In this document: piece by piece, positions 1 through 64,000 of the stretch
How the letters are laid out: every line of letters starts with the position of its first letter
Numbering within the stretch: position 1 is the stretch's first letter
Notes under the pieces: generated by a model
The model's database searches: none
Told to the model about the DNA's origin: nothing
What the model saw: the letters and a program-made list of their open reading frames with translations, nothing else
Position numbers and translations under genes: made by a program
IMG/VR virus record: IMGVR_UViG_3300043256_000274
Coordinates: 1-64,000 of that record
Reading direction: 5' to 3' (one strand)
Origin: a virus
Length of the DNA stretch: 64,000 nt

Positions 1-187
1 ATGTGTCGAGGAATCCCTTCGCAACGTGTGGGGTATCGGGGATCGGTCGACCAGCCGTAAGGTCGGTAGGATCCTCTGCGCCGAGGGTACGCTTGATCAG
101 GGTCACCGCGGGTATGCCGGGGCCGAGACCGTCCAGTATCTCGGCTGCGATGTCGACGCCGAACTCCTTGAAAAGTTCAGTCCCCAT
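1..187 (-). CDS. Neck/tail-completion-like phage protein (partial)
   Basis: This is the N-terminal 62 codons of a gene that runs off the left edge of the window. The protein starts MGTELFKEFGVDIAAEI and has an acidic helical beginning. It follows a head-tail connector gene in the direction of transcription, which is where a neck or tail-completion protein normally sits, so the role is inferred from position. The ATG lies inside the end of the upstream 48-codon gene, implying coupled translation. Confidence 0.55.
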   Translation of the reverse strand, partial: MGTELFKEFGVDIAAEILDGLGPGIPAVTLIKRTLGAEDPTDLTAGRPIPDTPHVAKGFLDT

Positions 188-323
188 GGCCACCTGCGCT
201 CATCTGGATTGGAACCAAGGCATAGCAACGGCCAGAACTGCACTCGATTTGAGCACCGCAGAGCTGGCAACGAGCCCAAGAGTTTGCCATGCCGTTGCAA
301 GGGATGTAGAGGACTACAGTCAT
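177..323 (-). CDS. Small Cys-rich protein, 48 aa
   Basis: A 48-residue frame whose ATG overlaps the stop of the connector gene (TGATG) and whose stop lies just inside the next gene. Both junctions are of the kind used throughout this genome, which supports it being real. The middle holds CQLCGAQIECSSGRC, so it may be a small zinc ribbon. No function is recognised. The coding potential is judged by eye only. Confidence 0.5.
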   Translation of the reverse strand: MTVVLYIPCNGMANSWARCQLCGAQIECSSGRCYALVPIQMSAGGHGD

Positions 324-919
324 CAGGGAAAGCCTTCGCCCTGGCGGAGATCGTAGCGGTCACAGTCGTCGAATTGCGACGGGTCGCAGGTCCCGCTGGC
401 GATGCTGCCGGAGTTCGCTCCGGTGCCGGAGCCGGAGAAGCACTTCACCAGGTCCCACGCCGCGGTGGGCAGTGGGGTACCCTTTCGGCCTTCCGAGTCA
501 CCAGCGCGGAAGAACTCGACCGCAGCAGAGCCCGCGCCGACCTTCTTGACGTTCTTGGCCGTGCTGCCTTTGTCGCTGGCCGTAGGCGTGCCGAGAATGA
601 TGTTGACCAATTCGGCTGTCGCCCAGCACACTTCGTCTGGCACCACCGTGTCAAGGATGAGCGTCCCGTTGCAGTCGGTGAGCGCGACGCGCGGGAACTC
701 AAGCGGCTGCGGAGTGGCGACGTCGGTCGGGACACTCTGCCAGCGCTGCCGGTCGATCCAGCGCGTGGCCTGGACATGCGCCTTCTTGCGGTCGCCTGAG
801 CTCGCAGCATCATAGGCGTCCACACCCAATCGGCCGGCAAGGTACTCCTTGATGTCGGCTTCGGTGCCATACACATCGTAGTTGTTGCCACTGATGATGA
901 TGATTTCGACGGTTGCCAT
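323..919 (-). CDS. Head-tail connector-like protein
   Basis: A 198-residue protein starting MATVEIIIISGNNYDVYGTE. The N-terminal stretch with DVYGTEADIKEYL, the following helical core and the RWIDRQRW segment resemble the phage family labelled DnaT-like or gp6-like head-tail connector, whose members join the portal to the tail. It sits between a 128-residue structural-type gene and the putative neck gene, which fits. The start ATG overlaps the stop of the upstream gene. Function is inferred from family resemblance and position. Confidence 0.55.
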   Translation of the reverse strand: MATVEIIIISGNNYDVYGTEADIKEYLAGRLGVDAYDAASSGDRKKAHVQATRWIDRQRWQSVPTDVATPQPLEFPRVALTDCNGTLILDTVVPDEVCWATAELVNIILGTPTASDKGSTAKNVKKVGAGSAAVEFFRAGDSEGRKGTPLPTAAWDLVKCFSGSGTGANSGSIASGTCDPSQFDDCDRYDLRQGEGFP

Positions 920-1305
920 TACTTGTTGATGTCTTGTTCTACCTGGAACTCGCCTTTTCGCACGGTCCGTAGGTTGCTGGCCGCATCAGTCTGTTCGAGG
1001 TCGTAGAAGGCGGAGACCGGGGGTTCGCCCATGGCTGCCGTGAATGCCGCCCAGTTGGCGACAGAGAATTGGAACAGCACACGACCGTCAGTGCCGACAG
1101 GGACAGATCCACTGATCGCGAAGATGTTCGTCAGCGCGTCAATCGGATCCTCCAACGAGTCCACTGTTAGCTCGTATGCGAAGCCGGTGATGTCGACAAT
1201 GACATTGTTCTCGTCCTTGATGACACGTTCCCACACGAAGGTGTCACCCCTGGTGAAACAGAGGGTCTCCTCGGGGGGACACAGGCTAAAGGTATCAGGG
1301 GGCAT
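919..1305 (-). CDS. Phage structural-region protein, BppU/Ig-like
   Basis: A 128-residue protein. The pattern 'CFTRGDTFVWERVIKDENN' followed by ITGFAYELTV looks like the small beta-sandwich domain at the start of many phage receptor-binding or baseplate proteins (BppU N-terminal type), in which a 'rGDt' stretch is followed by a material or property description. There is no separate catalytic motif. It lies within the head/neck operon and overlaps the connector gene by one base. The exact role is not known. Confidence 0.5.
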   Translation of the reverse strand: MPPDTFSLCPPEETLCFTRGDTFVWERVIKDENNVIVDITGFAYELTVDSLEDPIDALTNIFAISGSVPVGTDGRVLFQFSVANWAAFTAAMGEPPVSAFYDLEQTDAASNLRTVRKGEFQVEQDINK

Positions 1306-1317
1306 TGGTTCACCAGC

Positions 1318-3828
1318 CTACACTATAAGGTCTCCGCCCTCGGAAGTTATCTCAAGATCCGCAGTGGGAGTCGTGATCTGCAGGTCTCGGCTGACGATTG
1401 CGGGTCCTACGACTCCTGCATCAACAATGGGAGCAGGGATCGCTGTACCTGCTGCGACGGCGGGAATCGCAACCACTTGGTCTGCCGTGACGGTGGGAGC
1501 GGGTACATCAGTCCCAGCCGGAATTGATGGGGCATTGACCGTCTGATCTACCCGATCAGGCGCAACGATCACAGCGGCGACGGGCACTGCGCCAACGTCG
1601 GCGGTTTGGTCGACACGGTCAGGCGCCACGACCACAGCGGCAGCGGGCACCGCGCCGACGTCGGCGGTTTGGTCGACGCGATCGGGCGCAACGACCACGG
1701 CACTCGCGGCGACCGCCGGCACGGACACATTCTGATCGGCTGAGACGTCGATAGCGGGCGCGGGGATGGCCGTAGCGGCTGCAACAGCGGTTACATTGAG
1801 CGTCTGGTCTACGCGCGCAGGCGCGAGGACTGCCGTACCGGCGGCTACTGCCGGCACATTCACCGGCTTATTGATTACCGGCGCGAGGACCGCGGTGGGC
1901 GCGGCAACCGCGGGCACGGCTACAGTCTGGTCAACTCGAGCTGGGGCGAGGACTGACGTACCAGCGGCAACCGCTGGTACGGAAATAAGCTGGTCCCCGA
2001 GAACGGTCGGGGCGGGAATCACCGCCGCCGTGGCGACAGGGGAGACGTTCACGGTTTGGTCGACCCGCGCAGGCGCGAGGACTGCCGTACTGGCGGCGAC
2101 CGCTGGTACGTCGACCGGCTTGTTTATGATGGGCGTGGGGATCACAGTCGACGCTGTCGCGGCGGCGACTGCGAGGGTCTGATCTACGCGAGTGGGCGCG
2201 ACGATCACGGCTGTTGCCCCCACTGCCGGGACGGAAACAAGCTGGTCGCCGAGCACTGTTGGGGTAGGGATCGCAGTCGCCGCCGCGATGGTGTCGACCG
2301 CGAGCGTCTGGTCGATTCGGTCCGGTGCTAGGACCGCGGTCGCGGCAGCTTCCGCTGGTACCGGTGCCGTCTGGTCGACGCGGTCCGGGGCGACGACCAC
2401 GGTCGCTGCGGGCACCGCTGGTACGGCCACCGACTGCGGGAAGCGTACCGTTGGTGCGAGTATCGCGGCTGCCGCGGCGATCGGGGGAAGCTGGGTAGCA
2501 GGGACGGACTGGTCCGTACGGTCGAGTCCAACGATTATCGCCTTCGCGGCGATGGCCGGTACGGTCACGCTTTGCCCGGTGACGGTCTCCTCGATACAGA
2601 GGACCGGAGTCGGCTTGGCGTTGTTAGCTGTGGTCGATGGTGTATAGTCGAACCCGGTGGAGGTGAACGCATCGAAATCCCCGGCATAGGAAAGAGCTCC
2701 TGTGTCGTTGAAGATCGAGAAGAAATCACTGGCAAACGCGGAGGATGAATCGGACGGATCTGTTTCATCCGATTGTGTGTGAAGGCAGCCTTCTGTCAGC
2801 GTGTCCTCGTCGATTGCCGATACTCCTATACCAGCAGCGTTGCCGGACGTCGAAACACCCGCGTTGCTCACCTGGCTTGGGAAAAGAAGCGCAAACTGAG
2901 GTTGGAATCCAGGGGCCGTATAACTCTTTGCACCAGTTGTATGCAAAAGCCCAGGCTGATCTACGTCGTAACCGTTGTTGCCATCGCTGGAGTAGCAGAA
3001 GTACCCAAAGCTGCTCGTAGCACTTGTGATGCGCTTCGTGAGGTGGAAGACCCCGCGTGGTGTCCCATTGACGCTCGTCAGCGTGAGCTCCCAAGCGGTG
3101 ATAAGGGTGCTCCCAGTGAAAGGTGGGGTAGACGCGATGTGGGTCGCATCCACATTTTCACCGTGTCGGTTGGCTGGATTTCGAGCGTCCTGATCAGTCC
3201 ACGACTTGTGAGATTGGTCGATCGTCCCTGAGTGGTCTGCACCGAACCCGAAGGAGCAGGCAGCATCAGCCGTGACCGTCGAGGAGAATGCGTTGGCTTT
3301 CGGGTGACCGATGAAGACAACCTCGGGCCGCACGGTCATATCCGTAAGCGTTATCACCCGTGCCGAATTCACCAACTGTGAGTCATTGAGGAACGTGCCC
3401 GCCTCGACGTGACAATCGTCACCCGTGAACATGATCACAGTGAAACGCCGTGCGGCACCAGGCGTCCCGGCCCAGGTCAGTCGCAGCCCATCCGTGATCG
3501 TAGAGGCATCAGCCTCCATGTTGGTCTCGACGCCGGTTCCCGTGTTATTCGAGAACTGGATGCACTTGGTCGTCGACCCCATGTGGGTCGCCTGGGACGG
3601 GTCTGTATTGTGCTCCGAGAAGTAGGAGCAGGCCCATTCCCGGGTAAAGTCCGTCGCGCCCATTCCAATGTGGGCATCGTCGATCGGTGTAGTGCCGTCT
3701 GCAGTTGCCTCACCCCAGAAGAACAGTGCACCCTTCGGCGTACCAAACCCGGATACGGTTATATCCTGGGTGGCGCCAGTGGTCCCCACTGCTGTGTGGA
3801 CGACTCGAATGTCAACGCCGGCAGCCAT
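1318..3828 (-). CDS. Large virion protein with 18 degenerate repeats
   Basis: An 836-residue protein. Residues 1 to about 415 form a Gly/Thr/Ser-rich beta-type domain without catalytic motifs. From about 415 to 805 it consists of roughly eighteen degenerate repeats of 20-24 residues with the core VPAVAAxTxVLAPxRVDQ. A short tail rich in Thr and acidic residues ends in SEGGDLIV. Size, composition and location among head and neck genes suggest a virion fibre, collar or decoration protein. It is unlikely to be the major capsid protein because of its length and repeat content. Confidence 0.6.
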   Translation of the reverse strand: MAAGVDIRVVHTAVGTTGATQDITVSGFGTPKGALFFWGEATADGTTPIDDAHIGMGATDFTREWACSYFSEHNTDPSQATHMGSTTKCIQFSNNTGTGVETNMEADASTITDGLRLTWAGTPGAARRFTVIMFTGDDCHVEAGTFLNDSQLVNSARVITLTDMTVRPEVVFIGHPKANAFSSTVTADAACSFGFGADHSGTIDQSHKSWTDQDARNPANRHGENVDATHIASTPPFTGSTLITAWELTLTSVNGTPRGVFHLTKRITSATSSFGYFCYSSDGNNGYDVDQPGLLHTTGAKSYTAPGFQPQFALLFPSQVSNAGVSTSGNAAGIGVSAIDEDTLTEGCLHTQSDETDPSDSSSAFASDFFSIFNDTGALSYAGDFDAFTSTGFDYTPSTTANNAKPTPVLCIEETVTGQSVTVPAIAAKAIIVGLDRTDQSVPATQLPPIAAAAAILAPTVRFPQSVAVPAVPAATVVVAPDRVDQTAPVPAEAAATAVLAPDRIDQTLAVDTIAAATAIPTPTVLGDQLVSVPAVGATAVIVAPTRVDQTLAVAAATASTVIPTPIINKPVDVPAVAASTAVLAPARVDQTVNVSPVATAAVIPAPTVLGDQLISVPAVAAGTSVLAPARVDQTVAVPAVAAPTAVLAPVINKPVNVPAVAAGTAVLAPARVDQTLNVTAVAAATAIPAPAIDVSADQNVSVPAVAASAVVVAPDRVDQTADVGAVPAAAVVVAPDRVDQTADVGAVPVAAVIVAPDRVDQTVNAPSIPAGTDVPAPTVTADQVVAIPAVAAGTAIPAPIVDAGVVGPAIVSRDLQITTPTADLEITSEGGDLIV
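1414..2575 (-). repeat. In-frame degenerate tandem repeats (about 18 units)
   Basis: The coding sequence repeats a unit of about 60-72 bp that encodes VPAVAAxTAVLAPxRVDQ-like peptides, with alternating connector types (DRVDQ, TVLGDQ, INKP). The units are degenerate at DNA level in most pairs, but two adjacent ones (about 1570-1700) are nearly identical, suggesting recent duplication or conversion. Copy number could change by slippage or recombination. Confidence 0.85.
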
Positions 3829-3834
3829 TAGGCT

Positions 3835-4071
3835 TTACAATGCTCCGTCTTTGGCGTCTACGAGAGCCTGTTCCCAGTTGGTCTTGAGGTTGCCGTCCGC
3901 CTCGATCTCTGCAAACGTCACGCTGATCTTGTGGTTTCCCGACCCGATGGTGACTTCTTTTACGGTGTCTCCCCGTGCCTCAAGCGCCAGCTTGAGCTTG
4001 TTCAGGATCCACCCCATGGAATCGTTGAGGTTCATAACAGCAAGCGGACGAGGCGCATCGGGATCGTACAT
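3835..4071 (-). CDS. Hypothetical structural-region protein, 78 aa
   Basis: Starts MYDPDAPRPLAVMNLNDSMGW. This ATG is chosen because it lies immediately after the stop of the upstream gene, as elsewhere in the operon; a longer in-frame extension would overlap that gene deeply. The middle contains a helix and a beta-type stretch (KEVTIGSGNHKISVTF) and the C-terminus is acidic. It resembles no family I can name. Position in the head operon suggests a minor structural or assembly role. Confidence 0.55.
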   Translation of the reverse strand: MYDPDAPRPLAVMNLNDSMGWILNKLKLALEARGDTVKEVTIGSGNHKISVTFAEIEADGNLKTNWEQALVDAKDGAL

Positions 4072-4072
4072 G

Positions 4073-4660
4073 CTAGGTGGACAACGACCCCGGCGTCCGT
4101 GCAACACCGAGTGCAGCCATGATGGGAAGCTCCACGGTCTGATCATGAACGATCAAGGTACGGAGTCGGACGCTCTGAGCATTACCGATCGTGCCTCGAC
4201 GGTGCGTTGCACCATCGACAAGGGCCTCGGCCATACAGTGCAGGGCGCCCTCACTGGTGATTGCGTGACAGCCCAGCTCTATCGCCTTCGCGGTGACGAG
4301 CGCGAGTCCGTCCTGACGGTAGGCATGCCAGGCGCCCGAGGGCTCGTCGAAGGTGACACACCATTCGCGCATGGCCCCTTTATTCACGAAGCCCTCCGGC
4401 AGCGCCGCGTGACCCGTCTGCTCGGACCGCGGCTTGTCGCTGACCCGTTCGATTCGGAGCTCGCGCACGACAGCGTCGCTGTCCGAGACGGAGACGAGGT
4501 CGCCCGCGCGAAGGATGCCTTCGCAAACGAAGACGCCACCGGACCCCATGTGTGCATCGACTTCGAGGATCAGGCGTTGCGCAACAACGCGCCCGCCTCC
4601 CTCACGATTCAGGATCCAGTGTCGGGCCGCTTTGTCGAAGTTTACACGAAACCTATCCAT
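4073..4660 (-). CDS. Hypothetical structural-region protein, 195 aa
   Basis: The chosen start MDRFRVNF overlaps the preceding stop as TAATG. The protein is of mixed alpha/beta character and contains an HGS-free, MGSGGVFVCEG-like beta stretch. No catalytic motif or transmembrane segment is visible. It lies between a virion-type 159-residue protein and the 78-residue gene, in the operon downstream of portal. I cannot assign a function. Confidence 0.55.
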   Translation of the reverse strand: MDRFRVNFDKAARHWILNREGGGRVVAQRLILEVDAHMGSGGVFVCEGILRAGDLVSVSDSDAVVRELRIERVSDKPRSEQTGHAALPEGFVNKGAMREWCVTFDEPSGAWHAYRQDGLALVTAKAIELGCHAITSEGALHCMAEALVDGATHRRGTIGNAQSVRLRTLIVHDQTVELPIMAALGVARTPGSLST

Positions 4661-5139
4661 TACGCCGTGATCTGGAGGATGCCTTCGACATTCCACACCA
4701 GGGTAATGTTCCCACCGTTCGTGGTCGTCGCGCTCAGGCCCTCAGCGACCGCGATCAAGAGGGTGTTCACGTCCGTTTGCCCGGCGTCCAGTTCACGCGC
4801 GATGATGACCGTGTCAAACGTGTCATTCGTGCCGTTGCCGATCCCAGTGTAAACTAGGTCAGCCGCATCGAACTCTGCACGATCGTTCGGGAGATCGACC
4901 ACCGTCGCCTTCGACGCGAGTTCCAGAGCTGCGCCACTGCCAGGGTCAGTGTAGCCTGTCGCTACGACCGTATTCACTACGACGTCACCCCAGTCGATGT
5001 CGGTGTCGATGTCGACCACGTACGCAGCCCTCATGAGCCCTGGCGTAATCCTGTCGAGCAGGAGTGCAAGGGGGGGTTCGCCCACTCCCGCGAAGGAGGG
5101 GTCGAGAAGCATCACCTTGCCTTGATTGTACCAAACCAT
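4660..5139 (-). CDS. Virion-associated protein of phage tail/head beta family
   Basis: A 159-residue protein starting MVWYNQGKVMLLDPS. The arrangement of an N-terminal 'Y..gk..ll', then DIDWGDVVVNTVVATGYTD, then a DAADLVYT segment and a C-terminal GGNITLVWNVEGILQI follows a widespread family of small phage structural proteins in which a TGYT stretch and a final 'W..eGIL.i' recur. It is the first gene after a candidate promoter and lies just downstream of portal. It probably is a minor virion protein. Confidence 0.55.
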   Translation of the reverse strand: MVWYNQGKVMLLDPSFAGVGEPPLALLLDRITPGLMRAAYVVDIDTDIDWGDVVVNTVVATGYTDPGSGAALELASKATVVDLPNDRAEFDAADLVYTGIGNGTNDTFDTVIIARELDAGQTDVNTLLIAVAEGLSATTTNGGNITLVWNVEGILQITA

Positions 5140-5163
5140 TGTTACTGTCCTTTCTGTGCCACG

Positions 5164-5193
5164 ATCGTAGCATCAGCTATCATGTGCCGTCAA
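5164..5193 (-). promoter_or_regulatory. Candidate sigma70-like promoter for structural operon
   Basis: On the minus strand a TTGACG box (5188-5193) is followed after 18 bases by TACGAT (5164-5169), preceded by TG as in an extended -10. It lies in the 86-bp gap between portal and the 159-residue gene, about 25 bases upstream of that start, with AAAGGAC as ribosome-binding site. Not tested. Confidence 0.45.
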
Positions 5194-5225
5194 TTCTTGC
5201 TTCTGCAATCCTATTATTGCAAAAT

Positions 5226-6800
5226 CTAACTCCCAGAGCTGCCACTCGCTCTCGGCTTGTTCTGTGAGCCTCCGCCGCCGGCACCACCGTCGCTGCCGTC
5301 GTTGTCGTTTTTGCCTGTGTCATTGGGGTCGTTGCTGCGCGCTAGGCGTGCAGCAAGGGAATCTTCGTCGCCTTGGGACTCGTCCGGTGGGTTCATGCCG
5401 CCCATCAGCGCGAGGTCTTCGGGGTCGATGACTGTAATGGGATGGCTCAGGCCCAGCAAGTCCCGGACCTCCAAAATTGCCGGATCGTCTTCGTGGAGAA
5501 GCACGCCAGCCTGGGCCATGTCTCGCAAGGCGCCGGTGATCTCGTCGATGTTCCGGAACTTGAGCTTGTCGGTGACCAGGATGGGTAGCAGGTTCATCGG
5601 CCAGCCATTCAGCTCGAAGATCCGCTTGACGACATCCTTCATGTAGATGGCGACCAGGTCTTTCAGCGTCGAGTCGACAATGAGAGCGAAGTTGTGGCTC
5701 TTGTCCTTCGCCATCGCGAAGGAGCCAACCCCGTTGTCGCCCAGGAGGAGATGCTCGACTCCCAGGACGCGCGCCATCTCCCGGATCTTGCGCTCGATCG
5801 CGACAGCGACCTCGGCGTGGCTGGTGCCACCAGACTTGAGCAGCTCGAGGTCCCACTGTTTGACGTTCGAGGGTCGCTGCGCTTCGTCGGCGGACTCATA
5901 GGCAAGCGAGTCGAGGAGCAGACCCAGCTTCGGGTTGCGGATGTGATTGTCGATGAACTGCGTCATCCCGAGGATCTTCGCGTCACGATCCTCCGGCGAG
6001 ATGTCACCATTGTCCACCAACTCTTGGAGCGCTTGCAGGGGCGCTCGCCCGATGGGCGTGCCGCGCAGGTCGGTCTCGAAGCCCCAGCCTTCGAGCTGTT
6101 CGTAGCGCTGTAGCACGCGCGTTGGCTCGACACAGTGACGGAAGAGGCCGAGGCCTTCCGGGCTGTCACTCAGCGCGTCGTCAACAGCGTAGATGATCTT
6201 GTTCCGCGGCAGGTAGATTTCGCGCTGGGTCAGCGGCGCACGCTGGATGACGCCCTTGACCTCGCCGTCTTCCTCGACGTCCCACTTCTCAATGGTGATC
6301 TGCGGACGCGGCGCGATGTCCTTGAGGCCGATCATCCCCTCTTCCTCGGCCATCTTCTTGAAGGTGAGTTCCTGGATCGAGTAACCGTAGAACCGGAACA
6401 TGGCCGTGCGGCGCACGACGCGGTTCCAGGGCGTGTCCATGTTGTTGAGGATGCGCGTCGTCTTCTTGGCGAGCTCTTCGGCCTTCTCCTCATCGAAGTC
6501 CGGCGGTCGATCGTCTTCCTTCTTGACCCTGGCCTTCCAGTCCGGATTGGAGACGAGGTTCAGGAAGAAGCGCGTCCCCGCGGCGACGATGCTGACGTTC
6601 GCCAGCATGTTCGAGAAGGTCCGGTATCGGTTGCGACCGATTAGGTCCCTGTCGCGTTCGAAGTCGTCGACGAACCCGCCGTACACCGGAGTGCCGGCGA
6701 CGCCCGCTGTCCGCGTTGGCGCGACCGTGCGACGGGCGCGACGGATCGACCGGTCGCTGACGATCTTGCTGATGATCCCGGCACCGAACGGTTTCTTCAT
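5226..6800 (-). CDS. Portal protein (DUF935/Mu gp29-like)
   Basis: A 524-residue protein immediately downstream of the large terminase. It has the features of the DUF935 portal family: an N-terminal 'NRYRTFSNMLANVSIVAAGTRFFLNL' zone, a central portal core with PRNKIIYAVDD, a GVEHLLLGDNGVGSFAMAKDKSHNF stretch and a low-complexity Gly/Asn/Asp tail. The dodecameric portal forms the DNA entry vertex and binds terminase. The ATG overlaps the terminase stop (GAATGA). Confidence 0.85.
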   Translation of the reverse strand: MKKPFGAGIISKIVSDRSIRRARRTVAPTRTAGVAGTPVYGGFVDDFERDRDLIGRNRYRTFSNMLANVSIVAAGTRFFLNLVSNPDWKARVKKEDDRPPDFDEEKAEELAKKTTRILNNMDTPWNRVVRRTAMFRFYGYSIQELTFKKMAEEEGMIGLKDIAPRPQITIEKWDVEEDGEVKGVIQRAPLTQREIYLPRNKIIYAVDDALSDSPEGLGLFRHCVEPTRVLQRYEQLEGWGFETDLRGTPIGRAPLQALQELVDNGDISPEDRDAKILGMTQFIDNHIRNPKLGLLLDSLAYESADEAQRPSNVKQWDLELLKSGGTSHAEVAVAIERKIREMARVLGVEHLLLGDNGVGSFAMAKDKSHNFALIVDSTLKDLVAIYMKDVVKRIFELNGWPMNLLPILVTDKLKFRNIDEITGALRDMAQAGVLLHEDDPAILEVRDLLGLSHPITVIDPEDLALMGGMNPPDESQGDEDSLAARLARSNDPNDTGKNDNDGSDGGAGGGGSQNKPRASGSSGS

Positions 6801-8302
6801 TCTGCGTTGATGATGGTGGGGCCAACGGCGATTTTACGGGGCTTCGTCTTCAAGAGCCGGGCATACGCTCGAGATGCAGCGTCGACCTGGTCCTTGAACT
6901 TGCCTGCCGGGAAGACACATACTTCCTTGAGGAATTCCTTGTTCCAGGGCGCACGGACAAGGTGGATCTTACCAGCCTCGCACTGTGAGGCCAAGGGGCG
7001 AGCGCGATCCTCCTTGGAGCCAGACTCAGTGGTGATGTGGAAGTTGAACCCTTCGAGAACCAACGCCATGTGCGCTTTCACCGTCTTTCCGGCCGCGCCG
7101 GGGTCCTGAGGCAGGTCTTGAACGCAGGACGTTCCATCGTCCGTCGCGGCCTGCAGGATCATCTTGTCGACCCCTGCCGGCGTCTCGCGAGCGCGGCGCA
7201 CGTCCTCGATGTAGAGGTTTCCATCTCTGGTGCGGCGCATTTTCAGGCCGACCGTGTAGGCAGCGCGGCCATCTTTGGTGGCCGCGAGGTCCCAGCCCCG
7301 GACGAGACGACCACTCTGCGGGACGTCCTTGACGTCGATGAACTGGAAGTCGTCTTCCTGGAACATCCCACCGCCCCGCGGGGTCGGACGCTGTTCGTGC
7401 TGACCGGCCACGGCGTACTCGCCGCCAACCGATCGCATGACTTTCTCGTCTCTTTCCACGCGGGAGCGCGGAAAGAGCTCAGGCCACATTAGATCCCCGT
7501 CCTTCGTACGGGGATCTACCCAGCCGATGCTTGTGTTCGACTTGTGAATATGGTCCGGGTCGAAGTGCATCGGGATGCACAAGTGCTCGTAGCCGAGTTC
7601 CTCTTCGAGGATGAGCCCAGAGATGTCCTCTTGGTGGACGCGCTGCATGATGATGACAATGGCGCTCTGCTCACTGTTCACTCGGGAAGGCATGACCTCG
7701 GTGAACCAGTACAGTGCCTCCATGCGCTTCGCCTCGGACTCAGCGTCCTTGACGTTGTGCGGGTCGTCAATGATGACGCGGTCGCCACGTTCGCCGGTGG
7801 CGGAGCCACCGACCGCGGTGGCCAACTTGAACCCCATGTCGAGGTTGGCGAACTTGCCCTTCGACTGCTCATCCTTGTCGAGTTCGAAGACGTCGCCCCA
7901 GAAGTCTTGGTACTCCGGGCTTTTCATGAGCGCGAGGCACTTACGGTTGTCCCGCAGCGTGAGCTGCTCCGCATAAGCGGCTGCCACATACCGGGTGTGC
8001 GGCATCCGTTTCGGCCCCCACTCCCACGCCGGCCAGAAGACGTTGGTCGTCAGGCTCTTCATAGAGCCGGGCGGCACGTTGATCAGCAGCCGGTTGATCT
8101 TGCCAGCGGTCACTGCCTCCAGGTGCTCGCAGATCGCGCGGATGGCCCAGCCGTCGATGAACTTCGTGCCGGGCTCGAGCACGGGCCACATCAGTTGGAT
8201 GAAGTCGATCAGGTGGGTCTCAGCGTCGAGCTTGTCGAGCTGTCGCTTCGCGGCCGTCTTGTTGGCCAGCGCCCACTGTGCAGTGCGTTGGGTGTCAGCC
8301 AT
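6797..8302 (-). CDS. terL: Terminase large subunit
   Basis: A 501-residue packaging motor. The ATPase domain has a Walker A-like NVPPGSMKSL and Walker B RVIIDDPHN, followed by the coupling motif region. The nuclease domain has GWDLAATKDGRAAYT with its catalytic Asp and a late KDQVDAASRAY acidic site. Length and order match TerL proteins. It lies between small genes, small terminase and portal, as expected. The start is ATG at 8302, ending IINAE with GAATGA coupling into portal. Confidence 0.95.
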   Translation of the reverse strand: MADTQRTAQWALANKTAAKRQLDKLDAETHLIDFIQLMWPVLEPGTKFIDGWAIRAICEHLEAVTAGKINRLLINVPPGSMKSLTTNVFWPAWEWGPKRMPHTRYVAAAYAEQLTLRDNRKCLALMKSPEYQDFWGDVFELDKDEQSKGKFANLDMGFKLATAVGGSATGERGDRVIIDDPHNVKDAESEAKRMEALYWFTEVMPSRVNSEQSAIVIIMQRVHQEDISGLILEEELGYEHLCIPMHFDPDHIHKSNTSIGWVDPRTKDGDLMWPELFPRSRVERDEKVMRSVGGEYAVAGQHEQRPTPRGGGMFQEDDFQFIDVKDVPQSGRLVRGWDLAATKDGRAAYTVGLKMRRTRDGNLYIEDVRRARETPAGVDKMILQAATDDGTSCVQDLPQDPGAAGKTVKAHMALVLEGFNFHITTESGSKEDRARPLASQCEAGKIHLVRAPWNKEFLKEVCVFPAGKFKDQVDAASRAYARLLKTKPRKIAVGPTIINAE

Positions 8303-8396
8303 GTGACACGGCCTTCCCGCAGATGCGACACCGCTGCGCCACGTAGATATGCCTATTGAACCAACATCGGAAAGGCTTGATCCAGAGGCTTCTCAT
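8295..8396 (-). CDS. Small basic Cys protein, 33 aa
   Basis: A 33-residue frame starting at an ATG that overlaps the stop of the DUF1353-like gene (GGATGAG) and ending inside the terminase start region. The sequence ends RCRICGKAVSHG, so it may be half of a zinc-binding site. The two coupled junctions support it. The function is unknown. Confidence 0.45.
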   Translation of the reverse strand: MRSLWIKPFRCWFNRHIYVAQRCRICGKAVSHG

Positions 8397-8803
8397 CCAA
8401 GGAGCTTTCGACTCTTGCCCCAAGGCGCCCAGCCGCCCATGCGGACGGCGCGGTACATGAGGTTGCGGCGGATTCGGCCGACGCCGAGCTCCTTCATGAT
8501 GCGGCGGAAGACGCCATCCGCTTCCTTGCGCGTGATGCGCTTGTAATCGCCCCAGCCCGAGTAGCCGATGACTTTTGGCTTGTGCCGGTAGAGGTAGTCG
8601 TGGACGATGGCCGCGGCGTCGAATCGGCCGTGACTGGGGATGAGGCTCTGGAAGACGCGCGGGATGCTGGCGAAGTCCGTCTTGAATCCCTTCGGGACCA
8701 AGAACTGGTCTCGGTTGCCGAGGTAGATGAGGTCAGCGGTGAGAGTCCACTCGCCGGACTTGCCTGCTGCACGGCTGACTTGAATGTCTGAGAGGAAGGT
8801 CAT
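8393..8803 (-). CDS. DUF1353 family protein
   Basis: A 136-residue protein with the family signature VPKGFKTDFASIPR and HDYLYRH, in that order. DUF1353 proteins are common in phages and often lie near packaging or lysis genes; their biochemical role is not established. Here it lies between a zinc-binding gene and the large terminase. ATG start, and its stop overlaps the next small gene. Confidence 0.85.
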   Translation of the reverse strand: MTFLSDIQVSRAAGKSGEWTLTADLIYLGNRDQFLVPKGFKTDFASIPRVFQSLIPSHGRFDAAAIVHDYLYRHKPKVIGYSGWGDYKRITRKEADGVFRRIMKELGVGRIRRNLMYRAVRMGGWAPWGKSRKLLG

Positions 8804-9024
8804 TCGGTCATGTTCCTGTACTCAGGCCAGCCGCGAGCGATGGCGTCTAGGATGCAATCACCAGAGCAGTAAAGGCCTGCGAAAACGTCCGGATGGTAGT
8901 GGATGTCCGGCATCGCATCAGGGATGTCACGCTCGTCGTCATCACTGACGACAATGACGCTGTCTTTTGGTCGGAGGATCCGACCACACTCTGGGCATTG
9001 TGGACGCGGCTCATTCGGGTTCAC
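8800..9024 (-). CDS. Small zinc-binding protein, 74 aa, GTG start
   Basis: The protein has CPECG near the start and CSGDC later, which form a likely four-Cys zinc site. The GTG at 9024 is chosen because it sits seven bases after a GGAGG ribosome-binding site and overlaps the end of the small terminase gene. A longer in-frame alternative would lie almost wholly within the terminase gene. Function is unknown. Confidence 0.6.
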   Translation of the reverse strand: MNPNEPRPQCPECGRILRPKDSVIVVSDDDERDIPDAMPDIHYHPDVFAGLYCSGDCILDAIARGWPEYRNMTE

Positions 9025-9589
9025 CTTTGTCCTCCATTTCGAGCAACTCGCGTAGCTTCGCGCGCTGTTCGGCGGACATCTTCTCCATGTCGGCGAGACC
9101 CATGTCGACGTTGACATTCCGGTTCTCGACGACTTGCTTCTCTTTGAACTCGGGGCAGTGTCTTTTGAGGAGCAGGATCAAAAGCGGAGTGTCGTACTCC
9201 GTGATCGCTGCGTTGACGATGGTGCCGTCTTCGAGGGTGTCCTTGGCGCGGACGCCTTGGAAGTAGATCGGCTTGCGTGTGCCGAGGACGGCACGGCGGT
9301 AGGCTTCCTGGATGAGGCCGTCGCGGAATGCCTGCATCGCACCCTCGACGTCAGAGGCGAACCGCGGATCATCTTGGATGTGGCGCGTCACCGTCGCACG
9401 ATGTACGCCGATGATTCGGGCTGCAGCTTCGCGCTGGCCTCGAGCCTCACCTTCCAGGGCCGTGCAGTACGCGGCCTTGCGAGCGCGCGTGAATTCGGTG
9501 TTCAGGCACCCGCTGGTATTGGGACCGGTCTCGCCCACTTGCTTGCGCGGACCGCCAGACGTTCGCTTCCTGTCGCTGGCCTCACTCAT
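9011..9589 (-). CDS. terS: Terminase small subunit
   Basis: A 192-residue protein just upstream of the terminase large gene. Residues about 40-75 form a HTH-type region (AAARIIGVHRATVTRHIQDD), followed by a helical core and an acidic C-terminus, the usual arrangement of small terminases that recognise packaging sites. The ATG at 9589 (MSEASDRKR) is preferred over a TTG twelve codons upstream. It ends MEDKGEPE and overlaps the next gene. Confidence 0.75.
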   Translation of the reverse strand: MSEASDRKRTSGGPRKQVGETGPNTSGCLNTEFTRARKAAYCTALEGEARGQREAAARIIGVHRATVTRHIQDDPRFASDVEGAMQAFRDGLIQEAYRRAVLGTRKPIYFQGVRAKDTLEDGTIVNAAITEYDTPLLILLLKRHCPEFKEKQVVENRNVNVDMGLADMEKMSAEQRAKLRELLEMEDKGEPE

Positions 9590-9690
9590 GTCCCCATGGT
9601 AGGGTATGAGTACCTCTTGACGCAAGGGGATAGCGGGTGTGAGGCCCGAGAAGCCGGCCGGACCCTAGTCCAGCCGGCTTCACTCTTGGA

Positions 9691-9766
9691 TGGCTGGGGC
9701 GGTAGGCTTCGAACCCACAACCGTCCGGCTAACAACCGGGTGCTCTACCAGTTGAGCTACGCCCCA
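9691..9766 (-). tRNA. tRNA-Asn(GTT)
   Basis: A 76-base tRNA with acceptor TGGGGCG/CGCCCCA, D arm GCTC..GAGC, anticodon loop TTGTTAG (anticodon GTT), T arm GTGGG-TTCGAAG-CCTAC, discriminator G and encoded CCA. There is one mismatch at the base of the anticodon stem. It lies between the small terminase and a tRNA-like element. Confidence 0.85.
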
Positions 9767-9770
9767 AGGG

Positions 9771-9891
9771 TGGCGGGGCCGGAGGGATTCGAACTATCCT
9801 CAATGTCTGGCCGGGGCGCCCCGGCTCATGACCACGTAGCGAACGTGCGGGATCGCCTCCGCCTATCGACGGTTCTTCCCGTAGCAGCCCC
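9771..9891 (-). ncRNA. tRNA-like 3' end with distant pairing partner
   Basis: Read on the minus strand the segment ends in a T-loop-like TTCGAAT, an acceptor-like CGGCCCC and GCCA, as in Ser and Sec tRNAs. The seven bases GGGGCTG at 9885-9891 pair with CGGCCCC (one G-U). The 121-base interval has no normal D arm or anticodon arm but contains two perfect hairpins. It may be a decayed tRNA or a structured RNA with a tRNA-like end. Confidence 0.3.
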
Positions 9892-9912
9892 AAGTTGTCA
9901 TCGCGGGGGGAT

Positions 9913-9945
9913 CCCCCGGTCGGGACTGAGGAACCCGACCGGGGG
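9913..9945. terminator. Strong 12-bp hairpin, possible terminator or processing site
   Basis: Arms of 12 bases (9913-9924 and 9934-9945) pair perfectly around a nine-base loop. It lies between the sulfotransferase-like gene and the tRNA locus. There is no U-tract on either strand, so it may act in tRNA transcript processing or weak termination rather than as a classical intrinsic terminator. Confidence 0.45.
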
Positions 9946-10003
9946 CCGCGGCGCGAGAGGACCAGGAGGGCTCGCGCGGTCGGCAGTCTAAGACAGGGGA
10001 ATA

Positions 10004-10540
10004 CTACCTCACAGGCAGCCTTGCGGCAAGGCTGTCTGGGATCACTTGGATGTTGAGGTCTCTCAGGAGCGTGAAGCGCTCCTGAGAGAAACCATGCATT
10101 CGGCCGGTGCAGTGGTGCCACAGCATTTCGGCAGCGATCGAGTCACGCGAAGACATGAGGTCGTGAACATCGACGAACAGCGCGCGGTCCTTGAGGAGCT
10201 CCTTGGTGCGCCGGTAGTCGGAGTCGATCCGATAGCGGAGTGCCAGCGGCATGTGGCGCTTCTCGGCGAAGACGTTCCAGGAGAGGCTCGCGCCGGTGAG
10301 GACGACGAGCTTCGCCTCGGGGAAGATGCGCAGCGCTTCGTTGGGCATGTGGATGAGCCCAGTGTCAGCGTTGCCACAAGCTCTGCCTGGCAGAGCTTGT
10401 ATCCGCGTCCGTAGGTGGATCAGCGATCCACTTGAGTCCGCCAGCCCTTCGTGGAGGCAGAACGAGTCGGCGTAGGTGAGGAAGTTCGCGACCCAGGCTG
10501 TTCGGCTTCGCGGGCGAGCGAAGATGAGGAAGGTGTTCAT
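10004..10540 (-). CDS. Sulfotransferase-like P-loop protein
   Basis: A 178-residue protein whose N-terminus FLIFARPRSRTAWVANFLT resembles the phosphosulfate-binding loop of sulfotransferases (PxSxT-type, here RPRSRTAW followed by a helix), and the middle KLVVLTGASLSWNVF could match the second PAPS-binding region. Such short sulfotransferase-like genes occur in many phages, with no proven substrate. The gene contains two perfect hairpins (10060-10088, 10376-10400). It lies in the accessory block left of the tRNAs. Confidence 0.6.
   Translation of the reverse strand: MNTFLIFARPRSRTAWVANFLTYADSFCLHEGLADSSGSLIHLRTRIQALPGRACGNADTGLIHMPNEALRIFPEAKLVVLTGASLSWNVFAEKRHMPLALRYRIDSDYRRTKELLKDRALFVDVHDLMSSRDSIAAEMLWHHCTGRMHGFSQERFTLLRDLNIQVIPDSLAARLPVR
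10060..10088. repeat. Perfect intragenic inverted repeat, arms 12, loop 5
   Basis: Within the 3' part of the sulfotransferase-like gene. Arms CTCTCAGGAGCG and CGCTCCTGAGAG flank TGAAG. It is one of the recurrent short-loop hairpins in coding sequence. Confidence 0.85.
10376..10400. repeat. Perfect intragenic inverted repeat, arms 10-12
   Basis: In the sulfotransferase-like gene. ACAAGCTCTG and CAGAGCTTGT flank CCTGG; the symmetry extends to 12 bases per arm around a single T. Confidence 0.85.
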
Positions 10541-10890
10541 CGGCCCGTGTCCTCGGTGATTCGACAGAGTTTGCCGTCGCGTTTCATCTGGTGCATCAGC
10601 CGCCAGTACCGGTATCGGCTTCGAAGGGAGGGACGCACCGGCTTGACGTTCTCCGGGAGGTCTGCGTTGTCGGTGTCGTACCAGTCGAGCAGTTTGTGGA
10701 GGTTGGTGATGGCTTCTTCGATGGTCTTACCACCACCAGCGAGAAGGTAGTCTCGAGTGGTGATCTCTACGAGCGGACCCTTTTCAAGGTTCTCCTTCTC
10801 GCTGTTGCCCATGCACCACCAGTTTCTCACCGTGATCGCGAACCAGATGCGGCCGTAGCGGGGGTGGTGGATGTAGTTGTAGTAGCTCAT
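10537..10890 (-). CDS. Hypothetical protein, 117 aa
   Basis: Starts MSYYNYIHHPRYGRIWF. The middle has TTRDYLLAGGGKTIEEAITNLHKLLDW, a helical stretch, and the C-terminus is basic with several Arg and Tyr residues. No known family is recognised. Its ATG overlaps the stop of the upstream 78-residue gene (GAATGA) and its stop overlaps the next gene, so it is translated as part of the operon. Confidence 0.6.
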   Translation of the reverse strand: MSYYNYIHHPRYGRIWFAITVRNWWCMGNSEKENLEKGPLVEITTRDYLLAGGGKTIEEAITNLHKLLDWYDTDNADLPENVKPVRPSLRSRYRYWRLMHQMKRDGKLCRITEDTGR

Positions 10891-11123
10891 TCTTCCTTGT
10901 CGAGCGTGTAAGCGTCCAGCAAGTCCCAGAAGACGTCGAGGAGTTCACTCGAGTCCATCCGCGGCTTGAGGATGCATCGATCTTCTTCGCCGATCAACTT
11001 CCAGGTTGTCTCGCCCAGAGCGTCCTTCTCGGCTCTTTCGATCCAGATGGACTGGTTGGAGTCGCTGGTCACGACGCGCCAGTTGAAGTCTTCGTAGCGG
11101 ATTCGTCTGTTGGAGTGTGTCAT
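10887..11123 (-). CDS. Hypothetical protein, 78 aa
   Basis: Starts MTHSNRRIRYEDFNWRVV, ends LDAYTLDKEE. Mixed beta and acidic helix; two Trp and an overall acidic C-terminus. No family is recognised. Translationally coupled to the gene downstream, and placed just after the UGA-interrupted gene. Confidence 0.6.
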   Translation of the reverse strand: MTHSNRRIRYEDFNWRVVTSDSNQSIWIERAEKDALGETTWKLIGEEDRCILKPRMDSSELLDVFWDLLDAYTLDKEE

Positions 11124-11138
11124 AGTGTTGATGGAAAA

Positions 11139-11546
11139 CTACAAGCAACCTTCATGCTTTATTTCATCGCCGACTTTCATCTCGAAGCCGTGACCATAGT
11201 AGCCGTTGTGCCAGTTGTAGATGTGCAAGTACAACGTTTTCTTCGTCAAAAATAAGAAGCCACGCGGGCGCAGCTTGAAGATGGCGAATCCACCGCCATC
11301 ATCCGACTCTTCGCCTTCTTGAAAGAACGATGGGTCGAATTCATAGTTCTCCCAATCGGAGAAATCGCCTTCATCTTCGGTGCTGTTCCAACTGAGTTCC
11401 GTCATTGGCTCGTTCACGACGAGCCATCCGAAGTTCTCACATCAGCCGTGGTCAGCGTCGAAACCGACGAAGACGTTGTTCTCGTCAATCCAGTTGTAAT
11501 GGTTGCCCCAGTCGTTAGGGTTTTGCTTGCCTTCAAAGAACTTCAT
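11139..11546 (-). CDS. Hypothetical protein interrupted by an in-frame UGA (possible Sec, readthrough or nonsense)
   Basis: An ATG at 11546, overlapping the stop of the Acb2-like gene (CTATGAAG), opens a 34-codon frame, MKFFEGKQNPNDWGNHYNWI and on, that stops at UGA 11442-11444. The same frame continues without a break as CENFGWLVVNEPMTELSW and runs to a fully open 3' part containing HNGYYGHGFEMKVGDEI. Read through, it is one 135-residue protein with UGA immediately before a Cys. From memory, related phage proteins have a Cys pair at this point, which I could not check. If UGA terminates, the distal part would start at GTG 11417 or ATG 11405, neither with a clear ribosome-binding site. Confidence 0.5.
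11407..11425 (-). promoter_or_regulatory. Hairpin just downstream of the in-frame UGA (SECIS-like geometry)
   Basis: GGCTCGT and ACGAGCC pair perfectly around the loop CGTGA, beginning 17 bases after the UGA and placing the loop about 23 bases from it. Bacterial SECIS models ask for a stem-loop in this distance range with a G in the first two loop bases, which is met. Similar hairpins are common in this genome, so coincidence is possible. Confidence 0.3.
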
Positions 11547-11737
11547 AGCGCGGCCCTCACTGCGGCGTCCTTGGCTTCGAGCAGCTTGCGCAGCGCGACC
11601 GTGGTCTCAGGACTGTCGGGCTCACGGTTGGCGACTTCATGCGCGAGATTGTAGAATGACTGACCGACTTGTTGGAGATGCCCCGGCAGATGCCAGACAT
11701 CGAAGAAAGGGAGTACATGCTCGATTGAAGGGTGCAT
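11543..11737 (-). CDS. Acb2/Tad1-hairpin-like small protein (anti-CBASS candidate)
   Basis: A 64-residue protein. The C-terminal half, FYNLAHEVANREPDSPETTV followed by LRKLLEAKDAAVRAAL, follows the helix-turn-helix pattern of the Acb2/Tad1 hairpin family (Phe-x3-Leu-Ala, then P-D-S-x-E, then a Leu-x-Lys-Leu-x-E-A-x3-A helix). Acb2 proteins are phage sponges that bind cyclic oligonucleotides and block CBASS. Length is typical. The assignment is by remembered pattern only. It is coupled to the UGA-interrupted gene downstream. Confidence 0.5.
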   Translation of the reverse strand: MHPSIEHVLPFFDVWHLPGHLQQVGQSFYNLAHEVANREPDSPETTVALRKLLEAKDAAVRAAL

Positions 11738-11920
11738 GGTGCTTCTGTTGAAGGGCTCCAGTGAGGGTTGGCGTGGAGAGACGCCTACGTTTTACGCATC
11801 GGCCAGCTACGGTGCTCTGCCGGGACGAACCCGACTTCACCAGCCTTCCGTATCGGCTGCTCGTTTAGGCAACTGTGTCCCAGTACCAGCCGATGCCCCC
11901 TCGCCGGAGCGTTTTCGTTG

Positions 11921-12166
11921 TCAGTCCGCGGGTGAGCGGAAGATGGTCTCGAAGGTCTGTCCGCGATCGTTCATGGCGTAGATGCCGAGATCCTTCTCGG
12001 TCGTGCTGTACGAAGCGCACGCAGTCTTGCGCCCTTCCATGGTGATCGTGAACTCGAACGGGCGGCCCTTGACGGGATTGATGTGGTACCGGTCACACTC
12101 GTAGACGGACGCGTGACGGCGTGCGTCCCCAAGAACTTGGGAATCTCGAACGATGCTGACAAACAT
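11921..12166 (-). CDS. Hypothetical protein, 81 aa
   Basis: Starts MFVSIVRDSQVLGDARRHA. It ends ETIFRSPAD and has a central beta-rich stretch (RPFEFTITMEGRKTACASYSTT). No family is recognised. It lies between the tRNA-Pro and the Acb2-like gene, with an unassigned 183-bp gap on its downstream side that holds nothing I can call. Confidence 0.6.
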   Translation of the reverse strand: MFVSIVRDSQVLGDARRHASVYECDRYHINPVKGRPFEFTITMEGRKTACASYSTTEKDLGIYAMNDRGQTFETIFRSPAD

Positions 12167-12231
12167 GGTATCTGTCTTTCTTGTTGTCTGTGCGGGAGGG
12201 AGTCCCCCGCATGTCTAGACCAAACATACCA

Positions 12232-12258
12232 TGGGGTGGGGCGGAGAGTCGAACTCCA
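12232..12258 (-). ncRNA. tRNA 3'-half remnant
   Basis: Immediately downstream of tRNA-Pro, the minus strand reads GGAG-TTCGACT-CTCC, then GCCCCAC and CCCA: a T arm, acceptor half and CCA end with no matching 5' half nearby. It looks like a truncated tRNA gene. Confidence 0.4.
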
Positions 12259-12268
12259 TCTTCCGTGG

Positions 12269-12342
12269 TGGTCAGGGGGAGAGGATTCGAACCCCCGCCA
12301 GATGCGTCCGAAGCACCGATGCTACCGCTACACCACCCCCTG
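12269..12342 (-). tRNA. tRNA-Pro(CGG)
   Basis: A 74-base tRNA: acceptor CAGGGGG/CCCCCTG with the proline-type C1-G72 pair, anticodon arm GGTGC-TTCGGAC-GCATC (anticodon CGG), T arm GGGGG-TTCGAAT-CCTCT with two wobble pairs, A73 and encoded CCA. Confidence 0.85.
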
Positions 12343-12344
12343 CG

Positions 12345-12367
12345 ACGGGAGCGGATGCTCCCGTTTT
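12345..12367 (+). terminator. Plus-strand hairpin with T-run
   Basis: ACGGGAGC and GCTCCCGT pair around GGAT and are followed by TTT on the plus strand. It lies directly upstream of tRNA-Pro. No plus-strand gene is visible, so it may block antisense transcription or be incidental. Confidence 0.35.
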
Positions 12368-12407
12368 ACTGCAACGGAGGTCGGTGGTGATGTCGCATGG
12401 TGATAAT

Positions 12408-12429
12408 GGAGCCCGCTTGCGCGGGCTCC
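12408..12429. repeat. Intergenic 9-bp hairpin
   Basis: GGAGCCCGC and GCGGGCTCC flank TTGC, in the gap between the protease gene and tRNA-Pro. No U-tract on the minus strand. Confidence 0.6.
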
Positions 12430-12506
12430 AGCCGTGTTTCCACAGCGAATTTCATGGCATCTCTCCAGAAGAGAGGGGCCTGTTGGTTCACTCCTATCCT
12501 ACCACC

Positions 12507-12536
12507 CTACAGGAGTGGTTGCAACCACTCCTGTAG
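12507..12536. repeat. Perfect 30-bp palindrome at the protease 3' end
   Basis: The final ten codons of the protease gene, stop included, form one uninterrupted palindrome of 30 bp with no spacer. It encodes LQEWLQPLL followed by TAG. Confidence 0.95.
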
Positions 12537-13082
12537 GTCAGCCATCGGGACGACGTAGGCGTGGTGGCAGGCGGGGCCGCTGCCCAGCATCATCGCGACA
12601 AGCTCGCCGGCCGTGTTGAAGATCCCCCCACCCGAGTCGCCGGGGGAGATACCTGACGAGACTCGGTCCATATCGGACACGAGTCCCGTCGTGAGCCACA
12701 GGCCGTAGCCCCCGCCCCAACCGGCGCCGTAGACCTGCTCCCCGAGGGTGAGGGGGGAGTAGTCGATCGCGTGGAGGGGGATCGCCTTCTCAGGGGCCGA
12801 GAAGGCGATGAGCATGGCATCCTCGGTTGGATGGCTCGAGAGGGCCTTGCCTCCGGTGAGCGTTCGGCCGTCCCGCGTCTTCACGGTCCATTCGCCTCCC
12901 CAGGCCTGGCCCATGTGCCCCGCTGTCAGGAACAGGATCTCGTCGTCAGTCACCGCTACCGGGAGGGCCGAGCCGTTGCCGATCGGACAGATGAGTTGCC
13001 AGACGTTGGCCGCGGCCTGGATCCGCGGTGACGGTGCTGAAGTGCAGGACGCCAGCACCGCGGTGATGGCCAGGATCTTCAC
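12507..13082 (-). CDS. Trypsin-like serine protease, putative lipoprotein
   Basis: A 191-residue protein with a GTG start overlapping the upstream stop (GCGTGA). Residues 1-13, MKILAITAVLASC, form a lipoprotein signal with Cys13. The rest has the chymotrypsin-fold triad in order: His56 in FLTAGH, Asp88 in HPTEDAML and Ser150 in GISPGDSGGGIF. An exported, lipid-anchored protease could act in the host envelope, for example in lysis or exclusion. Small S1-type proteases in phages are uncommon. The coding end is a perfect palindrome. Confidence 0.8.
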   Translation of the reverse strand: MKILAITAVLASCTSAPSPRIQAAANVWQLICPIGNGSALPVAVTDDEILFLTAGHMGQAWGGEWTVKTRDGRTLTGGKALSSHPTEDAMLIAFSAPEKAIPLHAIDYSPLTLGEQVYGAGWGGGYGLWLTTGLVSDMDRVSSGISPGDSGGGIFNTAGELVAMMLGSGPACHHAYVVPMADLQEWLQPLL

Positions 13083-13522
13083 GCCAGTCGACCGAGAACG
13101 TGAACGACCATCGTGTCAGACGCATCCTGGTTGTCAGCCTCCGAGATCAGGAGCGACTGGCCTGGCAGGAGGAAGAAGTCGGGCGGTAGTGTCACATGGT
13201 CCGCATCAGCACCGGTGCGTTCAACTTGACCCGGCGCAGCTTCCCACACATTCGAGTTTGACGCTGTCGAGAACGTGGGGATGAATTCAAATTGACGTAC
13301 GACATCGGCGGCTGAGTCCTGAACCTCGAGCTGGATGCGGCGCGCGGTCGCAGCGATGTCAGTCGTGAGCTCGACGCGCACGGAGAGAATCTCCAGCTTG
13401 CTGCCTTCCGCAACATCGGTGTCGTAGGCCAGAGTCTTGTCTCGCGAGGCAGTCTCGTCGGAGAGGAGAATGACGTTGCGGGGACGTCCTTGGGCTGAGT
13501 TGTCGATCCGTGCGAACACCAT
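13079..13522 (-). CDS. Phage structural-type protein, 147 aa
   Basis: Starts MVFARIDNSAQGRPRNVIL. The sequence is rich in beta-type stretches (EILSVRVELTTDIAATARR; HVTLPPDFFLLPGQSLLI) and resembles small phage virion-associated proteins that adopt jelly-roll-like folds. There are no catalytic motifs. It overlaps the GTG start of the protease gene, so the two are probably cotranslated. The structural role is an inference from composition. Confidence 0.45.
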   Translation of the reverse strand: MVFARIDNSAQGRPRNVILLSDETASRDKTLAYDTDVAEGSKLEILSVRVELTTDIAATARRIQLEVQDSAADVVRQFEFIPTFSTASNSNVWEAAPGQVERTGADADHVTLPPDFFLLPGQSLLISEADNQDASDTMVVHVLGRLA

Positions 13523-13577
13523 GGTGGCTCCTTGAGTTGGGAGCAGATCGTAGCACGCCGAGCGTGGAAGCGCGAGG

Positions 13578-14333
13578 CTACTTAGGATGTTGCAAGTAGC
13601 AGTCTAGCACAAAGCGCTCGACACGTTCGACGTCGGGGGGCCCAAGGGAGGTCACGGATTCGAGCGTCTTGAGACGCTGCTCGAGATCGGCAGCTTCACG
13701 CAAGACTTCGTCCTGCGTGACCTTCCCGGTGCGGATGTCGATGATATGCTGTCGCACCGGCTCTGCCATAGGCAGCGTCAGCTTGCCGGTCGTGGCGAGC
13801 TCGATTCCCTGGTGGCCGAGGCGAATGATGTGGCCGGCGTACTTGGTGTCGAACCCGTAGCGTTCGATCAACTCGGGCCGGTTCGGCATCTTGACCTTAT
13901 CGGTGAGGCGCTTACGCTGCTGGATCATGTAGCCGAGGTACGGGCCGAAGAGGTTGTGGCTCACGAAGGCCTCCCGCATGGCGACGAGCTCTTGGCCGCG
14001 GTCGTCCATACTCACGACGAACTCAGGTGGCAGGAAGAGCAGGGTCAGGACCGTTGGGTTCCCCTTGAGCGCGAGCCTGCACCACTTGGCGAGGCTGTAG
14101 ATCGTCAAGTCGAGGTCTCCGGGTCCAGAACGCGCCCCTTCGGGTTGCGTTCTGTACGTCCACTGCTCGAATTTCGGGCGCAGGCCGAAGAAGTGTTCGA
14201 ACGGCTCCACACAGATCCCCATTTCGTCGCGGTCGTCCTGGTCGGCGACCGACAGGCCGTGGACGGTGGAGCCGACCACGCCGCGGAGGATCGTGTTGGG
14301 TTCAGCGAGTTCTTGGGCGTTGGGGTGGATCAT
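13578..14333 (-). CDS. RlaP-like nucleotidyltransferase (pol-beta superfamily)
   Basis: A 251-residue protein. Residues 20-40, VGSTVHGLSVADQDDRDEMG, carry the G-S motif and the acidic metal-binding pair of the nucleotidyltransferase fold. The whole follows the predicted nucleotidyltransferase family related to RlaP, which is linked to RNA repair in several phages and bacteria. With the RNA ligase and RtcB in this window it could add or process RNA 3' ends. It overlaps the 65-residue gene upstream by four bases (TCATGATC). Confidence 0.7.
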   Translation of the reverse strand: MIHPNAQELAEPNTILRGVVGSTVHGLSVADQDDRDEMGICVEPFEHFFGLRPKFEQWTYRTQPEGARSGPGDLDLTIYSLAKWCRLALKGNPTVLTLLFLPPEFVVSMDDRGQELVAMREAFVSHNLFGPYLGYMIQQRKRLTDKVKMPNRPELIERYGFDTKYAGHIIRLGHQGIELATTGKLTLPMAEPVRQHIIDIRTGKVTQDEVLREAADLEQRLKTLESVTSLGPPDVERVERFVLDCYLQHPK

Positions 14334-14527
14334 GATGTATGAATTCTCCGCTCGATCGGCCGGTCGGTGGGTAGGAGGGGGCGGATGGTGAAGCGCCGGC
14401 GGTGGTCGTTTTCGGCAGTGTCCTGGGGCTGCGCGAATGCGGGCTCGAGACTCCAGTGGACGGCCGCGGCTGAGGTCATGGGGCCGTAGATTCGGCCGTC
14501 TGGGTGGGCGAGGACGTGGTCGTTCAT
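14330..14527 (-). CDS. Hypothetical protein, 65 aa
   Basis: Starts MNDHVLAHPDGRIYGPMTSA. This ATG is used because it overlaps the stop of the upstream gene by four bases; a longer in-frame alternative is mostly antisense-like low-complexity sequence. The C-terminus is basic (RPIERRIHTS). It couples to the RlaP-like gene. No function is recognised. Confidence 0.5.
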   Translation of the reverse strand: MNDHVLAHPDGRIYGPMTSAAAVHWSLEPAFAQPQDTAENDHRRRFTIRPLLPTDRPIERRIHTS

Positions 14528-14769
14528 TGGGTGCGCTCGAAGTTGGCGCTGGTCAGGGTGATGGGCCGGACCATGGTGCCCAGGGGGTAGGTCCAGGGCT
14601 CGTCGTGCATGTGCAGGAGTTGGCGCGCGTTGCAGAACGTGAGTTCTTCGCTGGGCATCTTGAGCATGACTAGGTCCGCATCGTCGAGGAACCAAGTGAA
14701 GTTGGCGAGCTCCTCGATTCGGCGTTCGGGGTAGGCGGGATCGCGGATGGTGATGGTGGGTTCAGGCAT
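14524..14769 (-). CDS. Hypothetical protein, 81 aa
   Basis: Starts MPEPTITIRDPAYPERRIEE and contains an acidic segment (FTWFLDDADLVMLKMPSEEL). No family is recognised. It begins the group of coupled genes that leads into the RlaP-like protein. Confidence 0.55.
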   Translation of the reverse strand: MPEPTITIRDPAYPERRIEELANFTWFLDDADLVMLKMPSEELTFCNARQLLHMHDEPWTYPLGTMVRPITLTSANFERTQ

Positions 14770-14777
14770 GGAGGTTT

Positions 14778-14870
14778 CTAGCGACGACAGACTCGAAAGA
14801 CGCCGGCGACGGCGACGATCAGAGCAACGACCACAAGGCCACAGGTGGTGAGAAGGATGATGTCGAACAT
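14778..14870 (-). CDS. Small single-pass membrane protein, 30 aa
   Basis: The start ATG at 14870 gives MFDIILLTTCGLVVVALIVAVAGVFRVCRR: one strongly hydrophobic helix with a positive C-terminus. It is the last gene before the long non-coding interval. The function is unknown; the size is compatible with a small inhibitor or lysis accessory protein. Confidence 0.5.
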   Translation of the reverse strand: MFDIILLTTCGLVVVALIVAVAGVFRVCRR

Positions 14871-15203
14871 GGGTGAAGGGTACCTGAGCTTGAGAATTTT
14901 TGGTGTAGGAAATTTTATTTGGGGGAGGGCTCGAGTGGCGCAGCTATTTTGGGTGTGGCCAGGGGTCTCGAATCGGGACACCGATCTTCACAATCCTGGT
15001 ACATGGAAATCCTTTCCATGGACCTAACCCCTTGCTATGCAACGACTTACGTCGACCGCCAAGATGGCAGCTCACCTGGCACGGCGATGCAACCCTATGT
15101 ATACCAACAGGTTACAACATCGGCCATCTTTTCCACCCCACTTGGCACGGCCACGTCTTACCATACCCTTACCTTACACCCCCCTTACATAGGCCCCCTT
15201 CGC

Positions 15204-15530
15204 GTCCAGTCCCAATACGGGAATTCGCGTCCAGTCATCCAGTCTCCGTCCACCCTAGGGTGGATGCGCTAAGCCCATGCGGGGTAAGCACTTAGAGCGA
15301 TTGTCCACTCTGTCCAGTCTCAGCGAGAAATTCGCAGGAGAGTACAGCGGAAGCCCAGTGGTGTCCACCTTACTCCTTTTCCTACTCTCCTCACAATATA
15401 GAGAGAGAGAGTGGATGAGTGGATGGGGTGGACGGAATCCCACGCTGGGCAACGGGTTAGGAGAATCCAGTCTCTGAGATCGAGAGTGGACGTATGGCCC
15501 TGGAGACTGGACATCGGGCCGAGACTGGAC
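15204..15530. repeat. Iteron-like TCCAGTCTC motif, seven copies in both orientations
   Basis: Copies of GTCCAGTCTC or one- to three-base variants lie at 15204, 15229, 15238, 15312 and 15465 on the plus strand and, as GAGACTGGAC, at 15503 and 15521. The two inverted copies follow the direct ones. Binding of a replication initiator or regulator is an inference. Confidence 0.6.
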
Positions 15531-15555
15531 GCTGGATGCTCCCAGGCCTCTTATA

Positions 15556-15600
15556 TGGACCCCCTTCGAGTGGACCCCCTTCGAGTGGACCCCCTTGCGC
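15556..15600 (+). repeat. Tandem 15-bp repeat, about 2.7 units
   Basis: The unit TGGACCCCCTTCGAG occurs twice exactly and a third time up to TGGACCCCCTT, next to the iteron-like motifs. Confidence 0.8.
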
Positions 15601-15850
15601 TATGGAGGTTCCTATGGTGGACGCTGCAGGAGCTCCGCTCCCGCGTCCGCGGAGTGGATGGGTCATGGGTCAGGTTTCACGCGCGGAGACGGGAGAGAGC
15701 CGGGGGGCTTGCGACGGCGCCCGCTGCGCTCCACCCCACCCCACACCCCCACCACTCGGGGACAATGGCGCCGCCCTAACAGACCCCTAATCACGAAAAA
15801 GGCGCCCCGAGCCTATGCCCAGGGCGCCATGCGGCTAGAACCAACGCCAG

Positions 15851-16381
15851 TCAGACAGCCGCGAACCCGTCGAAGTGGGCCAGCCCATCGTCCCCGATGT
15901 AGCCGTACGCACCCTCTCCCAGGAGCTTGGCCGCGGCGCTGACAGCCTCGCCCACTGTGACCTCAGCATCCGTTAGCCCAACCAAGGCGGGCGCCAGCAT
16001 TGACAGAGCGGACACGTCAAGTGATCGCCAATCCCACGCCCCAGTCCCATGTCCGACTTGCGACAACCAAACATCATGCCCGAGCAGCTCCCATCCGGTC
16101 CACTGGCGCCAGAGGTCACCGTCCCGTAGCTCCGCGGCACGATCGAGCAACGGCGCGAATCCACGCCACCACGCCAACAGCCGCAGCCCCATCGAGCGCT
16201 CCACCCCGGGAGCCAGTTCTACAGTATCTAGCTCAATGTCATCCTGCGAAGCGAGGCATGGATCCACGCAATACCCCGCCCCCCGATGGGCTTCCGTGCC
16301 ACAAGTGCAGGCCCCGCGGCCCGTGCTCGACCATTGGGCAGCCTCGACGTACCCCGAGACGAATTCCCGTAGCCAGCTCAC
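15851..16381 (-). CDS. Hypothetical protein, 176 aa, GTG start
   Basis: The GTG at 16381 overlaps the stop of the upstream gene as GCGTGAGC and gives VSWLREFVSGYVEAAQW. A Cys cluster (GACTCGTEAHRGAGYCVDPC) suggests a metal site near residues 25-45; the remainder is Trp-rich and helical, with the last third Ala-rich (AVSAAAKLLGEGAYGYIGDD). No family is recognised. It is the last gene of the clamp module, directly before the non-coding interval. Confidence 0.55.
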   Translation of the reverse strand: MSWLREFVSGYVEAAQWSSTGRGACTCGTEAHRGAGYCVDPCLASQDDIELDTVELAPGVERSMGLRLLAWWRGFAPLLDRAAELRDGDLWRQWTGWELLGHDVWLSQVGHGTGAWDWRSLDVSALSMLAPALVGLTDAEVTVGEAVSAAAKLLGEGAYGYIGDDGLAHFDGFAAV

Positions 16382-17202
16382 GCGGCACCCCCGATCCGCT
16401 CGGACAATCGCTCCACCACATTCCCGGCCCACTTGGCCGCGATCTCGGCCGACTCGAGGCACGCCCCGAGAATCGCGAGGTCCCCATCGGAGACCCCGCG
16501 CCCCGCCATGTTCGGCAGTTCTGAGAAGTGCAACGGCGGCCGGAAGCCCAACACCAGGAAAGCGTGGCAGATTTCCCAGGACAGATCCATCCCGCCCCCG
16601 CTTAGCGCTAGGTGCGGTTCATCGTCGAGCATGACCACGACCACGCAACCAACCGACATAAGCTCAGCCTGAGCGGCTCCCGCGTCGAATCCGCTACCAC
16701 TGGGCAACGGGTAGGCATAGTTCATCATCGGCTCGAATTCCTCCGGCGATTCCTGCGCCAGCTCCGATGCCCGTTCGTCGATCTCTTCCCGCACGTCCTC
16801 TTCCTCTTCCCGCGTCTCGTCCCGCTCCGCGCGCAGCTCCTTGTAGCGCAGCTCCTTGTAGCGCAGCTCGATTGTGTAGTGCAGCGCCGTGGGATTGTGT
16901 CGATGATCATGACGGGTTTTTTTCAGTGATTCTAGCTCCGCGCCGTCGTCCGCATTGAGACCGGTCAGCCTCACCTTGAATTCGTCGGCCGCGTCACTGT
17001 CCCGTTCGTCGATGTACCCCAGCACAATATCCAGCTCCTCCCCCGAAAAGTCCGGGTACACCAGCTCTGCGCGTGGATCAAGTCCATCGGTATCGGTGAA
17101 AGCTTCCGACCAGTCGACGTCAACCGGCGTGGTGGTCACAGTGTCACAGTCAAGTCGGCCGAATCTCTCAGCGGCCAGTTTCTTCGCTCGTTCGATGTTC
17201 AT
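16378..17202 (-). CDS. Hypothetical protein, 274 aa
   Basis: Starts MNIERAKKLAAERFGRLDCD after the leader AGGAACCAACGCC. It has an acidic, charged middle with two near-identical RYKELRYKEL units and a KER-rich probable coiled coil (about residues 105-150). The C-terminal 120 residues are hydrophobic and contain VVVVMLDDEPHLALSGGGMDLSWE. No domain is recognised. It may be a regulatory or partner protein of the clamp module. Confidence 0.6.
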   Translation of the reverse strand: MNIERAKKLAAERFGRLDCDTVTTTPVDVDWSEAFTDTDGLDPRAELVYPDFSGEELDIVLGYIDERDSDAADEFKVRLTGLNADDGAELESLKKTRHDHRHNPTALHYTIELRYKELRYKELRAERDETREEEEDVREEIDERASELAQESPEEFEPMMNYAYPLPSGSGFDAGAAQAELMSVGCVVVVMLDDEPHLALSGGGMDLSWEICHAFLVLGFRPPLHFSELPNMAGRGVSDGDLAILGACLESAEIAAKWAGNVVERLSERIGGAA

Positions 17203-17213
17203 GGCGTTGGTTC

Positions 17214-17555
17214 CTATTTCATCCGTCCGGTTTCGACCATGGTCCCAAGGTCCGAGACCCTGAATTGTCCATGATCCAGAAAAAGCGTGGCCGCGTAGGT
17301 GTCGCCCGTATTGCAATAGGAAACACCGTCGCGCCCGTCATCGTCGGCGCAGCCTTCTACGCCGTAGGTCCCTAGCAGCTCATCCGCTGCGTATAGCACC
17401 TGTTCCGCACGGGAAGGCTCATTGTAGCATTGTCGGACCCACCGGTCACACTGTTCTGACTCTTCGCGGGGATCCAGCTCCCCGCGAATCATGGCCAGAA
17501 TACGTTGTGCAGTGAACACGCCCGTGATTCTTCTCAAGTGGTGCAGAGTGGTCAT
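17214..17555 (-). CDS. Hypothetical protein, 113 aa
   Basis: Starts MTTLHHLRRITGVFTAQRIL, with a helical N-terminal half containing several Cys and Trp residues and a small beta C-terminal part (SYCNTGDTYAATLFLDHGQFRV). Its ATG overlaps the stop of the upstream small membrane gene as TAATG. It has no recognisable domain. Confidence 0.6.
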   Translation of the reverse strand: MTTLHHLRRITGVFTAQRILAMIRGELDPREESEQCDRWVRQCYNEPSRAEQVLYAADELLGTYGVEGCADDDGRDGVSYCNTGDTYAATLFLDHGQFRVSDLGTMVETGRMK

Positions 17556-17686
17556 TATTGTCCCAGCCCCATGCTCTGCAGCATGCCGTAGAGCTTGAAA
17601 AGGCCGAGGGCGAGGACGGACCCCATCCCGGCGATGAAGAGGACGTAGGTGGGCACGGTGCGGAGTGTGTTGGTTATGGCTTGCAT
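17555..17686 (-). CDS. Small membrane protein, 43 aa
   Basis: MQAITNTLRTVPTYVLFIAG and on, ending LQSMGLGQ: a single hydrophobic helix. The start carries the same GGAAACCAACGCC leader as two neighbouring genes, and the stop is coupled (TAATG) to the 113-residue gene. Function unknown. Confidence 0.6.
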   Translation of the reverse strand: MQAITNTLRTVPTYVLFIAGMGSVLALGLFKLYGMLQSMGLGQ

Positions 17687-17794
17687 GGCGTTGGTTTCCT
17701 TTTCTACCCCTATTATCGGCGGATTGTCCCCAGCACTGTAGAGCCTAGCCCAGTTTCCAAGGCACTGTAAACCGAGCCAGGTTCTACACTTATG

Positions 17795-17887
17795 CTATTC
17801 TCCGCGAGCGCAGTGGGCAATCCACAAGAACAGGAGCGGGATTCCCACTACGATCCACAATAGGGCCGTGACAACCTTCTGAAACAT
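17795..17887 (-). CDS. Small membrane protein, 30 aa
   Basis: MFQKVVTALLWIVVGIPLLF followed by LWIAHCARGE: a single hydrophobic helix. It lies just after the clamp gene, separated by four bases. The function is unknown. Confidence 0.5.
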   Translation of the reverse strand: MFQKVVTALLWIVVGIPLLFLWIAHCARGE

Positions 17888-17891
17888 GGTT

Positions 17892-19088
17892 CTAGCCTAT
17901 GGTAATGGGCATCAGAATGCCCCGGAAACCTTGCGCGCGGAATTCGATGGGGCTTTGCGGGTTGTTCCACCGGACCTCAACTCGATCCGCCTGGGTCGCC
18001 TTGACGGTATCGGCCAAGTAATCCGGGTTCACCGCGAAGCCGGCCCTATCTTGGACCTCGCCGTTATCATCCTCGAATGTAGGCCATGAATGGATGGAAG
18101 CTCCGCGCAGCTCCGCGCAGCTCTCCTTGCCCACACTCTTCCCGACAACCGACAGCGTATCACCGTCGCGGGTGATTCGAACGGTTGCAGTATCATCCGA
18201 GCATGCCGCCGATACGAGCTTGGTGCGCTTGAGGAGTTCGGTGCAATCCAGGAGCAGAATGCTCTCGACACCCTCGCCCGGAAGGATCGAACTGTATCGC
18301 GGAAACTCCCCGTCGATAGCGCGGACGGTGAGCGTCACACTATCTAGCACGAACCAGAATTTCCCCGTGCATTCGGAGTAGGACAGCGCCGCCACGCTCG
18401 ACTTCTGGCCCTTTTTGTATTTTTTCGGCAGTAGCGCCGTCAATGCTTTGCACCCAGTATTCGGAAGTAGGCCAAGCCCTCTAGACTCACCGTCCACGAA
18501 TTCCAGGCCGAATGTCTCGACCTCATCGAGGACCTCGACCACATGCAGACGGTGGCCGTCCGTCGTGACGATACGGACCGCATTGTCCTCGGGGAATTCG
18601 AATTGAGCCCCGTGCATAGCATAGCGCCCCGCGTCCCGCGCCATGGCAGGCACCGCACGAACTAGAGCCCGGGAGAGCTGTACGGCGTCCATCGTGGCGT
18701 GGCGTTCATCGGGTCCACGCTCAGGGAAACTCGGGAATTCGTCCACATCGAAGGTGCAGAGCTCGATCGACTCGCCGAGATCGGTTGTCGCACTGATAGG
18801 CGAGGTCGGGGACTCTTCCCCGCATGAAAGCGTAACGGTCTCACCCTCGGCCGCTTTGACGAAATCGAGCAGGTCCCGCAGGCCCACAACCATGGTGCCT
18901 ACTTCGATGGTCGACGCGGCAAGCGTGGCGCGGACGTAGCATTCTAGGTCGGTTCCTTCGATGCTACTATCCCCGTCAGACGTGATGCGCACGGCCTCCA
19001 ATATGGGCCGCGCGTCCCGCTTGGGGCTCACCTTCGCGCACGCTTCCAGGGCAGTCCGAAGGGCGCCCGTCGTGGTTTCGATTTTCAT
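17892..19088 (-). CDS. dnaN: DNA polymerase III beta-type sliding clamp
   Basis: A 398-residue protein with the three-domain length of DnaN. Clamp hallmarks include RYAMHGAQFEFPEDNAVRIV, the TTDGHRL motif of domain 2 and FPRYSSILPG before the third domain, and a C-terminus ending RGILMPI. It would form the ring that tethers polymerase to DNA. It starts with the leader AGGAACCAACGCC upstream of ATG 19088. Phage clamps of bacterial type are less usual than polA-only systems, so the gene may have been acquired from a bacterial host with the module around it. Confidence 0.85.
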   Translation of the reverse strand: MKIETTTGALRTALEACAKVSPKRDARPILEAVRITSDGDSSIEGTDLECYVRATLAASTIEVGTMVVGLRDLLDFVKAAEGETVTLSCGEESPTSPISATTDLGESIELCTFDVDEFPSFPERGPDERHATMDAVQLSRALVRAVPAMARDAGRYAMHGAQFEFPEDNAVRIVTTDGHRLHVVEVLDEVETFGLEFVDGESRGLGLLPNTGCKALTALLPKKYKKGQKSSVAALSYSECTGKFWFVLDSVTLTVRAIDGEFPRYSSILPGEGVESILLLDCTELLKRTKLVSAACSDDTATVRITRDGDTLSVVGKSVGKESCAELRGASIHSWPTFEDDNGEVQDRAGFAVNPDYLADTVKATQADRVEVRWNNPQSPIEFRAQGFRGILMPITIG

Positions 19089-19527
19089 GGCGTTGGTTCC
19101 TCAATAGGCAGCCGAGGGAATCCCGGCGGCATGGCTACAGTATCGGCGACAATGCAGAGGAATCAAACCGAATTCGCCGATTTCCCACTGGAAACCTTTT
19201 CCTGCCGACCCATCTGGGAAGACTTTTCCTATGCGTCAACCTGAGACATGGGGAAATCTTCCAGTCTCGAGCGAGCGACGCCGGCACTGAGCTCGAGACA
19301 CATGGAAAAACCGATCTTCATTCGGCTGTTTTGCATTCGGCCCTCATTCGGCTGTCTCGGCTTTTTTTTCGACCTCCCCCGGGTCACTTTTTTTAGACCC
19401 CCCGGGTGCCGATTTTCATTCGGCTGTCCAGCCCTCCCCCGGCCGTGTCCTCAGCGTTCGCTATTCGCGAACAACGAACGAGCTAGATTCATTCGGCTGT
19501 CCGCGAGTCAGGCTGCCTGACTCGCGT
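19089..19527. other. Non-coding interval with repeated CAGCCGAATGA motif
   Basis: About 440 bp without a convincing gene. It contains two T-runs flanked by GACCYCCCCGGG repeats (19370-19410), several copies of CAGCCGAATGA read on the minus strand, each starting a very short frame, and the 11-bp hairpin at 19502-19526 just after the next gene's stop. A possible promoter for the clamp operon (TTGATT, 16 bases, GATACT) lies about 30-60 bp upstream of ATG 19088. Confidence 0.4.
19502..19526. repeat. 11-bp intergenic hairpin
   Basis: CGCGAGTCAGG and CCTGACTCGCG flank CTG, immediately after the stop of the 30-residue membrane gene. It may be a terminator or an RNA-stability hairpin, though no U-tract follows. 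Confidence 0.6.
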
Positions 19528-19620
19528 TCACAGGGAGATGAGGACTTCGAGGACCACCAGGGCGATGAAGCCCAGGCCCCACAGAATCCAGCGCTTCTTG
19601 ACCTGTGGATGGATGTTCAT
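19528..19620 (-). CDS. Small membrane protein, 30 aa
   Basis: MNIHPQVKKRWILWGLGFIA followed by LVVLEVLISL: basic N-terminus and one hydrophobic helix. The ATG lies within the GCCGAATGA junction motif shared with the stop of the previous gene. Function unknown. Confidence 0.55.
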   Translation of the reverse strand: MNIHPQVKKRWILWGLGFIALVVLEVLISL

Positions 19621-19706
19621 TCGGCTGTCTCCTTGAATCGTTGCCAAGCTGTCCAGATGGACAGTAACGCTTGGACGCTCACAATAGTCAGAATATACCA
19701 GATCAT
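19617..19706 (-). CDS. Small membrane protein, 29 aa
   Basis: MIWYILTIVSVQALLSIWTA then WQRFKETAE: one hydrophobic helix. Begins and ends with the GCCGAATGA junction motif. Contains a short hairpin (CTGTCC/GGACAG). Function unknown. Confidence 0.5.
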   Translation of the reverse strand: MIWYILTIVSVQALLSIWTAWQRFKETAE

Positions 19707-20050
19707 TCGGCTTCTTCGTCGATCGGCCATCTCGGCATGTGCATGTAACCGATCGTGAGATCCAGCGCTTCGTCGCGAGAGACACCGTCCTGCACACAGA
19801 ACTCACGGAACACCGCTGCGATCAGTGGGACGTAGTGAGTGGTCACGGCCTTCTGCGCCTGGTCGAGCGCAGCAACATCTAGATGTCGTAGTTTCATCAT
19901 GGTCGGCAAGGGGGTAAGGGGGGTCATGTAGATAGGTGTGGGTATCGGTCTCGGCACTCCAACCATGAGTGCCTCGGTCGCGTTGATCTTCTTCCAGGTG
20001 TGCCCTCGGTACTCGAATTGGTCACCGACGATCAGGTCTTGGAAAATCAC
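19703..20050 (-). CDS. Hypothetical protein, 115 aa, GTG start
   Basis: Starts with GTG at 20050, overlapping the stop of the upstream gene (CTGTGATTT). The sequence begins MIFQDLIVGDQFEYRGHTWK, contains a Pro/Thr-rich linker (PRPIPTPIYMTPLTPLP) and ends with an acidic helix. No family is recognised. Confidence 0.55.
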   Translation of the reverse strand: MIFQDLIVGDQFEYRGHTWKKINATEALMVGVPRPIPTPIYMTPLTPLPTMMKLRHLDVAALDQAQKAVTTHYVPLIAAVFREFCVQDGVSRDEALDLTIGYMHMPRWPIDEEAE

Positions 20051-20304
20051 AGCGAGCTATAAAACCTTTCGATGATCGCAGCCACAGCGACCAAGCACTC
20101 GGAGTCCCCGTCCAAAGCCTGTTGTGCAACGTACGGATCCAACTGTGGTCCCTCCCGCTCTCCGCTTCGTAGAGCAAAACAGGTTGTCCGGTCTCCGCGG
20201 TCGATGTCCCCACGTTGTCTCTCGGTGCGCATGATGCGTGCGTAGATGGTGACGTTGTAAAGCCTGCCGACCTCACGCTCGCCGATACAAAACTCACGTC
20301 TCAC
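20047..20304 (-). CDS. Hypothetical protein, 85 aa, GTG start
   Basis: The GTG at 20304 gives the usual four-base overlap with the methyltransferase stop (ACGTGA); a GTG two codons upstream is the alternative. The protein is basic and contains FCIGEREVGRLYNVTIYARI. No family is recognised. Confidence 0.5.
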   Translation of the reverse strand: MRREFCIGEREVGRLYNVTIYARIMRTERQRGDIDRGDRTTCFALRSGEREGPQLDPYVAQQALDGDSECLVAVAAIIERFYSSL

Positions 20305-20837
20305 GTCCACACCGCCAGCAGAGAGTCATTCGGCTTCCCGAAGAACGAGCACACGTCAACCCTTTCGGCTCCCATCTGACATAAGTCAAGCGTATCGAGC
20401 GGGAAGACGTGGGTGCGGTCGATCTCCTTCACGTAGTCGGCGCCTAGCTCACCAATGTTCGGTGTGGTGGCGATAAAGACTCCGGCCACATACGTCACGT
20501 CGACCACGAACAAGTAGGGATCGTGCAGGTGCTCCAGCAATTCGATGGCCACGACGAAATCGAAGTTCACCCGAGGAAGCCATCTCTTCTCGAAGTCCGT
20601 TCCGTCGATCGACGCATCGACCGGCAGGTAGCGTCCCTTCCAGCCGCGCACGGTGCGCAGGTAGAAGTCGAAGTCACATGCTCCGGCGCCGAGATCCGCC
20701 AGGATCGAGGAATCGTCCATCCCCTGGGCAAAGAGCTCATCGGCCACCGCGGCGTATCGCAGGAACCGATACTCCAGCGTGCCTGTCCGCTCGCCCAGGT
20801 AGTCGAGAGCTTCCTGTCGTCTATTGGTCATTGTCAT
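20301..20837 (-). CDS. Class I SAM-dependent methyltransferase-like protein
   Basis: A 178-residue protein. The SAM-binding motif I is ILADLGAGACDFDFYL and motif IV-like VNFDFVVAIELLEHLHDPY follows about 60 residues later, as in small class I methyltransferases. No target-specific domain is seen, so the substrate is unknown. The ATG lies in the GCCGAATGA junction shared with the upstream stop. Phage methyltransferases of this size often modify host or virion molecules, but this is not shown here. Confidence 0.7.
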   Translation of the reverse strand: MTMTNRRQEALDYLGERTGTLEYRFLRYAAVADELFAQGMDDSSILADLGAGACDFDFYLRTVRGWKGRYLPVDASIDGTDFEKRWLPRVNFDFVVAIELLEHLHDPYLFVVDVTYVAGVFIATTPNIGELGADYVKEIDRTHVFPLDTLDLCQMGAERVDVCSFFGKPNDSLLAVWT

Positions 20838-21052
20838 TCGGCTGGTCTTTCAGGTAGTGGCGCTCGTTCACCGTGGACGATGTAGTGAGCGCTGAATGCG
20901 GACATGAGCTCCTCGCCACCTTCGATCATTACAGCGAGTGTAGCCAGGCGGATCTTGTTCTGACAGCCGCGACGCCATACAGCGTTGTCGTCGCTCATCC
21001 GATAGTACCAGTCGAAGCACTTGAGTTGATCGTAGAACTGCGCGAGCGTCAT
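20834..21052 (-). CDS. Hypothetical protein, 72 aa
   Basis: Starts MTLAQFYDQLKCFDWYYRMS and ends LPERPAE, where GCCGAATGA also starts the methyltransferase. A helical protein with no recognisable motif. It overlaps the upstream gene as ATATGACG. Confidence 0.55.
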   Translation of the reverse strand: MTLAQFYDQLKCFDWYYRMSDDNAVWRRGCQNKIRLATLAVMIEGGEELMSAFSAHYIVHGERAPLPERPAE

Positions 21053-21378
21053 ATCAGCTCCAGCACTTCACCGACCACCACATCACGGTGGACGATGACT
21101 TTGAAGGGAGTCGGGTATTTCCCTCCACCGTTCATAGCGATGGCTTCCACGACCGTGTTCGCCACCCCGTTCTCAATGACCATGATGAGTGTCTGTGGAC
21201 GAGCGTCCCTCGTCTGCGGATGGTTGGTCACCCCCATATACACCATCCGCTGTTCAGTGCCCCGGAGGATCGTCAACCGCCGGACGTCATCCTTCCACGT
21301 CTCGCCCGCGAGGATCACCCAGCCAACCAAGTCAGCCATCGAGTCAGCGACCCACTCACCTTGTTCTTTGCGCATCAT
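21049..21378 (-). CDS. Hypothetical protein, 109 aa
   Basis: The start at 21378 (MMRKEQGEWVADSMAD) lies nine bases after a promoter-like motif shared with the gene at 29000, which supports it over longer frames. The protein is a compact alpha/beta type with GWVILAGETWKDD and a Gly-rich loop (AMNGGGKYPTPFK). No family is recognised. Confidence 0.55.
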   Translation of the reverse strand: MMRKEQGEWVADSMADLVGWVILAGETWKDDVRRLTILRGTEQRMVYMGVTNHPQTRDARPQTLIMVIENGVANTVVEAIAMNGGGKYPTPFKVIVHRDVVVGEVLELI

Positions 21379-21386
21379 GATGACAT

Positions 21387-21402
21387 AGTGTATCGGACAA
21401 TG
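21387..21402 (-). promoter_or_regulatory. Shared upstream motif CATTGTCCGATACACT
   Basis: The 16 bases are identical to those at 29007-29022. Both stand just ahead of an ATG and both have AGCCTG 6-8 bases upstream of CATTG. TACACT could be a -10 box placed so that the transcript begins near the ATG. It lies in a real intergenic gap. Confidence 0.45.
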
Positions 21403-21440
21403 CAGCCCCAGGCTGGATCTTTTCTGAGATTTTGGTAGTA

Positions 21441-21462
21441 GGGAGGGAGACAGCTCCCTCCC
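21441..21462 (-). terminator. Terminator-like hairpin without a long U-tract
   Basis: GGGAGGGAG and CTCCCTCCC pair around ACAG directly after the stop of the 139-residue gene and before the promoter-like motif. On the minus strand only short mixed T follows, so efficiency is uncertain. Confidence 0.5.
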
Positions 21463-21468
21463 CATTTC

Positions 21469-21888
21469 CTACGCCTTGTCGGCGCGTGACATCTCTGCGC
21501 AGCCGACCATCACCACTCGCACGTCAGCGCCGGCCTGCATGAACAGCCGCGAGTCGTCGTTTTCAGACTGCAGGTTCCGAAACCCGAGGATGCCCAGGAT
21601 CGGCCGTACCGCGAACACATCGGGCGCGTCGATGAACTCACCCAGAACGCGGTGCTTGGTGACGCCGCCGTCGTTCGAGAAGAAAACGACCAAGCTACGG
21701 TCTCCACCCGGCAATCCCGGATCTGGGCGAGACGAAGAGATCAATACCTGCTCGATGATGACTCTGTTATCGATGTCGGTTTTGATCGGAGTCGAGTAGT
21801 CTATCCACGAGAACTCAACCTCGACAGGATTGATCTCGTCTTTCGGAACTTCTGCGCGGAATGAAAGAATGACTTTCTGAAAGCTCAT
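21469..21888 (-). CDS. Hypothetical protein, 139 aa
   Basis: Starts MSFQKVILSFRAEVPKDEIN. Rich in beta-type stretches (VEVEFSWIDYSTPIKT; ADVRVVMVGCAEMS). No domain or catalytic motif is recognised. It lies behind a clear TATAAT box and a leader hairpin, so it may begin its own transcription unit, and it is followed by a terminator-like hairpin. Confidence 0.55.
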   Translation of the reverse strand: MSFQKVILSFRAEVPKDEINPVEVEFSWIDYSTPIKTDIDNRVIIEQVLISSSRPDPGLPGGDRSLVVFFSNDGGVTKHRVLGEFIDAPDVFAVRPILGILGFRNLQSENDDSRLFMQAGADVRVVMVGCAEMSRADKA

Positions 21889-21944
21889 TGGTTTCCTTTT
21901 TCTGAGGTATTAGAGATTCGGCCCTTTTGCCGAACCCCGTGCGA

Positions 21945-21950
21945 ATTATA
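21945..21950 (-). promoter_or_regulatory. Perfect TATAAT -10 box
   Basis: TATAAT on the minus strand overlaps the stop codon of the SEC-C gene. Seventeen bases upstream is GTCACG, a poor -35. Downstream the leader contains a hairpin, TTCGGC-AAAAGG-GCCGAA, before AAGGAAACC and ATG 21888. Confidence 0.4.
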
Positions 21951-22332
21951 CCGGCCTCCGTCGCCGGCGTGACACCCAAACCGGGCCGAAGTAGAACGAA
22001 TTGGCCTTCCAGCGCTTGTCGCGCTCATAGCCAAACAGCCACCGCCGCGGGTTCCACCCGCACGACCAGACTATCCGACTGAGCCCCTCAGTCGGATCAC
22101 CGATGATGACGCGCTGACTGCCCTCGATGCGAGCACAGCACCGCTTGTACTTTTGGCTGCTACCACAGGAGCACAGGCCATTCTGCCCACCGCTGCCTTT
22201 CTTCGTGCCCTTGTAGTGAGCACGTCCGCACCACGGCACACCAAGCGGGGTGGTCGTCCTTGCCACATGGCAGCACGCCAGGCCGGAGAAGGTCGGAAAC
22301 TGACAAAGAGAGCCCATGTCACCCATACTCAT
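21946..22332 (-). CDS. SEC-C zinc-motif protein, 128 aa
   Basis: Contains the SEC-C type motif CSCGSSQKYKRCC near residues 65-77, which binds zinc in SecA and in many small proteins and nucleases. An N-terminal Cys/His group (CQFPTFSGLACCHV) may form a second site. The C-terminus is Arg-rich. SEC-C proteins are sometimes partners of other enzymes; the substrate here is unknown. The ATG at 22332 is part of the GCCGAATGA junction. Confidence 0.65.
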   Translation of the reverse strand: MSMGDMGSLCQFPTFSGLACCHVARTTTPLGVPWCGRAHYKGTKKGSGGQNGLCSCGSSQKYKRCCARIEGSQRVIIGDPTEGLSRIVWSCGWNPRRWLFGYERDKRWKANSFYFGPVWVSRRRRRPV

Positions 22333-22667
22333 TCGGCTCCTCCCTTCGCGATGTGTGCGAGCTCCGTCGCCCACTTCGCGACGTAGGCCCACTGATCCGG
22401 CTTGACGTAGGCACAATCGCGTTCCGCTTGCTCCAGGATGCGAGCGATGGAGCCGGTGAGTTCCCAGCACCGACTCGAATCATGGAGGTTCCTGGGCGTG
22501 GCGCCCAGAGGTACATGCTCGGCTGTCTCGCCGCGGTCTCGAGGCGTGCCCATGAGGTTCTCGAACCGCGCCGCAAGCGTATCGCGACGGTCGGCCCATT
22601 CCAACACCGCTTCGGGTGTGTCGTTCTCCCGGAGTTGCTCCAGGGCTTCTCTGAGTGAACCGCTCAC
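22329..22667 (-). CDS. Hypothetical helical protein, 112 aa, GTG start
   Basis: A GTG start overlaps the upstream stop (CCGTGAGC). The protein is mostly helical with basic and acidic patches; it ends IAKGGAE at the GCCGAATGA junction. An IR (CTGGGCG-TGG-CGCCCAG) lies at about 22493. No family is recognised. Confidence 0.55.
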   Translation of the reverse strand: MSGSLREALEQLRENDTPEAVLEWADRRDTLAARFENLMGTPRDRGETAEHVPLGATPRNLHDSSRCWELTGSIARILEQAERDCAYVKPDQWAYVAKWATELAHIAKGGAE

Positions 22668-23008
22668 GGTAGCTCCACGCCAAGGTACTTCGAGACAATC
22701 CGACGCATGTCGGCCAGGTGATCCTTGAGGCCGGCGACCTCGCCTTCATGGCCCCACTTCGACGGACGCGCGCCCTCGATCCACATTCGGCTCATGAGCT
22801 CTTCGGTCTGATCGGGCTTGAGGAGCACGGTAGGTGAGCGGTACTCGCCCTGCGATGTTTCCGTCCAGCCCGTGTGCTCATTGAGGAATTGCTGTCGGTG
22901 AGTGCTGGGCGACCAACGGCTGATCCAGATGCCGTACCCGTTTGAGTCGTGCAGGTAGCCAGCCGAGACTCGGATCTCCCAGTCGTGCGGGTCAAGTTTG
23001 TCGATCAT
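22664..23008 (-). CDS. Hypothetical protein, 114 aa
   Basis: The ATG at 23008 (MIDKLDPHDWEIRVSAG) follows a GAGGA ribosome-binding site and overlaps the stop of the upstream 45-residue gene. The first half is Trp/Tyr/Ser-rich (NGYGIWISRWSPSTHR), the second half an amphipathic helix. No family is recognised. Confidence 0.55.
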   Translation of the reverse strand: MIDKLDPHDWEIRVSAGYLHDSNGYGIWISRWSPSTHRQQFLNEHTGWTETSQGEYRSPTVLLKPDQTEELMSRMWIEGARPSKWGHEGEVAGLKDHLADMRRIVSKYLGVELP

Positions 23009-23142
23009 TTCCCAGTCCTCTTTCGGCCCATCTCCCAGGCTATTCGGCCCTTGAGCCAGCGCCGTAGCTTCTCGCTCGTACAGATGGTGAGCGCGAAGTG
23101 GGAGGTTATCTTGCCCTTGCGGACGTTGCGTTGAATGCCCAT
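23005..23142 (-). CDS. Small basic protein, 45 aa
   Basis: Starts MGIQRNVRKGKITSHFALTI at TAATG of the upstream gene and ends WEMGRKRTGK with ATGA coupling downstream. Strongly basic, so possibly nucleic-acid binding, but no motif is clear. Confidence 0.5.
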   Translation of the reverse strand: MGIQRNVRKGKITSHFALTICTSEKLRRWLKGRIAWEMGRKRTGK

Positions 23143-23840
23143 TAGCAATCACATTCCTTTTCGTCGTTGCGCCAGTTTTCAAGGTAGTCGGCGCAGTAGT
23201 CGTCGAGCCAGACCAGTGACTCCTGCAGCGGGCCGATCTGTTTCTTCTCCAGGTTCGACCCTCGGAACTCATCATCCTCGGAGAAGCGCCCACCCACGGT
23301 GTTGTAGGTGCTGAGTTTACAGATGCGCTCTAAGAGCCAATGCAATCGTCTTTCGGCTTTGCACTTCTCGGCCTCAGCTTCCTTCACCATGGAGTCTTTC
23401 ATGGTGTAGCGACTGATCGAGCGTAATTCCTCACGTTTCGGTTCCGCTTTGTCGAGGTTGGCGTTGGCAATTGCCACACGCCGGTCGGCGTGGGCAGTCG
23501 CATCCTCTTCGGTGTAGAAGAGCGTCTCTTCGCAGTACACGGAGCCTGACCCCACGCCAGTCTCGGTACACATATAGGCGACCTGCTCACTGGGCTTCCT
23601 CGCCGTGTCGGTTTGCACGGAACCGATAGTGAGCTCGCGAACGTAGGCTTGGTAGTTACGCAGGCCGAGAGTCTTTCGGCCGCGACATCGAGGACATTCG
23701 ACGTCGCCTTCTTCGCCACCGGGCGACTGCCAGGACCAGACGCCGGTACCCAGGCAGTCGGGACATGGCATCTTCTCGGTGCCGTCTATGTTCGAGCGGC
23801 CAAGCCACACTTTCTGTCCGATGTAGTAGATGGGGTTCAA
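23142..23840 (-). CDS. CxxCxGxG zinc-finger protein, 232 aa, TTG start
   Basis: The TTG at 23840 overlaps the stop of the RNA ligase gene (CTTTTGAAC) and follows GAGGATC. Residues about 25-55 contain CPDCLGTG and CPRCRGRK, a DnaJ-like zinc-finger pair of CxxCxGxG type. The middle is charged and helical, the C-terminus acidic with Cys. It may bind nucleic acid or act with the ligase; the function is unknown. An upstream extension exists but would overlap the ligase gene. Confidence 0.6.
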   Translation of the reverse strand: MNPIYYIGQKVWLGRSNIDGTEKMPCPDCLGTGVWSWQSPGGEEGDVECPRCRGRKTLGLRNYQAYVRELTIGSVQTDTARKPSEQVAYMCTETGVGSGSVYCEETLFYTEEDATAHADRRVAIANANLDKAEPKREELRSISRYTMKDSMVKEAEAEKCKAERRLHWLLERICKLSTYNTVGGRFSEDDEFRGSNLEKKQIGPLQESLVWLDDYCADYLENWRNDEKECDC

Positions 23841-24793
23841 AAGAGATCCTCCGCGAGTGCTTTCGTTGCCAGGACCACGCGGCCCTGTAGTCGTTTGAAG
23901 TCGATGGTAGCATTCTTGTGCTTCTTGAGGATGGCCCACATCTCCTCGTCGATGAGGTCGTGGAAGACGCGGCCGAGGAGTTGAGGAATGACCTTGTTGC
24001 GGTGTTCGGCTTCGATCTGCTGCTGCCAGTTGTTCTCCAGGCCGTCGATTCCATTGAAGACCTCGTTCGCGATATCAAGCACGACTTTCGCCCGCGTCTT
24101 CCCGACGAGCTCGGCCGTCACGAACTCCTCGGCGATGGCGACCTCGACTTGGAACTCGCCGTGCTTCTGCGCGTGCCCAAACGCACGCGCAGCCTCTTCC
24201 TTGAAGACGTTGCGAACGACCTTGGCCCATGGCGAACCAGCGGTTCGCCATGTGTAATTCTTCAGCACGACGCCCTCACCGAGGCCTGCGCCCTCCGCGA
24301 TCAGGTAGGTGTTGGTCTCCACTTGCGCCTTCAACTGCTCCTCAGAGGGATCTTGGATGGTGCAGAGGGGCTCGATGATGTCCAGTCCCTCTAGGACTTG
24401 AGAGTAGTGATCGTACGGGACGTAGGTCCCCTCGACTCGATCGTAGACGTCGAAGATCCAGAACTTCCGCCAGACCTCCTCGCGATAGGTCTTGAGCGTG
24501 TGCGGCACCATCCACTTGCCGTAGATGATCCAGTTAGGGTTGGCCGCGCACTCATCCCGCAGGGCTGTCGCCACCAGATCGTCGCTCATGACCCACGCAG
24601 CGAAGCCGGCGTTATCGTCGTCGGGTGTAATCTGGCGCCTACGCGATGCGCAGCGCATCGCGTCGCCGTCCCACCAAACTGAGGAGTTCGTCCCGTCCAG
24701 CTTAGGAAATACATGGACGAGCCCCATGTCGATGCCCTGGACGTTGCGATGCCCGAGGCGCTCCAGGTGGTCGTACTTCCGGAACTTAGTCAT
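23837..24793 (-). CDS. rnl2-like: RNA ligase, T4 Rnl2-like
   Basis: A 318-residue protein. Motif I is VFPKLDGTNSSVW, in which Lys31 would carry the AMP; the nucleotidyltransferase motifs KFWIFDVYD (III), EGVVLKNYT (IV) and WAKVV (V) follow in order. Rnl2-type ligases seal 3'-OH/5'-PO4 nicks in RNA duplexes. The ATG at 24793 is in a GCCGAAATG context. Two perfect hairpins (24229-24251, 24641-24663) lie in the coding sequence. With RtcB and the RlaP-like protein it suggests RNA repair. Confidence 0.85.
   Translation of the reverse strand: MTKFRKYDHLERLGHRNVQGIDMGLVHVFPKLDGTNSSVWWDGDAMRCASRRRQITPDDDNAGFAAWVMSDDLVATALRDECAANPNWIIYGKWMVPHTLKTYREEVWRKFWIFDVYDRVEGTYVPYDHYSQVLEGLDIIEPLCTIQDPSEEQLKAQVETNTYLIAEGAGLGEGVVLKNYTWRTAGSPWAKVVRNVFKEEAARAFGHAQKHGEFQVEVAIAEEFVTAELVGKTRAKVVLDIANEVFNGIDGLENNWQQQIEAEHRNKVIPQLLGRVFHDLIDEEMWAILKKHKNATIDFKRLQGRVVLATKALAEDLF
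24229..24251. repeat. Perfect intragenic inverted repeat, arms 10, loop 3
   Basis: ATGGCGAACC and GGTTCGCCAT flank AGC within the RNA ligase gene. Confidence 0.85.
24641..24663. repeat. Perfect intragenic inverted repeat, arms 10, loop 3
   Basis: ACGCGATGCG and CGCATCGCGT flank CAG within the RNA ligase gene, in codons for AMRCASRR. Confidence 0.85.
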
Positions 24794-25271
24794 TTCGGCT
24801 CTTTCGTCCAAGGATGTAGTCGGGGCGACGCTGGGCGTTGGGGGGACAGACGGCGAGGATGCGCCAGCCGTTCGATAGCTCATCCTGCAGCGTATCAGTG
24901 CAGGCGTCTTGCAGGTAGGTGACTTCGTCGATCAGCAGCAATCCAAGGTCCGGAATCGAAATCTGCACAGCGCAGTCCGCCGCCACTGCCTGCTCTGTGC
25001 TCTTATACTCGCTGAACTTATTGGACAACTGATCCTGCAGCCTGACGATCATCGTGCCCGTCTCACTGACCAGTGTGTCCTTGTCAATGGTGAATTCAAT
25101 CTCCAACTTATGGAGAGCCTGAATCTCTTCGATGCCACCCCAGAAAAGGCTGGCGTACTTCGGCTTGTCACCCTCGGGGAGTTGCGGAATGACCTCGCGC
25201 AGAGTGTCGTACTTCTCCTGCGGGAGTTCCTCCCACTTCCCCCAGGAGTGAATGCTGATAGGTAGGTGCAT
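24786..25271 (-). CDS. Hypothetical protein, 161 aa
   Basis: The ATG at 25271 (MHLPISIHSWGKWEEL) overlaps the stop of the HD gene as TAATG. The middle contains IRLQ-type helices and a hydrophobic beta stretch (QISIPDLGLLLIDEVTYL). No domain is recognised. It overlaps the RNA ligase gene by eight bases. Confidence 0.55.
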   Translation of the reverse strand: MHLPISIHSWGKWEELPQEKYDTLREVIPQLPEGDKPKYASLFWGGIEEIQALHKLEIEFTIDKDTLVSETGTMIVRLQDQLSNKFSEYKSTEQAVAADCAVQISIPDLGLLLIDEVTYLQDACTDTLQDELSNGWRILAVCPPNAQRRPDYILGRKSRND

Positions 25272-25726
25272 TACTGAGTCAGGACTTTCAGTAGTTCGAT
25301 CTTGGCTCGGGTGTGTTTCTTCCAAGTCTCACCACCGGACTGCATGGTGAGCAAGTTGTGTCGGATGTCGGCCAGCTTTACCCGCTGGGCTATGGTCGAC
25401 GTTGCGATGATTCGTGCGACGTACTCGGGGTACTCCTCGCCGGCATCCTTGCGCCGAGTCATCGCGACGAGGGCGACAGCTTCTTCCTCCATGAGAGTCA
25501 TGCGTGCCTCATGAAGGTAGAGCGAAGTTCCATGTAGCTCGGCTTCTGTGTCTTCCAGGACGTCGTGCAGCACTCCGACGATCTGTGTTGGCTCTCCGTA
25601 CTCCTGTAGGGCAGCAGCCACAGCGAGCGGGTGTGTGATGTAAGGCTCGCCCTTCCATCGGAATTGATGCTCATGGGCAATAGCCGCGAATGCGATGGCC
25701 GAAGCAAGTCGTTGCTGGTTCTTCAT
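25271..25726 (-). CDS. HD-domain alarmone hydrolase-like protein (RelA/SpoT hydrolase-type)
   Basis: A 151-residue protein with AHEHQFRWKGEPYITHP (first His), GVLHDVLEDTE (the HD pair and EDT) and a late VKLADIRHNL: the pattern of small SpoT-type hydrolases and MESH1, which cleave (p)ppGpp. It starts at ATG 25726, overlapping the RtcB stop (GGATGAAG). Related HD hydrolases act on other nucleotides, so the substrate is not proved. If active on ppGpp it could lower the host stringent response. Confidence 0.65.
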   Translation of the reverse strand: MKNQQRLASAIAFAAIAHEHQFRWKGEPYITHPLAVAAALQEYGEPTQIVGVLHDVLEDTEAELHGTSLYLHEARMTLMEEEAVALVAMTRRKDAGEEYPEYVARIIATSTIAQRVKLADIRHNLLTMQSGGETWKKHTRAKIELLKVLTQ

Positions 25727-26925
25727 CCCTTCACGCACACGATCTGCCTCAATTCAGTGACGATCTCGACCAGGTCTTCCTGGTTCTTCATCACCGTGTC
25801 GATGTCCTTGTACGCGGCCGGGATCTCATCGACCACGCCCGCGTCCTTGCGGCAGTCAACGCCGACGGTCTGCGCAGCCAGATCGTCGGCGGTAAACCGA
25901 TGCTTCGCTTCCGTCCTACTCATTCGGCGGCCGGCCCCGTGGGAACAAGACTCGAACGAGTCCTTGTTCCCACGTCCCCTCACGATGAATGACCGGGTGC
26001 CCATGCTACCCGGGATGATCCCGAGCTCACCTTCGCGAGCCGAGATGGCACCTTTGCGCGTGAGAATCACATTCGCTCCGAAGTGGTTCTCACGCGAAAC
26101 GTAATTGTGGTGGCAGTTGGTCCCTCCCGCGACGACCTTCATCTGGGGGAAATAGTGCTCGACTTCGGCGAGCACTATCTTCATCATCGCCTCGCGGTTC
26201 GCCAGCGCGTAGGACTGGGCCCAGGAAACAGCTTCGATGTAATCATCGAAGTCGCTCTCGCCTTCTGCAAAGAACGCGAGATCCTTGTCAGGCAGCGTGA
26301 TGAAGTAGCGCTCCATGAGCTCCTTCGCCCGAGAGATGAAGTAGTCGGCGATGACCTTGCCAATGTTGCGCGATCCGCTGTGCAGCATGATCCACACCGA
26401 CCCTTCGAGGTCGAGACAGATTTCGATGAAGTGATTCCCGCCCCCCAAGGTGCCAAGCTGCGAGTTCAGGTGTGCCGGCGACTTCCAGCGGATCTTCGGA
26501 TGCTTCTGGATGATCGGCTCCCAGGTGCGGTGGAGCGCGGCGAGATCGGCGAGCGGCTCGCCTCTCTTGCCGCGAGGCATATCCTCATGGCTGTTGAAGC
26601 CTACGGGGACGCTGCGCTCGATAGCGCAGCGTACCCGTCCCATGTTGTCAGGGAGATCCATTGTGTTCAGGTTCGTCTTCACGGCCATCATCCCACAGCC
26701 GATGTCGACGCCAACCGCGGCGGGAATCACCGCACGCTTCGCGGCGATTACGCTCCCAACCGTCGCACCCATCCCCCAATGCACGTCGGGCATCGCCGCG
26801 ATGTGCTTGTGAATGAACGGCATGGCAGCGAGGTTTCGGAGCTGCTGCAGCGCCGAATCCTCGATGTCCTCAGTCCAAATCTTGATGGCCGTACCATCGG
26901 TCGGCGGTAGAACAAGTGCAGGCAT
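25723..26925 (-). CDS. rtcB: RtcB-type RNA ligase
   Basis: A 400-residue RtcB homologue. It has AAMPDVHWGMGATVGSV, the metal site VGVDIGCGM and HSGSRNIGK with further GGGNHF and NCHHNY motifs, as in RtcB, which joins RNA with 2',3'-cyclic phosphate or 3'-phosphate to 5'-OH through a GMP-His intermediate. Late MSRTEAKHRF holds the guanylylated His region. It forms a group with the Rnl2-like ligase. Two perfect hairpins (25939-25973, 26609-26632) are internal to the gene. Confidence 0.9.
   Translation of the reverse strand: MPALVLPPTDGTAIKIWTEDIEDSALQQLRNLAAMPFIHKHIAAMPDVHWGMGATVGSVIAAKRAVIPAAVGVDIGCGMMAVKTNLNTMDLPDNMGRVRCAIERSVPVGFNSHEDMPRGKRGEPLADLAALHRTWEPIIQKHPKIRWKSPAHLNSQLGTLGGGNHFIEICLDLEGSVWIMLHSGSRNIGKVIADYFISRAKELMERYFITLPDKDLAFFAEGESDFDDYIEAVSWAQSYALANREAMMKIVLAEVEHYFPQMKVVAGGTNCHHNYVSRENHFGANVILTRKGAISAREGELGIIPGSMGTRSFIVRGRGNKDSFESCSHGAGRRMSRTEAKHRFTADDLAAQTVGVDCRKDAGVVDEIPAAYKDIDTVMKNQEDLVEIVTELRQIVCVKG
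25939..25973. repeat. Intragenic inverted repeat, arms 11 plus 5
   Basis: GTGGGAACAAG and CTTGTTCCCAC form the outer arms; ACTCG and CGAGT continue the stem with one unpaired base. It lies in the RtcB gene. Confidence 0.75.
26609..26632. repeat. Perfect intragenic inverted repeat, arms 10, loop 4
   Basis: ACGCTGCGCT and AGCGCAGCGT flank CGAT within the RtcB gene. Confidence 0.85.
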
Positions 26926-27302
26926 CAGGCTTTCTTTCCGTGCTTGAAGGGTCGGGTCTTGTTGTATTCGTGCTTGACCAGCGCCGCGGTACCGAGGTCA
27001 ATGCCTCGAGCCCCGCAGTAGTCGGCCAGGCGCAGGAAGATGTCGGCGCACTCTTCCTCTTCGCAGGTCAAGTCGGGGCACTTTGCGGAGGGCTCATCCG
27101 GCCCTCTTCGAACACACTCGATGACCTCGGCGACCTCGCAGGTAATCAGACCCAGCTTGGCGACCAGGCCCATCGGGGTGTAGCACTCCTCACTCCAGAA
27201 ACCATTCTTGACCACGAGCTCATGGGCGTTGCTCACGACTCGCGCGATGGCGTCGATGAATTGCTTGCCCGATGCCTGTGGTTGTCCGGCTGGTCTTCTC
27301 AT
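26925..27302 (-). CDS. MazG-like nucleotide pyrophosphohydrolase
   Basis: A 125-residue protein with LVAKLGLITCEVAEVIECVR and EEEECADIFLRLADYCG, matching the EExxE..ExxD metal-site arrangement of MazG-like all-alpha NTP pyrophosphatases. These hydrolyse NTPs or dNTPs, and phage members can affect ppGpp levels or nucleotide pools. The ATG at 27302 overlaps the upstream stop (TCATGAGA). Confidence 0.75.
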   Translation of the reverse strand: MRRPAGQPQASGKQFIDAIARVVSNAHELVVKNGFWSEECYTPMGLVAKLGLITCEVAEVIECVRRGPDEPSAKCPDLTCEEEECADIFLRLADYCGARGIDLGTAALVKHEYNKTRPFKHGKKA

Positions 27303-28531
27303 GATACTTCGAGGGTGAAGGTTGCGTCGCACTGAGGATGCGCACATGGGATTCCGGAGAGGCCTTCAAGCGGCCATCCACTGACGGGCATGTCGACCGG
27401 GAAGAGCGTATTGCACTTCATACACTGAATCTGAACGTACGATTCGGCTGGCTGCGGGAAGCTGCGACCGACGCGCATGTTCTTGGCCTTGCCGGTGCTC
27501 AGGTCGATGTCGCCGGTGATTGCCTCGCGGATCTTCCGGCCTTGCTCGCTATGTATGGGATGGTTCTGGAGATTCGGCTCCGCGCAACTGATTCGGCCGG
27601 TCACGGTCTGCCACTGCCTGCGAGCTTCGCCAGTGTCGACTGGCACTGTGTCGAGGAAGTCGCGCAGACTTTGGTCCTGTTCGATTGCTTCCTGTACGGC
27701 CTCGTCCATATTGGAGCTGCCAATCGACACGTCCTTGTACTTGTCGTACTGACACTTCGGGTCGTCGAACTTGTTCTTGCACGTCTCAATCGTATGGTCG
27801 TCTGTGTTCGGGTCGGGCGGGCCGTGGTCGAAGCCAGGTAGCGACCTGTCGCGCTTCTCGCGGGTCTTGTGGCAGGTCCCGCAGGTTTCACTACCCAGAG
27901 GAGCGTAGCCGCTGATCGTGCCGGGGATGTTCTCCCAATCGTGCGAGTTCCCCCGCGCCTTCGCTCGGCACCGGAGTTCGTCGACCACACTCTGGACGTG
28001 GGCCGTCGACCATTTGCCATCCACTCCCGATGGAAACCACACGTCGCGGCCGGTCTCTTCCTTGACGATGTCCATGGCCTCTTGGGCGGACCAGTTTCCC
28101 CTAATCGACCTGTTGACGGCATCCCTGCGAAGCCTGATCTCTTCCAGGATGGGATTAGTCGAGGCCGGCATCATCTTCTCGGCTGCACGCTCGATGTCGC
28201 CCAGGGGACGAGCATTCGGCTTGTTCCACGGGTGGTCGTGGCTTAGATCACCCGTAAAGATGTCCAGCCTCGGAGCCGGGTGCAGGTAACCGCTCGGGTC
28301 GACGTCCGTCTCGTCGATCGTGCCTGCCTCGGCAGTCCGCACGAACTCGTCGCCATAGCTCGAGGCTACGAGCTCACCGACCTCGACGCGGTAGCACTTG
28401 TCCGGATCGGCACCAGACGTGGCGAGCTCGCGCATCATGTCTTCCATGGCGCCACGATCCGATTCGGCTGTCACCACCCCACCTTTGAGGAAGCGACCTT
28501 CTTCGTACACTTTCCAGCGTATGTTCTTCAT
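27299..28531 (-). CDS. Unknown 410-aa protein with a PolA-like nucleotide-binding segment and zinc fingers
   Basis: Starts MKNIRWKVYEEGRFLKGGVV. Near residues 315-345 it contains TVTGRISCAEPNLQNHP and SEQGRKIREAIT, closely similar to the stretch that precedes motif A in family-A DNA polymerases, but no motif A, B or C follows. Before it are Cys pairs (ETCGTCHKTR; CKNKFDDPKCQ), after it a CMKC/CAHPQC zinc-ribbon end. It may be a chimera, a decayed polymerase piece or a convergent sequence. The phage also has a full PolA elsewhere. Confidence 0.55.
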   Translation of the reverse strand: MKNIRWKVYEEGRFLKGGVVTAESDRGAMEDMMRELATSGADPDKCYRVEVGELVASSYGDEFVRTAEAGTIDETDVDPSGYLHPAPRLDIFTGDLSHDHPWNKPNARPLGDIERAAEKMMPASTNPILEEIRLRRDAVNRSIRGNWSAQEAMDIVKEETGRDVWFPSGVDGKWSTAHVQSVVDELRCRAKARGNSHDWENIPGTISGYAPLGSETCGTCHKTREKRDRSLPGFDHGPPDPNTDDHTIETCKNKFDDPKCQYDKYKDVSIGSSNMDEAVQEAIEQDQSLRDFLDTVPVDTGEARRQWQTVTGRISCAEPNLQNHPIHSEQGRKIREAITGDIDLSTGKAKNMRVGRSFPQPAESYVQIQCMKCNTLFPVDMPVSGWPLEGLSGIPCAHPQCDATFTLEVS

Positions 28532-28533
28532 AA

Positions 28534-28668
28534 TCAGTCGGTGTGAATTCGTGCAACGCAGATTCCGAATATGAAATAGAACCGGTAGCTGTGGTGTCCT
28601 CCGTTTGCCGCAGGCACTTTGCGATGGCTCGTGGAAAACGGGAATCGCATGTGGCTCCAAATGATCAT
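28534..28668 (-). CDS. Small basic protein, 44 aa
   Basis: MIIWSHMRFPFSTSHRKVPA and on, ending ICVARIHTD. The ATG overlaps the stop of the 111-residue gene upstream (AAATGATC) and the stop comes just before the next start. Possibly membrane-associated (YRFYFIFGICV). Function unknown. Confidence 0.45.
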   Translation of the reverse strand: MIIWSHMRFPFSTSHRKVPAANGGHHSYRFYFIFGICVARIHTD

Positions 28669-29000
28669 TTGATCAGCTCCTTCTCTACGACCCAAAAGGT
28701 CGGGCCATCGTCGTAGGCGGCGCAGTAGAACACCCACGGAGAGTCACCAGCGACCATGGACTCATTCAGCCCAAAGCCTTCTTCGTTGATGTCTTGCACA
28801 AGTAGCTCGTCAGAGGTAGATGTGCCCAGGGAGACGATCTCTTCGACGGTCAGCTTCTTCTTGCCGTCGTCTTCTCGCCACCGATTCACGTCGCGTTCGA
28901 TTCGGCTGGCTGCAGTCTGGATCGACTCGTCCTTGTCGGCGAACACGTCGACCTCGGTGCCGTAGTGGCGATCCTTTTGGATCAGGCAGTAGACTTTCAT
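28665..29000 (-). CDS. Hypothetical protein, 111 aa
   Basis: Starts MKVYCLIQKDRHYGTEVDVF, with an acidic helical middle and a short beta C-terminus (WVFYCAAYDDGPTFWVV). The ATG lies 7 bases after the shared motif at 29007-29022, so its transcript might be almost leaderless. No family is recognised. Confidence 0.55.
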   Translation of the reverse strand: MKVYCLIQKDRHYGTEVDVFADKDESIQTAASRIERDVNRWREDDGKKKLTVEEIVSLGTSTSDELLVQDINEEGFGLNESMVAGDSPWVFYCAAYDDGPTFWVVEKELIK

Positions 29001-29006
29001 AATGAC

Positions 29007-29022
29007 AGTGTATCGGACAATG
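29007..29022 (-). promoter_or_regulatory. Shared upstream motif CATTGTCCGATACACT
   Basis: The second exact copy of the 16-base motif described at 21387-21402, in the 27-bp gap after the ThyX stop. Same orientation and spacing to the start codon. Confidence 0.45.
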
Positions 29023-29027
29023 ACGGG

Positions 29028-29798
29028 TCAGGCTTGAGAAAATTCGACTCCCATGCCCTCCAAGGTGGGGTGGATGAGTTCGAGCACGCCCTGAGCGTAC
29101 TCGCGGATCTCGAATTGTGCATGGGAATCCAAGCGCTGCTCCAGGAAGTGGAGCACCGCTTGGAGCGACACCGTCCAGTAGCACTCGCTGTAGATGCTCG
29201 GCGGAAGGACTAGCCTGGCTAGTTCTTTCGCCACTCCGTTGTCAAGCATCGCCTGGTAGGCGTTGGTGGCGGCGTATAGCGCGTGCTCCATCCACTGGTG
29301 CATTACGCCGGTCAACTCTCCGTCGTTGGCGCTGGCTTGTTTGTCTACGGCAGTATTACGTCGAGCCACATCAGGCATGTAAAATACCGGTTCCAGTACC
29401 TTGTAACGTCCCGACTGCTCATTCCAACTGCAGCCCTTGTCGGTGTCGGCCATGATGTCACTGGCCTCAACATGGCACCCGTCGTTGATCTCTGTTGCAC
29501 CGATGACTCCAAGAGGGGTGCCATCGGTGAGGTTATATTCTCGCCAGTTGGAGTCAACTTGGTGCTTCCACATTTGTCTGAAAACAAACAATGGAGCTCT
29601 GATATGAAAGGTGAAATGCGCGTGCCGGAACGGGGAAGTGTGACCGTTGCCGAGAAGGAAGGCAATCAGCTTCCGGTCTCGCTCTCCAAGCGAGTCGGAA
29701 TCTGAGCCATAGCTGCAGCGAGCAGCGCGGACAACCGAGAGTCCTGGGTGACCGCTCTGATCGACGAGCTCAACGAACCCATGGTCAAGAATCTTCAT
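29028..29798 (-). CDS. thyX: Flavin-dependent thymidylate synthase (ThyX) with an insertion in the signature region
   Basis: A 256-residue ThyX-like protein. The N-terminal VELVDQSGHPGLSVVRAARC, the FLLGNGHTSPFRHAHFTFHI and the FRQMWKHQVDSN stretches are typical; the motif then jumps about 45 residues to SWNEQSGRYKVLEPVFYMP. In most ThyX proteins 'RH(R/Q)..' is followed directly by '..NE.SGRY', so the gap looks like an insertion within the catalytic signature. It uses methylenetetrahydrofolate and FAD to make dTMP. The ATG lies in the GCCGAATG context. Confidence 0.8.
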   Translation of the reverse strand: MKILDHGFVELVDQSGHPGLSVVRAARCSYGSDSDSLGERDRKLIAFLLGNGHTSPFRHAHFTFHIRAPLFVFRQMWKHQVDSNWREYNLTDGTPLGVIGATEINDGCHVEASDIMADTDKGCSWNEQSGRYKVLEPVFYMPDVARRNTAVDKQASANDGELTGVMHQWMEHALYAATNAYQAMLDNGVAKELARLVLPPSIYSECYWTVSLQAVLHFLEQRLDSHAQFEIREYAQGVLELIHPTLEGMGVEFSQA

Positions 29799-30126
29799 TC
29801 GGCTTCTTGTCCAGTTGGCCGACGACGTGGCTGAGGTATCTGACAGCCTGGATCCAGTCGTAGGCGTGGAAGTAGCGGGGTCCGTGGGTGATCCACTGCT
29901 CGGACTCTTCGGTGATTGGATTGGCGTCCGCCTGGGTCCAAGTGACACTCAGCACGCGCTTACGCCACCCAATCGTGAAGGTGCCTCCGTCGCAGACGAA
30001 CAGGAACCACGGATCCACCTTGCGTTCCTCCACGTACGATTCCGGCCAGTACCCGTTCGGCAGTTCGTGAACTTCGTTGGGCTCGATACCGGACAGCAGT
30101 GCCAGCGCCATGATCTTGTCCTTCAT
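29785..30126 (-). CDS. Hypothetical protein, 113 aa
   Basis: Starts MKDKIMALALLSGIEPNEVH. Several Trp and aromatic residues (WFLFVCDGGTFTIGWRKR), with a helical C-terminus ending KKPNEDS that overlaps the ThyX start. No family is recognised. Confidence 0.55.
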   Translation of the reverse strand: MKDKIMALALLSGIEPNEVHELPNGYWPESYVEERKVDPWFLFVCDGGTFTIGWRKRVLSVTWTQADANPITEESEQWITHGPRYFHAYDWIQAVRYLSHVVGQLDKKPNEDS

Positions 30127-30128
30127 GG

Positions 30129-30374
30129 CTATTCGACCTCCTGGAGTTCGTTCTCATTCAGCCACTCAACGAGGCATGAGAAAATCACATTCTGCATGCT
30201 CTGTTCGGGCCGTCCGTCCATGCCGATGACCGACCAAAGGTTGATATCCGACTCCATCTGGACGATGAGCCACCTGTAGTGTTCGACGGCATCGGTGACA
30301 ACCATGCCGCGCTGCGGGATGGCCTCTTTCAGTTCAGGAGGCGCAGACTTGAGTATCCAGCGTGTTTTGACCAT
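30129..30374 (-). CDS. Hypothetical protein, 81 aa
   Basis: The ATG at 30374 (MVKTRWILKSAPPELKEAIP) is taken over an upstream in-frame ATG that would lie in the GC-rich gap. The protein is an acidic, helical type (INLWSVIGMDGRPEQ). No family is recognised. Confidence 0.5.
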   Translation of the reverse strand: MVKTRWILKSAPPELKEAIPQRGMVVTDAVEHYRWLIVQMESDINLWSVIGMDGRPEQSMQNVIFSCLVEWLNENELQEVE

Positions 30375-30442
30375 TGTAGGAATTTCCAATTCTGGGAGCG
30401 GCAATTTTGGCGCGGTGGCGGAGTGGGTGGGTGTGGGTCAGC

Positions 30443-30823
30443 CTAGAACGGCGTGTCGTCGGTGTCGTTTTCTTCTCTCGAAGAAGCGACAGCAGATCCA
30501 TTGCGCTTGCTACCGACGAACTCCCACGACTCGGCGACGACGCTCATCTTGTAGCGCTTGTCGCCGGTGTTGCGGTCGTTCCATGAGTCCATCTTCAAAC
30601 GGCCTTCGAGGAAAGCGAGGCTGCCCTTGGAGTGGTACTTCGCGAACGCTTCCGCTCGCTTGCCCCACATGGCGAAGTCCACGAACGTGACTTCCTCTCT
30701 CCAGCCGTCGCCGTCCTTGACACGACGATTGAGTGCGATGGAGCAGTTGCCGTCGACTCCGAACTCCCTGAGCTCGGGATCCTTGGACAGGTGACCGAGT
30801 AGGGTGACTGTGTTGACGCTCAT
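30443..30823 (-). CDS. ssb: Single-stranded DNA-binding protein
   Basis: A 126-residue SSB. It has the OB-fold order MSVNTVTLLGHLSKDPELREFGV, EVTFVDFAMWGKRAEAFAKY and LAFLEGRLKMDSW, and a C-terminal acidic tail ending DDTPF, the interaction peptide that binds replication partners. It overlaps the upstream gene by four bases. Confidence 0.9.
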   Translation of the reverse strand: MSVNTVTLLGHLSKDPELREFGVDGNCSIALNRRVKDGDGWREEVTFVDFAMWGKRAEAFAKYHSKGSLAFLEGRLKMDSWNDRNTGDKRYKMSVVAESWEFVGSKRNGSAVASSREENDTDDTPF

Positions 30824-31005
30824 GATCTGTTCCGCTGCCGCGCTTTGCGTGCAGACTTGTTCTTCCGTCGCCGGTCGGCGACGCGCTTATTGTAAGGTAC
30901 CTTGGATTCGCTGATGCTGCTGCCAGGTGACTTCGACCAGATGTCCGGACTTTCGGCTCTCAGACCTCTAAGGGCCTCCATGATCTTCGTGAGGGGGTTT
31001 ATCAT
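30820..31005 (-). CDS. Small basic protein, 61 aa
   Basis: MINPLTKIMEALRGLRAESP and on to a Lys/Arg-rich end (ADRRRKNKSARKARQRNRS). Coupled to SSB by ATGA. The basic tail suggests nucleic-acid or SSB-tail binding. Function unknown. Confidence 0.55.
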   Translation of the reverse strand: MINPLTKIMEALRGLRAESPDIWSKSPGSSISESKVPYNKRVADRRRKNKSARKARQRNRS

Positions 31006-31376
31006 GGGAGGATCAGTTGGGGCCGGAGGATTGAACCCATGTATTTCAACTCCAGGATAGTGACGATAGTCTCATACCCAACCTTGGCGTCTGGGTAACA
31101 GTTAGCAAGGATCTGAGCGGCCCCGGACCATGTTCGCATGATCGGGTCATTCACACACTCCAGTAGGATCGCAGGCATATCGACCACTGATCCAACCCAG
31201 CAAGAGAGGGACAGCGCCGTGCCCAGGGACTTCCCTTGGGCATCAACGAGCTCAACTGTAATCGGCTTGCCGTCCTCTAGTCGAGTCGTGCGCTCGGCCC
31301 ATTTTTCACCGAGACGCACGGTCGAGAAGAGCTGGTTGGTCAGGTTGACCGGGTTGCGGAACGCCAGCTTGTGCAT
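31002..31376 (-). CDS. Hypothetical protein, 124 aa
   Basis: Starts MHKLAFRNPVNLTNQLFSTV, followed by RLGEKWAER, which recalls short PUA-like phage proteins, but I cannot place it in a family. The rest is hydrophobic with two Cys and an acidic stretch. It lies in the operon upstream of SSB. Confidence 0.5.
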   Translation of the reverse strand: MHKLAFRNPVNLTNQLFSTVRLGEKWAERTTRLEDGKPITVELVDAQGKSLGTALSLSCWVGSVVDMPAILLECVNDPIMRTWSGAAQILANCYPDAKVGYETIVTILELKYMGSILRPQLILP

Positions 31377-31379
31377 CTG

Positions 31380-31700
31380 CTAGAGAGGCGCCTCGTCCGC
31401 GTCCGCGCTTGCCGCGCGATTGGCGAGTTGCTGGGCGCCCAGCCAGAGAGCACCTTGGATGACTCCGAGGATGCGCTGACGCACCGCGTTGGCAGCGCCA
31501 GTCGCGTTCATGGCAGCCATGAGGGCGACGCTGTCGCGCTCGGCGATGACAGCCAGGTCGAAGCCAGGCTGGCCGACGTGCATGGCAAGGACAGCCGTGC
31601 GTTCGGCTGCATAGAGGGCGACCTCGTCGACCGAGGTTGCGAGATCGGCACCGGTCTCCGCGATGGCGGATTCGAGGAGTGCTTTGATTGATTCTTCCAT
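31380..31700 (-). CDS. Hypothetical protein, 106 aa
   Basis: The ATG at 31700 (MEESIKALLESAIAETGADL) follows a GAAGAA stretch. It is an Ala-rich, helical protein (QGALWLGAQQLANRAASADADE) ending EAPL. A structural or assembly role is possible, but nothing in the sequence proves it. Confidence 0.5.
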   Translation of the reverse strand: MEESIKALLESAIAETGADLATSVDEVALYAAERTAVLAMHVGQPGFDLAVIAERDSVALMAAMNATGAANAVRQRILGVIQGALWLGAQQLANRAASADADEAPL

Positions 31701-31704
31701 GGGA

Positions 31705-32211
31705 TCAGTCCACAGTCGTAAAGGTCGGAACGAGTTTGCCCGCGAGCGTGACGGTGCCCGTGGGTGTGACCTGGCTGCCGTTGGACAGCCAGCTTTCACG
31801 CGGACGTCTGTAGGTAACGGCGATGAGTTGCTCGAAGCCTGTACTGAAATTACGTAGGCGTTCGCGCAGAGATTCAGCGACTTGGTCGCTCATCTCGCCG
31901 TCATCGACACGGTCCTGAATGCCGCGCTCTGCGTAGGGCAGGAGCATCGACGCCCAGGGGATACGGCGGAGGGCGCTTCGCTCTCCGCCGTCCGCCAGAG
32001 CGGCTTCCAGGTCCGCTACGAGGGAGTCGAGGGATGACCTGTCGGCCAGGTCTCCGTCTTCGACAGCGTCGGCGAGGCCACGCTCGAGGTCGGCTCGGAC
32101 GCCGACCCAGGCGAGCTCCATCGCGGGTACCAGGGTGTTGTCTCTGACCGGAGTGGAGAGACAGGAGGTCGAAACGACAGCTAGAAGCGCTGCCAACAGT
32201 ATGCTCTTCAT
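31705..32211 (-). CDS. Putative lipoprotein, 168 aa
   Basis: Residues 1-17 (MKSILLAALLAVVSTSC) form a lipoprotein signal with Cys17. The rest is soluble, helical and acidic (ADLERGLADAVEDGDLADRSS) and Thr-rich at the end. It may act in lysis or on the host envelope, but no motif shows this. A quasi-hairpin lies near 31962-31990. Confidence 0.6.
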   Translation of the reverse strand: MKSILLAALLAVVSTSCLSTPVRDNTLVPAMELAWVGVRADLERGLADAVEDGDLADRSSLDSLVADLEAALADGGERSALRRIPWASMLLPYAERGIQDRVDDGEMSDQVAESLRERLRNFSTGFEQLIAVTYRRPRESWLSNGSQVTPTGTVTLAGKLVPTFTTVD

Positions 32212-32274
32212 CTGATTGTCCTTCTGGGATGAGGGCCATTCGGCCCAAGAATTCTCTAATCGTACAGGTGTTTC

Positions 32275-32913
32275 CTACCAGCCGCCACCGGAATCTCGTT
32301 CCTCATCGGTGACATAGCAGGGAAGGTCGTCGAGCTCCGCAGGAAGCATCCCACGGGCGATCTGGTGCTCGACGTGCATCATGCAAGCGATGTTCCAGCG
32401 AGCAGCCGCTAGGTGGTCTTCGTCCCGGTAGCCCATGTGGTGCTTCTCCAGGTGACGCTTCGCACAATTCAAGGCAACCGACATCGGCTGGCCCTTCTCC
32501 CAATTGCGCTCCCCATACTTGACGGCTCCACGCTCAAGCAAGCCGGCGTCCCGCCGCGCCACCATGGGTGACATGAGATCGAAGCGGCCCTTGCCGGTGG
32601 CACCGTCGCGCACGGAGCCAGTGGGAAACTCACGGCGCGTGCCGCTGTCTTTGGTAACAGCGACGATGGACTCTTTCGCATAGTCGACAGCGATGCAGAC
32701 GCTACATAGACCCGTGTTCATATTGGCGATCGGGTCGTGATGACAGCGGGCGCAGAGTTCAGGTTCGGTGGACATCTTTGTGTGCTGGGGCTGGGGGTGA
32801 TCCTCTAGTTCACGGACAGCGTCCGCGTACTCCAAGAGTAGCGCACGAAGCACGCGATTGCCAACGGTTGCCTTCATTGTCTTCGACAACGTCCTAAGTC
32901 CTTCTGAGATCAT
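32275..32913 (-). CDS. DUF5664 (dATP/dGTP diphosphohydrolase-like) protein
   Basis: A 212-residue protein. Its C-terminal half, GKGRFDLMSPMVARRDAGLL, KYGERNWEKGQP and DEDHLAAARWN, is the DUF5664 / dATP-dGTP diphosphohydrolase N-terminal pattern that includes MazZ of 2-aminoadenine phages. The N-terminal part has a Cys/His site (CARCHHDPIANMNTGLCSVC) that is not part of that family. It may remove dATP or dGTP. PurZ and DatZ-type partners are not seen in this window. Confidence 0.65.
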   Translation of the reverse strand: MISEGLRTLSKTMKATVGNRVLRALLLEYADAVRELEDHPQPQHTKMSTEPELCARCHHDPIANMNTGLCSVCIAVDYAKESIVAVTKDSGTRREFPTGSVRDGATGKGRFDLMSPMVARRDAGLLERGAVKYGERNWEKGQPMSVALNCAKRHLEKHHMGYRDEDHLAAARWNIACMMHVEHQIARGMLPAELDDLPCYVTDEERDSGGGW

Positions 32914-33413
32914 GCTTTCCTCTTCCTCTTGAACTCGGAGCAGTTGGCATCGGCGATGGCGAGCTCTCGGCCCATGCCGGCAGAGCAGGTAACCTCACCG
33001 TCCTGGCTGGCCCAGCCACGAATACGATTGCGGATGGCGGCAGAGCCTTTCTTATTGGAACACCACACCAGGAACTCGTCGCCGTGATGTCGGATGGCGA
33101 TGGCGTCGCACGGCAGAGCCGCGCGAGCAGCGCGTGTGTTCGACCGGAGCCACAGCCCGAACTCCTTGATGTACTCATCGACGACACCATGGCCCAGGAT
33201 CTTGTTGAGGATACCAAGGCCGTCCATGTCCGCGAAGACGTAGTAGCCCTCGTAGCGACTGCCTGCGATGTACTCTTCGAGTGCCTGCACGTTGAAGATG
33301 CCAGTCAGTCGGTCAGTCCTGACCTGCTGCCTCAGCAGGTCATTCTCTTCCGTGAGCCGGCGGAGTTCAGAGAGGAGTTCCTCGACGGCTGAGATGACTC
33401 TGGTTCCGTTCAT
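32910..33413 (-). CDS. GGDEF-type (diguanylate cyclase-like) protein, HGDEF variant
   Basis: A 167-residue protein. After an N-terminal heptad helix (about 5-32) comes RTDRLTGIFNVQALEEYI, YYVFADMDGLGILNKILGHG and IRHHGDEFLVW, the order of GGDEF domains: substrate-binding Asp64 in DMDG and the HGDEF signature at 110-114. The first Gly of GGDEF is His, a change found in active and inactive forms. Whether it makes c-di-GMP or another nucleotide is open. It lies beside the ClpP-like and metallophosphoesterase genes. Confidence 0.7.
   Translation of the reverse strand: MNGTRVISAVEELLSELRRLTEENDLLRQQVRTDRLTGIFNVQALEEYIAGSRYEGYYVFADMDGLGILNKILGHGVVDEYIKEFGLWLRSNTRAARAALPCDAIAIRHHGDEFLVWCSNKKGSAAIRNRIRGWASQDGEVTCSAGMGRELAIADANCSEFKRKRKA
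33321..33341. repeat. Perfect intragenic inverted repeat, arms 9, loop 3
   Basis: GACCTGCTG and CAGCAGGTC flank CCT within the GGDEF-type gene, in codons for DLLRQQV. Confidence 0.8.
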
Positions 33414-33415
33414 GC

Positions 33416-34000
33416 TCAGTCCTTCTCACTCCAGATGCCGTCGATCAGGCCCCACTCAAGGGCTTGGGCTGCATCAAAGTAAACGTCTGCCCTCTTTCTA
33501 TAGAGGTTCATCCAAAAGCGTTTCGGCTTCTTCGTGTAGCGACCCAGCAAGGTAGCGAATCTACCGCTTTGGAGTTGTTCGGCCTCAGCAAACGCCTTGA
33601 CTTGATCAGGGCTGCCCTTCGTGTCCTCTAGGTAGGTGTCATGGAGCATGAAGATGGTATTCTCCGTTGACCAGCGCTCTCCCTGTTTGCCGCAGGCCAC
33701 AAGCAGCGGAGCAGAGGAGCAACACTTACCGAGCGCGATGGTGTGGATAGGTGCCTTGACGATTCGGGTTACGTCATGCAATGCGAACGCTTCTTCTACC
33801 TCTCCACCATCGGATGTGATGAGCAACTCAATCGGCTTCGTTGGACTTATCGCAGAGAGAAGATAGATGCCACGAATGGCGACGGCTGAGGAGGATTCTT
33901 CTATGTCTCCTTGCAGAAAGATCCTACGACCGAGGATGTCAACTCCGTGGGCGAGTGCAGCCTCAACGCTACCTCTGATGACTTCGGGGTCGTCCTTCAT
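33416..34000 (-). CDS. ClpP-like serine protease (S14)
   Basis: A 194-residue ClpP-type protein. The GLGSGAAA-like core is ALGKCCSSAPLLVACG, in which Ser95 aligns with the catalytic Ser; the triad His120 is in FMLHD, and Asp172 precedes YFDAAQALEWGLID. The start is ATG 34000 in the GCCGAAATG context, overlapping the metallophosphoesterase stop. Phage ClpP-like proteins often process capsid or act as prohead proteases, but here the gene lies in the early region, so a regulatory role is also possible. Confidence 0.75.
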   Translation of the reverse strand: MKDDPEVIRGSVEAALAHGVDILGRRIFLQGDIEESSSAVAIRGIYLLSAISPTKPIELLITSDGGEVEEAFALHDVTRIVKAPIHTIALGKCCSSAPLLVACGKQGERWSTENTIFMLHDTYLEDTKGSPDQVKAFAEAEQLQSGRFATLLGRYTKKPKRFWMNLYRKRADVYFDAAQALEWGLIDGIWSEKD

Positions 34001-35304
34001 TTCGGCAGCCCCCAGCGCTTCTCCCAGAACTTCCGCACCGGCACGACGCCTTTCGGCAGTCGTCCCTTGTGTTCGTAGTAGAACCCGTTGACCATACACA
34101 CGCCATCCGTAGTGATGGCGGGTGTCAACTGCAACCCTTTGCCCATGGACTCTGCGATGGCGAAGCCACGGGACCACGCGGGTGAGTTGCCCTTGACGTA
34201 ATACTTCGCAGCCTGGTCGATGGTTGCGCCGGGAGTGGACAGCCAGCGGAAGCGTTTCAGTCCAGCCGACGATCCGATGACCTGCTGGTCTCGGTGGCAG
34301 TGACCTGACCAACCAGACATGCCCCAGTGCAGGAGTTCGCCCGACGCCTGCATCTTGCTCACGATCGTACCGTGCGTAGTCGCGAGCCTGTCCCACAGTT
34401 TGATCATGGGGCGCTTGTCCTCTTGCCCTTTGGGCGAGAGGAACGTCCCAGGCTGGATGATCTCAATGTCCAGGTCATCGAACTCCAGGATCTTGTCCAT
34501 GCGGAGTGTCCGCATGGAGCTCAGGGTCTTCGCGTGTTGGGTGAGGAAGCGCACGAAGCGCGGCATGAAATGGTTGGACTCCAGCCATACGAAGCGCGCG
34601 TGCGGGCACCGCTCGCGCGCTTCTTTCCACATGCAGTTGAGGACGTCGAGTTCTACCTGGAACGGGAGCGTATGGCCAGGGACTTGAGGATGCGTGCTAA
34701 TCTCAGAGCCGTCAACATGGTCTCCGCCCCACACGACAATGTCAGGTTGAGCGTCTTCGATGAAGGTAAGGAAGGCGAGCCAAGTGAACGGATCCATGAA
34801 CATCGAGTGGGTATCAGAAATCCAGACTGCAAGTCTGGCTTTCTGAGTAGCTCGGCGAAGCTCGGGGAACTTGTCAACATGGGGAAGAATGTAGCGGTTG
34901 AAGTATCGTTCGTCATGCTGTCGCTTGGACTCGTACTCGCGAGCCAGTAGCAGAGCACGGTCGCCTTCGCCCTCGCGCAGACCAGCCATGGTCTTGAGAT
35001 GTGCGAAGCGTCCATGCCGGAGTACCTCTTCCTTCGGGAAGTAGCCGTAGAGTTCGTAGCGTCGCAGGCTGATGGAGCGGAACTCATGGAAGGGGTTGGT
35101 CTCCTCGTCCTCAGCGACGCGCACCAGGTCGGCGAGCAGGTCTTCCAGCGACGGCTTGCCCTTGCGCTTGCCGAGACGTTCGCGTTCGAGGCGCGCGTCG
35201 TCACGCGCCTTGCGGTCTCTCAGCTTCGAGGCTTCTCGGGGATCAGAGACGACCTCGTCAGGAGCAGAGATGAATCGGTCGACGTCTTTCTCAGGAGAGC
35301 CCAA
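33997..35304 (-). CDS. Calcineurin-like metallophosphoesterase, TTG start
   Basis: A 435-residue protein with metal-site motifs in order: SDTHSMFMDP, VVWGGDHVDG, WLESNHF (in the place of GNHE/D), TTHG and SGHCHRDQ. These belong to calcineurin-type phosphoesterases, many of which cleave phosphodiesters such as cyclic nucleotides or 2',3'-cAMP; the substrate is unknown. The N-terminal 170 residues are helical, with a basic cluster. TTG 35304 overlaps the upstream stop; a perfect hairpin lies near 34499-34517. Confidence 0.8.
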   Translation of the reverse strand: MGSPEKDVDRFISAPDEVVSDPREASKLRDRKARDDARLERERLGKRKGKPSLEDLLADLVRVAEDEETNPFHEFRSISLRRYELYGYFPKEEVLRHGRFAHLKTMAGLREGEGDRALLLAREYESKRQHDERYFNRYILPHVDKFPELRRATQKARLAVWISDTHSMFMDPFTWLAFLTFIEDAQPDIVVWGGDHVDGSEISTHPQVPGHTLPFQVELDVLNCMWKEARERCPHARFVWLESNHFMPRFVRFLTQHAKTLSSMRTLRMDKILEFDDLDIEIIQPGTFLSPKGQEDKRPMIKLWDRLATTHGTIVSKMQASGELLHWGMSGWSGHCHRDQQVIGSSAGLKRFRWLSTPGATIDQAAKYYVKGNSPAWSRGFAIAESMGKGLQLTPAITTDGVCMVNGFYYEHKGRLPKGVVPVRKFWEKRWGLPK

Positions 35305-35557
35305 GGTGGTTCCTTGCGTGATGCAGAATGGAGTCAGACGTAACCTTGACGTCGAACTTGGGGACTAGGACGTGTCGATGCAGGTCCCTCCACGGCTGAG
35401 TTGTTTCGCCGGAAGTCTTGAGTTCATGGAACCGTCTGATCGCACGGTTCACATCATCGACATTCTCCATGGCACAGATACGGCACCGGGTAGGTCTACT
35501 GGGCTGGGTCTCGACCAAGTCATCGACCAGCGACTCCGGAGATTTTTCTTTCGGCAT
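35291..35557 (-). CDS. Hypothetical protein with Cys pair, 88 aa
   Basis: MPKEKSPESLVDDLVETQPS and on, with CRICAMEN, DDVNRAIRRFHELK and a His-rich part (HRHVLVPKFDV; ILHHARNHL). Possibly a small DNA-binding or metal-binding protein. No family is recognised. It overlaps the metallophosphoesterase gene by 14 bases. Confidence 0.5.
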   Translation of the reverse strand: MPKEKSPESLVDDLVETQPSRPTRCRICAMENVDDVNRAIRRFHELKTSGETTQPWRDLHRHVLVPKFDVKVTSDSILHHARNHLGLS

Positions 35558-35567
35558 GGTAGCAGAA

Positions 35568-36194
35568 TTACTCGCTTACGACGTGGATCATGAGCACGCC
35601 CCGACCGCCATCGTTCTCCCGGATTGGGCGTACGTCGACAACCCCATGGGCCAGCCCAGCCGCGTCCGCGCGTCCAGATTCCTTGTCGACGAGGAAGCGT
35701 AGCCTAACAGCCTCGTTTGCGCCAATCGCCGCAGCGATTCCTGCGAGCCTCTGGGCGTCCAGACAGACCGTGACATACCTGTGGGTGGGGGGGGCTTGGG
35801 TCTCGGTGGTCTCGAGCACGGCCTGGAAGTTTGGAACCTGCCCCTGGGGGCCTGGGTTCTCGACCCTGAGCCATGCCTTCCCAGACGCCGCCTGAGCCTC
35901 TGTGCTGTGCTCTCCTGTCCTGAGTGTTCCGATGCCCGTTGTCCCCTTGGACGCCTCACGGACGGCCTGGAGGGGCAGAGGACCCAGCTTGAGTTCCTCG
36001 CCCGACTCGCGCCGCGGGAGGTCCGCTCCTGGGCGCTCATCAGGCCCCAGAATGGGCACTACAGCAGCCGAGACGCCGTCGCTGGCCAGGAGTTCGTAGT
36101 CTCCGATGTGGACCGTGTCCAGGTGCAGGCCCGTAGCGGGCTGCGGCTTCGGAGCCGCAGCCCGATGGAGCTCGAATCTCTTGGGTAGTTTCAT
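35568..36194 (-). CDS. Sliding-clamp-like protein, 208 aa
   Basis: Starts MKLPKRFELHRAAAPKPQPA. The pattern DYELLASDGVSAAVVPIL, then LPLQAVREASK and, after a spacer, LDAQRLAGIAAAIGANEAVRLRFLVD ending GVLMIHV, resembles clamp domains with an LxL-type beta framework; it is shorter than the DnaN above and could be a single- or two-domain form. A GC-rich hairpin (36141-36160) lies in the N-terminal part. The assignment is by pattern only. Confidence 0.45.
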   Translation of the reverse strand: MKLPKRFELHRAAAPKPQPATGLHLDTVHIGDYELLASDGVSAAVVPILGPDERPGADLPRRESGEELKLGPLPLQAVREASKGTTGIGTLRTGEHSTEAQAASGKAWLRVENPGPQGQVPNFQAVLETTETQAPPTHRYVTVCLDAQRLAGIAAAIGANEAVRLRFLVDKESGRADAAGLAHGVVDVRPIRENDGGRGVLMIHVVSE

Positions 36195-36379
36195 GAGTCG
36201 TCCGGGGGCCAGACATCCGGAGCAAGCCCAAAGTCAATCGGCTGCGGCGCGTTCCGCTGCCGAAGCTGTTCGGCTACCGCCCGCTGGGCAGTCTCCGTCT
36301 TGCCCAGGTGGTGTAGCCCGACCATCGTCAGGAGTACGCCCATGATGAACGATATGCCTGACCAGAGAAAGATCAACAC
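36191..36379 (-). CDS. Small membrane protein, 62 aa, GTG start
   Basis: MLIFLWSGISFIMGVLLTMV and on: one hydrophobic helix, then a charged, Pro-rich tail (APQPIDFGLAPDVWPP). GTG 36379 overlaps the stop of the upstream gene. Function unknown. Confidence 0.55.
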   Translation of the reverse strand: MLIFLWSGISFIMGVLLTMVGLHHLGKTETAQRAVAEQLRQRNAPQPIDFGLAPDVWPPDDS

Positions 36380-36504
36380 GACCGGCGGTCTTCGTGCATC
36401 TCGTCTCGGACGAGCCGGATGCGCTCGGCGACACGACGTCGGTAGCGAGCGACCATGTCTAGCAAGATGGCACCGGCCACCATTCCCCAGAGGAATGTGA
36501 TCAT
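36373..36504 (-). CDS. Small membrane-basic protein, 43 aa
   Basis: MITFLWGMVAGAILLDMVAR then YRRRVAERIRLVRDEMHEDR: a hydrophobic helix followed by a strongly basic amphipathic helix. Coupled on both sides by ATGA and GTG overlaps. Function unknown. Confidence 0.5.
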   Translation of the reverse strand: MITFLWGMVAGAILLDMVARYRRRVAERIRLVRDEMHEDRRSC

Positions 36505-36737
36505 GAGCGACGGGATCCTTTGGGTGCGACCGCGATGACCAGCGCAGGCTCGGACTTGTAGGTCTTGACGTCGGTGAGAATGACGGATGTGACGGTGACC
36601 CGCACCTTGTTGTGCGGAGGTCGTGCGATGGCAGCCTGCACGCGACGGTGCGCGTCGGCTATGGTCTTGGCGTTCGTGCAGCGAGTGAAGGGCCAGACGT
36701 ACTCGCCCTCTCCTCGCAGGATGTCAGGTAGCTTCAT
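36501..36737 (-). CDS. Hypothetical protein, 78 aa
   Basis: Starts MKLPDILRGEGEYVWPFTRC and has a beta-type middle (KVRVTVTSVILTDVKTYK). No family is recognised. It ends GSRRS with ATGA coupling to the small membrane gene. Confidence 0.55.
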   Translation of the reverse strand: MKLPDILRGEGEYVWPFTRCTNAKTIADAHRRVQAAIARPPHNKVRVTVTSVILTDVKTYKSEPALVIAVAPKGSRRS

Positions 36738-37048
36738 GATTTGACTCTGATTCCGTGATAGAAGGTGAATTGCTGCTCACCGGTGTACCCACCGAAGCCG
36801 TTGCGCGCGTTGACATAGACTGTGATAGTTCCCACGGTACTCAGCTTCGTGTCCCAGTGGAGACGAGCGGAGCCATAGTCGCGGAGATTATTGCGTAGCC
36901 AGGTGTCGGCAGCGATCATCTCGGCAGTGTAGTCTCCGACCGGAGCCGTTGACTCGGGCGTGCGGTGAATCGGCTCAGGTCGTTCCATCTGCAGCAGTCC
37001 TATGAAGAACATGAACACCAGCAGAGCGAACAAGATCATGACTCTCAT
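36734..37048 (-). CDS. Membrane-anchored protein, 104 aa
   Basis: MRVMILFALLVFMFFIGLLQ is one hydrophobic helix; residues 25-104 are soluble, beta-rich (TVGTITVYVNARNGFGGYTG) and probably outside or periplasmic. A 104-bp gap with no gene precedes it in transcription. Function unknown. Confidence 0.55.
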   Translation of the reverse strand: MRVMILFALLVFMFFIGLLQMERPEPIHRTPESTAPVGDYTAEMIAADTWLRNNLRDYGSARLHWDTKLSTVGTITVYVNARNGFGGYTGEQQFTFYHGIRVKS

Positions 37049-37152
37049 TTTTTTCTCTCCAGTAGATGTGAACCCCCCAAGGGGCTCTGAGTTAGTTGTA
37101 CCCCCATATCGTGCAGTGTGCCGCTAACTCTTCAACATTGTTCCCGAAAATC

Positions 37153-37509
37153 TCACTGACGGTCTCTACGTAGCCTCACGTTCTGTAGGCCCATCTCCTT
37201 GAGCCGGGACGGGTCCTTCTTGAGTCTGAGGTTGTGCGCCTTGGCCACGACCGACTTCACGGTGCGGCTGATCTGGCGTGCGATCTCCTCGTTAGGGGTC
37301 GTCGGATAGAGGTCCCGAAGGGCAGCCGACTCTAGGGCTGTCCAGCGGGGCATCGTCTTGACGGGAAATTTTTTCTTATCCTTGCCCAAGGCGAGCTGCG
37401 TGGCGAAGCGTCGGATTTCGGAGATGGATCGGCCGAGGGTCTCGGCTACTTCTTCGTCGGGGGTGGTGCCGTAGATCCGTTTCAGCACCTTGATTTCGTC
37501 GGGGGTCAT
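37153..37509 (-). CDS. Tandem HTH/SANT-like DNA-binding protein
   Basis: A 118-residue protein of two similar units, LKRIYGTTPDEEVAETLGRS and LRDLYPTTPNEEIARQISRT, each of the form 'l..lyp.tpneEiA..l.rs...v...a..l' seen in SANT/Myb-like or GcrA-like HTH proteins. A basic tail (LRRDRQ) follows. It may be a regulator of the early operon. It lies at the junction of the replication and accessory blocks, in front of a gap. Confidence 0.65.
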   Translation of the reverse strand: MTPDEIKVLKRIYGTTPDEEVAETLGRSISEIRRFATQLALGKDKKKFPVKTMPRWTALESAALRDLYPTTPNEEIARQISRTVKSVVAKAHNLRLKKDPSRLKEMGLQNVRLRRDRQ

Positions 37510-38024
37510 GGTGAGTTTTGCTCTGCCTGAATGCGCATGGCAGCTATGTGGTCTTCGAGGGACACGCCGCGGTCATGTGTCCATCCGAAGTAGGATGGGC
37601 CGCGGCCATTGTGGGGAGTTCCGTCCTCTGCGATCGGACCAACCTGGATGGTGCCGACCGTTATCTGACGGAGGTAGGGAGCGGGTGTGCCGGGTGTACT
37701 GCGATTGAATTCGTCTGCGATTGCTTTGTTCGCGAAGCGGAGCGCGGCTTCGACTGCATCTACATGGCCAAGGCAGGAGAAGATCAGACGCCAGTCGAAG
37801 TCCTCTTGGTCTCTGTCGACGTGGTCGATCGAGATGAGAATGGTCATCTCGTACATGGCCATCTGCCGGAAGCCCAGCTTATGTAGCCGGCGCTCCGGGT
37901 CGGGCTCATCGCCGTCACGGACGCTTCCCAGGAAGACGGACACGAGTTTCGTGCCAGCCTTCGCGGTGAGTTTGCCAGCCTGGGTGGTCATCTGTCGGTT
38001 GAGAATTACGCTTCCGGACTTCAT
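37506..38024 (-). CDS. Hypothetical protein, 172 aa
   Basis: The ATG at 38024 (MKSGSVILNRQMTTQAGKLT) overlaps the upstream stop (ATATGAAG). Alternating charge and a beta-rich segment (YEMTILISIDHVDRDQEDFD). Longer in-frame extensions lack a site. No family is recognised. Confidence 0.55.
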   Translation of the reverse strand: MKSGSVILNRQMTTQAGKLTAKAGTKLVSVFLGSVRDGDEPDPERRLHKLGFRQMAMYEMTILISIDHVDRDQEDFDWRLIFSCLGHVDAVEAALRFANKAIADEFNRSTPGTPAPYLRQITVGTIQVGPIAEDGTPHNGRGPSYFGWTHDRGVSLEDHIAAMRIQAEQNSP

Positions 38025-38245
38025 ATCTCTGTTGCCTCCAACATCTGTTCCCAGGTGGGCACACTTACTGAGCCGCCCTCGCACACGAAGCGCCAGAGGA
38101 AAGCCATCTCGAATCGGTCATAGACGTCGTCGTCCGTGGAGCCGGCGACCAGGTAGGCCGAGAGTTCGGAGCCAGCCTCGCGGCGGATGCGCTGATAGCG
38201 CTCCCACTTCTCTGAGTCGTCCATGTCTATGTATGCGATGAGCAC
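38021..38245 (-). CDS. Hypothetical protein, 74 aa, GTG start
   Basis: MLIAYIDMDDSEKWERYQRI: starts with DMDD-type acidic residues and is helical, ending EQMLEATEI. GTG 38245 overlaps the primase-helicase stop as TAGTGC. No family is recognised. Confidence 0.55.
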   Translation of the reverse strand: MLIAYIDMDDSEKWERYQRIRREAGSELSAYLVAGSTDDDVYDRFEMAFLWRFVCEGGSVSVPTWEQMLEATEI

Positions 38246-40668
38246 TAGAAGACTTCCTCATGCAAGCCGAGACTGCTCTCGGCCGTTGTGCCGAGTGCTC
38301 CGTTCCACTTGAATGCACCGCCAAAGATCCTCTCCCAGTTTTTCCTGCAGACTTCGAGAGGCGGCAGCTTGTAGCCATTGGGCCGCGTGACCTGTTTCGG
38401 CTCACCATCTTCGTCGATGATGGTGTGGCTGCCTGACAGCTTACCGCTACCATGGCTCCAACCCTCCGGCAAGACTCGTTGCATGAACGATCCCAGGATC
38501 GTTGCGTTTGCCGCCAGTCGCGTACCGTACGCCTTGGTATAGGCCGTCAAGTTCTCCCGCAGGTTGGCTCGAGGGATCTGAGCTGGCCAACCCTGGCCAT
38601 CGAAAATTTCTCCATCCTGTAGCTTCGAGTACCACCACTCTTCAATCGGCTTGAAGGTGTGTTCCTTCTGCGACTGCAACGCCTCGGTCTTCGGCACGTC
38701 GCGAACTTTGAAGCCCTTGAGGTCGTAGTGCATCAGGTAATGCAGCAGAGCCTCTCGGCCCCCGTTGTCCATCTCCTTGCCGATCGGTTCGAAGTAAGCA
38801 CCCTTCTGGAGTTCGTTGTCGCTAACCCGTAGGATGAAGAAGCGTCGCTCATACTTACCGGCCGGCACAACCCACTCATCGTTCGATGCCATGATGAGAT
38901 GGACATAGTTGCGGCCCTGGCCGACGTCTACTCCCTTGCCTTCGATAGCCAGCAATTTCTCAGTGATCAGCACCTTGAGCATCCCCTCATGCTTCTTGTC
39001 ACCGGCGTAGAAGGCCTCGTCACCGAAGAGCACGACGCAGTCCCGAAGGTGAGCGTTGAACTTGCCGACCAGGTGGTCTGCCTGGGTGACCGGCATGAAG
39101 TGGCGACCGAACAGTGAGCCAAACTCGCTGGCAAAGACGCCCTTGCCGACGCCTCGTTCACCCTGGAGAACTACAGCGGTGTGGCCCTGCTCTCCAGGCT
39201 TCTGCACCGCGCGGGCCATCCAGCCCAGGAGGTATCGGAAGTGCTCCTCGCTGCCACAGCAGATGTTGTCGCGAAGGTGCGTCAAGTAGAGTTCGCACTT
39301 ACCTGGACGTGGGTCGACAGCGAAGCCAGTCCAAAGGTTGTAGCTACCGGAAACTTCTCGGCCGGGAGCGAAGATGACGCGCTCATAGCTGCGTCGCTGT
39401 GGATGTGTCATCCACCACTTCCCCAGGGGTACCTCGACGATCTTCGGCTCGCCGTCCTTATTCGCGACGGTGATCTCCACCTTCCGATTCATGTAGAACG
39501 TGCCGAAATCGGTCGCTGTCTGGTAGTCCAGCGACATCCGGTCGAGTTCCTCGTCATACTCCTCCGAGATGATACGGCAGTGCCCGCCCACGCTGCGCAC
39601 GACGGCGTGCTTTGAATTGAGTTCGTGAAGGAGAGGGGAAATTCCCCTCTCCTTCGCGTCGTTGATCTGTTTGCGTGCGTACTTGTCCGCGCCACGGCCC
39701 TTCTCGATGATCGACTCGCTGATCTTGAAGCGCTCGTCCATGAGGACGGAGTAGATGACCTCGTCCGGCACGTTGTGGCGCACCATCTCGTTGCAGACGT
39801 ACCAGAGCGGCTCGCTGCGGCTGGCCCAGCGGTCAGGCTCGTCCGGGTCGAAGCCCTGGACGATGACGACGAGCGCGTGCTGGGGGACGCTGTACTTCTT
39901 GAGGTCATCGACGTCGGTGAGCGTGGGGATGTTACCACTGATGTTGACGAGGTCGCTCGACGATCCGAATAGCTCGCCGGTCTGGACGAGCGGTGCCGGG
40001 ATGAAGTCGCTCAGGTTGTAGGCAAGATCGTTCTGTTCAACGATCAAGGCCAGGCAGACCACTCGGCCCTTCTCGACCTTCCTCTTGTCCGGACGGTTGA
40101 TCGTGCCTGGTAGTCGTAGGATGCGGTCGATGTTGAACGTCGGAGGATCACCACCGAACTCGGTGATCATCTGGATGTTGTAGCGCTCGGCCTCAGTGTA
40201 CTTCGCCGGCTGTCCGTCGATGTCGAACGGCTTGGTCAGCCTCCAGTAGCCGTGGTAACCAGCACCCGAGTCGATGATGAATGTGGGTTTCGGAACCCCC
40301 TTGGGAAGGTCCGTCGTCAGGAACTTGAGAAAACGAGCCTTCTCGGCTTCGAGCTCCTCCCCCGGCCGCGGGTCGAGATCGACATGGAGGTACTCCATCT
40401 TGGAGATGTCCTCCTTCTCGGCCTTCTTCGACATCATCCGCTCAATCGGGTTGACCGAGAAGTAGAGGTTGTAGGCCTGGGTCGGGTCCTTGCGCTCCGC
40501 CCCCATCTTCTTCAACCAGGCGCGCATCTCCTTGTCCTGCCCTTGGGCGAAGGGCAAGGTCTCGATGCTCTTCTTGTCGACGCGGATCGCGGTGAGGAGA
40601 TAGAATCCCTTCGGCCGGAAGGTGTGGAGGAACTTGATCGTCTCGTCGTAGTTGGGGGTGAGGGTCAT
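38245..40668 (-). CDS. Primase-helicase (DUF5906/SF3-type)
   Basis: An 807-residue protein. The N-terminal half has EYLHVDLDPRPG and a FNIDRILRLPGTIN motif, typical of the RepB/DUF-type primase region in large phage primases; the C-terminal half has a helicase core with Walker A QGERGVGKGVFA, Walker B-like VVLFGDEAFY and sensor MASNDEW, as in SF3/DUF5906 helicases. It would make primers and unwind DNA. ATG 40668 overlaps the VRR-NUC stop. A perfect hairpin (39627-39655) lies in the coding sequence. Confidence 0.8.
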   Translation of the reverse strand: MTLTPNYDETIKFLHTFRPKGFYLLTAIRVDKKSIETLPFAQGQDKEMRAWLKKMGAERKDPTQAYNLYFSVNPIERMMSKKAEKEDISKMEYLHVDLDPRPGEELEAEKARFLKFLTTDLPKGVPKPTFIIDSGAGYHGYWRLTKPFDIDGQPAKYTEAERYNIQMITEFGGDPPTFNIDRILRLPGTINRPDKRKVEKGRVVCLALIVEQNDLAYNLSDFIPAPLVQTGELFGSSSDLVNISGNIPTLTDVDDLKKYSVPQHALVVIVQGFDPDEPDRWASRSEPLWYVCNEMVRHNVPDEVIYSVLMDERFKISESIIEKGRGADKYARKQINDAKERGISPLLHELNSKHAVVRSVGGHCRIISEEYDEELDRMSLDYQTATDFGTFYMNRKVEITVANKDGEPKIVEVPLGKWWMTHPQRRSYERVIFAPGREVSGSYNLWTGFAVDPRPGKCELYLTHLRDNICCGSEEHFRYLLGWMARAVQKPGEQGHTAVVLQGERGVGKGVFASEFGSLFGRHFMPVTQADHLVGKFNAHLRDCVVLFGDEAFYAGDKKHEGMLKVLITEKLLAIEGKGVDVGQGRNYVHLIMASNDEWVVPAGKYERRFFILRVSDNELQKGAYFEPIGKEMDNGGREALLHYLMHYDLKGFKVRDVPKTEALQSQKEHTFKPIEEWWYSKLQDGEIFDGQGWPAQIPRANLRENLTAYTKAYGTRLAANATILGSFMQRVLPEGWSHGSGKLSGSHTIIDEDGEPKQVTRPNGYKLPPLEVCRKNWERIFGGAFKWNGALGTTAESSLGLHEEVF
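39627..39655. repeat. Perfect intragenic inverted repeat, arms 12, loop 5
   Basis: GAAGGAGAGGGG and CCCCTCTCCTTC flank AAATT, within the primase-helicase gene. The symmetry extends to 14 bases per arm around one base. Confidence 0.85.
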
Positions 40669-41063
40669 CGACTCAACTCGGGGGGCAGGTCTTCGGCAAG
40701 GTTGGGGCTGTGCCACTGAGCCTGGGCCGAAGCCTCCAACTCAGCGCGCGTGGCCTGCCCCACTATCTTTGCAGCTTCCTCTCCAGTGAACAAGAGCCAA
40801 TCCTGATCAACTTGCAGGAGAAGGTAGGCGTTGCCTCCCTTGTGCCAGCGTCGGGCTAGGTGGAGTTTCTGCTGCGGGGTGAAGTGGGGCAAGCGGACTG
40901 GCGTGCCGGGACGGCTCGGCCAGCCCGCTTTCCACTTCAACTCGATCCACCCCTCGATGTAGTTCACGTCGGGCGTACCTGGACGGCACGGGTTCTCGAC
41001 GCTCCATGCGTCGTATGGCCTGAGCGCCTTGACGACGCGCTGCCTCATGTGCTGCTCGCTCAT
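40665..41063 (-). CDS. VRR-NUC-like nuclease
   Basis: A 132-residue protein. GTPDVNYIEGWIELKWKAGW has the G-x-P-D..E-x-K active-site pattern of VRR-NUC and related PD-(D/E)XK nucleases (Asp and Glu-Leu-Lys). These act on DNA structures in replication and recombination. It is next to the primase-helicase, as is common. ATG 41063 overlaps the upstream stop (CTATGAGC). Confidence 0.7.
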   Translation of the reverse strand: MSEQHMRQRVVKALRPYDAWSVENPCRPGTPDVNYIEGWIELKWKAGWPSRPGTPVRLPHFTPQQKLHLARRWHKGGNAYLLLQVDQDWLLFTGEEAAKIVGQATRAELEASAQAQWHSPNLAEDLPPELSR

Positions 41064-41281
41064 AGTCGACCGCTCCAGTATTCTTTCCACTGGTCTTCCA
41101 TAGCAGTCGTATATTCCTCAGAGCATTCATCACAGAGCCGACGATCACGGTTCGGGTCCATGCCCTTGCCGTCCCAATCATATTGTGTCTGAGACGGGGT
41201 GAGGATCAGAGTAGTGCGTCTCTCACATTGTCCTTCACAGATTCCGAAGGTACCATCAATGATGTCGTCAAGACGACTCAT
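41060..41281 (-). CDS. Small zinc-binding protein, 73 aa
   Basis: MSRLDDIIDGTFGICEGQCE and later CDECSEEYTTAMEDQW: two Cys pairs that could hold one zinc. Coupled to the nuclease. Function unknown. Confidence 0.55.
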   Translation of the reverse strand: MSRLDDIIDGTFGICEGQCERRTTLILTPSQTQYDWDGKGMDPNRDRRLCDECSEEYTTAMEDQWKEYWSGRL

Positions 41282-41454
41282 CCTTTGTCCTCAAGAACCT
41301 CGAGCGCCTTCTTCCATTGATCGAGTGTCAGGCACTTGTGGTCGTCGTGGACTTGCTTGGCTATGCCCTCGACGAAATCGACCTCCCATTCGGTGAGGCC
41401 TTCTTCGATGTCGCACAGCGCGTCGACGATCTCGCGGTCTTTGCGAATGCCCAT
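41278..41454 (-). CDS. Hypothetical protein, 58 aa
   Basis: MGIRKDREIVDALCDIEEGL to LEVLEDKG: an acidic helical protein. It overlaps the next start as GGATGAG; the gap to the upstream deaminase is one base. Function unknown. Confidence 0.5.
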   Translation of the reverse strand: MGIRKDREIVDALCDIEEGLTEWEVDFVEGIAKQVHDDHKCLTLDQWKKALEVLEDKG

Positions 41455-41455
41455 A

Positions 41456-41887
41456 TCACATTTCGTGGACGTAGTGAATCTCTATGCCGACTTCTTCGAA
41501 CATCTCGGCTGCGGCACGCTGCTCATCTGCCCAGGTGGCGACCTCGTTGTCGATGTAGGGGACGAACATGACTCGGATGCCAGCCTGGATGATCAGCTTC
41601 GCACAGCCCGTGCAGGGGAAGTGCGTACAGTATATCGTCGCACCGTCGATGGACGTGGTCGCGTTGAGAATCGAGTTCGCCTCAGCGTGGACGACAAGAC
41701 GGTACTTGGTGGGTCGATCATGAAGACGCTCGATGCTGTCTTCTATACCGCGGGGGAAGCCATTGTACCCGGTACCCACGACCCGACGCTTGTCATCGAC
41801 GATGACGGCGCCGACCTTGGTGGATGGGTCCTTGCTCCACTCGGATATGTGGAGGGCGAGTTCGAGGAATCGTTGATGCCACTTCAT
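41456..41887 (-). CDS. dCMP deaminase-like protein
   Basis: A 143-residue protein with the CDA fold zinc site: HAEAN (His67, Glu69) and PCTGC (Cys92, Cys95), plus GAVIVDD and a GYNGFP loop, as in dCMP deaminases (ComEB type). It makes dUMP for ThyX. The start at ATG 41887 lies in the CAGCCGAATGA junction. Confidence 0.9.
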   Translation of the reverse strand: MKWHQRFLELALHISEWSKDPSTKVGAVIVDDKRRVVGTGYNGFPRGIEDSIERLHDRPTKYRLVVHAEANSILNATTSIDGATIYCTHFPCTGCAKLIIQAGIRVMFVPYIDNEVATWADEQRAAAEMFEEVGIEIHYVHEM

Positions 41888-42219
41888 TCGGCTGCCACCG
41901 TGGTCACGCCGGCGTCGGCCGCTTGCTTGCGCATGTTGGCGGTGCCAGCACCGCCGGGGAAGGATAGACAGAGGTCCGGCGCACCGTACTTCAACATCCA
42001 CCCGTTGCGGATGTGGCCAGCGCTCTTGCCGAGTTGCTGCCAAGCTGCATGGATGGTCATGCACGGGATCCCGCGGGACAGAGCCCAGTAGCGGGCTTGT
42101 CGGTCCGCACCGTTCGCGCCACCTTCGATGATGAGTTCGATGGGCTGACGAGCGTCGAGCTCCTGGAAGACACGTTCTTGGTCGCGATAGTTCCGACCGC
42201 CACAGACTAGGACTCTCAT
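41884..42219 (-). CDS. SLOG-family (DUF2493) protein
   Basis: A 111-residue protein. MRVLVCGGRNYRDQ, VIEGGANGADRQARYWA and GGAGTANMRKQA form the SLOG nucleotide-binding pattern (DUF2493/YspA). Such proteins are often found with nucleotide enzymes; the ligand is unknown. It overlaps the methylase gene on one side and the deaminase on the other. Confidence 0.8.
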   Translation of the reverse strand: MRVLVCGGRNYRDQERVFQELDARQPIELIIEGGANGADRQARYWALSRGIPCMTIHAAWQQLGKSAGHIRNGWMLKYGAPDLCLSFPGGAGTANMRKQAADAGVTTVAAE

Positions 42220-43595
42220 GACAGCCTCCGGTTGATGATCTCTGTGTATTCTTCGGACTGCTCAATCAGAATGCAGTCTACGCCCTCTTCACGACAGGCA
42301 ACTCCAGTCGTTCCCGAACCTGCGAACGGATCAAGAATCACTGTCCCCTCGGGCATCGTGACGAGCCGCACTAGGTATCGCATGAGTGAGAGCGGCTTCA
42401 CAGTCGGGTGAGTATTGTCCTGTCCTCGATCCTTCTTCGAAGCCTTGGCACAGTAGAAGAAGCGGGAGGCGCCGCCGGTCGATGCCGGTACATCAGAGGG
42501 GTACGCCTGTTCCCCATCACCGGCCCAGCCCTTCTCGTAGGTGTGACGATTCTTTTCTGAGTGTCGCTTTGACTTCGAGCTACGGGCTCCGCTCTTGAGT
42601 TCTCCACTTTGCGCGTTGAGCAGCGCCCCCGCCTTCTCGTCGAGTACGAGGTTCGCGGGCCAGCGCCCCTTCGATTGATCGAACTCTCGGGGCTTCGCGT
42701 TTGCGTGAAATGGCCGCGAGTTTTCTCCGCCGAACTGAAGCGGCGGCTGTCCGCTTCCGCCCGCTTTGGGGCCTTCAATCCGACACCCGTCCACGTTCAA
42801 CCCCGCGACACCGTGCGCGAGCGCGTTCGCGGCGAAGGTGCCGTCGAGCGGCTTCATGGCGAGCACGATCGGCTCCCACGCAGGCTTTAGCGCGGTGCCC
42901 CAGCCATTCCAGAGTTGGGCGGCTTCGGTTGTGTGTTCGTACGACTTGCCAGGCAAGCCCATACCGTAGACTGTCCCATCTCCGCGACGATCTGTTCCAT
43001 CGCTCGACACCAGTAGCCGTAGATCGGCTGCTCGTACTTTCTCACGCCATTGAGGATTAACACCTAGCTCAGAAACCAGACGGTTGTAAGCGTCTAGTGA
43101 AGGTACGCGGAAGCCGTGATCTACACGCTCCCAATTCTCCGTGACAAAACCATATTCAGGAAACAGCGCGGCTAGGGATTTTCGTGACATGCCCTTCGCA
43201 ATACGGCACGTCCTGATATTCCTCGCCATTGATACTCTAGCTTCTCTATGAAGACCATCTGAGCCTCCAGCCTTGTCGATCGCCTTCGACACGTCGAGCG
43301 ACTTTGGGAAGCCCGACCCATACAGCCACATCATGCAGTCGCGTATCTGGAATCCTGCGTCTTCGAGCGAACACGTCAGTCGGTGATACGTCCTCGTCCC
43401 ACCGAACACCAGTGCGATGCCTCCGGGTTTGAGAACACGAAGCGCTTCTTCCCACACCGCTGGTGCGGGAAGAACCTTGTCCCAGCCCTTACCCATGAAC
43501 TCCAGAGCGTAGGGAGGATCGGTTACGATAGCGGTGACAGAGTTATCCTCCATGTCGCGCATGGCTTCGAGACAATCGGCGTTGATGATGTTCAT
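42216..43595 (-). CDS. DNA methyltransferase, DPPY type, with an inserted HTH-like segment
   Basis: A 459-residue N4/N6-type methylase. DPPY is at 26-29 and the SAM motif LDPFAGSGTTGVACREEGVD is near the C-terminus, the beta-group order. Residues about 125-185 (NIRTCRIAKGMSRKSLAALF and on) look like an XRE-type HTH inserted between the two halves, perhaps the target-recognition region. Expected specificity is unknown. It follows PolA and may protect the phage genome. Confidence 0.85.
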   Translation of the reverse strand: MNIINADCLEAMRDMEDNSVTAIVTDPPYALEFMGKGWDKVLPAPAVWEEALRVLKPGGIALVFGGTRTYHRLTCSLEDAGFQIRDCMMWLYGSGFPKSLDVSKAIDKAGGSDGLHREARVSMARNIRTCRIAKGMSRKSLAALFPEYGFVTENWERVDHGFRVPSLDAYNRLVSELGVNPQWREKVRAADLRLLVSSDGTDRRGDGTVYGMGLPGKSYEHTTEAAQLWNGWGTALKPAWEPIVLAMKPLDGTFAANALAHGVAGLNVDGCRIEGPKAGGSGQPPLQFGGENSRPFHANAKPREFDQSKGRWPANLVLDEKAGALLNAQSGELKSGARSSKSKRHSEKNRHTYEKGWAGDGEQAYPSDVPASTGGASRFFYCAKASKKDRGQDNTHPTVKPLSLMRYLVRLVTMPEGTVILDPFAGSGTTGVACREEGVDCILIEQSEEYTEIINRRLS

Positions 43596-45568
43596 GATAT
43601 TTCGCCCCAGTTGGGGCCGGTTTCCTTGTCGACTTTGTGAGGTACGTTGCAGGGCACGGCGTTGACCATGATCTCAGCCAGGTGGTCGATCTCATGTTGA
43701 TGCCAGAAGGAGAGGTCGAGCTCGTCGTGTACCTGTAGCTGGAGTCGGATGCCGGCGTCGTCGGCGTCGACCATGGCCTTCTTCATCTGGTCCGCGCTGG
43801 AGCCTTGGATCAGTTTGTTGAGAGCCAGGTGTGTCCAGTCGTAGCTTCCGCTGCCATCTTTCTTGAGAGGGAATCGTCCGTGACGACCGAGGACAGTCTT
43901 GATAAAGCCGCGGGCCTTCGCACGGTTCTCTGCACGACGCGCGAGTTCAGACAGGAACGGCACGCGCTCCTTGAAGAGTGTCAGTAGCTTCTGGCCTTCT
44001 TCGCCAGCAACCTCCAGGTCCCGCCCTCGAAGTGTGATCCACTTCGTCGGCAGGCCGAGGCTACGGCACAGCTTGGCGCCGCCCATGGCGTAGCACAGAC
44101 CGAGGTAGATGATCTTTGCGGCGTCGCGATGCTTCTTGCGTTCCGACTTGTCCCAGGAGTTCCACGCATCATCCCCATGGATAAGCTGGGTCATCATGTT
44201 GTGGTTGTCGGTGGACGGATCGCTGCGGTAGCGTTCGGCTGCTTCGTGAGCGCCGATGCAGTTGGAGAGTTCGGCGAAGTGGACGAGCCATCTCGGCTCC
44301 TGCTGCGAGTAGTCCAGGCACGCCCATTCGGCTCCCTCATCCGGGAGGTAGATCGCGCGCCACAGCTTGCCGATCTCAGGATCACGGGCAGGTTGTTGTT
44401 GCAGATTGGGGTCCCCGGAGGAGAGTCGGCCGGTAATGGTACCGGCCGACCCTCCGTCTTCCTTCTGTCGGCGTAGCTGGTGGAATGTGCAGTGGATCCG
44501 ATCGCCGATAGCATGTGTGCGGATGGATTCGATGAAAGTGGTACGCAGCTTGTTGAAGCGACGAGCTCGGAGGAAATGGTTGACGACCGGGTGGTCTCCC
44601 AAGGCTTCGAGGACTTCCTTCTTGATGCTCGGCTTCCCACTCTTGGGCGTCAACGGCAGCTTGCATCCGGTCGCAGCCTCGATCGCCTTGGCGACGACAG
44701 TCGGACGGTTGATGTCGGCGGTCGTCACGGTTACACCGCTGAGTCGCGTGACCTCCGCGAGCGAGGCCTTCTCCTCCTGGAACGTCTTGCCCTCGACGAT
44801 GTCGAGATGGTCGAAGTCCACGCGCACACCGCGGCGACGCATCTTGATCAACACCGGCATCAGACGTGACTCCAGGTCATACAGGTCCCAGAGCCGTGCG
44901 CCTCGGTCGTCGGCGTCGTCGACCGCTTGGATACGCCTTTCCTGTTTCTGAATAAGGGGCAGAAGCCGACTAGCGTCGGCTTCTGCGTAAGGCCCCACAT
45001 GACGCGCCGGCAGCTTCCACATCTCGGACTTCGCATTGATGCCGAACATCGCTGCGGCCTGAACTAGGTGGCTCTCGTTCTTCCCCTCGAACCCGTTGCG
45101 AGTGAGCACTGCGTCCAGACTGTACTTCATCTGGTTCTCGTCCAGCAGCGGCTCCGCGATCTGGATGTCACGGAAGAAGCGCACAGCTCGGAATACAATT
45201 CCGAGCTGGGCCATGTAGTCGTAGTCGTACGACCCGTTCGCGGTGACCATATCTCCCTTGAATACCTGCGCCTGCTGGCGCAGGTATTCAAGTGCTGCCT
45301 TCGCGTCGACATTGTCCCCGCCCTCATGGTCGATGGGCACGTAGAAGCACGGGGCATTGGCCAGATTCTTCGAATCTGGCCACTCGATCGCGAACGAGAA
45401 GCCCACCACTCGGCCCTTGCGACGCACGCCCGGCCCGGTCTTCGTGAGGTCCGGGTCACACGTCTCGATGTCGAAGGCTACGCGCCTTGCCCCCTCCCAA
45501 CTTGGCAAGTCTGCCAAGTTGGGAGGTCTCCAGTCTGTAACCGGCGCAAACAGAGGAAGTTGAACCAC
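43592..45568 (-). CDS. polA: DNA polymerase I family (PolA) with 3'-5' exonuclease
   Basis: A 658-residue family-A polymerase, GTG start at 45568 overlapping the upstream TAG. The exonuclease motifs are FDIETCDPDL, NGSYDYDYM and YAEADASRL; the polymerase has TGRLSSGDPNLQQQPA, motif A DYSQQEPR, motif B KIIYLGLCYAMGG and motif C QVHDELD. It lacks a 5'-3' exonuclease domain. Four or five perfect hairpins are inside this gene (44425, 44959, 45257, 45358, 45493), the highest density in the window. Confidence 0.9.
   Translation of the reverse strand: MVQLPLFAPVTDWRPPNLADLPSWEGARRVAFDIETCDPDLTKTGPGVRRKGRVVGFSFAIEWPDSKNLANAPCFYVPIDHEGGDNVDAKAALEYLRQQAQVFKGDMVTANGSYDYDYMAQLGIVFRAVRFFRDIQIAEPLLDENQMKYSLDAVLTRNGFEGKNESHLVQAAAMFGINAKSEMWKLPARHVGPYAEADASRLLPLIQKQERRIQAVDDADDRGARLWDLYDLESRLMPVLIKMRRRGVRVDFDHLDIVEGKTFQEEKASLAEVTRLSGVTVTTADINRPTVVAKAIEAATGCKLPLTPKSGKPSIKKEVLEALGDHPVVNHFLRARRFNKLRTTFIESIRTHAIGDRIHCTFHQLRRQKEDGGSAGTITGRLSSGDPNLQQQPARDPEIGKLWRAIYLPDEGAEWACLDYSQQEPRWLVHFAELSNCIGAHEAAERYRSDPSTDNHNMMTQLIHGDDAWNSWDKSERKKHRDAAKIIYLGLCYAMGGAKLCRSLGLPTKWITLRGRDLEVAGEEGQKLLTLFKERVPFLSELARRAENRAKARGFIKTVLGRHGRFPLKKDGSGSYDWTHLALNKLIQGSSADQMKKAMVDADDAGIRLQLQVHDELDLSFWHQHEIDHLAEIMVNAVPCNVPHKVDKETGPNWGEIS
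44425..44450. repeat. Perfect intragenic inverted repeat, arms 11, loop 4
   Basis: GTCGGCCGGTA and TACCGGCCGAC flank ATGG, inside polA, at the conserved TGRLS region. Confidence 0.9.
44959..44986. repeat. Perfect intragenic inverted repeat, arms 12, loop 4
   Basis: GCAGAAGCCGAC and GTCGGCTTCTGC flank TAGC, inside polA. Confidence 0.95.
45257..45292. repeat. Perfect intragenic inverted repeat, arms 16, loop 4
   Basis: Sixteen-base arms (45257-45272 and 45277-45292) flank TGCT, inside polA. This is the longest perfect hairpin I found. Confidence 0.95.
45358..45382. repeat. Perfect intragenic inverted repeat, arms 11, loop 3
   Basis: TGGCCAGATTC and GAATCTGGCCA flank TTC, inside polA. Confidence 0.9.
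45493..45526. repeat. Perfect intragenic inverted repeat, arms 15, loop 4
   Basis: Fifteen-base arms (45493-45507, 45512-45526) flank AGTC, in the exonuclease-proximal part of polA. Confidence 0.95.
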
Positions 45569-45825
45569 TAGAAGCCTTGCATCCCTACAAACGCTTCCTT
45601 GGTCCTGGCTCGCCACTCTGCTTGGGGGAACGAGTGTGCGTAGAGGAAGGCGATGATCTCGGTCGCTCCAAAGCCACCACGACAGCCCCGACCTTCCAAG
45701 TCCATCATCGCGGGCTGAGGTCCGTGTAGGTGGCAATAGACCTCGTAGGCACGCTCGGTCACCTTGGTGTTGACGCGAGGATGTTCGTGAGGGTGGGTAT
45801 GTATTTGAATTGGATGAAGGATCAT
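45568..45825 (-). CDS. Hypothetical protein, 85 aa
   Basis: The ATG at 45825 (MILHPIQIHTHPHEHPRVNT) overlaps the stop of the methylase fragment (CAATGATC). Residues about 22-60 (KVTERAYEVYCHLHGPQPAM, GRGCRGGFGATEIIAFLY) are conserved-looking, with a winged or HTH-type look. It ends QGF* overlapping the PolA GTG. Function unknown. Confidence 0.5.
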   Translation of the reverse strand: MILHPIQIHTHPHEHPRVNTKVTERAYEVYCHLHGPQPAMMDLEGRGCRGGFGATEIIAFLYAHSFPQAEWRARTKEAFVGMQGF

Positions 45826-45853
45826 TGAGCGCACATAATTTCCATGTATGACT

Positions 45854-46306
45854 TCACGAACTCCGTCGCGAGCGGCGCGACGATCGCGTTACCGTAGCCG
45901 CGCAGTCGTCCCACTCGGAGGGGAGTCCCATCAGCCAGCGACAGAGACTCGGGTTCACCACTTTTCCAATCGCATACTTGCCATGTATCCGAGCCACTAC
46001 AACTTCCAGGTTGGGTGGACGCTTCCAACATTTGCTCACTGCGTCTGCGGTTATCGTCGCAGCTATTGAGCTGCATGTGCGCGGAGTCGGCCACGAAGTA
46101 GAGTCGCTGTCGGAGGTGTGGAGCACCGACCCCACACGCGCTAAGATCCGCCGCCCCAACGGCGTAACCCGCTCCTTCCAAGTCAGCCGATACAGCGTCG
46201 AACCAAGTGAATCCAGCCTTTCGCGCAACCTGCTCTCCAAAGATGACTGGAGGACGGCACTGTTAGATGAGCCGAAAGAAGTGGGGCCAGAGATGTCGTT
46301 CGTCAT
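45854..46306 (-). CDS. Overlapping-frame protein inside the methylase, 150 aa
   Basis: A frame of 150 codons embedded in the methylase gene in a different reading frame, with ATG 46306 eight bases after AAGGA. It reads SFGSSNSAVLQSSLESRLRE, TLYRLTWKERVTPLGR, SWPTPRTC and ends RWLMGLPSEWDDCAATVTRS with a Ser/Arg tail. I recall this pattern as a recurring protein encoded across C5-methylase genes in phages. It remains open although the methylase frame is broken, so it may be the maintained product. Confidence 0.5.
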   Translation of the reverse strand: MTNDISGPTSFGSSNSAVLQSSLESRLRERLDSLGSTLYRLTWKERVTPLGRRILARVGSVLHTSDSDSTSWPTPRTCSSIAATITADAVSKCWKRPPNLEVVVARIHGKYAIGKVVNPSLCRWLMGLPSEWDDCAATVTRSSRRSRRSS

Positions 46307-46362
46307 CGGTTCCTTTTCCTTTACCTGCAACTGAGAAGGGTTGGCATGGGCATGAGCCGGTC

Positions 46363-46398
46363 CAAACAGGCCGGGTGTCTTCCCACCCGGCCTGTTTG
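46363..46398. repeat. Perfect intragenic inverted repeat, arms 15, loop 6
   Basis: CAAACAGGCCGGGTG and CACCCGGCCTGTTTG flank TCTTCC, inside the methylase N-terminal part, in conserved codons (KQAGWEDTRPV). Confidence 0.95.
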
Positions 46399-46579
46399 AG
46401 TGCGTGGGACCACACTCCAATGCCAGCGAAGAAGTGGCACTGGGCGAAGTCGCACAAGTCCTCTGGCGCGACTTCGACTATACTCCGCTCATCCACAACT
46501 CCGTCAGCGATGTGCCCTGCCTTGATCAGATTGCGTAGCCACTCGGCTGCGAACGGGTCGATTTCGTTGTAGTACGCAG

Positions 46580-47092
46580 TCATTTCGGGAAGACGTCAGG
46601 GGTGCGAGTCCACCGGTACTGATTGAGGAAGGCCGCGATCGGATCGGGAAGCATGGTGCGATTGAACCAAGCAGCTAGGTTTCCGATCATGGCGTTGGCG
46701 TTGGCGTTGCCCATGCGAAGCTGATCGTTCGCCCAGAGGAAGAGTTCGAGCTTGTCGAGAGCCTGTACCCAGGTACGCTCGTCGTCGGTGAGTTCGACCT
46801 TCCAGCCCATCTTCTTCTCGATGCGTGCCTCTATCTGTGCCATGCGCTTCGCCAGCATCGGCTCCCCCAGCTTGGTCGGTCCAGGCATGTCGCCTGTCCA
46901 GCGCTCGGGGAAGTCGTGGAACATGATCGCCAGCATGACGTTGCGCGTCACCACGGGCATCAGGAGCCACGCCAGCGTCATCATGTCGAGGGAGTGTTGG
47001 CCCACGGTGTACGAGCCGTGGTGAGGCATGGTGTGGGCACGCTCGACGTAGCTACACTCCCGCAGGATGGCAACCTGAATGTTGAGGTCCAT
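46580..47092 (-). CDS. HD-domain phosphohydrolase
   Basis: A 170-residue protein. RAHTMPHHGSYTVGQHSL, AIMFHDFPERWTGDMPGP and a later ALDKLELFLWAND give the H..HD..D order of HD hydrolases of the YfbR/5'-nucleotidase type; phage members can be dNTPases. ATG 47092 is taken rather than one six codons upstream. It precedes the methylase with ATGA coupling (AAATGAC). Confidence 0.75.
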   Translation of the reverse strand: MDLNIQVAILRECSYVERAHTMPHHGSYTVGQHSLDMMTLAWLLMPVVTRNVMLAIMFHDFPERWTGDMPGPTKLGEPMLAKRMAQIEARIEKKMGWKVELTDDERTWVQALDKLELFLWANDQLRMGNANANAMIGNLAAWFNRTMLPDPIAAFLNQYRWTRTPDVFPK

Positions 47093-47096
47093 GGCA

Positions 47097-47369
47097 CTAG
47101 TCGGATCCACCGATGGAGTCCTCCGCTAGTATGCGCTGTAGCTCGGCTTGTTCGGCTGCCTCTTCCGCTTCACCCGCCTGCGCCTCGCGCATCCTCTCGG
47201 CTGCCTGCTGGAGCATGAGTCCAGCGTTCGCTAGGGCGCACGGCAGGCAGGGCTCGTACTTCACGATCGGACCGACCTCGGTCCGCGTTCCCTGGCTGAT
47301 GACGGGGTAGGTAATCGTCCTGCAGCCACACGGCTCTTCTTCGACAGTCGGTTCTCCGGTGAAGGTCAT
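47097..47369 (-). CDS. Hypothetical Cys-rich protein, 90 aa
   Basis: The ATG at 47369 (MTFTGEPTVEEEPCGCRTIT) overlaps the upstream stop (TCATGACC). CGC and CLPC pairs suggest a zinc site; the C-terminal half is an Ala/Glu/Gln-rich helix (REAQAGEAEEAAEQAELQ). Function unknown. Confidence 0.5.
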   Translation of the reverse strand: MTFTGEPTVEEEPCGCRTITYPVISQGTRTEVGPIVKYEPCLPCALANAGLMLQQAAERMREAQAGEAEEAAEQAELQRILAEDSIGGSD

Positions 47370-48181
47370 GATTGATCGAACCCAAACGTTGGGCGTTCTT
47401 CTCCTGGTGAGATGATGACGGTGAGCGGGGAGATGTTGGGGGACTGGTCGCCGGCGTACTCGCATCCGGTTCCTTCGCTCATCTCGAAAGCATCGACGCA
47501 GCCGAGAGGATCCAGCCAGCGACCGATACAACTGTACCCTAGTCGCATGTCGACTTGGCGTGGGTTCATGCCAAGGGCCATCCAGTCTCTTCGAGACTGG
47601 ATGTACCCACACGATGGACACACGAACCGCCAGTCGTTGACATCAGGCCCGAACAAAGTTCGGCCCTGCTGTTGCCATTCGGCCATTGTGACCTCGGGCC
47701 ACTCGTCGCTCCACGGCTTCGGCCCGTAGATGTACGTCTCCCAGTTGACCCAGCCGTTCTCGGTGTGGAAGCCCCACTTCCTGGTCTTTCGGCCGTGGAT
47801 CACAAGCGTCGTGCAGGTCGGCGAAACGTAGATGATCCTGTGGGCTCCCTCGGCTCGGCAGAAGTTGAACCAGCGACGGTCTTTCAGCCAGATACCTTCT
47901 TCACCTTCGATTGGCCTGATCTCCTGATACCAGCCGCGCAGTACGAACGAGATGAAGTTCCACGGGTGGTCGTGCATGTGTCGATCAGGGTCCGGACACT
48001 TGATGCGGTGGACGAACACGGAGAACCACGGGCAGCGGAAGACGATGAGTCGCCGTAGGTAGACCGGTACAGCAGGGCCAGTCGTCTGGCCCTGCTGGCT
48101 CGTAATGTCCCACCAGCGCCAGAGGACCCACCGTTGCTTTTCGAGTGGGTCCTGTTTCCTGTGGAAGAAGGGCTTGATCAT
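47366..48181 (-). CDS. Cupin-like protein with a C-terminal zinc-finger domain
   Basis: A 271-residue protein. Residues 68-150 contain HMHDHPWNFISFVLRGWYQE and RWNF..H-like histidines in a cupin pattern. From about 185 CPSCGYIQSRRDWMALGMNP is a zinc-ribbon type domain seen at the end of other phage proteins. It overlaps the RNR stop (GCGAATGATC). Two perfect hairpins are inside (47579-47603, 48071-48096). The biochemical role is unknown. Confidence 0.6.
   Translation of the reverse strand: MIKPFFHRKQDPLEKQRWVLWRWWDITSQQGQTTGPAVPVYLRRLIVFRCPWFSVFVHRIKCPDPDRHMHDHPWNFISFVLRGWYQEIRPIEGEEGIWLKDRRWFNFCRAEGAHRIIYVSPTCTTLVIHGRKTRKWGFHTENGWVNWETYIYGPKPWSDEWPEVTMAEWQQQGRTLFGPDVNDWRFVCPSCGYIQSRRDWMALGMNPRQVDMRLGYSCIGRWLDPLGCVDAFEMSEGTGCEYAGDQSPNISPLTVIISPGEERPTFGFDQS
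47579..47603. repeat. Perfect intragenic inverted repeat, arms 11, loop 3
   Basis: CATCCAGTCTC and GAGACTGGATG flank TTC in the cupin-like gene. It carries the same TCCAGTCTC word as the iteron-like copies at 15 kb. Confidence 0.9.
48071..48096. repeat. Perfect intragenic inverted repeat, arms 11, loop 4
   Basis: AGCAGGGCCAG and CTGGCCCTGCT flank TCGT in the cupin-like gene. Confidence 0.9.
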
Positions 48182-50808
48182 TCGCAGTCTCCGGTGATGG
48201 CGCAGGAGATCACCGCGCCTCGCTTGCCGTCCTTGTTGTACGTGGTACAGCCTTTACATCCGAGCTCCCAAGCTCGGATGTAAATACCCTTGAAGTCGTC
48301 CCAGGACATCGAGCCATCGACGTTGCAGGTCTTGGATACGGCGCTGTCCACGTAGGACTGCGCCGTAGCCAGCACCGCCAGATGTTCGTTTGCTGTGACC
48401 TCACCCGCTGTCTTGCCGCGGACGCCGAGGAACCGGGACCCGTAGTCCTCGAAGCGATATGTCCGCGCGACCTGATCGCTGTCGATGATCTCGCGGTCGA
48501 CCTCATAGGCGAACACCGGCTCGATGCCGCTGCTGATGTTGTCAGCGCACAGGCTGATCGTCCCTGTGGGCGCGATGGAGAGTAGGTGAGAGTTGCGGGT
48601 ACCGTACCGGCCGATGTCCGCACGGACGTCGGCCGGTAGAGTCTGGATGAACTCCCCCGCCTGGTAGCGCGCGTCGAACAGCGGGAACGGACCCTTCTCT
48701 CGGGCCAGCGCAACGCTGGCCCGATACGACTCGTCCCGCAAGACAGTCAGGATGGTCGCCAAGGTACTGACGAACATCTCGCTGCCGTACTCGAAGCCCA
48801 TGGCTTCCAGTGCGTTCGCTACGCCCGTCACACCCAGACCCATTCGGCGCTTCGACTTGGCCTCGCGCTCCTGCTCAGGCAGTGGATAGGTGGCGACGTC
48901 GATGACATTGTCCATGGCCCGTACGACCAGGGGGATGTCGGCCTGGAAGAGGTCGTAGTCGAACTCCCAATGGAACTCCTCGCCGGTCATGCCCCCGCCG
49001 TCGTAGCCGAGATGTCGACCCTGTTTCAGATACATCGTCAGGTTGAACGACCCCAACAGACACGCACCGTAGGGCGAGAGCGGCTGCTCTCCACATGGGT
49101 TCGTGGCCGCGATGGTCTCGCAGTACCACAGATTGTTCGCGGCGTTGATGCGGTCAATGAAGAGGACACCGGGCTCACCCCAATCCCACGTTGACCGCAT
49201 GATGGTCTCCCACAACGCACGGGCGTTGATCTGCCGGACGTTCTGCCCCTCGAAGCGTAGCCAGAAGAGTGCATCGTCACGGACAGCTTCCATGAACTCA
49301 TCCGTCACCGCGACCGAGATGTTGAAGGCCGTCAGCGCGTTCGTGTTCTGTTTCGCATGGACGAACTCCTCAATGTCGGGGTGGTCGACGCGCAGAACCC
49401 CCATCTGGGCACCGCGACGATGGCTCGCGGCCGAGATGCAGACGCAGCCGGCGTTGAAGATGCCCATGAAGGGAAGCGGCCCCGCGGAGTGGGTCTGTAG
49501 CTTCTTGATCAGCGCACCCCTGGGCCTCAGCGTCGAGAAGTCGTAGCCGATCCCGCCTCCCATCTGGAGGGTGGCGAGGGCCTCGTCGAGGCGTTGGGTG
49601 ATGGAGCCATCGCCGACTCGCAGCGAGTCGGCGATAGTCCCCGACACAAAACACTGACCAGTGTGAATTCCACCCTCCAAAACAAACGAGTCGGTGGACT
49701 TGACGCGCGGACAATACGTCATGCCTTTGCGTATTGATCCGATCTCAGCTACGCGCCAACCAGCTTTTCGAGGCACGAACCGATCACGGTGATGCTCCAT
49801 CAGGAAGTCAGCGTTCGTCAGTGATGCGCGGTCGAAACGGAGGTTTCCGGACTCCTTGTTGCGCTCTCCAAAATTCGTAGTGGCCTTGAGTTTTGACCAA
49901 CCTAGCGGGTGGAAGCCAGCGACAGGAGCCCAGCGTCGGCACCACTGGACCTCGTCCGGGGCCATGCAGATTGTAACTTCTGGCTGCGTAGATACGCAGC
50001 CGTCTGTAGCTATCCATCCGCGCATGAACCCACGCAAGTATGCAGGAGAGACGTCGAGCGGTAGCACTTTGAGATTACTGTCAGACTCAATCACCACGAA
50101 CGGATCACCACCACAGGAGTTTGGGTGGGTCACTGAAAGTGCTGGAAGGAATCGTTCGAGAGTTGCCTTTGCACCACAGAGGCGAATCTGGAATCGACCT
50201 GCGCGTCGGAATGAGCCATCGCCATAGATGATGCCGTGGGCAAGACCATCCAAATAGTTGATGGGGCATTCTCCGCGGTCTTGTTCTGTTTTTAGTCCAG
50301 GCGCGTGAAGGTATGCAATCGACAAACCTCGACGCAAGTTACCAGTTACGCACTCCGACCCATCTGCAAGGATCCAGCGATGGTCTGGTGTTGCCCAGAC
50401 GGTTTGGGAGATGCGTCCTGACGTGAGTCTAACCTCTCGTAGATCGCGGATGCCGAACTCATTGATCTTTGCTCGTTGCCACTCGCCGTTGCCGTCGAGC
50501 AACGTAACCTCTCCATATTCATAGGCTGTTGAGAGATCAATCACACCATGCTCTCTCGTAATGAACCGGGTGCCTGCCTCTAGACAGTTGTACGGCGTGA
50601 TGTTGCGCGTGCTACCGATGGCCAACTGTATTCGGCCTCCAGCCAAGAAGCGCTGTTCGAGCAGGATCTCCCGGTAGGGTTTGTAGTGCTCGCCGGGAGC
50701 GAGCACTACAGCCTGCCGGTTGCATGCCTCTTCGAAGCTCTCCCCCGGGCCGCGGTACTTTGCGGCGTGCTGCAGGTCACACTCGGGAACTTGCGGTCCG
50801 TAGGTCAT
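48178..50808 (-). CDS. nrdJ: Class II (B12-dependent) ribonucleotide reductase containing an intein
   Basis: An 876-residue precursor. The exteins have NITPYN before the intein and CFVSGTI after it, LATLQMGGGIGYDFSTL, NPCGEQPLSPYGACLLGSFNL with the active-site Cys region, and ELGCKGCTTYNKDGKRGA near the C-terminus, the pattern of adenosylcobalamin-dependent NrdJ. The intein is residues 75-385, leaving 565 extein residues. The enzyme makes dNTPs for phage DNA. Perfect hairpins lie at 48253, 48605, 48701, 49609 and 50682, all outside the intein. Confidence 0.9.
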   Translation of the reverse strand: MTYGPQVPECDLQHAAKYRGPGESFEEACNRQAVVLAPGEHYKPYREILLEQRFLAGGRIQLAIGSTRNITPYNCLEAGTRFITREHGVIDLSTAYEYGEVTLLDGNGEWQRAKINEFGIRDLREVRLTSGRISQTVWATPDHRWILADGSECVTGNLRRGLSIAYLHAPGLKTEQDRGECPINYLDGLAHGIIYGDGSFRRAGRFQIRLCGAKATLERFLPALSVTHPNSCGGDPFVVIESDSNLKVLPLDVSPAYLRGFMRGWIATDGCVSTQPEVTICMAPDEVQWCRRWAPVAGFHPLGWSKLKATTNFGERNKESGNLRFDRASLTNADFLMEHHRDRFVPRKAGWRVAEIGSIRKGMTYCPRVKSTDSFVLEGGIHTGQCFVSGTIADSLRVGDGSITQRLDEALATLQMGGGIGYDFSTLRPRGALIKKLQTHSAGPLPFMGIFNAGCVCISAASHRRGAQMGVLRVDHPDIEEFVHAKQNTNALTAFNISVAVTDEFMEAVRDDALFWLRFEGQNVRQINARALWETIMRSTWDWGEPGVLFIDRINAANNLWYCETIAATNPCGEQPLSPYGACLLGSFNLTMYLKQGRHLGYDGGGMTGEEFHWEFDYDLFQADIPLVVRAMDNVIDVATYPLPEQEREAKSKRRMGLGVTGVANALEAMGFEYGSEMFVSTLATILTVLRDESYRASVALAREKGPFPLFDARYQAGEFIQTLPADVRADIGRYGTRNSHLLSIAPTGTISLCADNISSGIEPVFAYEVDREIIDSDQVARTYRFEDYGSRFLGVRGKTAGEVTANEHLAVLATAQSYVDSAVSKTCNVDGSMSWDDFKGIYIRAWELGCKGCTTYNKDGKRGAVISCAITGDCE
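48253..48284. repeat. Perfect intragenic inverted repeat, arms 14, loop 4
   Basis: TTTACATCCGAGCT and AGCTCGGATGTAAA flank CCCA near the nrdJ 3' end. Confidence 0.95.
48605..48638. repeat. Near-perfect intragenic inverted repeat, arms 16
   Basis: TACCGGCCGATGTCCG and CGGACGTCGGCCGGTA form a 16-bp stem with one G-T pair and a two-base top, in nrdJ. Confidence 0.85.
48701..48723. repeat. Perfect intragenic inverted repeat, arms 10, loop 3
   Basis: CGGGCCAGCG and CGCTGGCCCG flank CAA, in nrdJ. Confidence 0.9.
49609..49635. repeat. Perfect intragenic inverted repeat, arms 12, loop 3
   Basis: ATCGCCGACTCG and CGAGTCGGCGAT flank CAG, in nrdJ just after the intein. Confidence 0.9.
49654..50586 (-). 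mobile_element. Intein with LAGLIDADG-like homing endonuclease in nrdJ
   Basis: 311 residues from Cys75 to Gln385. The N-terminal splicing block is CLEAGTRFITREHG and block B is TPDHRWILADG. The endonuclease region has LDGLAHGIIYGDGSF and LRGFMRGWIATDG, a LAGLIDADG-type pair. The C-terminal block is RVAEIGSIRKGMTYCPRV followed by TDSFVLEGGIHTGQ, ending in Gln rather than the usual Asn, directly before Cys+1. Confidence 0.9.
50682..50710. repeat. Perfect intragenic inverted repeat, arms 12, loop 5
   Basis: TGTAGTGCTCGC and GCGAGCACTACA flank CGGGA, near the nrdJ 5' end. Confidence 0.95.
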
Positions 50809-51038
50809 TCGGGAAATCGTCCGATGACGACGTAGAAGATGGCAGCGAGGATGCGCTCACGGTCGGCAGTGGACGCACCTTCGGGAAGAAGACTAGAGAG
50901 GGGCTCGTACTGAGATCGTAGTTCCGCCATGCGCTCTTTGATCGATGCCAATTCCAGACGGGAACTGGCAGTTTCAACGTTCGCACGCGCAAGACGGGTC
51001 TTGTCTTGCGCGTGGAAGTAGTCAGCGAGATCACTCAC
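50805..51038 (-). CDS. Hypothetical helical protein, 77 aa, GTG start
   Basis: GTG 51038 overlaps the upstream stop (TGGTGAGTG). VSDLADYFHAQDKTRLARAN is followed by a long charged helix and a short hydrophobic end (AAIFYVVIGRFPE). A hairpin (50985-51013, arms 11, loop 7) lies in it. Couples into nrdJ by GAATGA. Function unknown. Confidence 0.5.
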   Translation of the reverse strand: MSDLADYFHAQDKTRLARANVETASSRLELASIKERMAELRSQYEPLSSLLPEGASTADRERILAAIFYVVIGRFPE

Positions 51039-51301
51039 CAGCCAAGCCTTATGCGCAGGCGCTCTAGGAACGAGCGACGCAGAGGCCACTCTTCGACCCG
51101 CAGCACGACTTCATCAGTGAGGATCTCGACCCCATCGGCATATATATCGAGTGTGACATGCAGCAGTCCATCGTCGGCACCCGCTTTCATTTCGACGGAC
51201 TTTACCGAGAGTTTCTCAGTCACGTCCTCATCTCCAAGAAAGACCTGGAAGTCTTTGTTGATGTTGGGACCAATTTTGATTCGTAGCTGGTTATTCTTCA
51301 T
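51035..51301 (-). CDS. Hypothetical protein, 88 aa
   Basis: MKNNQLRIKIGPNINKDFQV: beta-rich, with an alternating pattern (LLHVTLDIYADGVEI) and a basic end (SFLERLRIRLGW). Coupled on both sides by ATGA and GTG overlaps. No family is recognised. Confidence 0.55.
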   Translation of the reverse strand: MKNNQLRIKIGPNINKDFQVFLGDEDVTEKLSVKSVEMKAGADDGLLHVTLDIYADGVEILTDEVVLRVEEWPLRRSFLERLRIRLGW

Positions 51302-51444
51302 TTCGTTTCCTCAAGAATGTCCTGCACTCGACAGAACGAGCACAAGATTGTGGATTCATCATTTTGCACCACGCGACAACCGACAGGTCGGCCACAGCGT
51401 TCGCAGCTAGGTGCGTCTTCCTCTTGGCTGCAGATGAGTTTCAC
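51298..51444 (-). CDS. Small zinc-ribbon protein, 48 aa, GTG start
   Basis: GTG 51444 lies just inside the end of the helicase gene. The protein has CERCGRPVGC and CSFC, a zinc-ribbon set. Its stop overlaps the next ATG. Function unknown. Confidence 0.55.
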   Translation of the reverse strand: MKLICSQEEDAPSCERCGRPVGCRVVQNDESTILCSFCRVQDILEETK

Positions 51445-52655
51445 TGGATCACCGTCACAGTCTTGGCGGCACGGGTCAAAGCCGTGTACATCCAACGAGA
51501 CGCATCTTGTCGGAAGCACGAACTCTCATCTATGATACAGACCGAGTCATACTGACTGCCTTGGCTCTTATGACAGGTGATCGCGTAGGCGAAGTCGAAG
51601 CACTGAGCGCCGCGGATCTCGTAGTGGGGGATCTCGTCCTCGGTGCCCAGGAAGTATTGCTTGTGGGCTGTGACCGTGAACGAGTAAGCATCCTCCTCAC
51701 CGGATGCAGCGATGGTGAGGAGCAGCTTGTCGCCTGTGGGGTCGTCCTCGACTCCGACGACATCCCACTGGCTGCCGTTGAGCAGGCCCGTGTCGGCGTC
51801 GTTGCGGAGGCAGATTAGCCGATCCCCTACCACAGGTAGGGGATCGTCTATCCCCATGACGCGCTCTCGGATGCGGCTATTGATTCGGCGCCGCGTCACG
51901 TTCCGGCCGCAGATGACTTGATCGAACGCCGCGAGGTCGGCCGTTGTCAGGCTGTTCTTCTTCACCACCTTCGCATCCCCCTCGGGCCGTAGGTTGAGCG
52001 AGCGCCCAGCACGGACCGCTGTGGCCATGGCGAGGATAGGAGATCCAGCGGCTTGCCGGTGGATCTCCGTCAAAAGGCAATCTGCCTTTTGACATGTAAA
52101 GTAGCCGGTGCCGCGGACGGGCGGAAGCTGGGCGGGGTCTCCAAGTGCCAGGATTGGGCAACCGAAGCTCTCCAGGTCTTGGCCGATCTGCATGTCGACC
52201 ATGGAGACCTCGTCGAGGATCAGGAGCGACGCCTCACGTAGCTCGGACTCAAGGTTCAGGTTGAACGCCGGCTTCTTGAGGTTCTTACTCTCCTCGCGAA
52301 AGAGGAGTTGGAGTTCTCGGAGACGAACTTCGTCCTTCTCGGCTTCCATCTGCTCTCGGATCTTCGTCAACTTCTGAGCGCACTTGGCGCGAGGGATGTA
52401 GATGAGCGAGTGAATCGTGCGGGCACCGTAGCAGCCCTTGGAGTTGAGCACAAGCGCAGCCTTGCCAGTGAAGGCCGCGAAGATGACGTTGCCACCGATC
52501 GCTTCGGCGATGGCCTTGGCGATCGTCGTCTTGCCGGTGCCGGCGTAGCCGAAGAGCCGGAAGACCGGAGGCTGGTGAATGTCACCATGCGACAGCGCTT
52601 CGTGCCACTTGAGCACAGCGTCGATCGCGCCTTGCTGTTCGGGTGTCCATTCCAT
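51441..52655 (-). CDS. RecD/Dda-like SF1 helicase
   Basis: A 404-residue SF1B helicase. Walker A is GYAGTGKTTIA, Walker B LILDEVSMVD, motif III GDPAQLPPVRG and late motifs ITCHKSQGSQYDSV and ALTRAAK. It would unwind DNA in replication or recombination. Two perfect hairpins (51821-51845, 52069-52093) are inside. Confidence 0.85.
   Translation of the reverse strand: MEWTPEQQGAIDAVLKWHEALSHGDIHQPPVFRLFGYAGTGKTTIAKAIAEAIGGNVIFAAFTGKAALVLNSKGCYGARTIHSLIYIPRAKCAQKLTKIREQMEAEKDEVRLRELQLLFREESKNLKKPAFNLNLESELREASLLILDEVSMVDMQIGQDLESFGCPILALGDPAQLPPVRGTGYFTCQKADCLLTEIHRQAAGSPILAMATAVRAGRSLNLRPEGDAKVVKKNSLTTADLAAFDQVICGRNVTRRRINSRIRERVMGIDDPLPVVGDRLICLRNDADTGLLNGSQWDVVGVEDDPTGDKLLLTIAASGEEDAYSFTVTAHKQYFLGTEDEIPHYEIRGAQCFDFAYAITCHKSQGSQYDSVCIIDESSCFRQDASRWMYTALTRAAKTVTVIQ
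51821..51845. repeat. Perfect intragenic inverted repeat, arms 11, loop 3
   Basis: GATCCCCTACC and GGTAGGGGATC flank ACA, in the helicase gene. Confidence 0.9.
52069..52093. repeat. Perfect intragenic inverted repeat, arms 11, loop 3
   Basis: GTCAAAAGGCA and TGCCTTTTGAC flank ATC, in the helicase gene. Confidence 0.9.
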
Positions 52656-52951
52656 CAGTTGTTACCCAAGCATTCAGTACAAACAATCCACTTTCCAGCA
52701 CGACTAGGACCGTAACCTTTCTGATTACAGAAAGTGCAGATGCCAAGGTAGGCGGCTCGCGGATCTTTCGCAAGCTGTTCGACCCGCGCTCGATCGTCTT
52801 TGTCACGCTGGATCTTGTCCGCCGCCAGGCCGGATTCTGATATCCAGGCTGCGCACGCAAGGACACCGGTCGCACTAGCGGCCCAGTATTCGCCCATGCA
52901 CAGGAACATAAGGGTGAAGGCAGCGAAGAGTACAGGAAAGACGTTCTTCAT
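52655..52951 (-). CDS. Membrane protein with C-terminal zinc ribbon, 98 aa
   Basis: MKNVFPVLFAAFTLMFLCMG and a second hydrophobic stretch form one or two membrane helices; residues 65-98 contain CTFC and CTEC, a zinc ribbon. Coupled to the helicase by TGATG. Function unknown. Confidence 0.55.
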   Translation of the reverse strand: MKNVFPVLFAAFTLMFLCMGEYWAASATGVLACAAWISESGLAADKIQRDKDDRARVEQLAKDPRAAYLGICTFCNQKGYGPSRAGKWIVCTECLGNN

Positions 52952-53094
52952 AAGGTCTCGCAGTATTCTCGTAGATTCTCGCGTGCGATCTCTTCGGTAT
53001 CGTAGGGTCCATAACTCTCAGACCAAGTCTCGTTCCAAAAGAACCATCCCTGGACGTCAATTCTCTGAAAGATCGGATCGTTGCTTTGTTCCAT
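52948..53094 (-). CDS. Hypothetical protein, 48 aa
   Basis: MEQSNDPIFQRIDVQGWFFW to LREYCETL: aromatic and acidic. The ATG at 53094 overlaps the upstream stop as TGATG and the stop overlaps the next start. Function unknown. Confidence 0.5.
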   Translation of the reverse strand: MEQSNDPIFQRIDVQGWFFWNETWSESYGPYDTEEIARENLREYCETL

Positions 53095-53321
53095 CAGGAT
53101 ATCCCGAAGAGTTGGAGGATTCGCTGTAGCCCACGCGCAGCCTCTTTGCAGTCGACTTTGGTCTTGCCCCAACTCACAGCATGTGTTTTCCCATCGGGTC
53201 CGAAAGACAAGACGAGCACTTGTGTCTGACCATACTGTTCGCCGTAGCGTTTTGCAGCGGCCACTGGGATTCGTTTCGGGGGTTTCTTCATGGGGGGAGG
53301 TTGGGCAGTTTTCATTCTCAT
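53094..53321 (-). CDS. Small basic protein, 75 aa
   Basis: MRMKTAQPPPMKKPPKRIPV: a Pro/Lys-rich start, then a short beta region and a helix ending LFGIS. An internal ATG (MKKPPKRIP) is an alternative start; neither has a clear ribosome-binding site. Possibly nucleic-acid binding. Confidence 0.5.
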   Translation of the reverse strand: MRMKTAQPPPMKKPPKRIPVAAAKRYGEQYGQTQVLVLSFGPDGKTHAVSWGKTKVDCKEAARGLQRILQLFGIS

Positions 53322-53668
53322 GCCCAGGAGGGAGGTTTAGACCAGCGCGAGCTCGGCCTCGTCGAAGACGGGGCAGAAGTCGGGCACGGTCACGTTGCGT
53401 TTGGCTGGTAAAGGCCGTAGGCAACCCCTTGCGCACAACTTTTCTCTAGGTGCGTGCTCTAGTTGTAAGGTGGAGGGTTGCTACGTGTGGTCCCCCTCCG
53501 GAGACCAAACTGACGGGCGTAGCTCCTAGGCAGGGCCGGTGGTCGGTGATCCCTTCCCTGCCTGGACCCGTTCATACAGTCACCGTGGGTCCGTGTAAGG
53601 TGGGGGTAGCTCCCGTGCGGTTCCATCCACACAACCGCCGCCCCCTGGGTCCAAGATAGCTACTTGGT
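53322..53668. other. Non-coding interval with imperfect direct repeat
   Basis: No gene is supported in about 350 bp. It holds two similar elements beginning TGTAAGGTGG (about 53469 and 53595), each followed by related G-rich and C-rich runs, and two stems (GGACCC/GGGTCC; GCAGGG/CCCTGC). It lies between two coding blocks and may carry a promoter, a terminator or a structured RNA. Confidence 0.4.
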
Positions 53669-54511
53669 CTAGTAGGGCTCGTTCTCGCCGCCCGTGCCGC
53701 CTTCGCCGGCGCCTTCAGTGTCGAAGGCGATGTTGGCCACGCCGTTGTCGAAGTCATCCGCCAGGGCCTTGCCCAGGGGGTAGATGACCTTGGCGACGTC
53801 GCTGGCCGGAAGGATCACACTGGCCGCGATGCCGTCCTTGAAGACGTTGCCGTCATACCCGAGGGGCATGAGGCGGAAGTTGAAGCTCGTACCCTTCGCG
53901 GCCGGGTTCACGACGGACGTGATACGGAGCGGGAAGGCGTACAGCGGAGCGTCGCCGGGGATCTTTCGGATCTCGCCGATCGACTCCTTGTAGGCCTTGA
54001 TCTTCGTGGACGTGAACGAGATGATCGCCATGCCAGTCGGCTCGGCGAGGCTCTCGGCTGACGTCAGAAAACCGATGACGTAGAACGTCTCGATCAGGCG
54101 ATCACCGTCCGGTGTCACCATCTCGTTGAAGGCGAACCTCCGTGCTGCGGCCTTGACGACCTCGTCGCTCGGGCTGAATTTCCCGACGATGGTCCCGCTT
54201 CCCGGCTCGCCCCTCCACGCCACGTAGACGCGGGCGGTGTTGCAGGGAATGAAGACGACGCCTTCGGTGCCGTCGTACAGTTGCTTGGACACGGAGTCCA
54301 TCAGCATCCCCGGCTCGGCGCCTTCGACCTTCTTGGAAGGATCGGAGATGACCTTGCTCAGGGCTTGGAGAAGAGACAGGAACGGAATCGCCTGGTCGGC
54401 GCTCGTCATGTTCTTCGTTCCGGTTCCGGCGTGCTCGCCGAAGTCGACTGTTGCGAGAGCGCCGGCGTCGGCGATCGTGGTGAGGGCTTTCGTAGCTTTC
54501 TTGGTGGCCAT
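53669..54511 (-). CDS. Conserved-looking phage protein, 280 aa
   Basis: Starts MATKKATKALTTIADAGALA and has NMTSADQAIPFLSLLQALSK, then GAEPGMLMDS, LYDGTEGVVFIPCNTAR and a late FNFRLMPLGYDGNVF, ending in a Gly/Glu tail. I recall widespread phage proteins with the same order ('d...PFL.iLQ..S..v..g.....GdI.n'), found by replication genes and sometimes annotated as ssDNA-binding, but the role is not established. Confidence 0.6.
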   Translation of the reverse strand: MATKKATKALTTIADAGALATVDFGEHAGTGTKNMTSADQAIPFLSLLQALSKVISDPSKKVEGAEPGMLMDSVSKQLYDGTEGVVFIPCNTARVYVAWRGEPGSGTIVGKFSPSDEVVKAAARRFAFNEMVTPDGDRLIETFYVIGFLTSAESLAEPTGMAIISFTSTKIKAYKESIGEIRKIPGDAPLYAFPLRITSVVNPAAKGTSFNFRLMPLGYDGNVFKDGIAASVILPASDVAKVIYPLGKALADDFDNGVANIAFDTEGAGEGGTGGENEPY

Positions 54512-54576
54512 GGTTGGCTTACCTCTTCGTAGTTGACAGTTTGTTGACTCGCGGGATTGAAGGCTCCCGCCGTGGC

Positions 54577-55161
54577 CTATTTCTTCGAGACCTTCGCGTG
54601 TTTGAACTCGCGGATCTGGAAGATGTCTCTCGGCAGTGCTTCACCCTCGAAGCCTTCCTCGGCTTCGGCTACGAGGCGCTTCTTCACGAAGGCCGTCAGG
54701 GTAGACGACTCGACCTTCATGGTCTGGCGTGCGTTGGCACCGAACTCAGTCTCCAGGTTGTCGAGCAGGTCGTTGGCTCGCTTTCCTTCGGAGGCGGCGA
54801 ACGCTACCTCGACGGTGCGCTTGATGTTGCCGCCGTGGCCGTGCTCCATCATCCACGCATGTCCTTTCGGCCGGCTCGCTTCGGGCAGACTGGCACGGAC
54901 GACGTCCTTGACCTGGATCTTTCGGCCGTCCGACGTGTGCAGGATCGGCTGTTTGAGTTCGAGCATGAGCTCAGGGAGTTCGTGCTCGACGATGCCTTGC
55001 ATCCGTGCCGACCTCTGGGCAAGCACGGCTGCAGCCTCCGAGACTGCAACTTCGGCGATCTCGAGTTCCCGCACAAGGGCGGTCAGTTGCTCCAGCTTGT
55101 CGGACGAGGGGGCGACAGCGTGGTCACCGAAATCGACTCCGGTGAGGTCGGGACTGGTCAT
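54577..55161 (-). CDS. DUF7173-like protein, 194 aa
   Basis: MTSPDLTGVDFGDHAVAPSS from ATG 55161, then a helical section (ELPELMLELKQPILHTSDGR), KIQVKDVVRASLPEASRPKG and a C-terminal ESSTLTAFVKKRLVAEAEEG. This order matches a family of phage proteins near replication genes that I remember as DUF7173, role unknown. An in-frame upstream ATG would only add residues from a gap. Confidence 0.5.
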   Translation of the reverse strand: MTSPDLTGVDFGDHAVAPSSDKLEQLTALVRELEIAEVAVSEAAAVLAQRSARMQGIVEHELPELMLELKQPILHTSDGRKIQVKDVVRASLPEASRPKGHAWMMEHGHGGNIKRTVEVAFAASEGKRANDLLDNLETEFGANARQTMKVESSTLTAFVKKRLVAEAEEGFEGEALPRDIFQIREFKHAKVSKK

Positions 55162-55208
55162 AGGTTCTCCTGAGAGGGGTGTGAGTATGCAGAATCCTAC
55201 CACATGGT

Positions 55209-56684
55209 TCAGATCCAGGCGCGTATTTCGTCACCTTGGACGAAGGCAGCCATTTCGTGCTTCTTGCGAAGGACGTCGATGATCGCGGTGTCCACGGTGT
55301 CGACGGCTGCGAGGTCGATGATGTGGACCGGATCGGTCTGGCCGATCCGGTGGAACCTGTCTTCGCTCTGAATCCGTCGAGACAAGCGGTAACCATTGTT
55401 GTAGTAGATCATCGTCTTCGCGCACGTCAGGGTGAGTCCTTCGCTTCCCTTCGCAGGGTTCGCGACGAACACCTGAGCATCGCCCGCTTTGAAAGAATCA
55501 ACGGCTTCGCCCATCTGGGTTTCGTTGCACTGGCCATCATAGCGGACTGCAGCGATTTTCGCGTCCCGAAGGGCCGCGAGAATCGCTGTAATATCCTGCC
55601 TGTACTTCGCCCACACGATGACCTGATGTCCGGCTTCTTCCACACACTCCAGGAGTAGTTCCACGCGTAGGTTACGGTCTCCCAGCGGGATGAGACTCTC
55701 GTCATCGTCGGACGGAAGATACCCCGAGGTTATCTGTTGCAGTCTGAGTATCCGTGTGATAGCCAGATCGGTCGACAACATTTCGCCGGAGTCCAGGATC
55801 GTGAAGTGCTGCGCCTGGAGATCCTTGTACGCTCGCCACTGCGCCGGTGTCATATCGAAGTAGCGCTTCGAGTACAGCTTCGGCGGCAGGTCAAGTACGT
55901 CCTCCTTGCGCAGCCGGGATCCGTAGCGAGCGACGATCCTCTTGAGCAGGTCAAGATTCCGGTACTCGACGAGCATAGGGAACTCACGCTCCTTGACCTT
56001 GCCTTCCTTGTCCGTGTAAAGCATGCTCTGTTTCTTCCAGATGCCGAACGTGTTCTTGAATGCACCGAAGTCGCTACAGCCGATCTCGAACCACACGGTA
56101 GGATCAAGGAACCTAATCTGGTTGTAGACGTCGAACGGCTTGTCATCAACGATGGTGCCAGTAAGGATGCGGCGGTACGGGCACGCCTTACTGGAGCCAG
56201 AGATCCGCATGGACCTCTTCGAGCCAGGGGTCTTGATCCTGGGCGACTCGTCAAGCGCGTACATGCACGGTCGGCTATCCATGTAGGCCTTCCAGAACGA
56301 CCGGCCCAGCTTCGTCATGACCGCGTCGTAGCTCATGCACACGATGGAGAAGCCGTCGTAGTCAAGGACTGCCTGCGCAGCCGCCCTGTGAGCGAGCGTG
56401 CTGGCCTTTGACGTCTGCCACAGGAAGACCTTCGTGCGCTCTTGGAGCTCGTCAGGGAGGTGCTGAGGAATTTGATCAACGACCCAATTTCTGTGGACCC
56501 CATTGGGCGCCAGCACCATCAGGCCGCGGATCGCACCAGTCTGCTCGAGATGCGCCGCCTCGTTGAGGATCGGCCACGTCTTGCCCACGCCTGGCTCCCA
56601 CAGCAGGCCCCAGGCAGGGGTCTCCTTGTGGGCGTTGAACTCTTCTAGCTGGTGGGCGAACGGACTCGTTTTGAACTCAATCAT
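55209..56684 (-). CDS. SNF2-like DEAD-type helicase
   Basis: A 491-residue SF2 helicase. Motif I is LWEPGVGKTWP, Ia-like VLAPNGVHRNW, motif II ALDESPR, III ILTGTIVDD, and the C-terminal motifs SEGLTLTCAKTMIYYNN and QSEDRFHRIGQTDPVH resemble the SNF2 'Q..R..RiGQ' pattern. It acts in replication, recombination or remodelling. Start ATG 56684 is used rather than 6 codons upstream. Confidence 0.85.
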   Translation of the reverse strand: MIEFKTSPFAHQLEEFNAHKETPAWGLLWEPGVGKTWPILNEAAHLEQTGAIRGLMVLAPNGVHRNWVVDQIPQHLPDELQERTKVFLWQTSKASTLAHRAAAQAVLDYDGFSIVCMSYDAVMTKLGRSFWKAYMDSRPCMYALDESPRIKTPGSKRSMRISGSSKACPYRRILTGTIVDDKPFDVYNQIRFLDPTVWFEIGCSDFGAFKNTFGIWKKQSMLYTDKEGKVKEREFPMLVEYRNLDLLKRIVARYGSRLRKEDVLDLPPKLYSKRYFDMTPAQWRAYKDLQAQHFTILDSGEMLSTDLAITRILRLQQITSGYLPSDDDESLIPLGDRNLRVELLLECVEEAGHQVIVWAKYRQDITAILAALRDAKIAAVRYDGQCNETQMGEAVDSFKAGDAQVFVANPAKGSEGLTLTCAKTMIYYNNGYRLSRRIQSEDRFHRIGQTDPVHIIDLAAVDTVDTAIIDVLRKKHEMAAFVQGDEIRAWI

Positions 56685-56685
56685 T

Positions 56686-56841
56686 CTACGAGAATGATAC
56701 ACTCACTTGAGGACGAGTTCCTCCACAGCCCTTACAGACAACTCCATCATGACCCGCGAGCGGCGGCTCTACGTCATCAGGGTCATTCTTGTAGGGGCAA
56801 TCGGGACTATGACGAACGGACGAGGGTGATTCAGTAGTCAT
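56686..56841 (-). CDS. Small zinc-ribbon-like protein, 51 aa
   Basis: MTTESPSSVRHSPDCPYKND and VCKGCGGTRPQVS: a possible single zinc site. It is the first gene after the terminator and promoter, with ATG 56841 only 6 bases downstream of the -10 box, so its mRNA would be leaderless or nearly so. Function unknown. Confidence 0.6.
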   Translation of the reverse strand: MTTESPSSVRHSPDCPYKNDPDDVEPPLAGHDGVVCKGCGGTRPQVSVSFS

Positions 56842-56847
56842 GCACTC

Positions 56848-56876
56848 ACCATAAAGGAAGATCCTGGAGGGGTCAA
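56848..56876 (-). promoter_or_regulatory. Sigma70-like promoter for the early region
   Basis: TTGACC (56871-56876), 17 bases, TATGGT (56848-56853) on the minus strand, directly downstream of the terminator hairpin. ATG 56841 begins six bases after the -10, implying a leaderless start. The best promoter match I found. Confidence 0.6.
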
Positions 56877-56913
56877 GGCAAAAAGAAAGGTCCCCGTCCG
56901 GAGACGGGGACCT
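56877..56913 (-). terminator. Intrinsic terminator of the tail operon
   Basis: AGGTCCCCGTC and GACGGGGACCT (11-bp stem, 56888-56898 and 56903-56913) with loop CGGA, followed on the minus strand by TTCTTTTTGCC. This is a classical Rho-independent form. Confidence 0.85.
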
Positions 56914-56976
56914 AGTCACCCCATGAAGAACGAGGAGTCGGCTCGTCCCGCAAGGCCTGATCGTAGCAGGAGGGCG

Positions 56977-57279
56977 CTAGGAGAGCAAGGACTTGACCCC
57001 AAGCCACGCGACGCCCAGGAGGGCAGCGACCAAGAGGCCGACCATGGTGAGCAGGGTCTTCTTCTTGACGGACTCGGACATGAGCCGCAACTCGCGGACG
57101 AACTGCATGTCCCGCTGCACGTCCATCGGGTTCCGGGCGTCGATGCCCAGGGTGGACATCGCCTCCACGACCGCGTCGTGCATCAGCTCGCGCAGCTCCT
57201 CTCGGCCGAGGACGTCCCCGTTCGCGATAGAATCGCTCACGGCTTCGCGAATCAGGTCTTTCAGCTCTTCCGGTTCCAT
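56977..57279 (-). CDS. DUF6127-like membrane protein, possible holin
   Basis: A 100-residue protein. Residues 1-60 are charged and helical (EELKDLIREAVSDSIANG; ARNPMDVQRDMQFVRELRLM); residues 73-97 (TLLTMVGLLVAALLGVAWLG) form one membrane helix. This matches the DUF6127 layout. Its place at the end of the tail operon, before the terminator, and the single helix fit a holin or lysis-related role, which is not proved. No endolysin gene is next to it. Confidence 0.55.
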   Translation of the reverse strand: MEPEELKDLIREAVSDSIANGDVLGREELRELMHDAVVEAMSTLGIDARNPMDVQRDMQFVRELRLMSESVKKKTLLTMVGLLVAALLGVAWLGVKSLLS

Positions 57280-60251
57280 CAGACGAATAGGATCCCCCAG
57301 GCATCGGTGCCCGCTCCTGGTGCCAGCATCTCAATGTGAGTGACGTGGTTGGAGTCGGTGCTGGTGTGCTGGATCCTAATGGTATCAGAAACGGACAGGC
57401 TTCCGGTAGACCCTGTGGTTCCTCCCTGCGCGATGAGAGTGGTGAAGCCGGCCCCGTTGATGCTGATTTCCACATCGCCGGTCGTGGCGAAGGCCGTCCC
57501 AATCGTGAAGTTGTGGACGCCGGCCGCGTCGACCGTGTAGGTGGCCGAAATCTCGGGCGTGCCGTCCAGGTCCCCGAACTCGAAGTCGCCCGTCAGTGAG
57601 CTCGTCACGTCATAGTCGTGGATGAGCTGCTGTCGAGACAACAAGCCGGTGTCGCCACTCTCATCGTGGACCGCATCGAACACGACCCGGAGCCTGGTCG
57701 GCAGGGTGCCGACGTTCTCATGCAGGATCGTGGTTCGGTTCTGATCGTTGGACGCGCCGGTGAGACCGTCATCGCTGTGCAGGAGCATGTTGCTGCCCTG
57801 CGGGTCCTCGCGTAGCTCCATGTCGTGCGTCGTGTTGTTCGCCGCGGGGAAGCTGGCGTCGAGAGTCTCAGCGTCTACGGTCAACGGAGGGATCTCGTCC
57901 TCTCCGTTGCCTATCCGGTAGTCCCGGCGAATGAAGTCGATCGCGAAGCCCACGCCGTCGAGGCCGGAGCCCTGTTGCTCCAGGGCGACCGTCGTGGCGA
58001 AGCGTGTCACTCCGATGGTGGTCTCGCTGGGGCAGTATGGACGCCGGTTGCGGCGGTCCATGGTGAACGCGATCTGCGTCGCCGTGGACTCCAAGACCTG
58101 GTCGGTCAGAGAGAACGGCAGCATCTTGAGATGGACGTTGTTCGTCTCGGGGATCGGACCGCCCCCACCACCCTCGATGAGGAAGACCTGGTCGCCGGCA
58201 GCGAACGCCTGTTGCGCCGTGTCGAGCACGCCTCGGTACACGGTCTGCATGTCCACGTTGGATCCGCCGTTGACGACAGCCGACGTGACGAGCATGAATT
58301 CGCCGTCGTTCGTACCATCCCACACGTAGATCAGGTTGAGGAGATCCGTGCCGATGCGATCGGCTGACGGCGGGTCACCCGTGACGTCATCATCGAACTG
58401 CTCGAACCGGCTGATCAGATCAGCCTGGGCGTCCGGCGTGTTCGTGATCGTGATGGTCGTCGTCGGGCTGGTCTGGCCTTCGATCAGGGCAGCGTTGAGT
58501 TCGCCGATCAGGGAGAATCCAAACGACTCTCCTGCGATGGCGAAGTTGCCCGAGGGGGTGCCCGAGGAGTGGCGCTCAACGATCTTGTAGCCGACCTCTA
58601 CGCTGCGGTGTCGGCCGGAGCCGTGGATCAGGGCCGGGAACCCGACATGGTCCGGGTTGCGAGCCACGAAGCCTCTCGGCGCCTCGAAGCCGACCTGTTC
58701 GGCTGCTAGGAACGGCAGCAGGTTGTCATCATCGTCGGTCCAGCCGGTGCCCCCGTCCGCGCCGCCACTGCCGACTTGGAAGAAGAACACGTCCTGGACG
58801 CAGTCGAGTGTGATCTGGTTATTCTCCAAGTCGCCCAGATCCACGCGCGTCACGCGCATGGGTAGCTTGGTCAGGCCGAACTTCGCACTGGTGAACGCGA
58901 ACACGTCGACCGGATTCGTGTCCCAGAAGGTCCGGTCCACGATGAACGTAGCCTTCGCCAGCGGATAGCTCAGAGTGCGCAGAATACGCCAAGCGATGTC
59001 GTTCGCTATGGCTGCGTCCTTCACACCAGGCACATTGACAGTCGTCGAGACGTTGACCCCATCCTGCAGACGAATGTTCGCCGAGTCTTGAGCAAGCCCG
59101 AAGGTACCCTGGTACTCGTTCGCACGGTTGAAGAACTTGGTCCGAACAATGTTGGTCGTGTCGTCCCAGGAGCCTCTTGTGAATTCTTTGATCTTTATGA
59201 TGTTGGACTCGGAGAGGACTGTCAGGTCGTTGAGGGTATAGTCGGCTCGAGCTAGGGCTATCTCCCACTGAGATGTGGTCTGGTTGAAAAAGACCTTGCC
59301 GCTCATCTGTTGCTCAATCAACTCGATCAGGTCAAGCGCCTTCATCTGACGATCTAGGAGAAAGCTGAATCCATTGTTCTCGGTCGCAAGGGTCGCTGCA
59401 GCATCTTTGAACGACGTTATATTGATCTTCGCGACCGGCTGGCCCAGACCCCAATCCGTATCCGTGAAGATTTCGTAGAGGACGTTCGCTAGGTTGGCAT
59501 CGTTGCCTCCATTGAGCTCGGCCTCACCTACGACTAGGCCGAGACCGTTCGGGAGACGCCGTAGCTCGAACTTCCAAGGCTTGATCGACGCGCTATTGCC
59601 AACGTAGACCGGACTGGTGTTACTTGTCAGATAGCAAGTTCCGCGGTAGGCCGGCGTCTCGCCGCCCTCTTTCTGAAACTTAGACAGGTACGTCGACGCG
59701 GTCTGCGTCTCGCTACCCTCAAAGAAGCGTAGTGTGCCTTGAACGCCACCGTTGCCTAGGTCATCTCCTCCGAAGAGATTCGGCTTATTGATAGTCAGTG
59801 TAGTGTCATGGGTAACGCTACCACTGAAAACTTGATCATCACCGATCCAGATGCGCAGAAGTTCGTCCACCACGCCGCGGCAGAAGGCAAACTGGATGCC
59901 GACCTTGTATTTGAATCCCTTGGTGATCGTCTCGCTCGACCAGAGGCCAGTTTTGATCTTCTCGCGAATGGCCTCTTGGCGAAGGTCACCATACCAAACG
60001 ACGTTCGGCCCCTTGACCTGTACCGTGCCCCACAGCAAAGGTACGATTCGGTCCTGGGTCGCAGTCGGGAACTGGAAGTCACCCAACCCCGCGGGCTTGG
60101 CGTTCTCCAGATCCGGCTTCGGGCGCAGCAGCTCGCTCAAGACGAAAAGCACTATGTAGATCAGCAGTGTGATCCAGAACCCACCCCTGGCTTTTGCCTC
60201 GGGGTCGTGCTGCCAACGGATTTGTGCTTTCTGAAACTTAGTGAGCTTCAT
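57279..60251 (-). CDS. Tail-tip/central fibre-like protein (gpJ-type)
   Basis: A 990-residue protein. The N-terminus has a hydrophobic stretch (WITLLIYIVLFVLSELL, 25-42) and the motif DRIVPLLWGTVQVKGPNVVW, as in phage tail proteins of the gpJ/GTA type; the central part holds beta-rich tail-hub domains (WDDTTNIVRTKFFNRANEYQ) and the C-terminal 400 residues are fibre-like. It would form the tail tip and receptor contact. Starts one base after the upstream stop (CTGAAATG). Confidence 0.75.
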   Translation of the reverse strand: MKLTKFQKAQIRWQHDPEAKARGGFWITLLIYIVLFVLSELLRPKPDLENAKPAGLGDFQFPTATQDRIVPLLWGTVQVKGPNVVWYGDLRQEAIREKIKTGLWSSETITKGFKYKVGIQFAFCRGVVDELLRIWIGDDQVFSGSVTHDTTLTINKPNLFGGDDLGNGGVQGTLRFFEGSETQTASTYLSKFQKEGGETPAYRGTCYLTSNTSPVYVGNSASIKPWKFELRRLPNGLGLVVGEAELNGGNDANLANVLYEIFTDTDWGLGQPVAKINITSFKDAAATLATENNGFSFLLDRQMKALDLIELIEQQMSGKVFFNQTTSQWEIALARADYTLNDLTVLSESNIIKIKEFTRGSWDDTTNIVRTKFFNRANEYQGTFGLAQDSANIRLQDGVNVSTTVNVPGVKDAAIANDIAWRILRTLSYPLAKATFIVDRTFWDTNPVDVFAFTSAKFGLTKLPMRVTRVDLGDLENNQITLDCVQDVFFFQVGSGGADGGTGWTDDDDNLLPFLAAEQVGFEAPRGFVARNPDHVGFPALIHGSGRHRSVEVGYKIVERHSSGTPSGNFAIAGESFGFSLIGELNAALIEGQTSPTTTITITNTPDAQADLISRFEQFDDDVTGDPPSADRIGTDLLNLIYVWDGTNDGEFMLVTSAVVNGGSNVDMQTVYRGVLDTAQQAFAAGDQVFLIEGGGGGPIPETNNVHLKMLPFSLTDQVLESTATQIAFTMDRRNRRPYCPSETTIGVTRFATTVALEQQGSGLDGVGFAIDFIRRDYRIGNGEDEIPPLTVDAETLDASFPAANNTTHDMELREDPQGSNMLLHSDDGLTGASNDQNRTTILHENVGTLPTRLRVVFDAVHDESGDTGLLSRQQLIHDYDVTSSLTGDFEFGDLDGTPEISATYTVDAAGVHNFTIGTAFATTGDVEISINGAGFTTLIAQGGTTGSTGSLSVSDTIRIQHTSTDSNHVTHIEMLAPGAGTDAWGILFV

Positions 60252-60252
60252 T

Positions 60253-61095
60253 TCAGATCAGTCCGTTCTCGAAGATGTTCCGGTTGGGGACGAAGAAGAA
60301 GCCACCGTAGTTGATCACATTCGACGTCACGACTTCCGGCGTGAAGAACTTGGTGTCGCAGGTCGCGATGGTGTGGTCACAGCCAGCCAGAACTACGACC
60401 GTCTCGCCTACGAGGTCGAATGGGAATGGTAGCAAAAGCTGGAGAGACGTGCCCGTGTGGGACAGAATCAATCGCGCATCAGCGCCACCTTGGGCCTCAA
60501 CGAATCCCTGTGTCCAGAAGCCATCGACTTCACCATCTGCCCCCTGGACCGTAATCGTTTCGTCCACGACCGTGAGGACCGTGCCACTGAGTCGGAACGT
60601 GGTGTCCGTGTCGTCAACCTTGCAGCCCGAGTCGTAGAGGACATGGTTGCACAGGCCTTGGTAGGTGAATCGTGGGATCGACCGCGACGTGGCCGAAGAG
60701 ATTGGCTGCGTGGCGATTCGCGCAATATGGCCGTCTTCTTCGAACTTGACACTGACAACAAAGCCTTCGTACAGGGTAATTACCTCCGGCCCAGGGAAGT
60801 CAGGACGTTGCACGCGCTTGACCACGATTCGAGCACGGCTCCCAGGCACCACCGCAATATAGCGACGCGCGAACTCGTTCTCGCCGTCCGTTGTGAAGAT
60901 GACCAGGTTCTCGCGATCTTCTGGGCTCTGGCTGATCTTGCTACGGATCATCGGCTCCGGGTCATAGGTGACGGTCTCGACTACCTGTTGATCCTCAGAC
61001 GGCGTGTATTCGAACGTCTCGGCTCCTAGGAAGAAACGGAAGACCTCGATCGGTTGTGAGCTCTCGATGCTCTCTTCGAACTGTGCGAAGGTCAT
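60253..61095 (-). CDS. Tail hub protein, BR0599/DUF2163-like
   Basis: A 280-residue protein. The late pattern GLCNHVLYDSGCKVDDT, HTIATCDTKF and NYGGFFFVPNRN is that of the BR0599-type tail proteins, with conserved Cys residues and a 'NxGGFp..P' end, part of the baseplate hub in GTA and related siphophages. Coupled at both ends by ATGA. Confidence 0.75.
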   Translation of the reverse strand: MTFAQFEESIESSQPIEVFRFFLGAETFEYTPSEDQQVVETVTYDPEPMIRSKISQSPEDRENLVIFTTDGENEFARRYIAVVPGSRARIVVKRVQRPDFPGPEVITLYEGFVVSVKFEEDGHIARIATQPISSATSRSIPRFTYQGLCNHVLYDSGCKVDDTDTTFRLSGTVLTVVDETITVQGADGEVDGFWTQGFVEAQGGADARLILSHTGTSLQLLLPFPFDLVGETVVVLAGCDHTIATCDTKFFTPEVVTSNVINYGGFFFVPNRNIFENGLI

Positions 61096-62834
61096 TCGAG
61101 CACCGTCTTGACCGGGCCGGTTACGCGCGTCATGGTTCCACGCTCATGTCGAATGGTGATCTCGTCAGAATCCCAACGGACTTTCTCGACGAACATGATC
61201 CGTTCCACGGTAGCTTGGGTGTGGACGCCCAGGGCAGAGTCGAGTGTCAGCGTTTCGCGAGTGCTGTCCACGACAGCCGCGCTCACGACATCGCGGAGGT
61301 CATCTGGACTGCCATCATTGTAGACAATCCGGATGCTGTCCCTGGGCTGTCGGGCCTGGACGAACTGTGCGTAGCCGGCATTGGCCACGTTGAGGATGAC
61401 ACCCGCAGCGATGTCCGAGTCGATGACCATGTCATCGCAGAACGTCGAAGAATAGAAGCTGATCTGTTTGCCGCGGAGAGCGTGCAATAGGCCGCGGACT
61501 TCCCAGAGTGCTTGCTTGCCCTTCGCCAAGAGAGCAAGCTGCGAGATGCGCTTGCTCACATCCCACGGGGACGACTGCGCGGTCAAGCCAATCGGGTTAT
61601 CCATCAGGACAATATCCCGTTCGGACTGTTCGGCCGTCGAGCCCCGCACATTGTTGCAGCCGTCGATCAGCACCTTACTTTTGTAGGTACTGAATGCGCT
61701 CGTATCAGCCAGGTCCACGTCGTTGTCCCCAACCCGGAACTCCAGCTTGGCTCGAGCCACACCAGAAACGAATCGGCTACCTTGGATCACACGCCTGGCG
61801 AACCCGGTGCGCAGCGGCATGACCAACGTGCCAGCGGCATAGGTGCTAAGTACGCCCGAGGCACATACAAGGGACGTCGGTGTGGTGCTGGACAGCTCCA
61901 GCACATCGAAGGTGTTCCGGTTGCTGAACACTAGAACTAGACCGCCGATTCGGTAGTCCGCGAAATCCGTGGACTGCACGATCAGCGTGGAGTCATTGAC
62001 TGCCAGCGGGGTCGTTAGCCGGGTGAGCTCGTCCCAGATGGGAAGGCCGAAGGTCCGTGCCTGCCAGTCGAAGAGGATGTTGTGGAAGAAGGACCGCTCG
62101 ATGCCATCGTCCTCCCAGATGAAGTCCCAAGAGAAAAGTTGACGAGGGTTCTTTCTCGCACTGATGCGCAACTCCGTTCCGTCGACGTGAGGTTCGACTT
62201 CGGTGAGCCACTGCAGACGTTCCGTGAAGGGAAGCTCCGGCTGAATCGAGAAGAGGACGACTCGGTTCAGCTCAATCGGTACATTGATCGTCTTGGGGAT
62301 CGTGCCAAAGACGAAGTCTAGGGTCGAGTCAACCACTGGCTGCCCGTTGGTCGAGACCTCAAGCGTCAGAGTCAGACCACCATCTGATTGTGGCACGAAG
62401 GTGTGATCAAACGTCGGTAGGCCGAGAAGAGTCACGCCGGCACCGGCGTTGTTGACGAAGGCTGTCCAGTCGTGATCGGTTCGCCGGAACGCGCTGTAGA
62501 CTTCGAGCGGAGCGCTCTGATTCGACAGGATGTTACCGAAGTCGAAGTCACGCGGGATAATCGTGAAACATTCCCACCAGGTCTCGAACCCGACTGCCGC
62601 TTGCTCTCCCAAGAGGCCGTTGCTGCGCTCGATGATCGGCGGAGTGACCTTGCCCACACCGCCGACGATCGTAGATTCGACGAACGGATGGTCCTGACTC
62701 ACCGCCAATGGATCGTCAACAGTCAGAGTGTTCACGGGTCGCAAGTTGGCGTAGACAGCAGCCCTACGCCCCGGCGTACCACCGAAGATCACGGTGGGGG
62801 GCGCGAACACCAAACCATTGTCCCTTACGACCAT
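61092..62834 (-). CDS. Tail hub/baseplate protein, 580 aa
   Basis: MVVRDNGLVFAPPTVIFGGT to TGPVKTVLE. Beta-rich with a central stretch that reads FSWDFIWEDDGIERSFFHNI, and a C-terminal TRETLTLDSALGVHTQATVE part; typical of baseplate hub proteins of the GTA type between the BR0599-like gene and the tail fibre gene. No enzymatic motif. Function inferred from order. Confidence 0.65.
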   Translation of the reverse strand: MVVRDNGLVFAPPTVIFGGTPGRRAAVYANLRPVNTLTVDDPLAVSQDHPFVESTIVGGVGKVTPPIIERSNGLLGEQAAVGFETWWECFTIIPRDFDFGNILSNQSAPLEVYSAFRRTDHDWTAFVNNAGAGVTLLGLPTFDHTFVPQSDGGLTLTLEVSTNGQPVVDSTLDFVFGTIPKTINVPIELNRVVLFSIQPELPFTERLQWLTEVEPHVDGTELRISARKNPRQLFSWDFIWEDDGIERSFFHNILFDWQARTFGLPIWDELTRLTTPLAVNDSTLIVQSTDFADYRIGGLVLVFSNRNTFDVLELSSTTPTSLVCASGVLSTYAAGTLVMPLRTGFARRVIQGSRFVSGVARAKLEFRVGDNDVDLADTSAFSTYKSKVLIDGCNNVRGSTAEQSERDIVLMDNPIGLTAQSSPWDVSKRISQLALLAKGKQALWEVRGLLHALRGKQISFYSSTFCDDMVIDSDIAAGVILNVANAGYAQFVQARQPRDSIRIVYNDGSPDDLRDVVSAAVVDSTRETLTLDSALGVHTQATVERIMFVEKVRWDSDEITIRHERGTMTRVTGPVKTVLE

Positions 62835-63844
62835 CAGGCAGAGACTTGCTTGTAGGCGATACCGTTGAACGCGGTAGTCGCAACGCCCCCACCGATGTCG
62901 CGTTGCCTCGCCGGGTAGACCACCCAGGTGTCTGAGCCGATGACGATTTCCTCCTTGGGCGCGATGCTTCGGATGTTCACGCCTCGCACATCAGCTTGCC
63001 AGCCCAGGAAGTAAGCATGGTTGTTGGTGTTGTCGAAGTAGAAACAAGCGATGGAGTACATCGGGATGAGTCCCCTCGTCTTGTCAGCGGAGAACACTCC
63101 CCATGGAGTTGCGAACGGCCCGCCTCGGAAGCCGCCTTGGATAGCAACCTTCGCGTTGGCTGCGCTGTCGTCCGGCTGCACTCCATCGGTTCGGCTGTTG
63201 CCCCAGACGTTGCCCCAGATTGTGCCGCCAGGTTGGTTCGGCATCCCGGTAATACGCATGGTCGCTTGCTGACGTTCGTCTGTACTCACAACTGACTGAG
63301 CGAGTCCATCGAGCAACCAGTTGGAAGTCGTGGCGAGTTCGGTGCCGGAGTCATGAGTGTTGCCGTACAGGTATTCACCGCCGGTCCAGCCGTCGCCGGC
63401 CTTGTTGAGTTCGCCGAAACCGAAGTGGACGAAGATGTCCGTGCTCGTCTCGACGACGATGTGGACATAGGTGGGACCGGAGTCATTCTCGAAGATCGCG
63501 TAGTGAGGGAATGGTCCGTCGCCCAGCTCGACGAAGCGCTCCAACCTCAAGCTCGCATTCGCATGAGATGAACTGGTATTGAATCCGTTGCCAGAGTCAC
63601 CGGTGGCGTCGCCGGGTTCAGTACCAGACGCGGGAAGGAGCACAGTCGCTTGGTGCAAAGACAGCGCCGCGGGTGGCCCACCAACCTCCCACCGGCCAGA
63701 GACGAAGACACTGTTCTTGCTCCAGCCAATGATCCCATTGACGTTATCACGTCGATTCTCGACCCAGCCGTTGGCCGTCACGAAAGTGCTGATTGCAGCG
63801 ATCAAACCTTCGAGGTCGATCGCGGTTCCGGTTGTGAACGCCAT
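62834..63844 (-). CDS. Virion/tail protein, 336 aa
   Basis: The ATG at 63844 (MAFTTGTAIDLEGLIAAIST) follows the stop of the upstream gene by two bases. The sequence is a beta-rich, Gly/Trp-rich protein (GWTGGEYLYGNTHDSG; NQPGGTIWGNVWGNS) that recalls phage tail-associated proteins of 300-350 residues. No catalytic motif. A role in the tail tip is likely. Confidence 0.6.
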   Translation of the reverse strand: MAFTTGTAIDLEGLIAAISTFVTANGWVENRRDNVNGIIGWSKNSVFVSGRWEVGGPPAALSLHQATVLLPASGTEPGDATGDSGNGFNTSSSHANASLRLERFVELGDGPFPHYAIFENDSGPTYVHIVVETSTDIFVHFGFGELNKAGDGWTGGEYLYGNTHDSGTELATTSNWLLDGLAQSVVSTDERQQATMRITGMPNQPGGTIWGNVWGNSRTDGVQPDDSAANAKVAIQGGFRGGPFATPWGVFSADKTRGLIPMYSIACFYFDNTNNHAYFLGWQADVRGVNIRSIAPKEEIVIGSDTWVVYPARQRDIGGGVATTAFNGIAYKQVSA

Positions 63845-63845
63845 G

Positions 63846-64000
63846 CTATTCGCCTGCCTTGATGCAGAAGAAGCTGAACACTTCGTCTTGGTTACCATTC
63901 TGGAAGACGATGTAGCGAACGTCACCGATCTTCTGTACGTCCTCCGACGTGAGATTCGTGGTAGCGTCTGACGCTGAGATCCAGAAACAGTTGTCGAGCT
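63846..64000 (-). CDS. Tail-region protein, C-terminal end only
   Basis: Fifty codons run in from the right edge, ending VFQNGNQDEVFSFFCIKAGE and TAG. It lies directly ahead of the 336-residue tail gene and is followed by it with a two-base gap. The rest is outside the window; a virion protein is likely from position. Confidence 0.5.
   Translation of the reverse strand, partial: LDNCFWISASDATTNLTSEDVQKIGDVRYIVFQNGNQDEVFSFFCIKAGE

Follow-up and report, generated by a model that had tools for sequence, protein, structure and literature searches.

A candidate selenocysteine UGA at a conserved cysteine of a phrog_10011/DUF7448-like gene in an uncultured bacterial virus

An in-frame UGA in a minus-strand phage gene

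The window, by which we mean the whole stretch of 64,000 nucleotides analysed here, comes from a single IMG/VR virus record of 76,410 bases, from an uncultured bacterial virus. This record carries terminase, portal, primase, DNA polymerase, ribonucleotide reductase and ThyX genes, and the phage tRNAs found in it are those for Asn and Pro only. We could not find a close isolate for the 76,410-base record; the terminase and primase sequences point, vaguely, to phages of Pseudomonadota. The main DNA polymerase of the window lies at 43592-45736, separate from a 453-aa protein (27299-28660, minus strand) that has a marginal match to DNA_pol_A over residues 348-382 (34.4 bits, versus a cut-off of 34.3). 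An 836-aa protein at 1318-3828 (minus strand) matched no PHROG or Pfam family.

On the minus strand we identified a gene interrupted by a UGA codon, with the following features.

11139..11546, minus strand: gene of 135 codons plus TAG when read through the UGA at codon 35 (UGA35), phrog_10011/DUF7448-like
11442..11444, minus strand: in-frame UGA, codon 35, where the family motif C-C-E has its first Cys
11439..11441, minus strand: codon 36, TGT, second Cys of the conserved pair
11406..11426, minus strand: SECIS-like hairpin with an 8-bp stem and the 5-nt loop CGUGA (11414-11418)
11415..11417, minus strand: GTG, the longest restart downstream (92 aa), within the hairpin
11187..11216, minus strand: conserved motif NWHNGYYGHG, residues 111-120, intact, 3' of the UGA
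11543..11737, minus strand: 64-aa gene, the upstream neighbour, common to many phages

The gene begins with the ATG at 11546, meets TGA at 11444-11442 as its codon 35, and ends with the TAG at 11141-11139. The initial annotation had described a 34-codon frame that stops at this UGA and stays open beyond it from a Cys codon (TGT), and both statements are borne out, the open frame continuing to the TAG. The stop codon of the upstream 64-aa gene overlaps the start codon of the UGA-containing gene in an ATGA, and this overlap supports ATG 11546 as the start of translation. If the UGA is translated as selenocysteine (Sec), the protein reads MKFFEGKQNPNDWGNHYNWIDENNVFVGFDADHG-U-C-ENFGW...NWHNGYYGHGFEMKVGDEIKHEGCL.

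UGA terminates 12 of the 16 large genes of this phage and is thus an ordinary stop, ruling out a reassigned genetic code. Among the other same-frame joins across UGA, of which the main ones were tested, the polymerase and ThyX are ordinary neighbours and the rest match no family, so that, of the recognised families in the record, only that of the gene studied here was found with a UGA interruption. Thus, neither reassignment nor general decay accounts for UGA35. If the metagenome assembly contained an error at this base, of sequencing or of consensus, or had captured a variant from a minority strain, the real codon would be TGC or TGT; this would fit with a reading that depends on one IMG/VR record and is decided by one base. 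Random errors would seldom strike this codon, however, and we noticed no other broken gene among the recognised ones, and we consider such an error unlikely.

Family membership and the conserved cysteine pair

The joined 135-aa protein matched the profile of phrog_10011, a PHROGs v4 family of unknown function, with an E-value of 3.1e-19 (residues 12-126 against profile positions 5-119 of 125), and the Pfam family DUF7448 (PF24240) with 18.4 bits, which lies under the curated cut-off of 27 for membership. In a tblastn search it matched 33 isolate phage records, 31 of them with a coverage of at least 80%. The full-length profile match, and the full-length relatives that extend across the UGA, indicate at the level of sequence that the two halves of the frame are one gene. 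The AlphaFold2 model of the protein is confident (pLDDT 88) and mostly beta, with the Cys pair predicted in the loop before the strand at 38-44 and the HNGYY motif in the loop after the strand at 105-112. Fold searches returned viral relatives only, some of them named DUF7448, with weak Foldseek matches to those (E 0.03-0.2); a search of PDB folds gave no match of note (the best VIA-align Z of 3.5 being uninformative), and no solved relative was found by sequence.

The same relatives bear on whether the locus holds two separate genes, or a restart at GTG 11417. A 92-aa frame is indeed present at this GTG. However, starting there would lose the Cys-Cys-Glu strand, and no ribosome-binding site is visible before it, which agrees with the earlier remark that downstream starts lack a convincing one. 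None of the relatives examined is split by design, and none of those checked is annotated as two genes. Relatives ending at the UGA position and relatives with the halves as separate genes had been named beforehand as refuting outcomes, and neither occurs, the relatives being full length. We give this explanation hardly any credence.

Alignments with 14 isolates and with 49 virus-contig sequences place UGA35 on the invariant first Cys of C-C-E. The codons at this site are TGY-TGY-GAR in about 100 viral relatives, and TGA-TGT-GAG in the studied sequence only. Relatives from cellular genomes carry C-C-E in 11 of 12 cases, the remaining one (L201) departing from the motif. No stop codon was found at the site in any of the roughly 100 viral and 12 cellular relatives checked. 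All motifs 3' of the UGA are intact in the alignments, and only the UGA codon itself looks abnormal.

We additionally identified tandem phrog_10011 paralogues in a Morganella phage (L074:1174-1851), the first copy of which carries G-C-E and not C-C-E, and a phrog_10011 gene apparently frameshifted directly before C-C-E in L067 and L068 (about 1545-1578). In collections from which near-identical records had been excluded, we could not find a second UGA-bearing relative, either in viral contigs, using patterns that covered both U-C and C-U, or in genome contigs; the matches to the UGA-Cys-Glu and Cys-UGA-Glu patterns (L096-L099 and L181-L189) were all unrelated. The near phage relatives identified via the terminase reached at most 58% identity, and the gene was absent from all of those stretches. 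The family is patchily distributed and is probably accessory.

A patchy, probably accessory family is what would be expected if the gene were dispensable and had suffered a recent nonsense mutation, from TGC or TGT to TGA, leaving a non-functional 34-aa peptide and an undecayed remainder. One base change would suffice, this phage usually ends its genes with UGA, and the rest of the gene is as intact as a recent event would predict. Such a mutation would nonetheless need to have struck the invariant Cys by chance, UGA35 being one among the 61 nonsense codons that single-base changes could create in the gene, and to have been followed, also by chance (2-4%), by a hairpin of SECIS grade. Furthermore, no nonsense codon was seen within the body of the matched stretches of the other relatives, among which there is one frameshifted sequence (L067/L068). 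We regard a recent nonsense mutation as the most credible of the alternatives and still as rather improbable.

The downstream hairpin and the selenocysteine reading

The UGA is followed by a 15-nt spacer (11441-11427), and then by the stem TGGCTCGT (11426-11419), the loop CGTGA (11418-11414) and the stem ACGAGCCA (11413-11406), forming 8 Watson-Crick pairs with an energy of -11.9 kcal/mol. The initial annotation had reported a perfect hairpin of 7 bp, which is correct as to the pairing and one base pair short as to the length. Its loop, placed there about 23 bases from the UGA and with a G among its first two bases, lies at a measured distance of 23 nt and has G at position 2 and U at position 3. 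The published constraints on bacterial SECIS elements are a loop of 3-9 nt, a stem of 4-16 bp, a spacing of 16-37 nt, G within the first two loop bases and an energy of -7.5 kcal/mol or lower (PMC13188914). The hairpin satisfies them all, including the distance rule that had first been invoked for it, and a G followed by U in the loop corresponds to the consensus.

Among 83 family members this hairpin ranks strongest, at -11.9 versus -7.6 kcal/mol for the next. The runner-up (L017), which encodes Cys, has a 7-bp hairpin of matching place, spacing and loop length; the shared peptide W-(L/F)-x-x-x-E-P favours such pairing and partly dictates the L017 hairpin, which may be a coincidence or a relic. 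Stems of at least 8 pairs, wobble allowed, occur at SECIS spacing after 6.6% of all positions, and Watson-Crick stems of 8 bp after 1.8% of in-frame codons in the 16 large genes. An equal or better SECIS-compatible hairpin follows 2.6% of in-frame codons in the phage and also arises in 4.2% of cases when the same peptide is recoded synonymously; total fold energy is ordinary, being matched by 17% of these recodings. Taken by itself, the hairpin is weak evidence for Sec, since chance gives an equal result at 2-4% of comparable positions. No Rfam SECIS family matched the site, three weak matches being due to chance.

UGA is the leakiest stop codon in bacteria, and this leakiness would favour ordinary readthrough, with Trp or Cys inserted by a near-cognate tRNA and possibly two products as a result. 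Readthrough does not predict a UGA on an invariant Cys, however, the short form of 34 aa would be without most of the fold, and neither of the phage tRNAs found, for Asn and Pro, is of the kind proposed. We attach very little probability to it.

We judge the chances to be slightly better than even that UGA35 is read as selenocysteine in a 135-aa phrog_10011/DUF7448-like protein, and favour this reading over a recent nonsense mutation and an assembly error taken jointly, which together fall short of an even chance; this weighing is a judgement and was not computed. A UGA on a conserved Cys, with homologues that carry Cys, is to judge from the alignments the classical Sec/Cys-homologue signature, and its placement on the invariant Cys goes well beyond chance. 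The invariant Cys counts in full, because it could not have been known when the site was first picked out; the hairpin counts for less, because it had partly drawn attention to the site.

For Sec to be inserted, ribosomes would initiate at ATG 11546 through coupling with the upstream gene at the ATGA overlap, and a host complex of SelB and Sec-tRNA would bind the hairpin 23 nt past UGA35. The motif would then read Sec-Cys-Glu, with Sec where Cys normally stands. This presumes a host that makes Sec, binding of SelB to the hairpin, and a chemically active first Cys, so that Sec is tolerated or useful there. We found no SelA, SelB or tRNA-Sec in the 76-kb phage record, and the initial observation that neither a SelB nor a SelC gene is present therefore holds.

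Several findings speak against Sec. The UGA allele is known from one sequence only, the first of the Morganella phage paralogues has Gly at the site, L201 is without C-C-E, and there is no sign that the phrog_10011 family is redox active. Where selenocysteine, readthrough and a recent nonsense change had initially been offered side by side, the Sec/Cys-homologue signature now speaks for the first, which is still a candidate given the one sequence and the lack of Sec genes in the phage. That the gene encodes a phage selenoprotein made with host Sec machinery, in a family from which Sec is not known, we take to be an evenly balanced proposition.

UGA-containing thioredoxins on virus contigs and comparison with known systems

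To judge the prior for a phage selenoprotein, we searched virus contigs for the pattern A-x-W-U-G-P-C, which also returned chance matches. We identified about 30 contigs, some overlapping or duplicate, each with a gene for a thioredoxin (about 110 aa) in which UGA occupies the position of the first active-site Cys, as in MNKLTLAELNSIYPLGENRIGKPIFIDFYADW-U-GPCKMFEQVLNEV.

UGA thioredoxin contigs: L233-L237, L240-L242, L244, L245, L247, L253, L254, L257-L259, L261, L263-L265
UGA thioredoxin contigs, continued: L269, L271, L272, L274, L277, L284, L290-L292, L294

In nearly all of them a hairpin loop lies 22 nt after the UGA, mostly within (U)UGAGC-AGGU-GCUCA(A); individual pairs are altered in some of these hairpins (L257, L284), and L235, L258, L272 and L290 show a second register. 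Their neighbours include a UvsX-like recombinase, a DnaB-like helicase, a Mom-like protein and ribonucleotide reductase, and terminase matches were also found in a 48.7-kb and a 94-kb UGA-thioredoxin record. No SelB was found in ten records tested, nine of which carry the UGA thioredoxin, the tenth (L243) being a pattern match without a thioredoxin frame; the thioredoxins would thus use host machinery. These sequences are very probably phage-borne selenoproteins, and given them we regard the prior probability of a phage selenoprotein as low yet not negligible.

We additionally identified a second type of thioredoxin-like protein in L230, L246, L252, L289 and L293, which measures about 370 aa in complete copies and has UGA in place of the first active-site Cys (...FIASFATW-UGA-GPCQSEAP). 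A third thioredoxin-like UGA frame lies on a 116-kb virus contig (L279:4654-4986), reading MYFGATW-U-GPCKKM, with a 6-bp hairpin and an AGUU loop.

A 2026 review of the prokaryotic selenoproteome makes no mention of phage selenoproteins (PMC13188914), and our literature search did not find a paper on them; the nearest published case concerns Basilisk-like phages, for which a tRNA-Sec gene has been claimed (PMC6145125). If the Sec reading is true, standard phage annotation truncates such genes at the UGA, and phage infection would hinge on a host trait, Sec decoding. The invariant Cys of a widespread, uncharacterised phage family would be chemically active, providing a first handle on its function. 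Such a selenoprotein, along with the Sec-thioredoxins, would imply that phages possess SECIS elements of their own and make use of the 21st amino acid.

The studied protein resembles other phrog_10011/DUF7448 proteins in its full-length homology, in C-C-E (here UGA-C-E), F-D and HNGYY-x-H, and in its predicted beta-rich fold, and differs in its UGA at the first Cys, seen in no other member. With bacterial selenoprotein genes of the E. coli fdhF type it shares a UGA at a conserved Cys, homologues with Cys, and a stem-loop with G-U in the loop at a spacing of 23 nt; in contrast to these, it is a phage gene with no Sec machinery alongside, in a family in which no second Sec homologue was found and which is not known as redox active. 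Compared with the Sec-thioredoxins of virus contigs (e.g. L253, L254, L284, L290), which are a known redox enzyme from an unrelated family, present in many copies and with a canonical AGGU loop, it has in common a phage-borne UGA at a conserved Cys, a hairpin loop at almost the same distance from the UGA (23 versus 22 nt), and a setting without SelB, as in the thioredoxin records tested.
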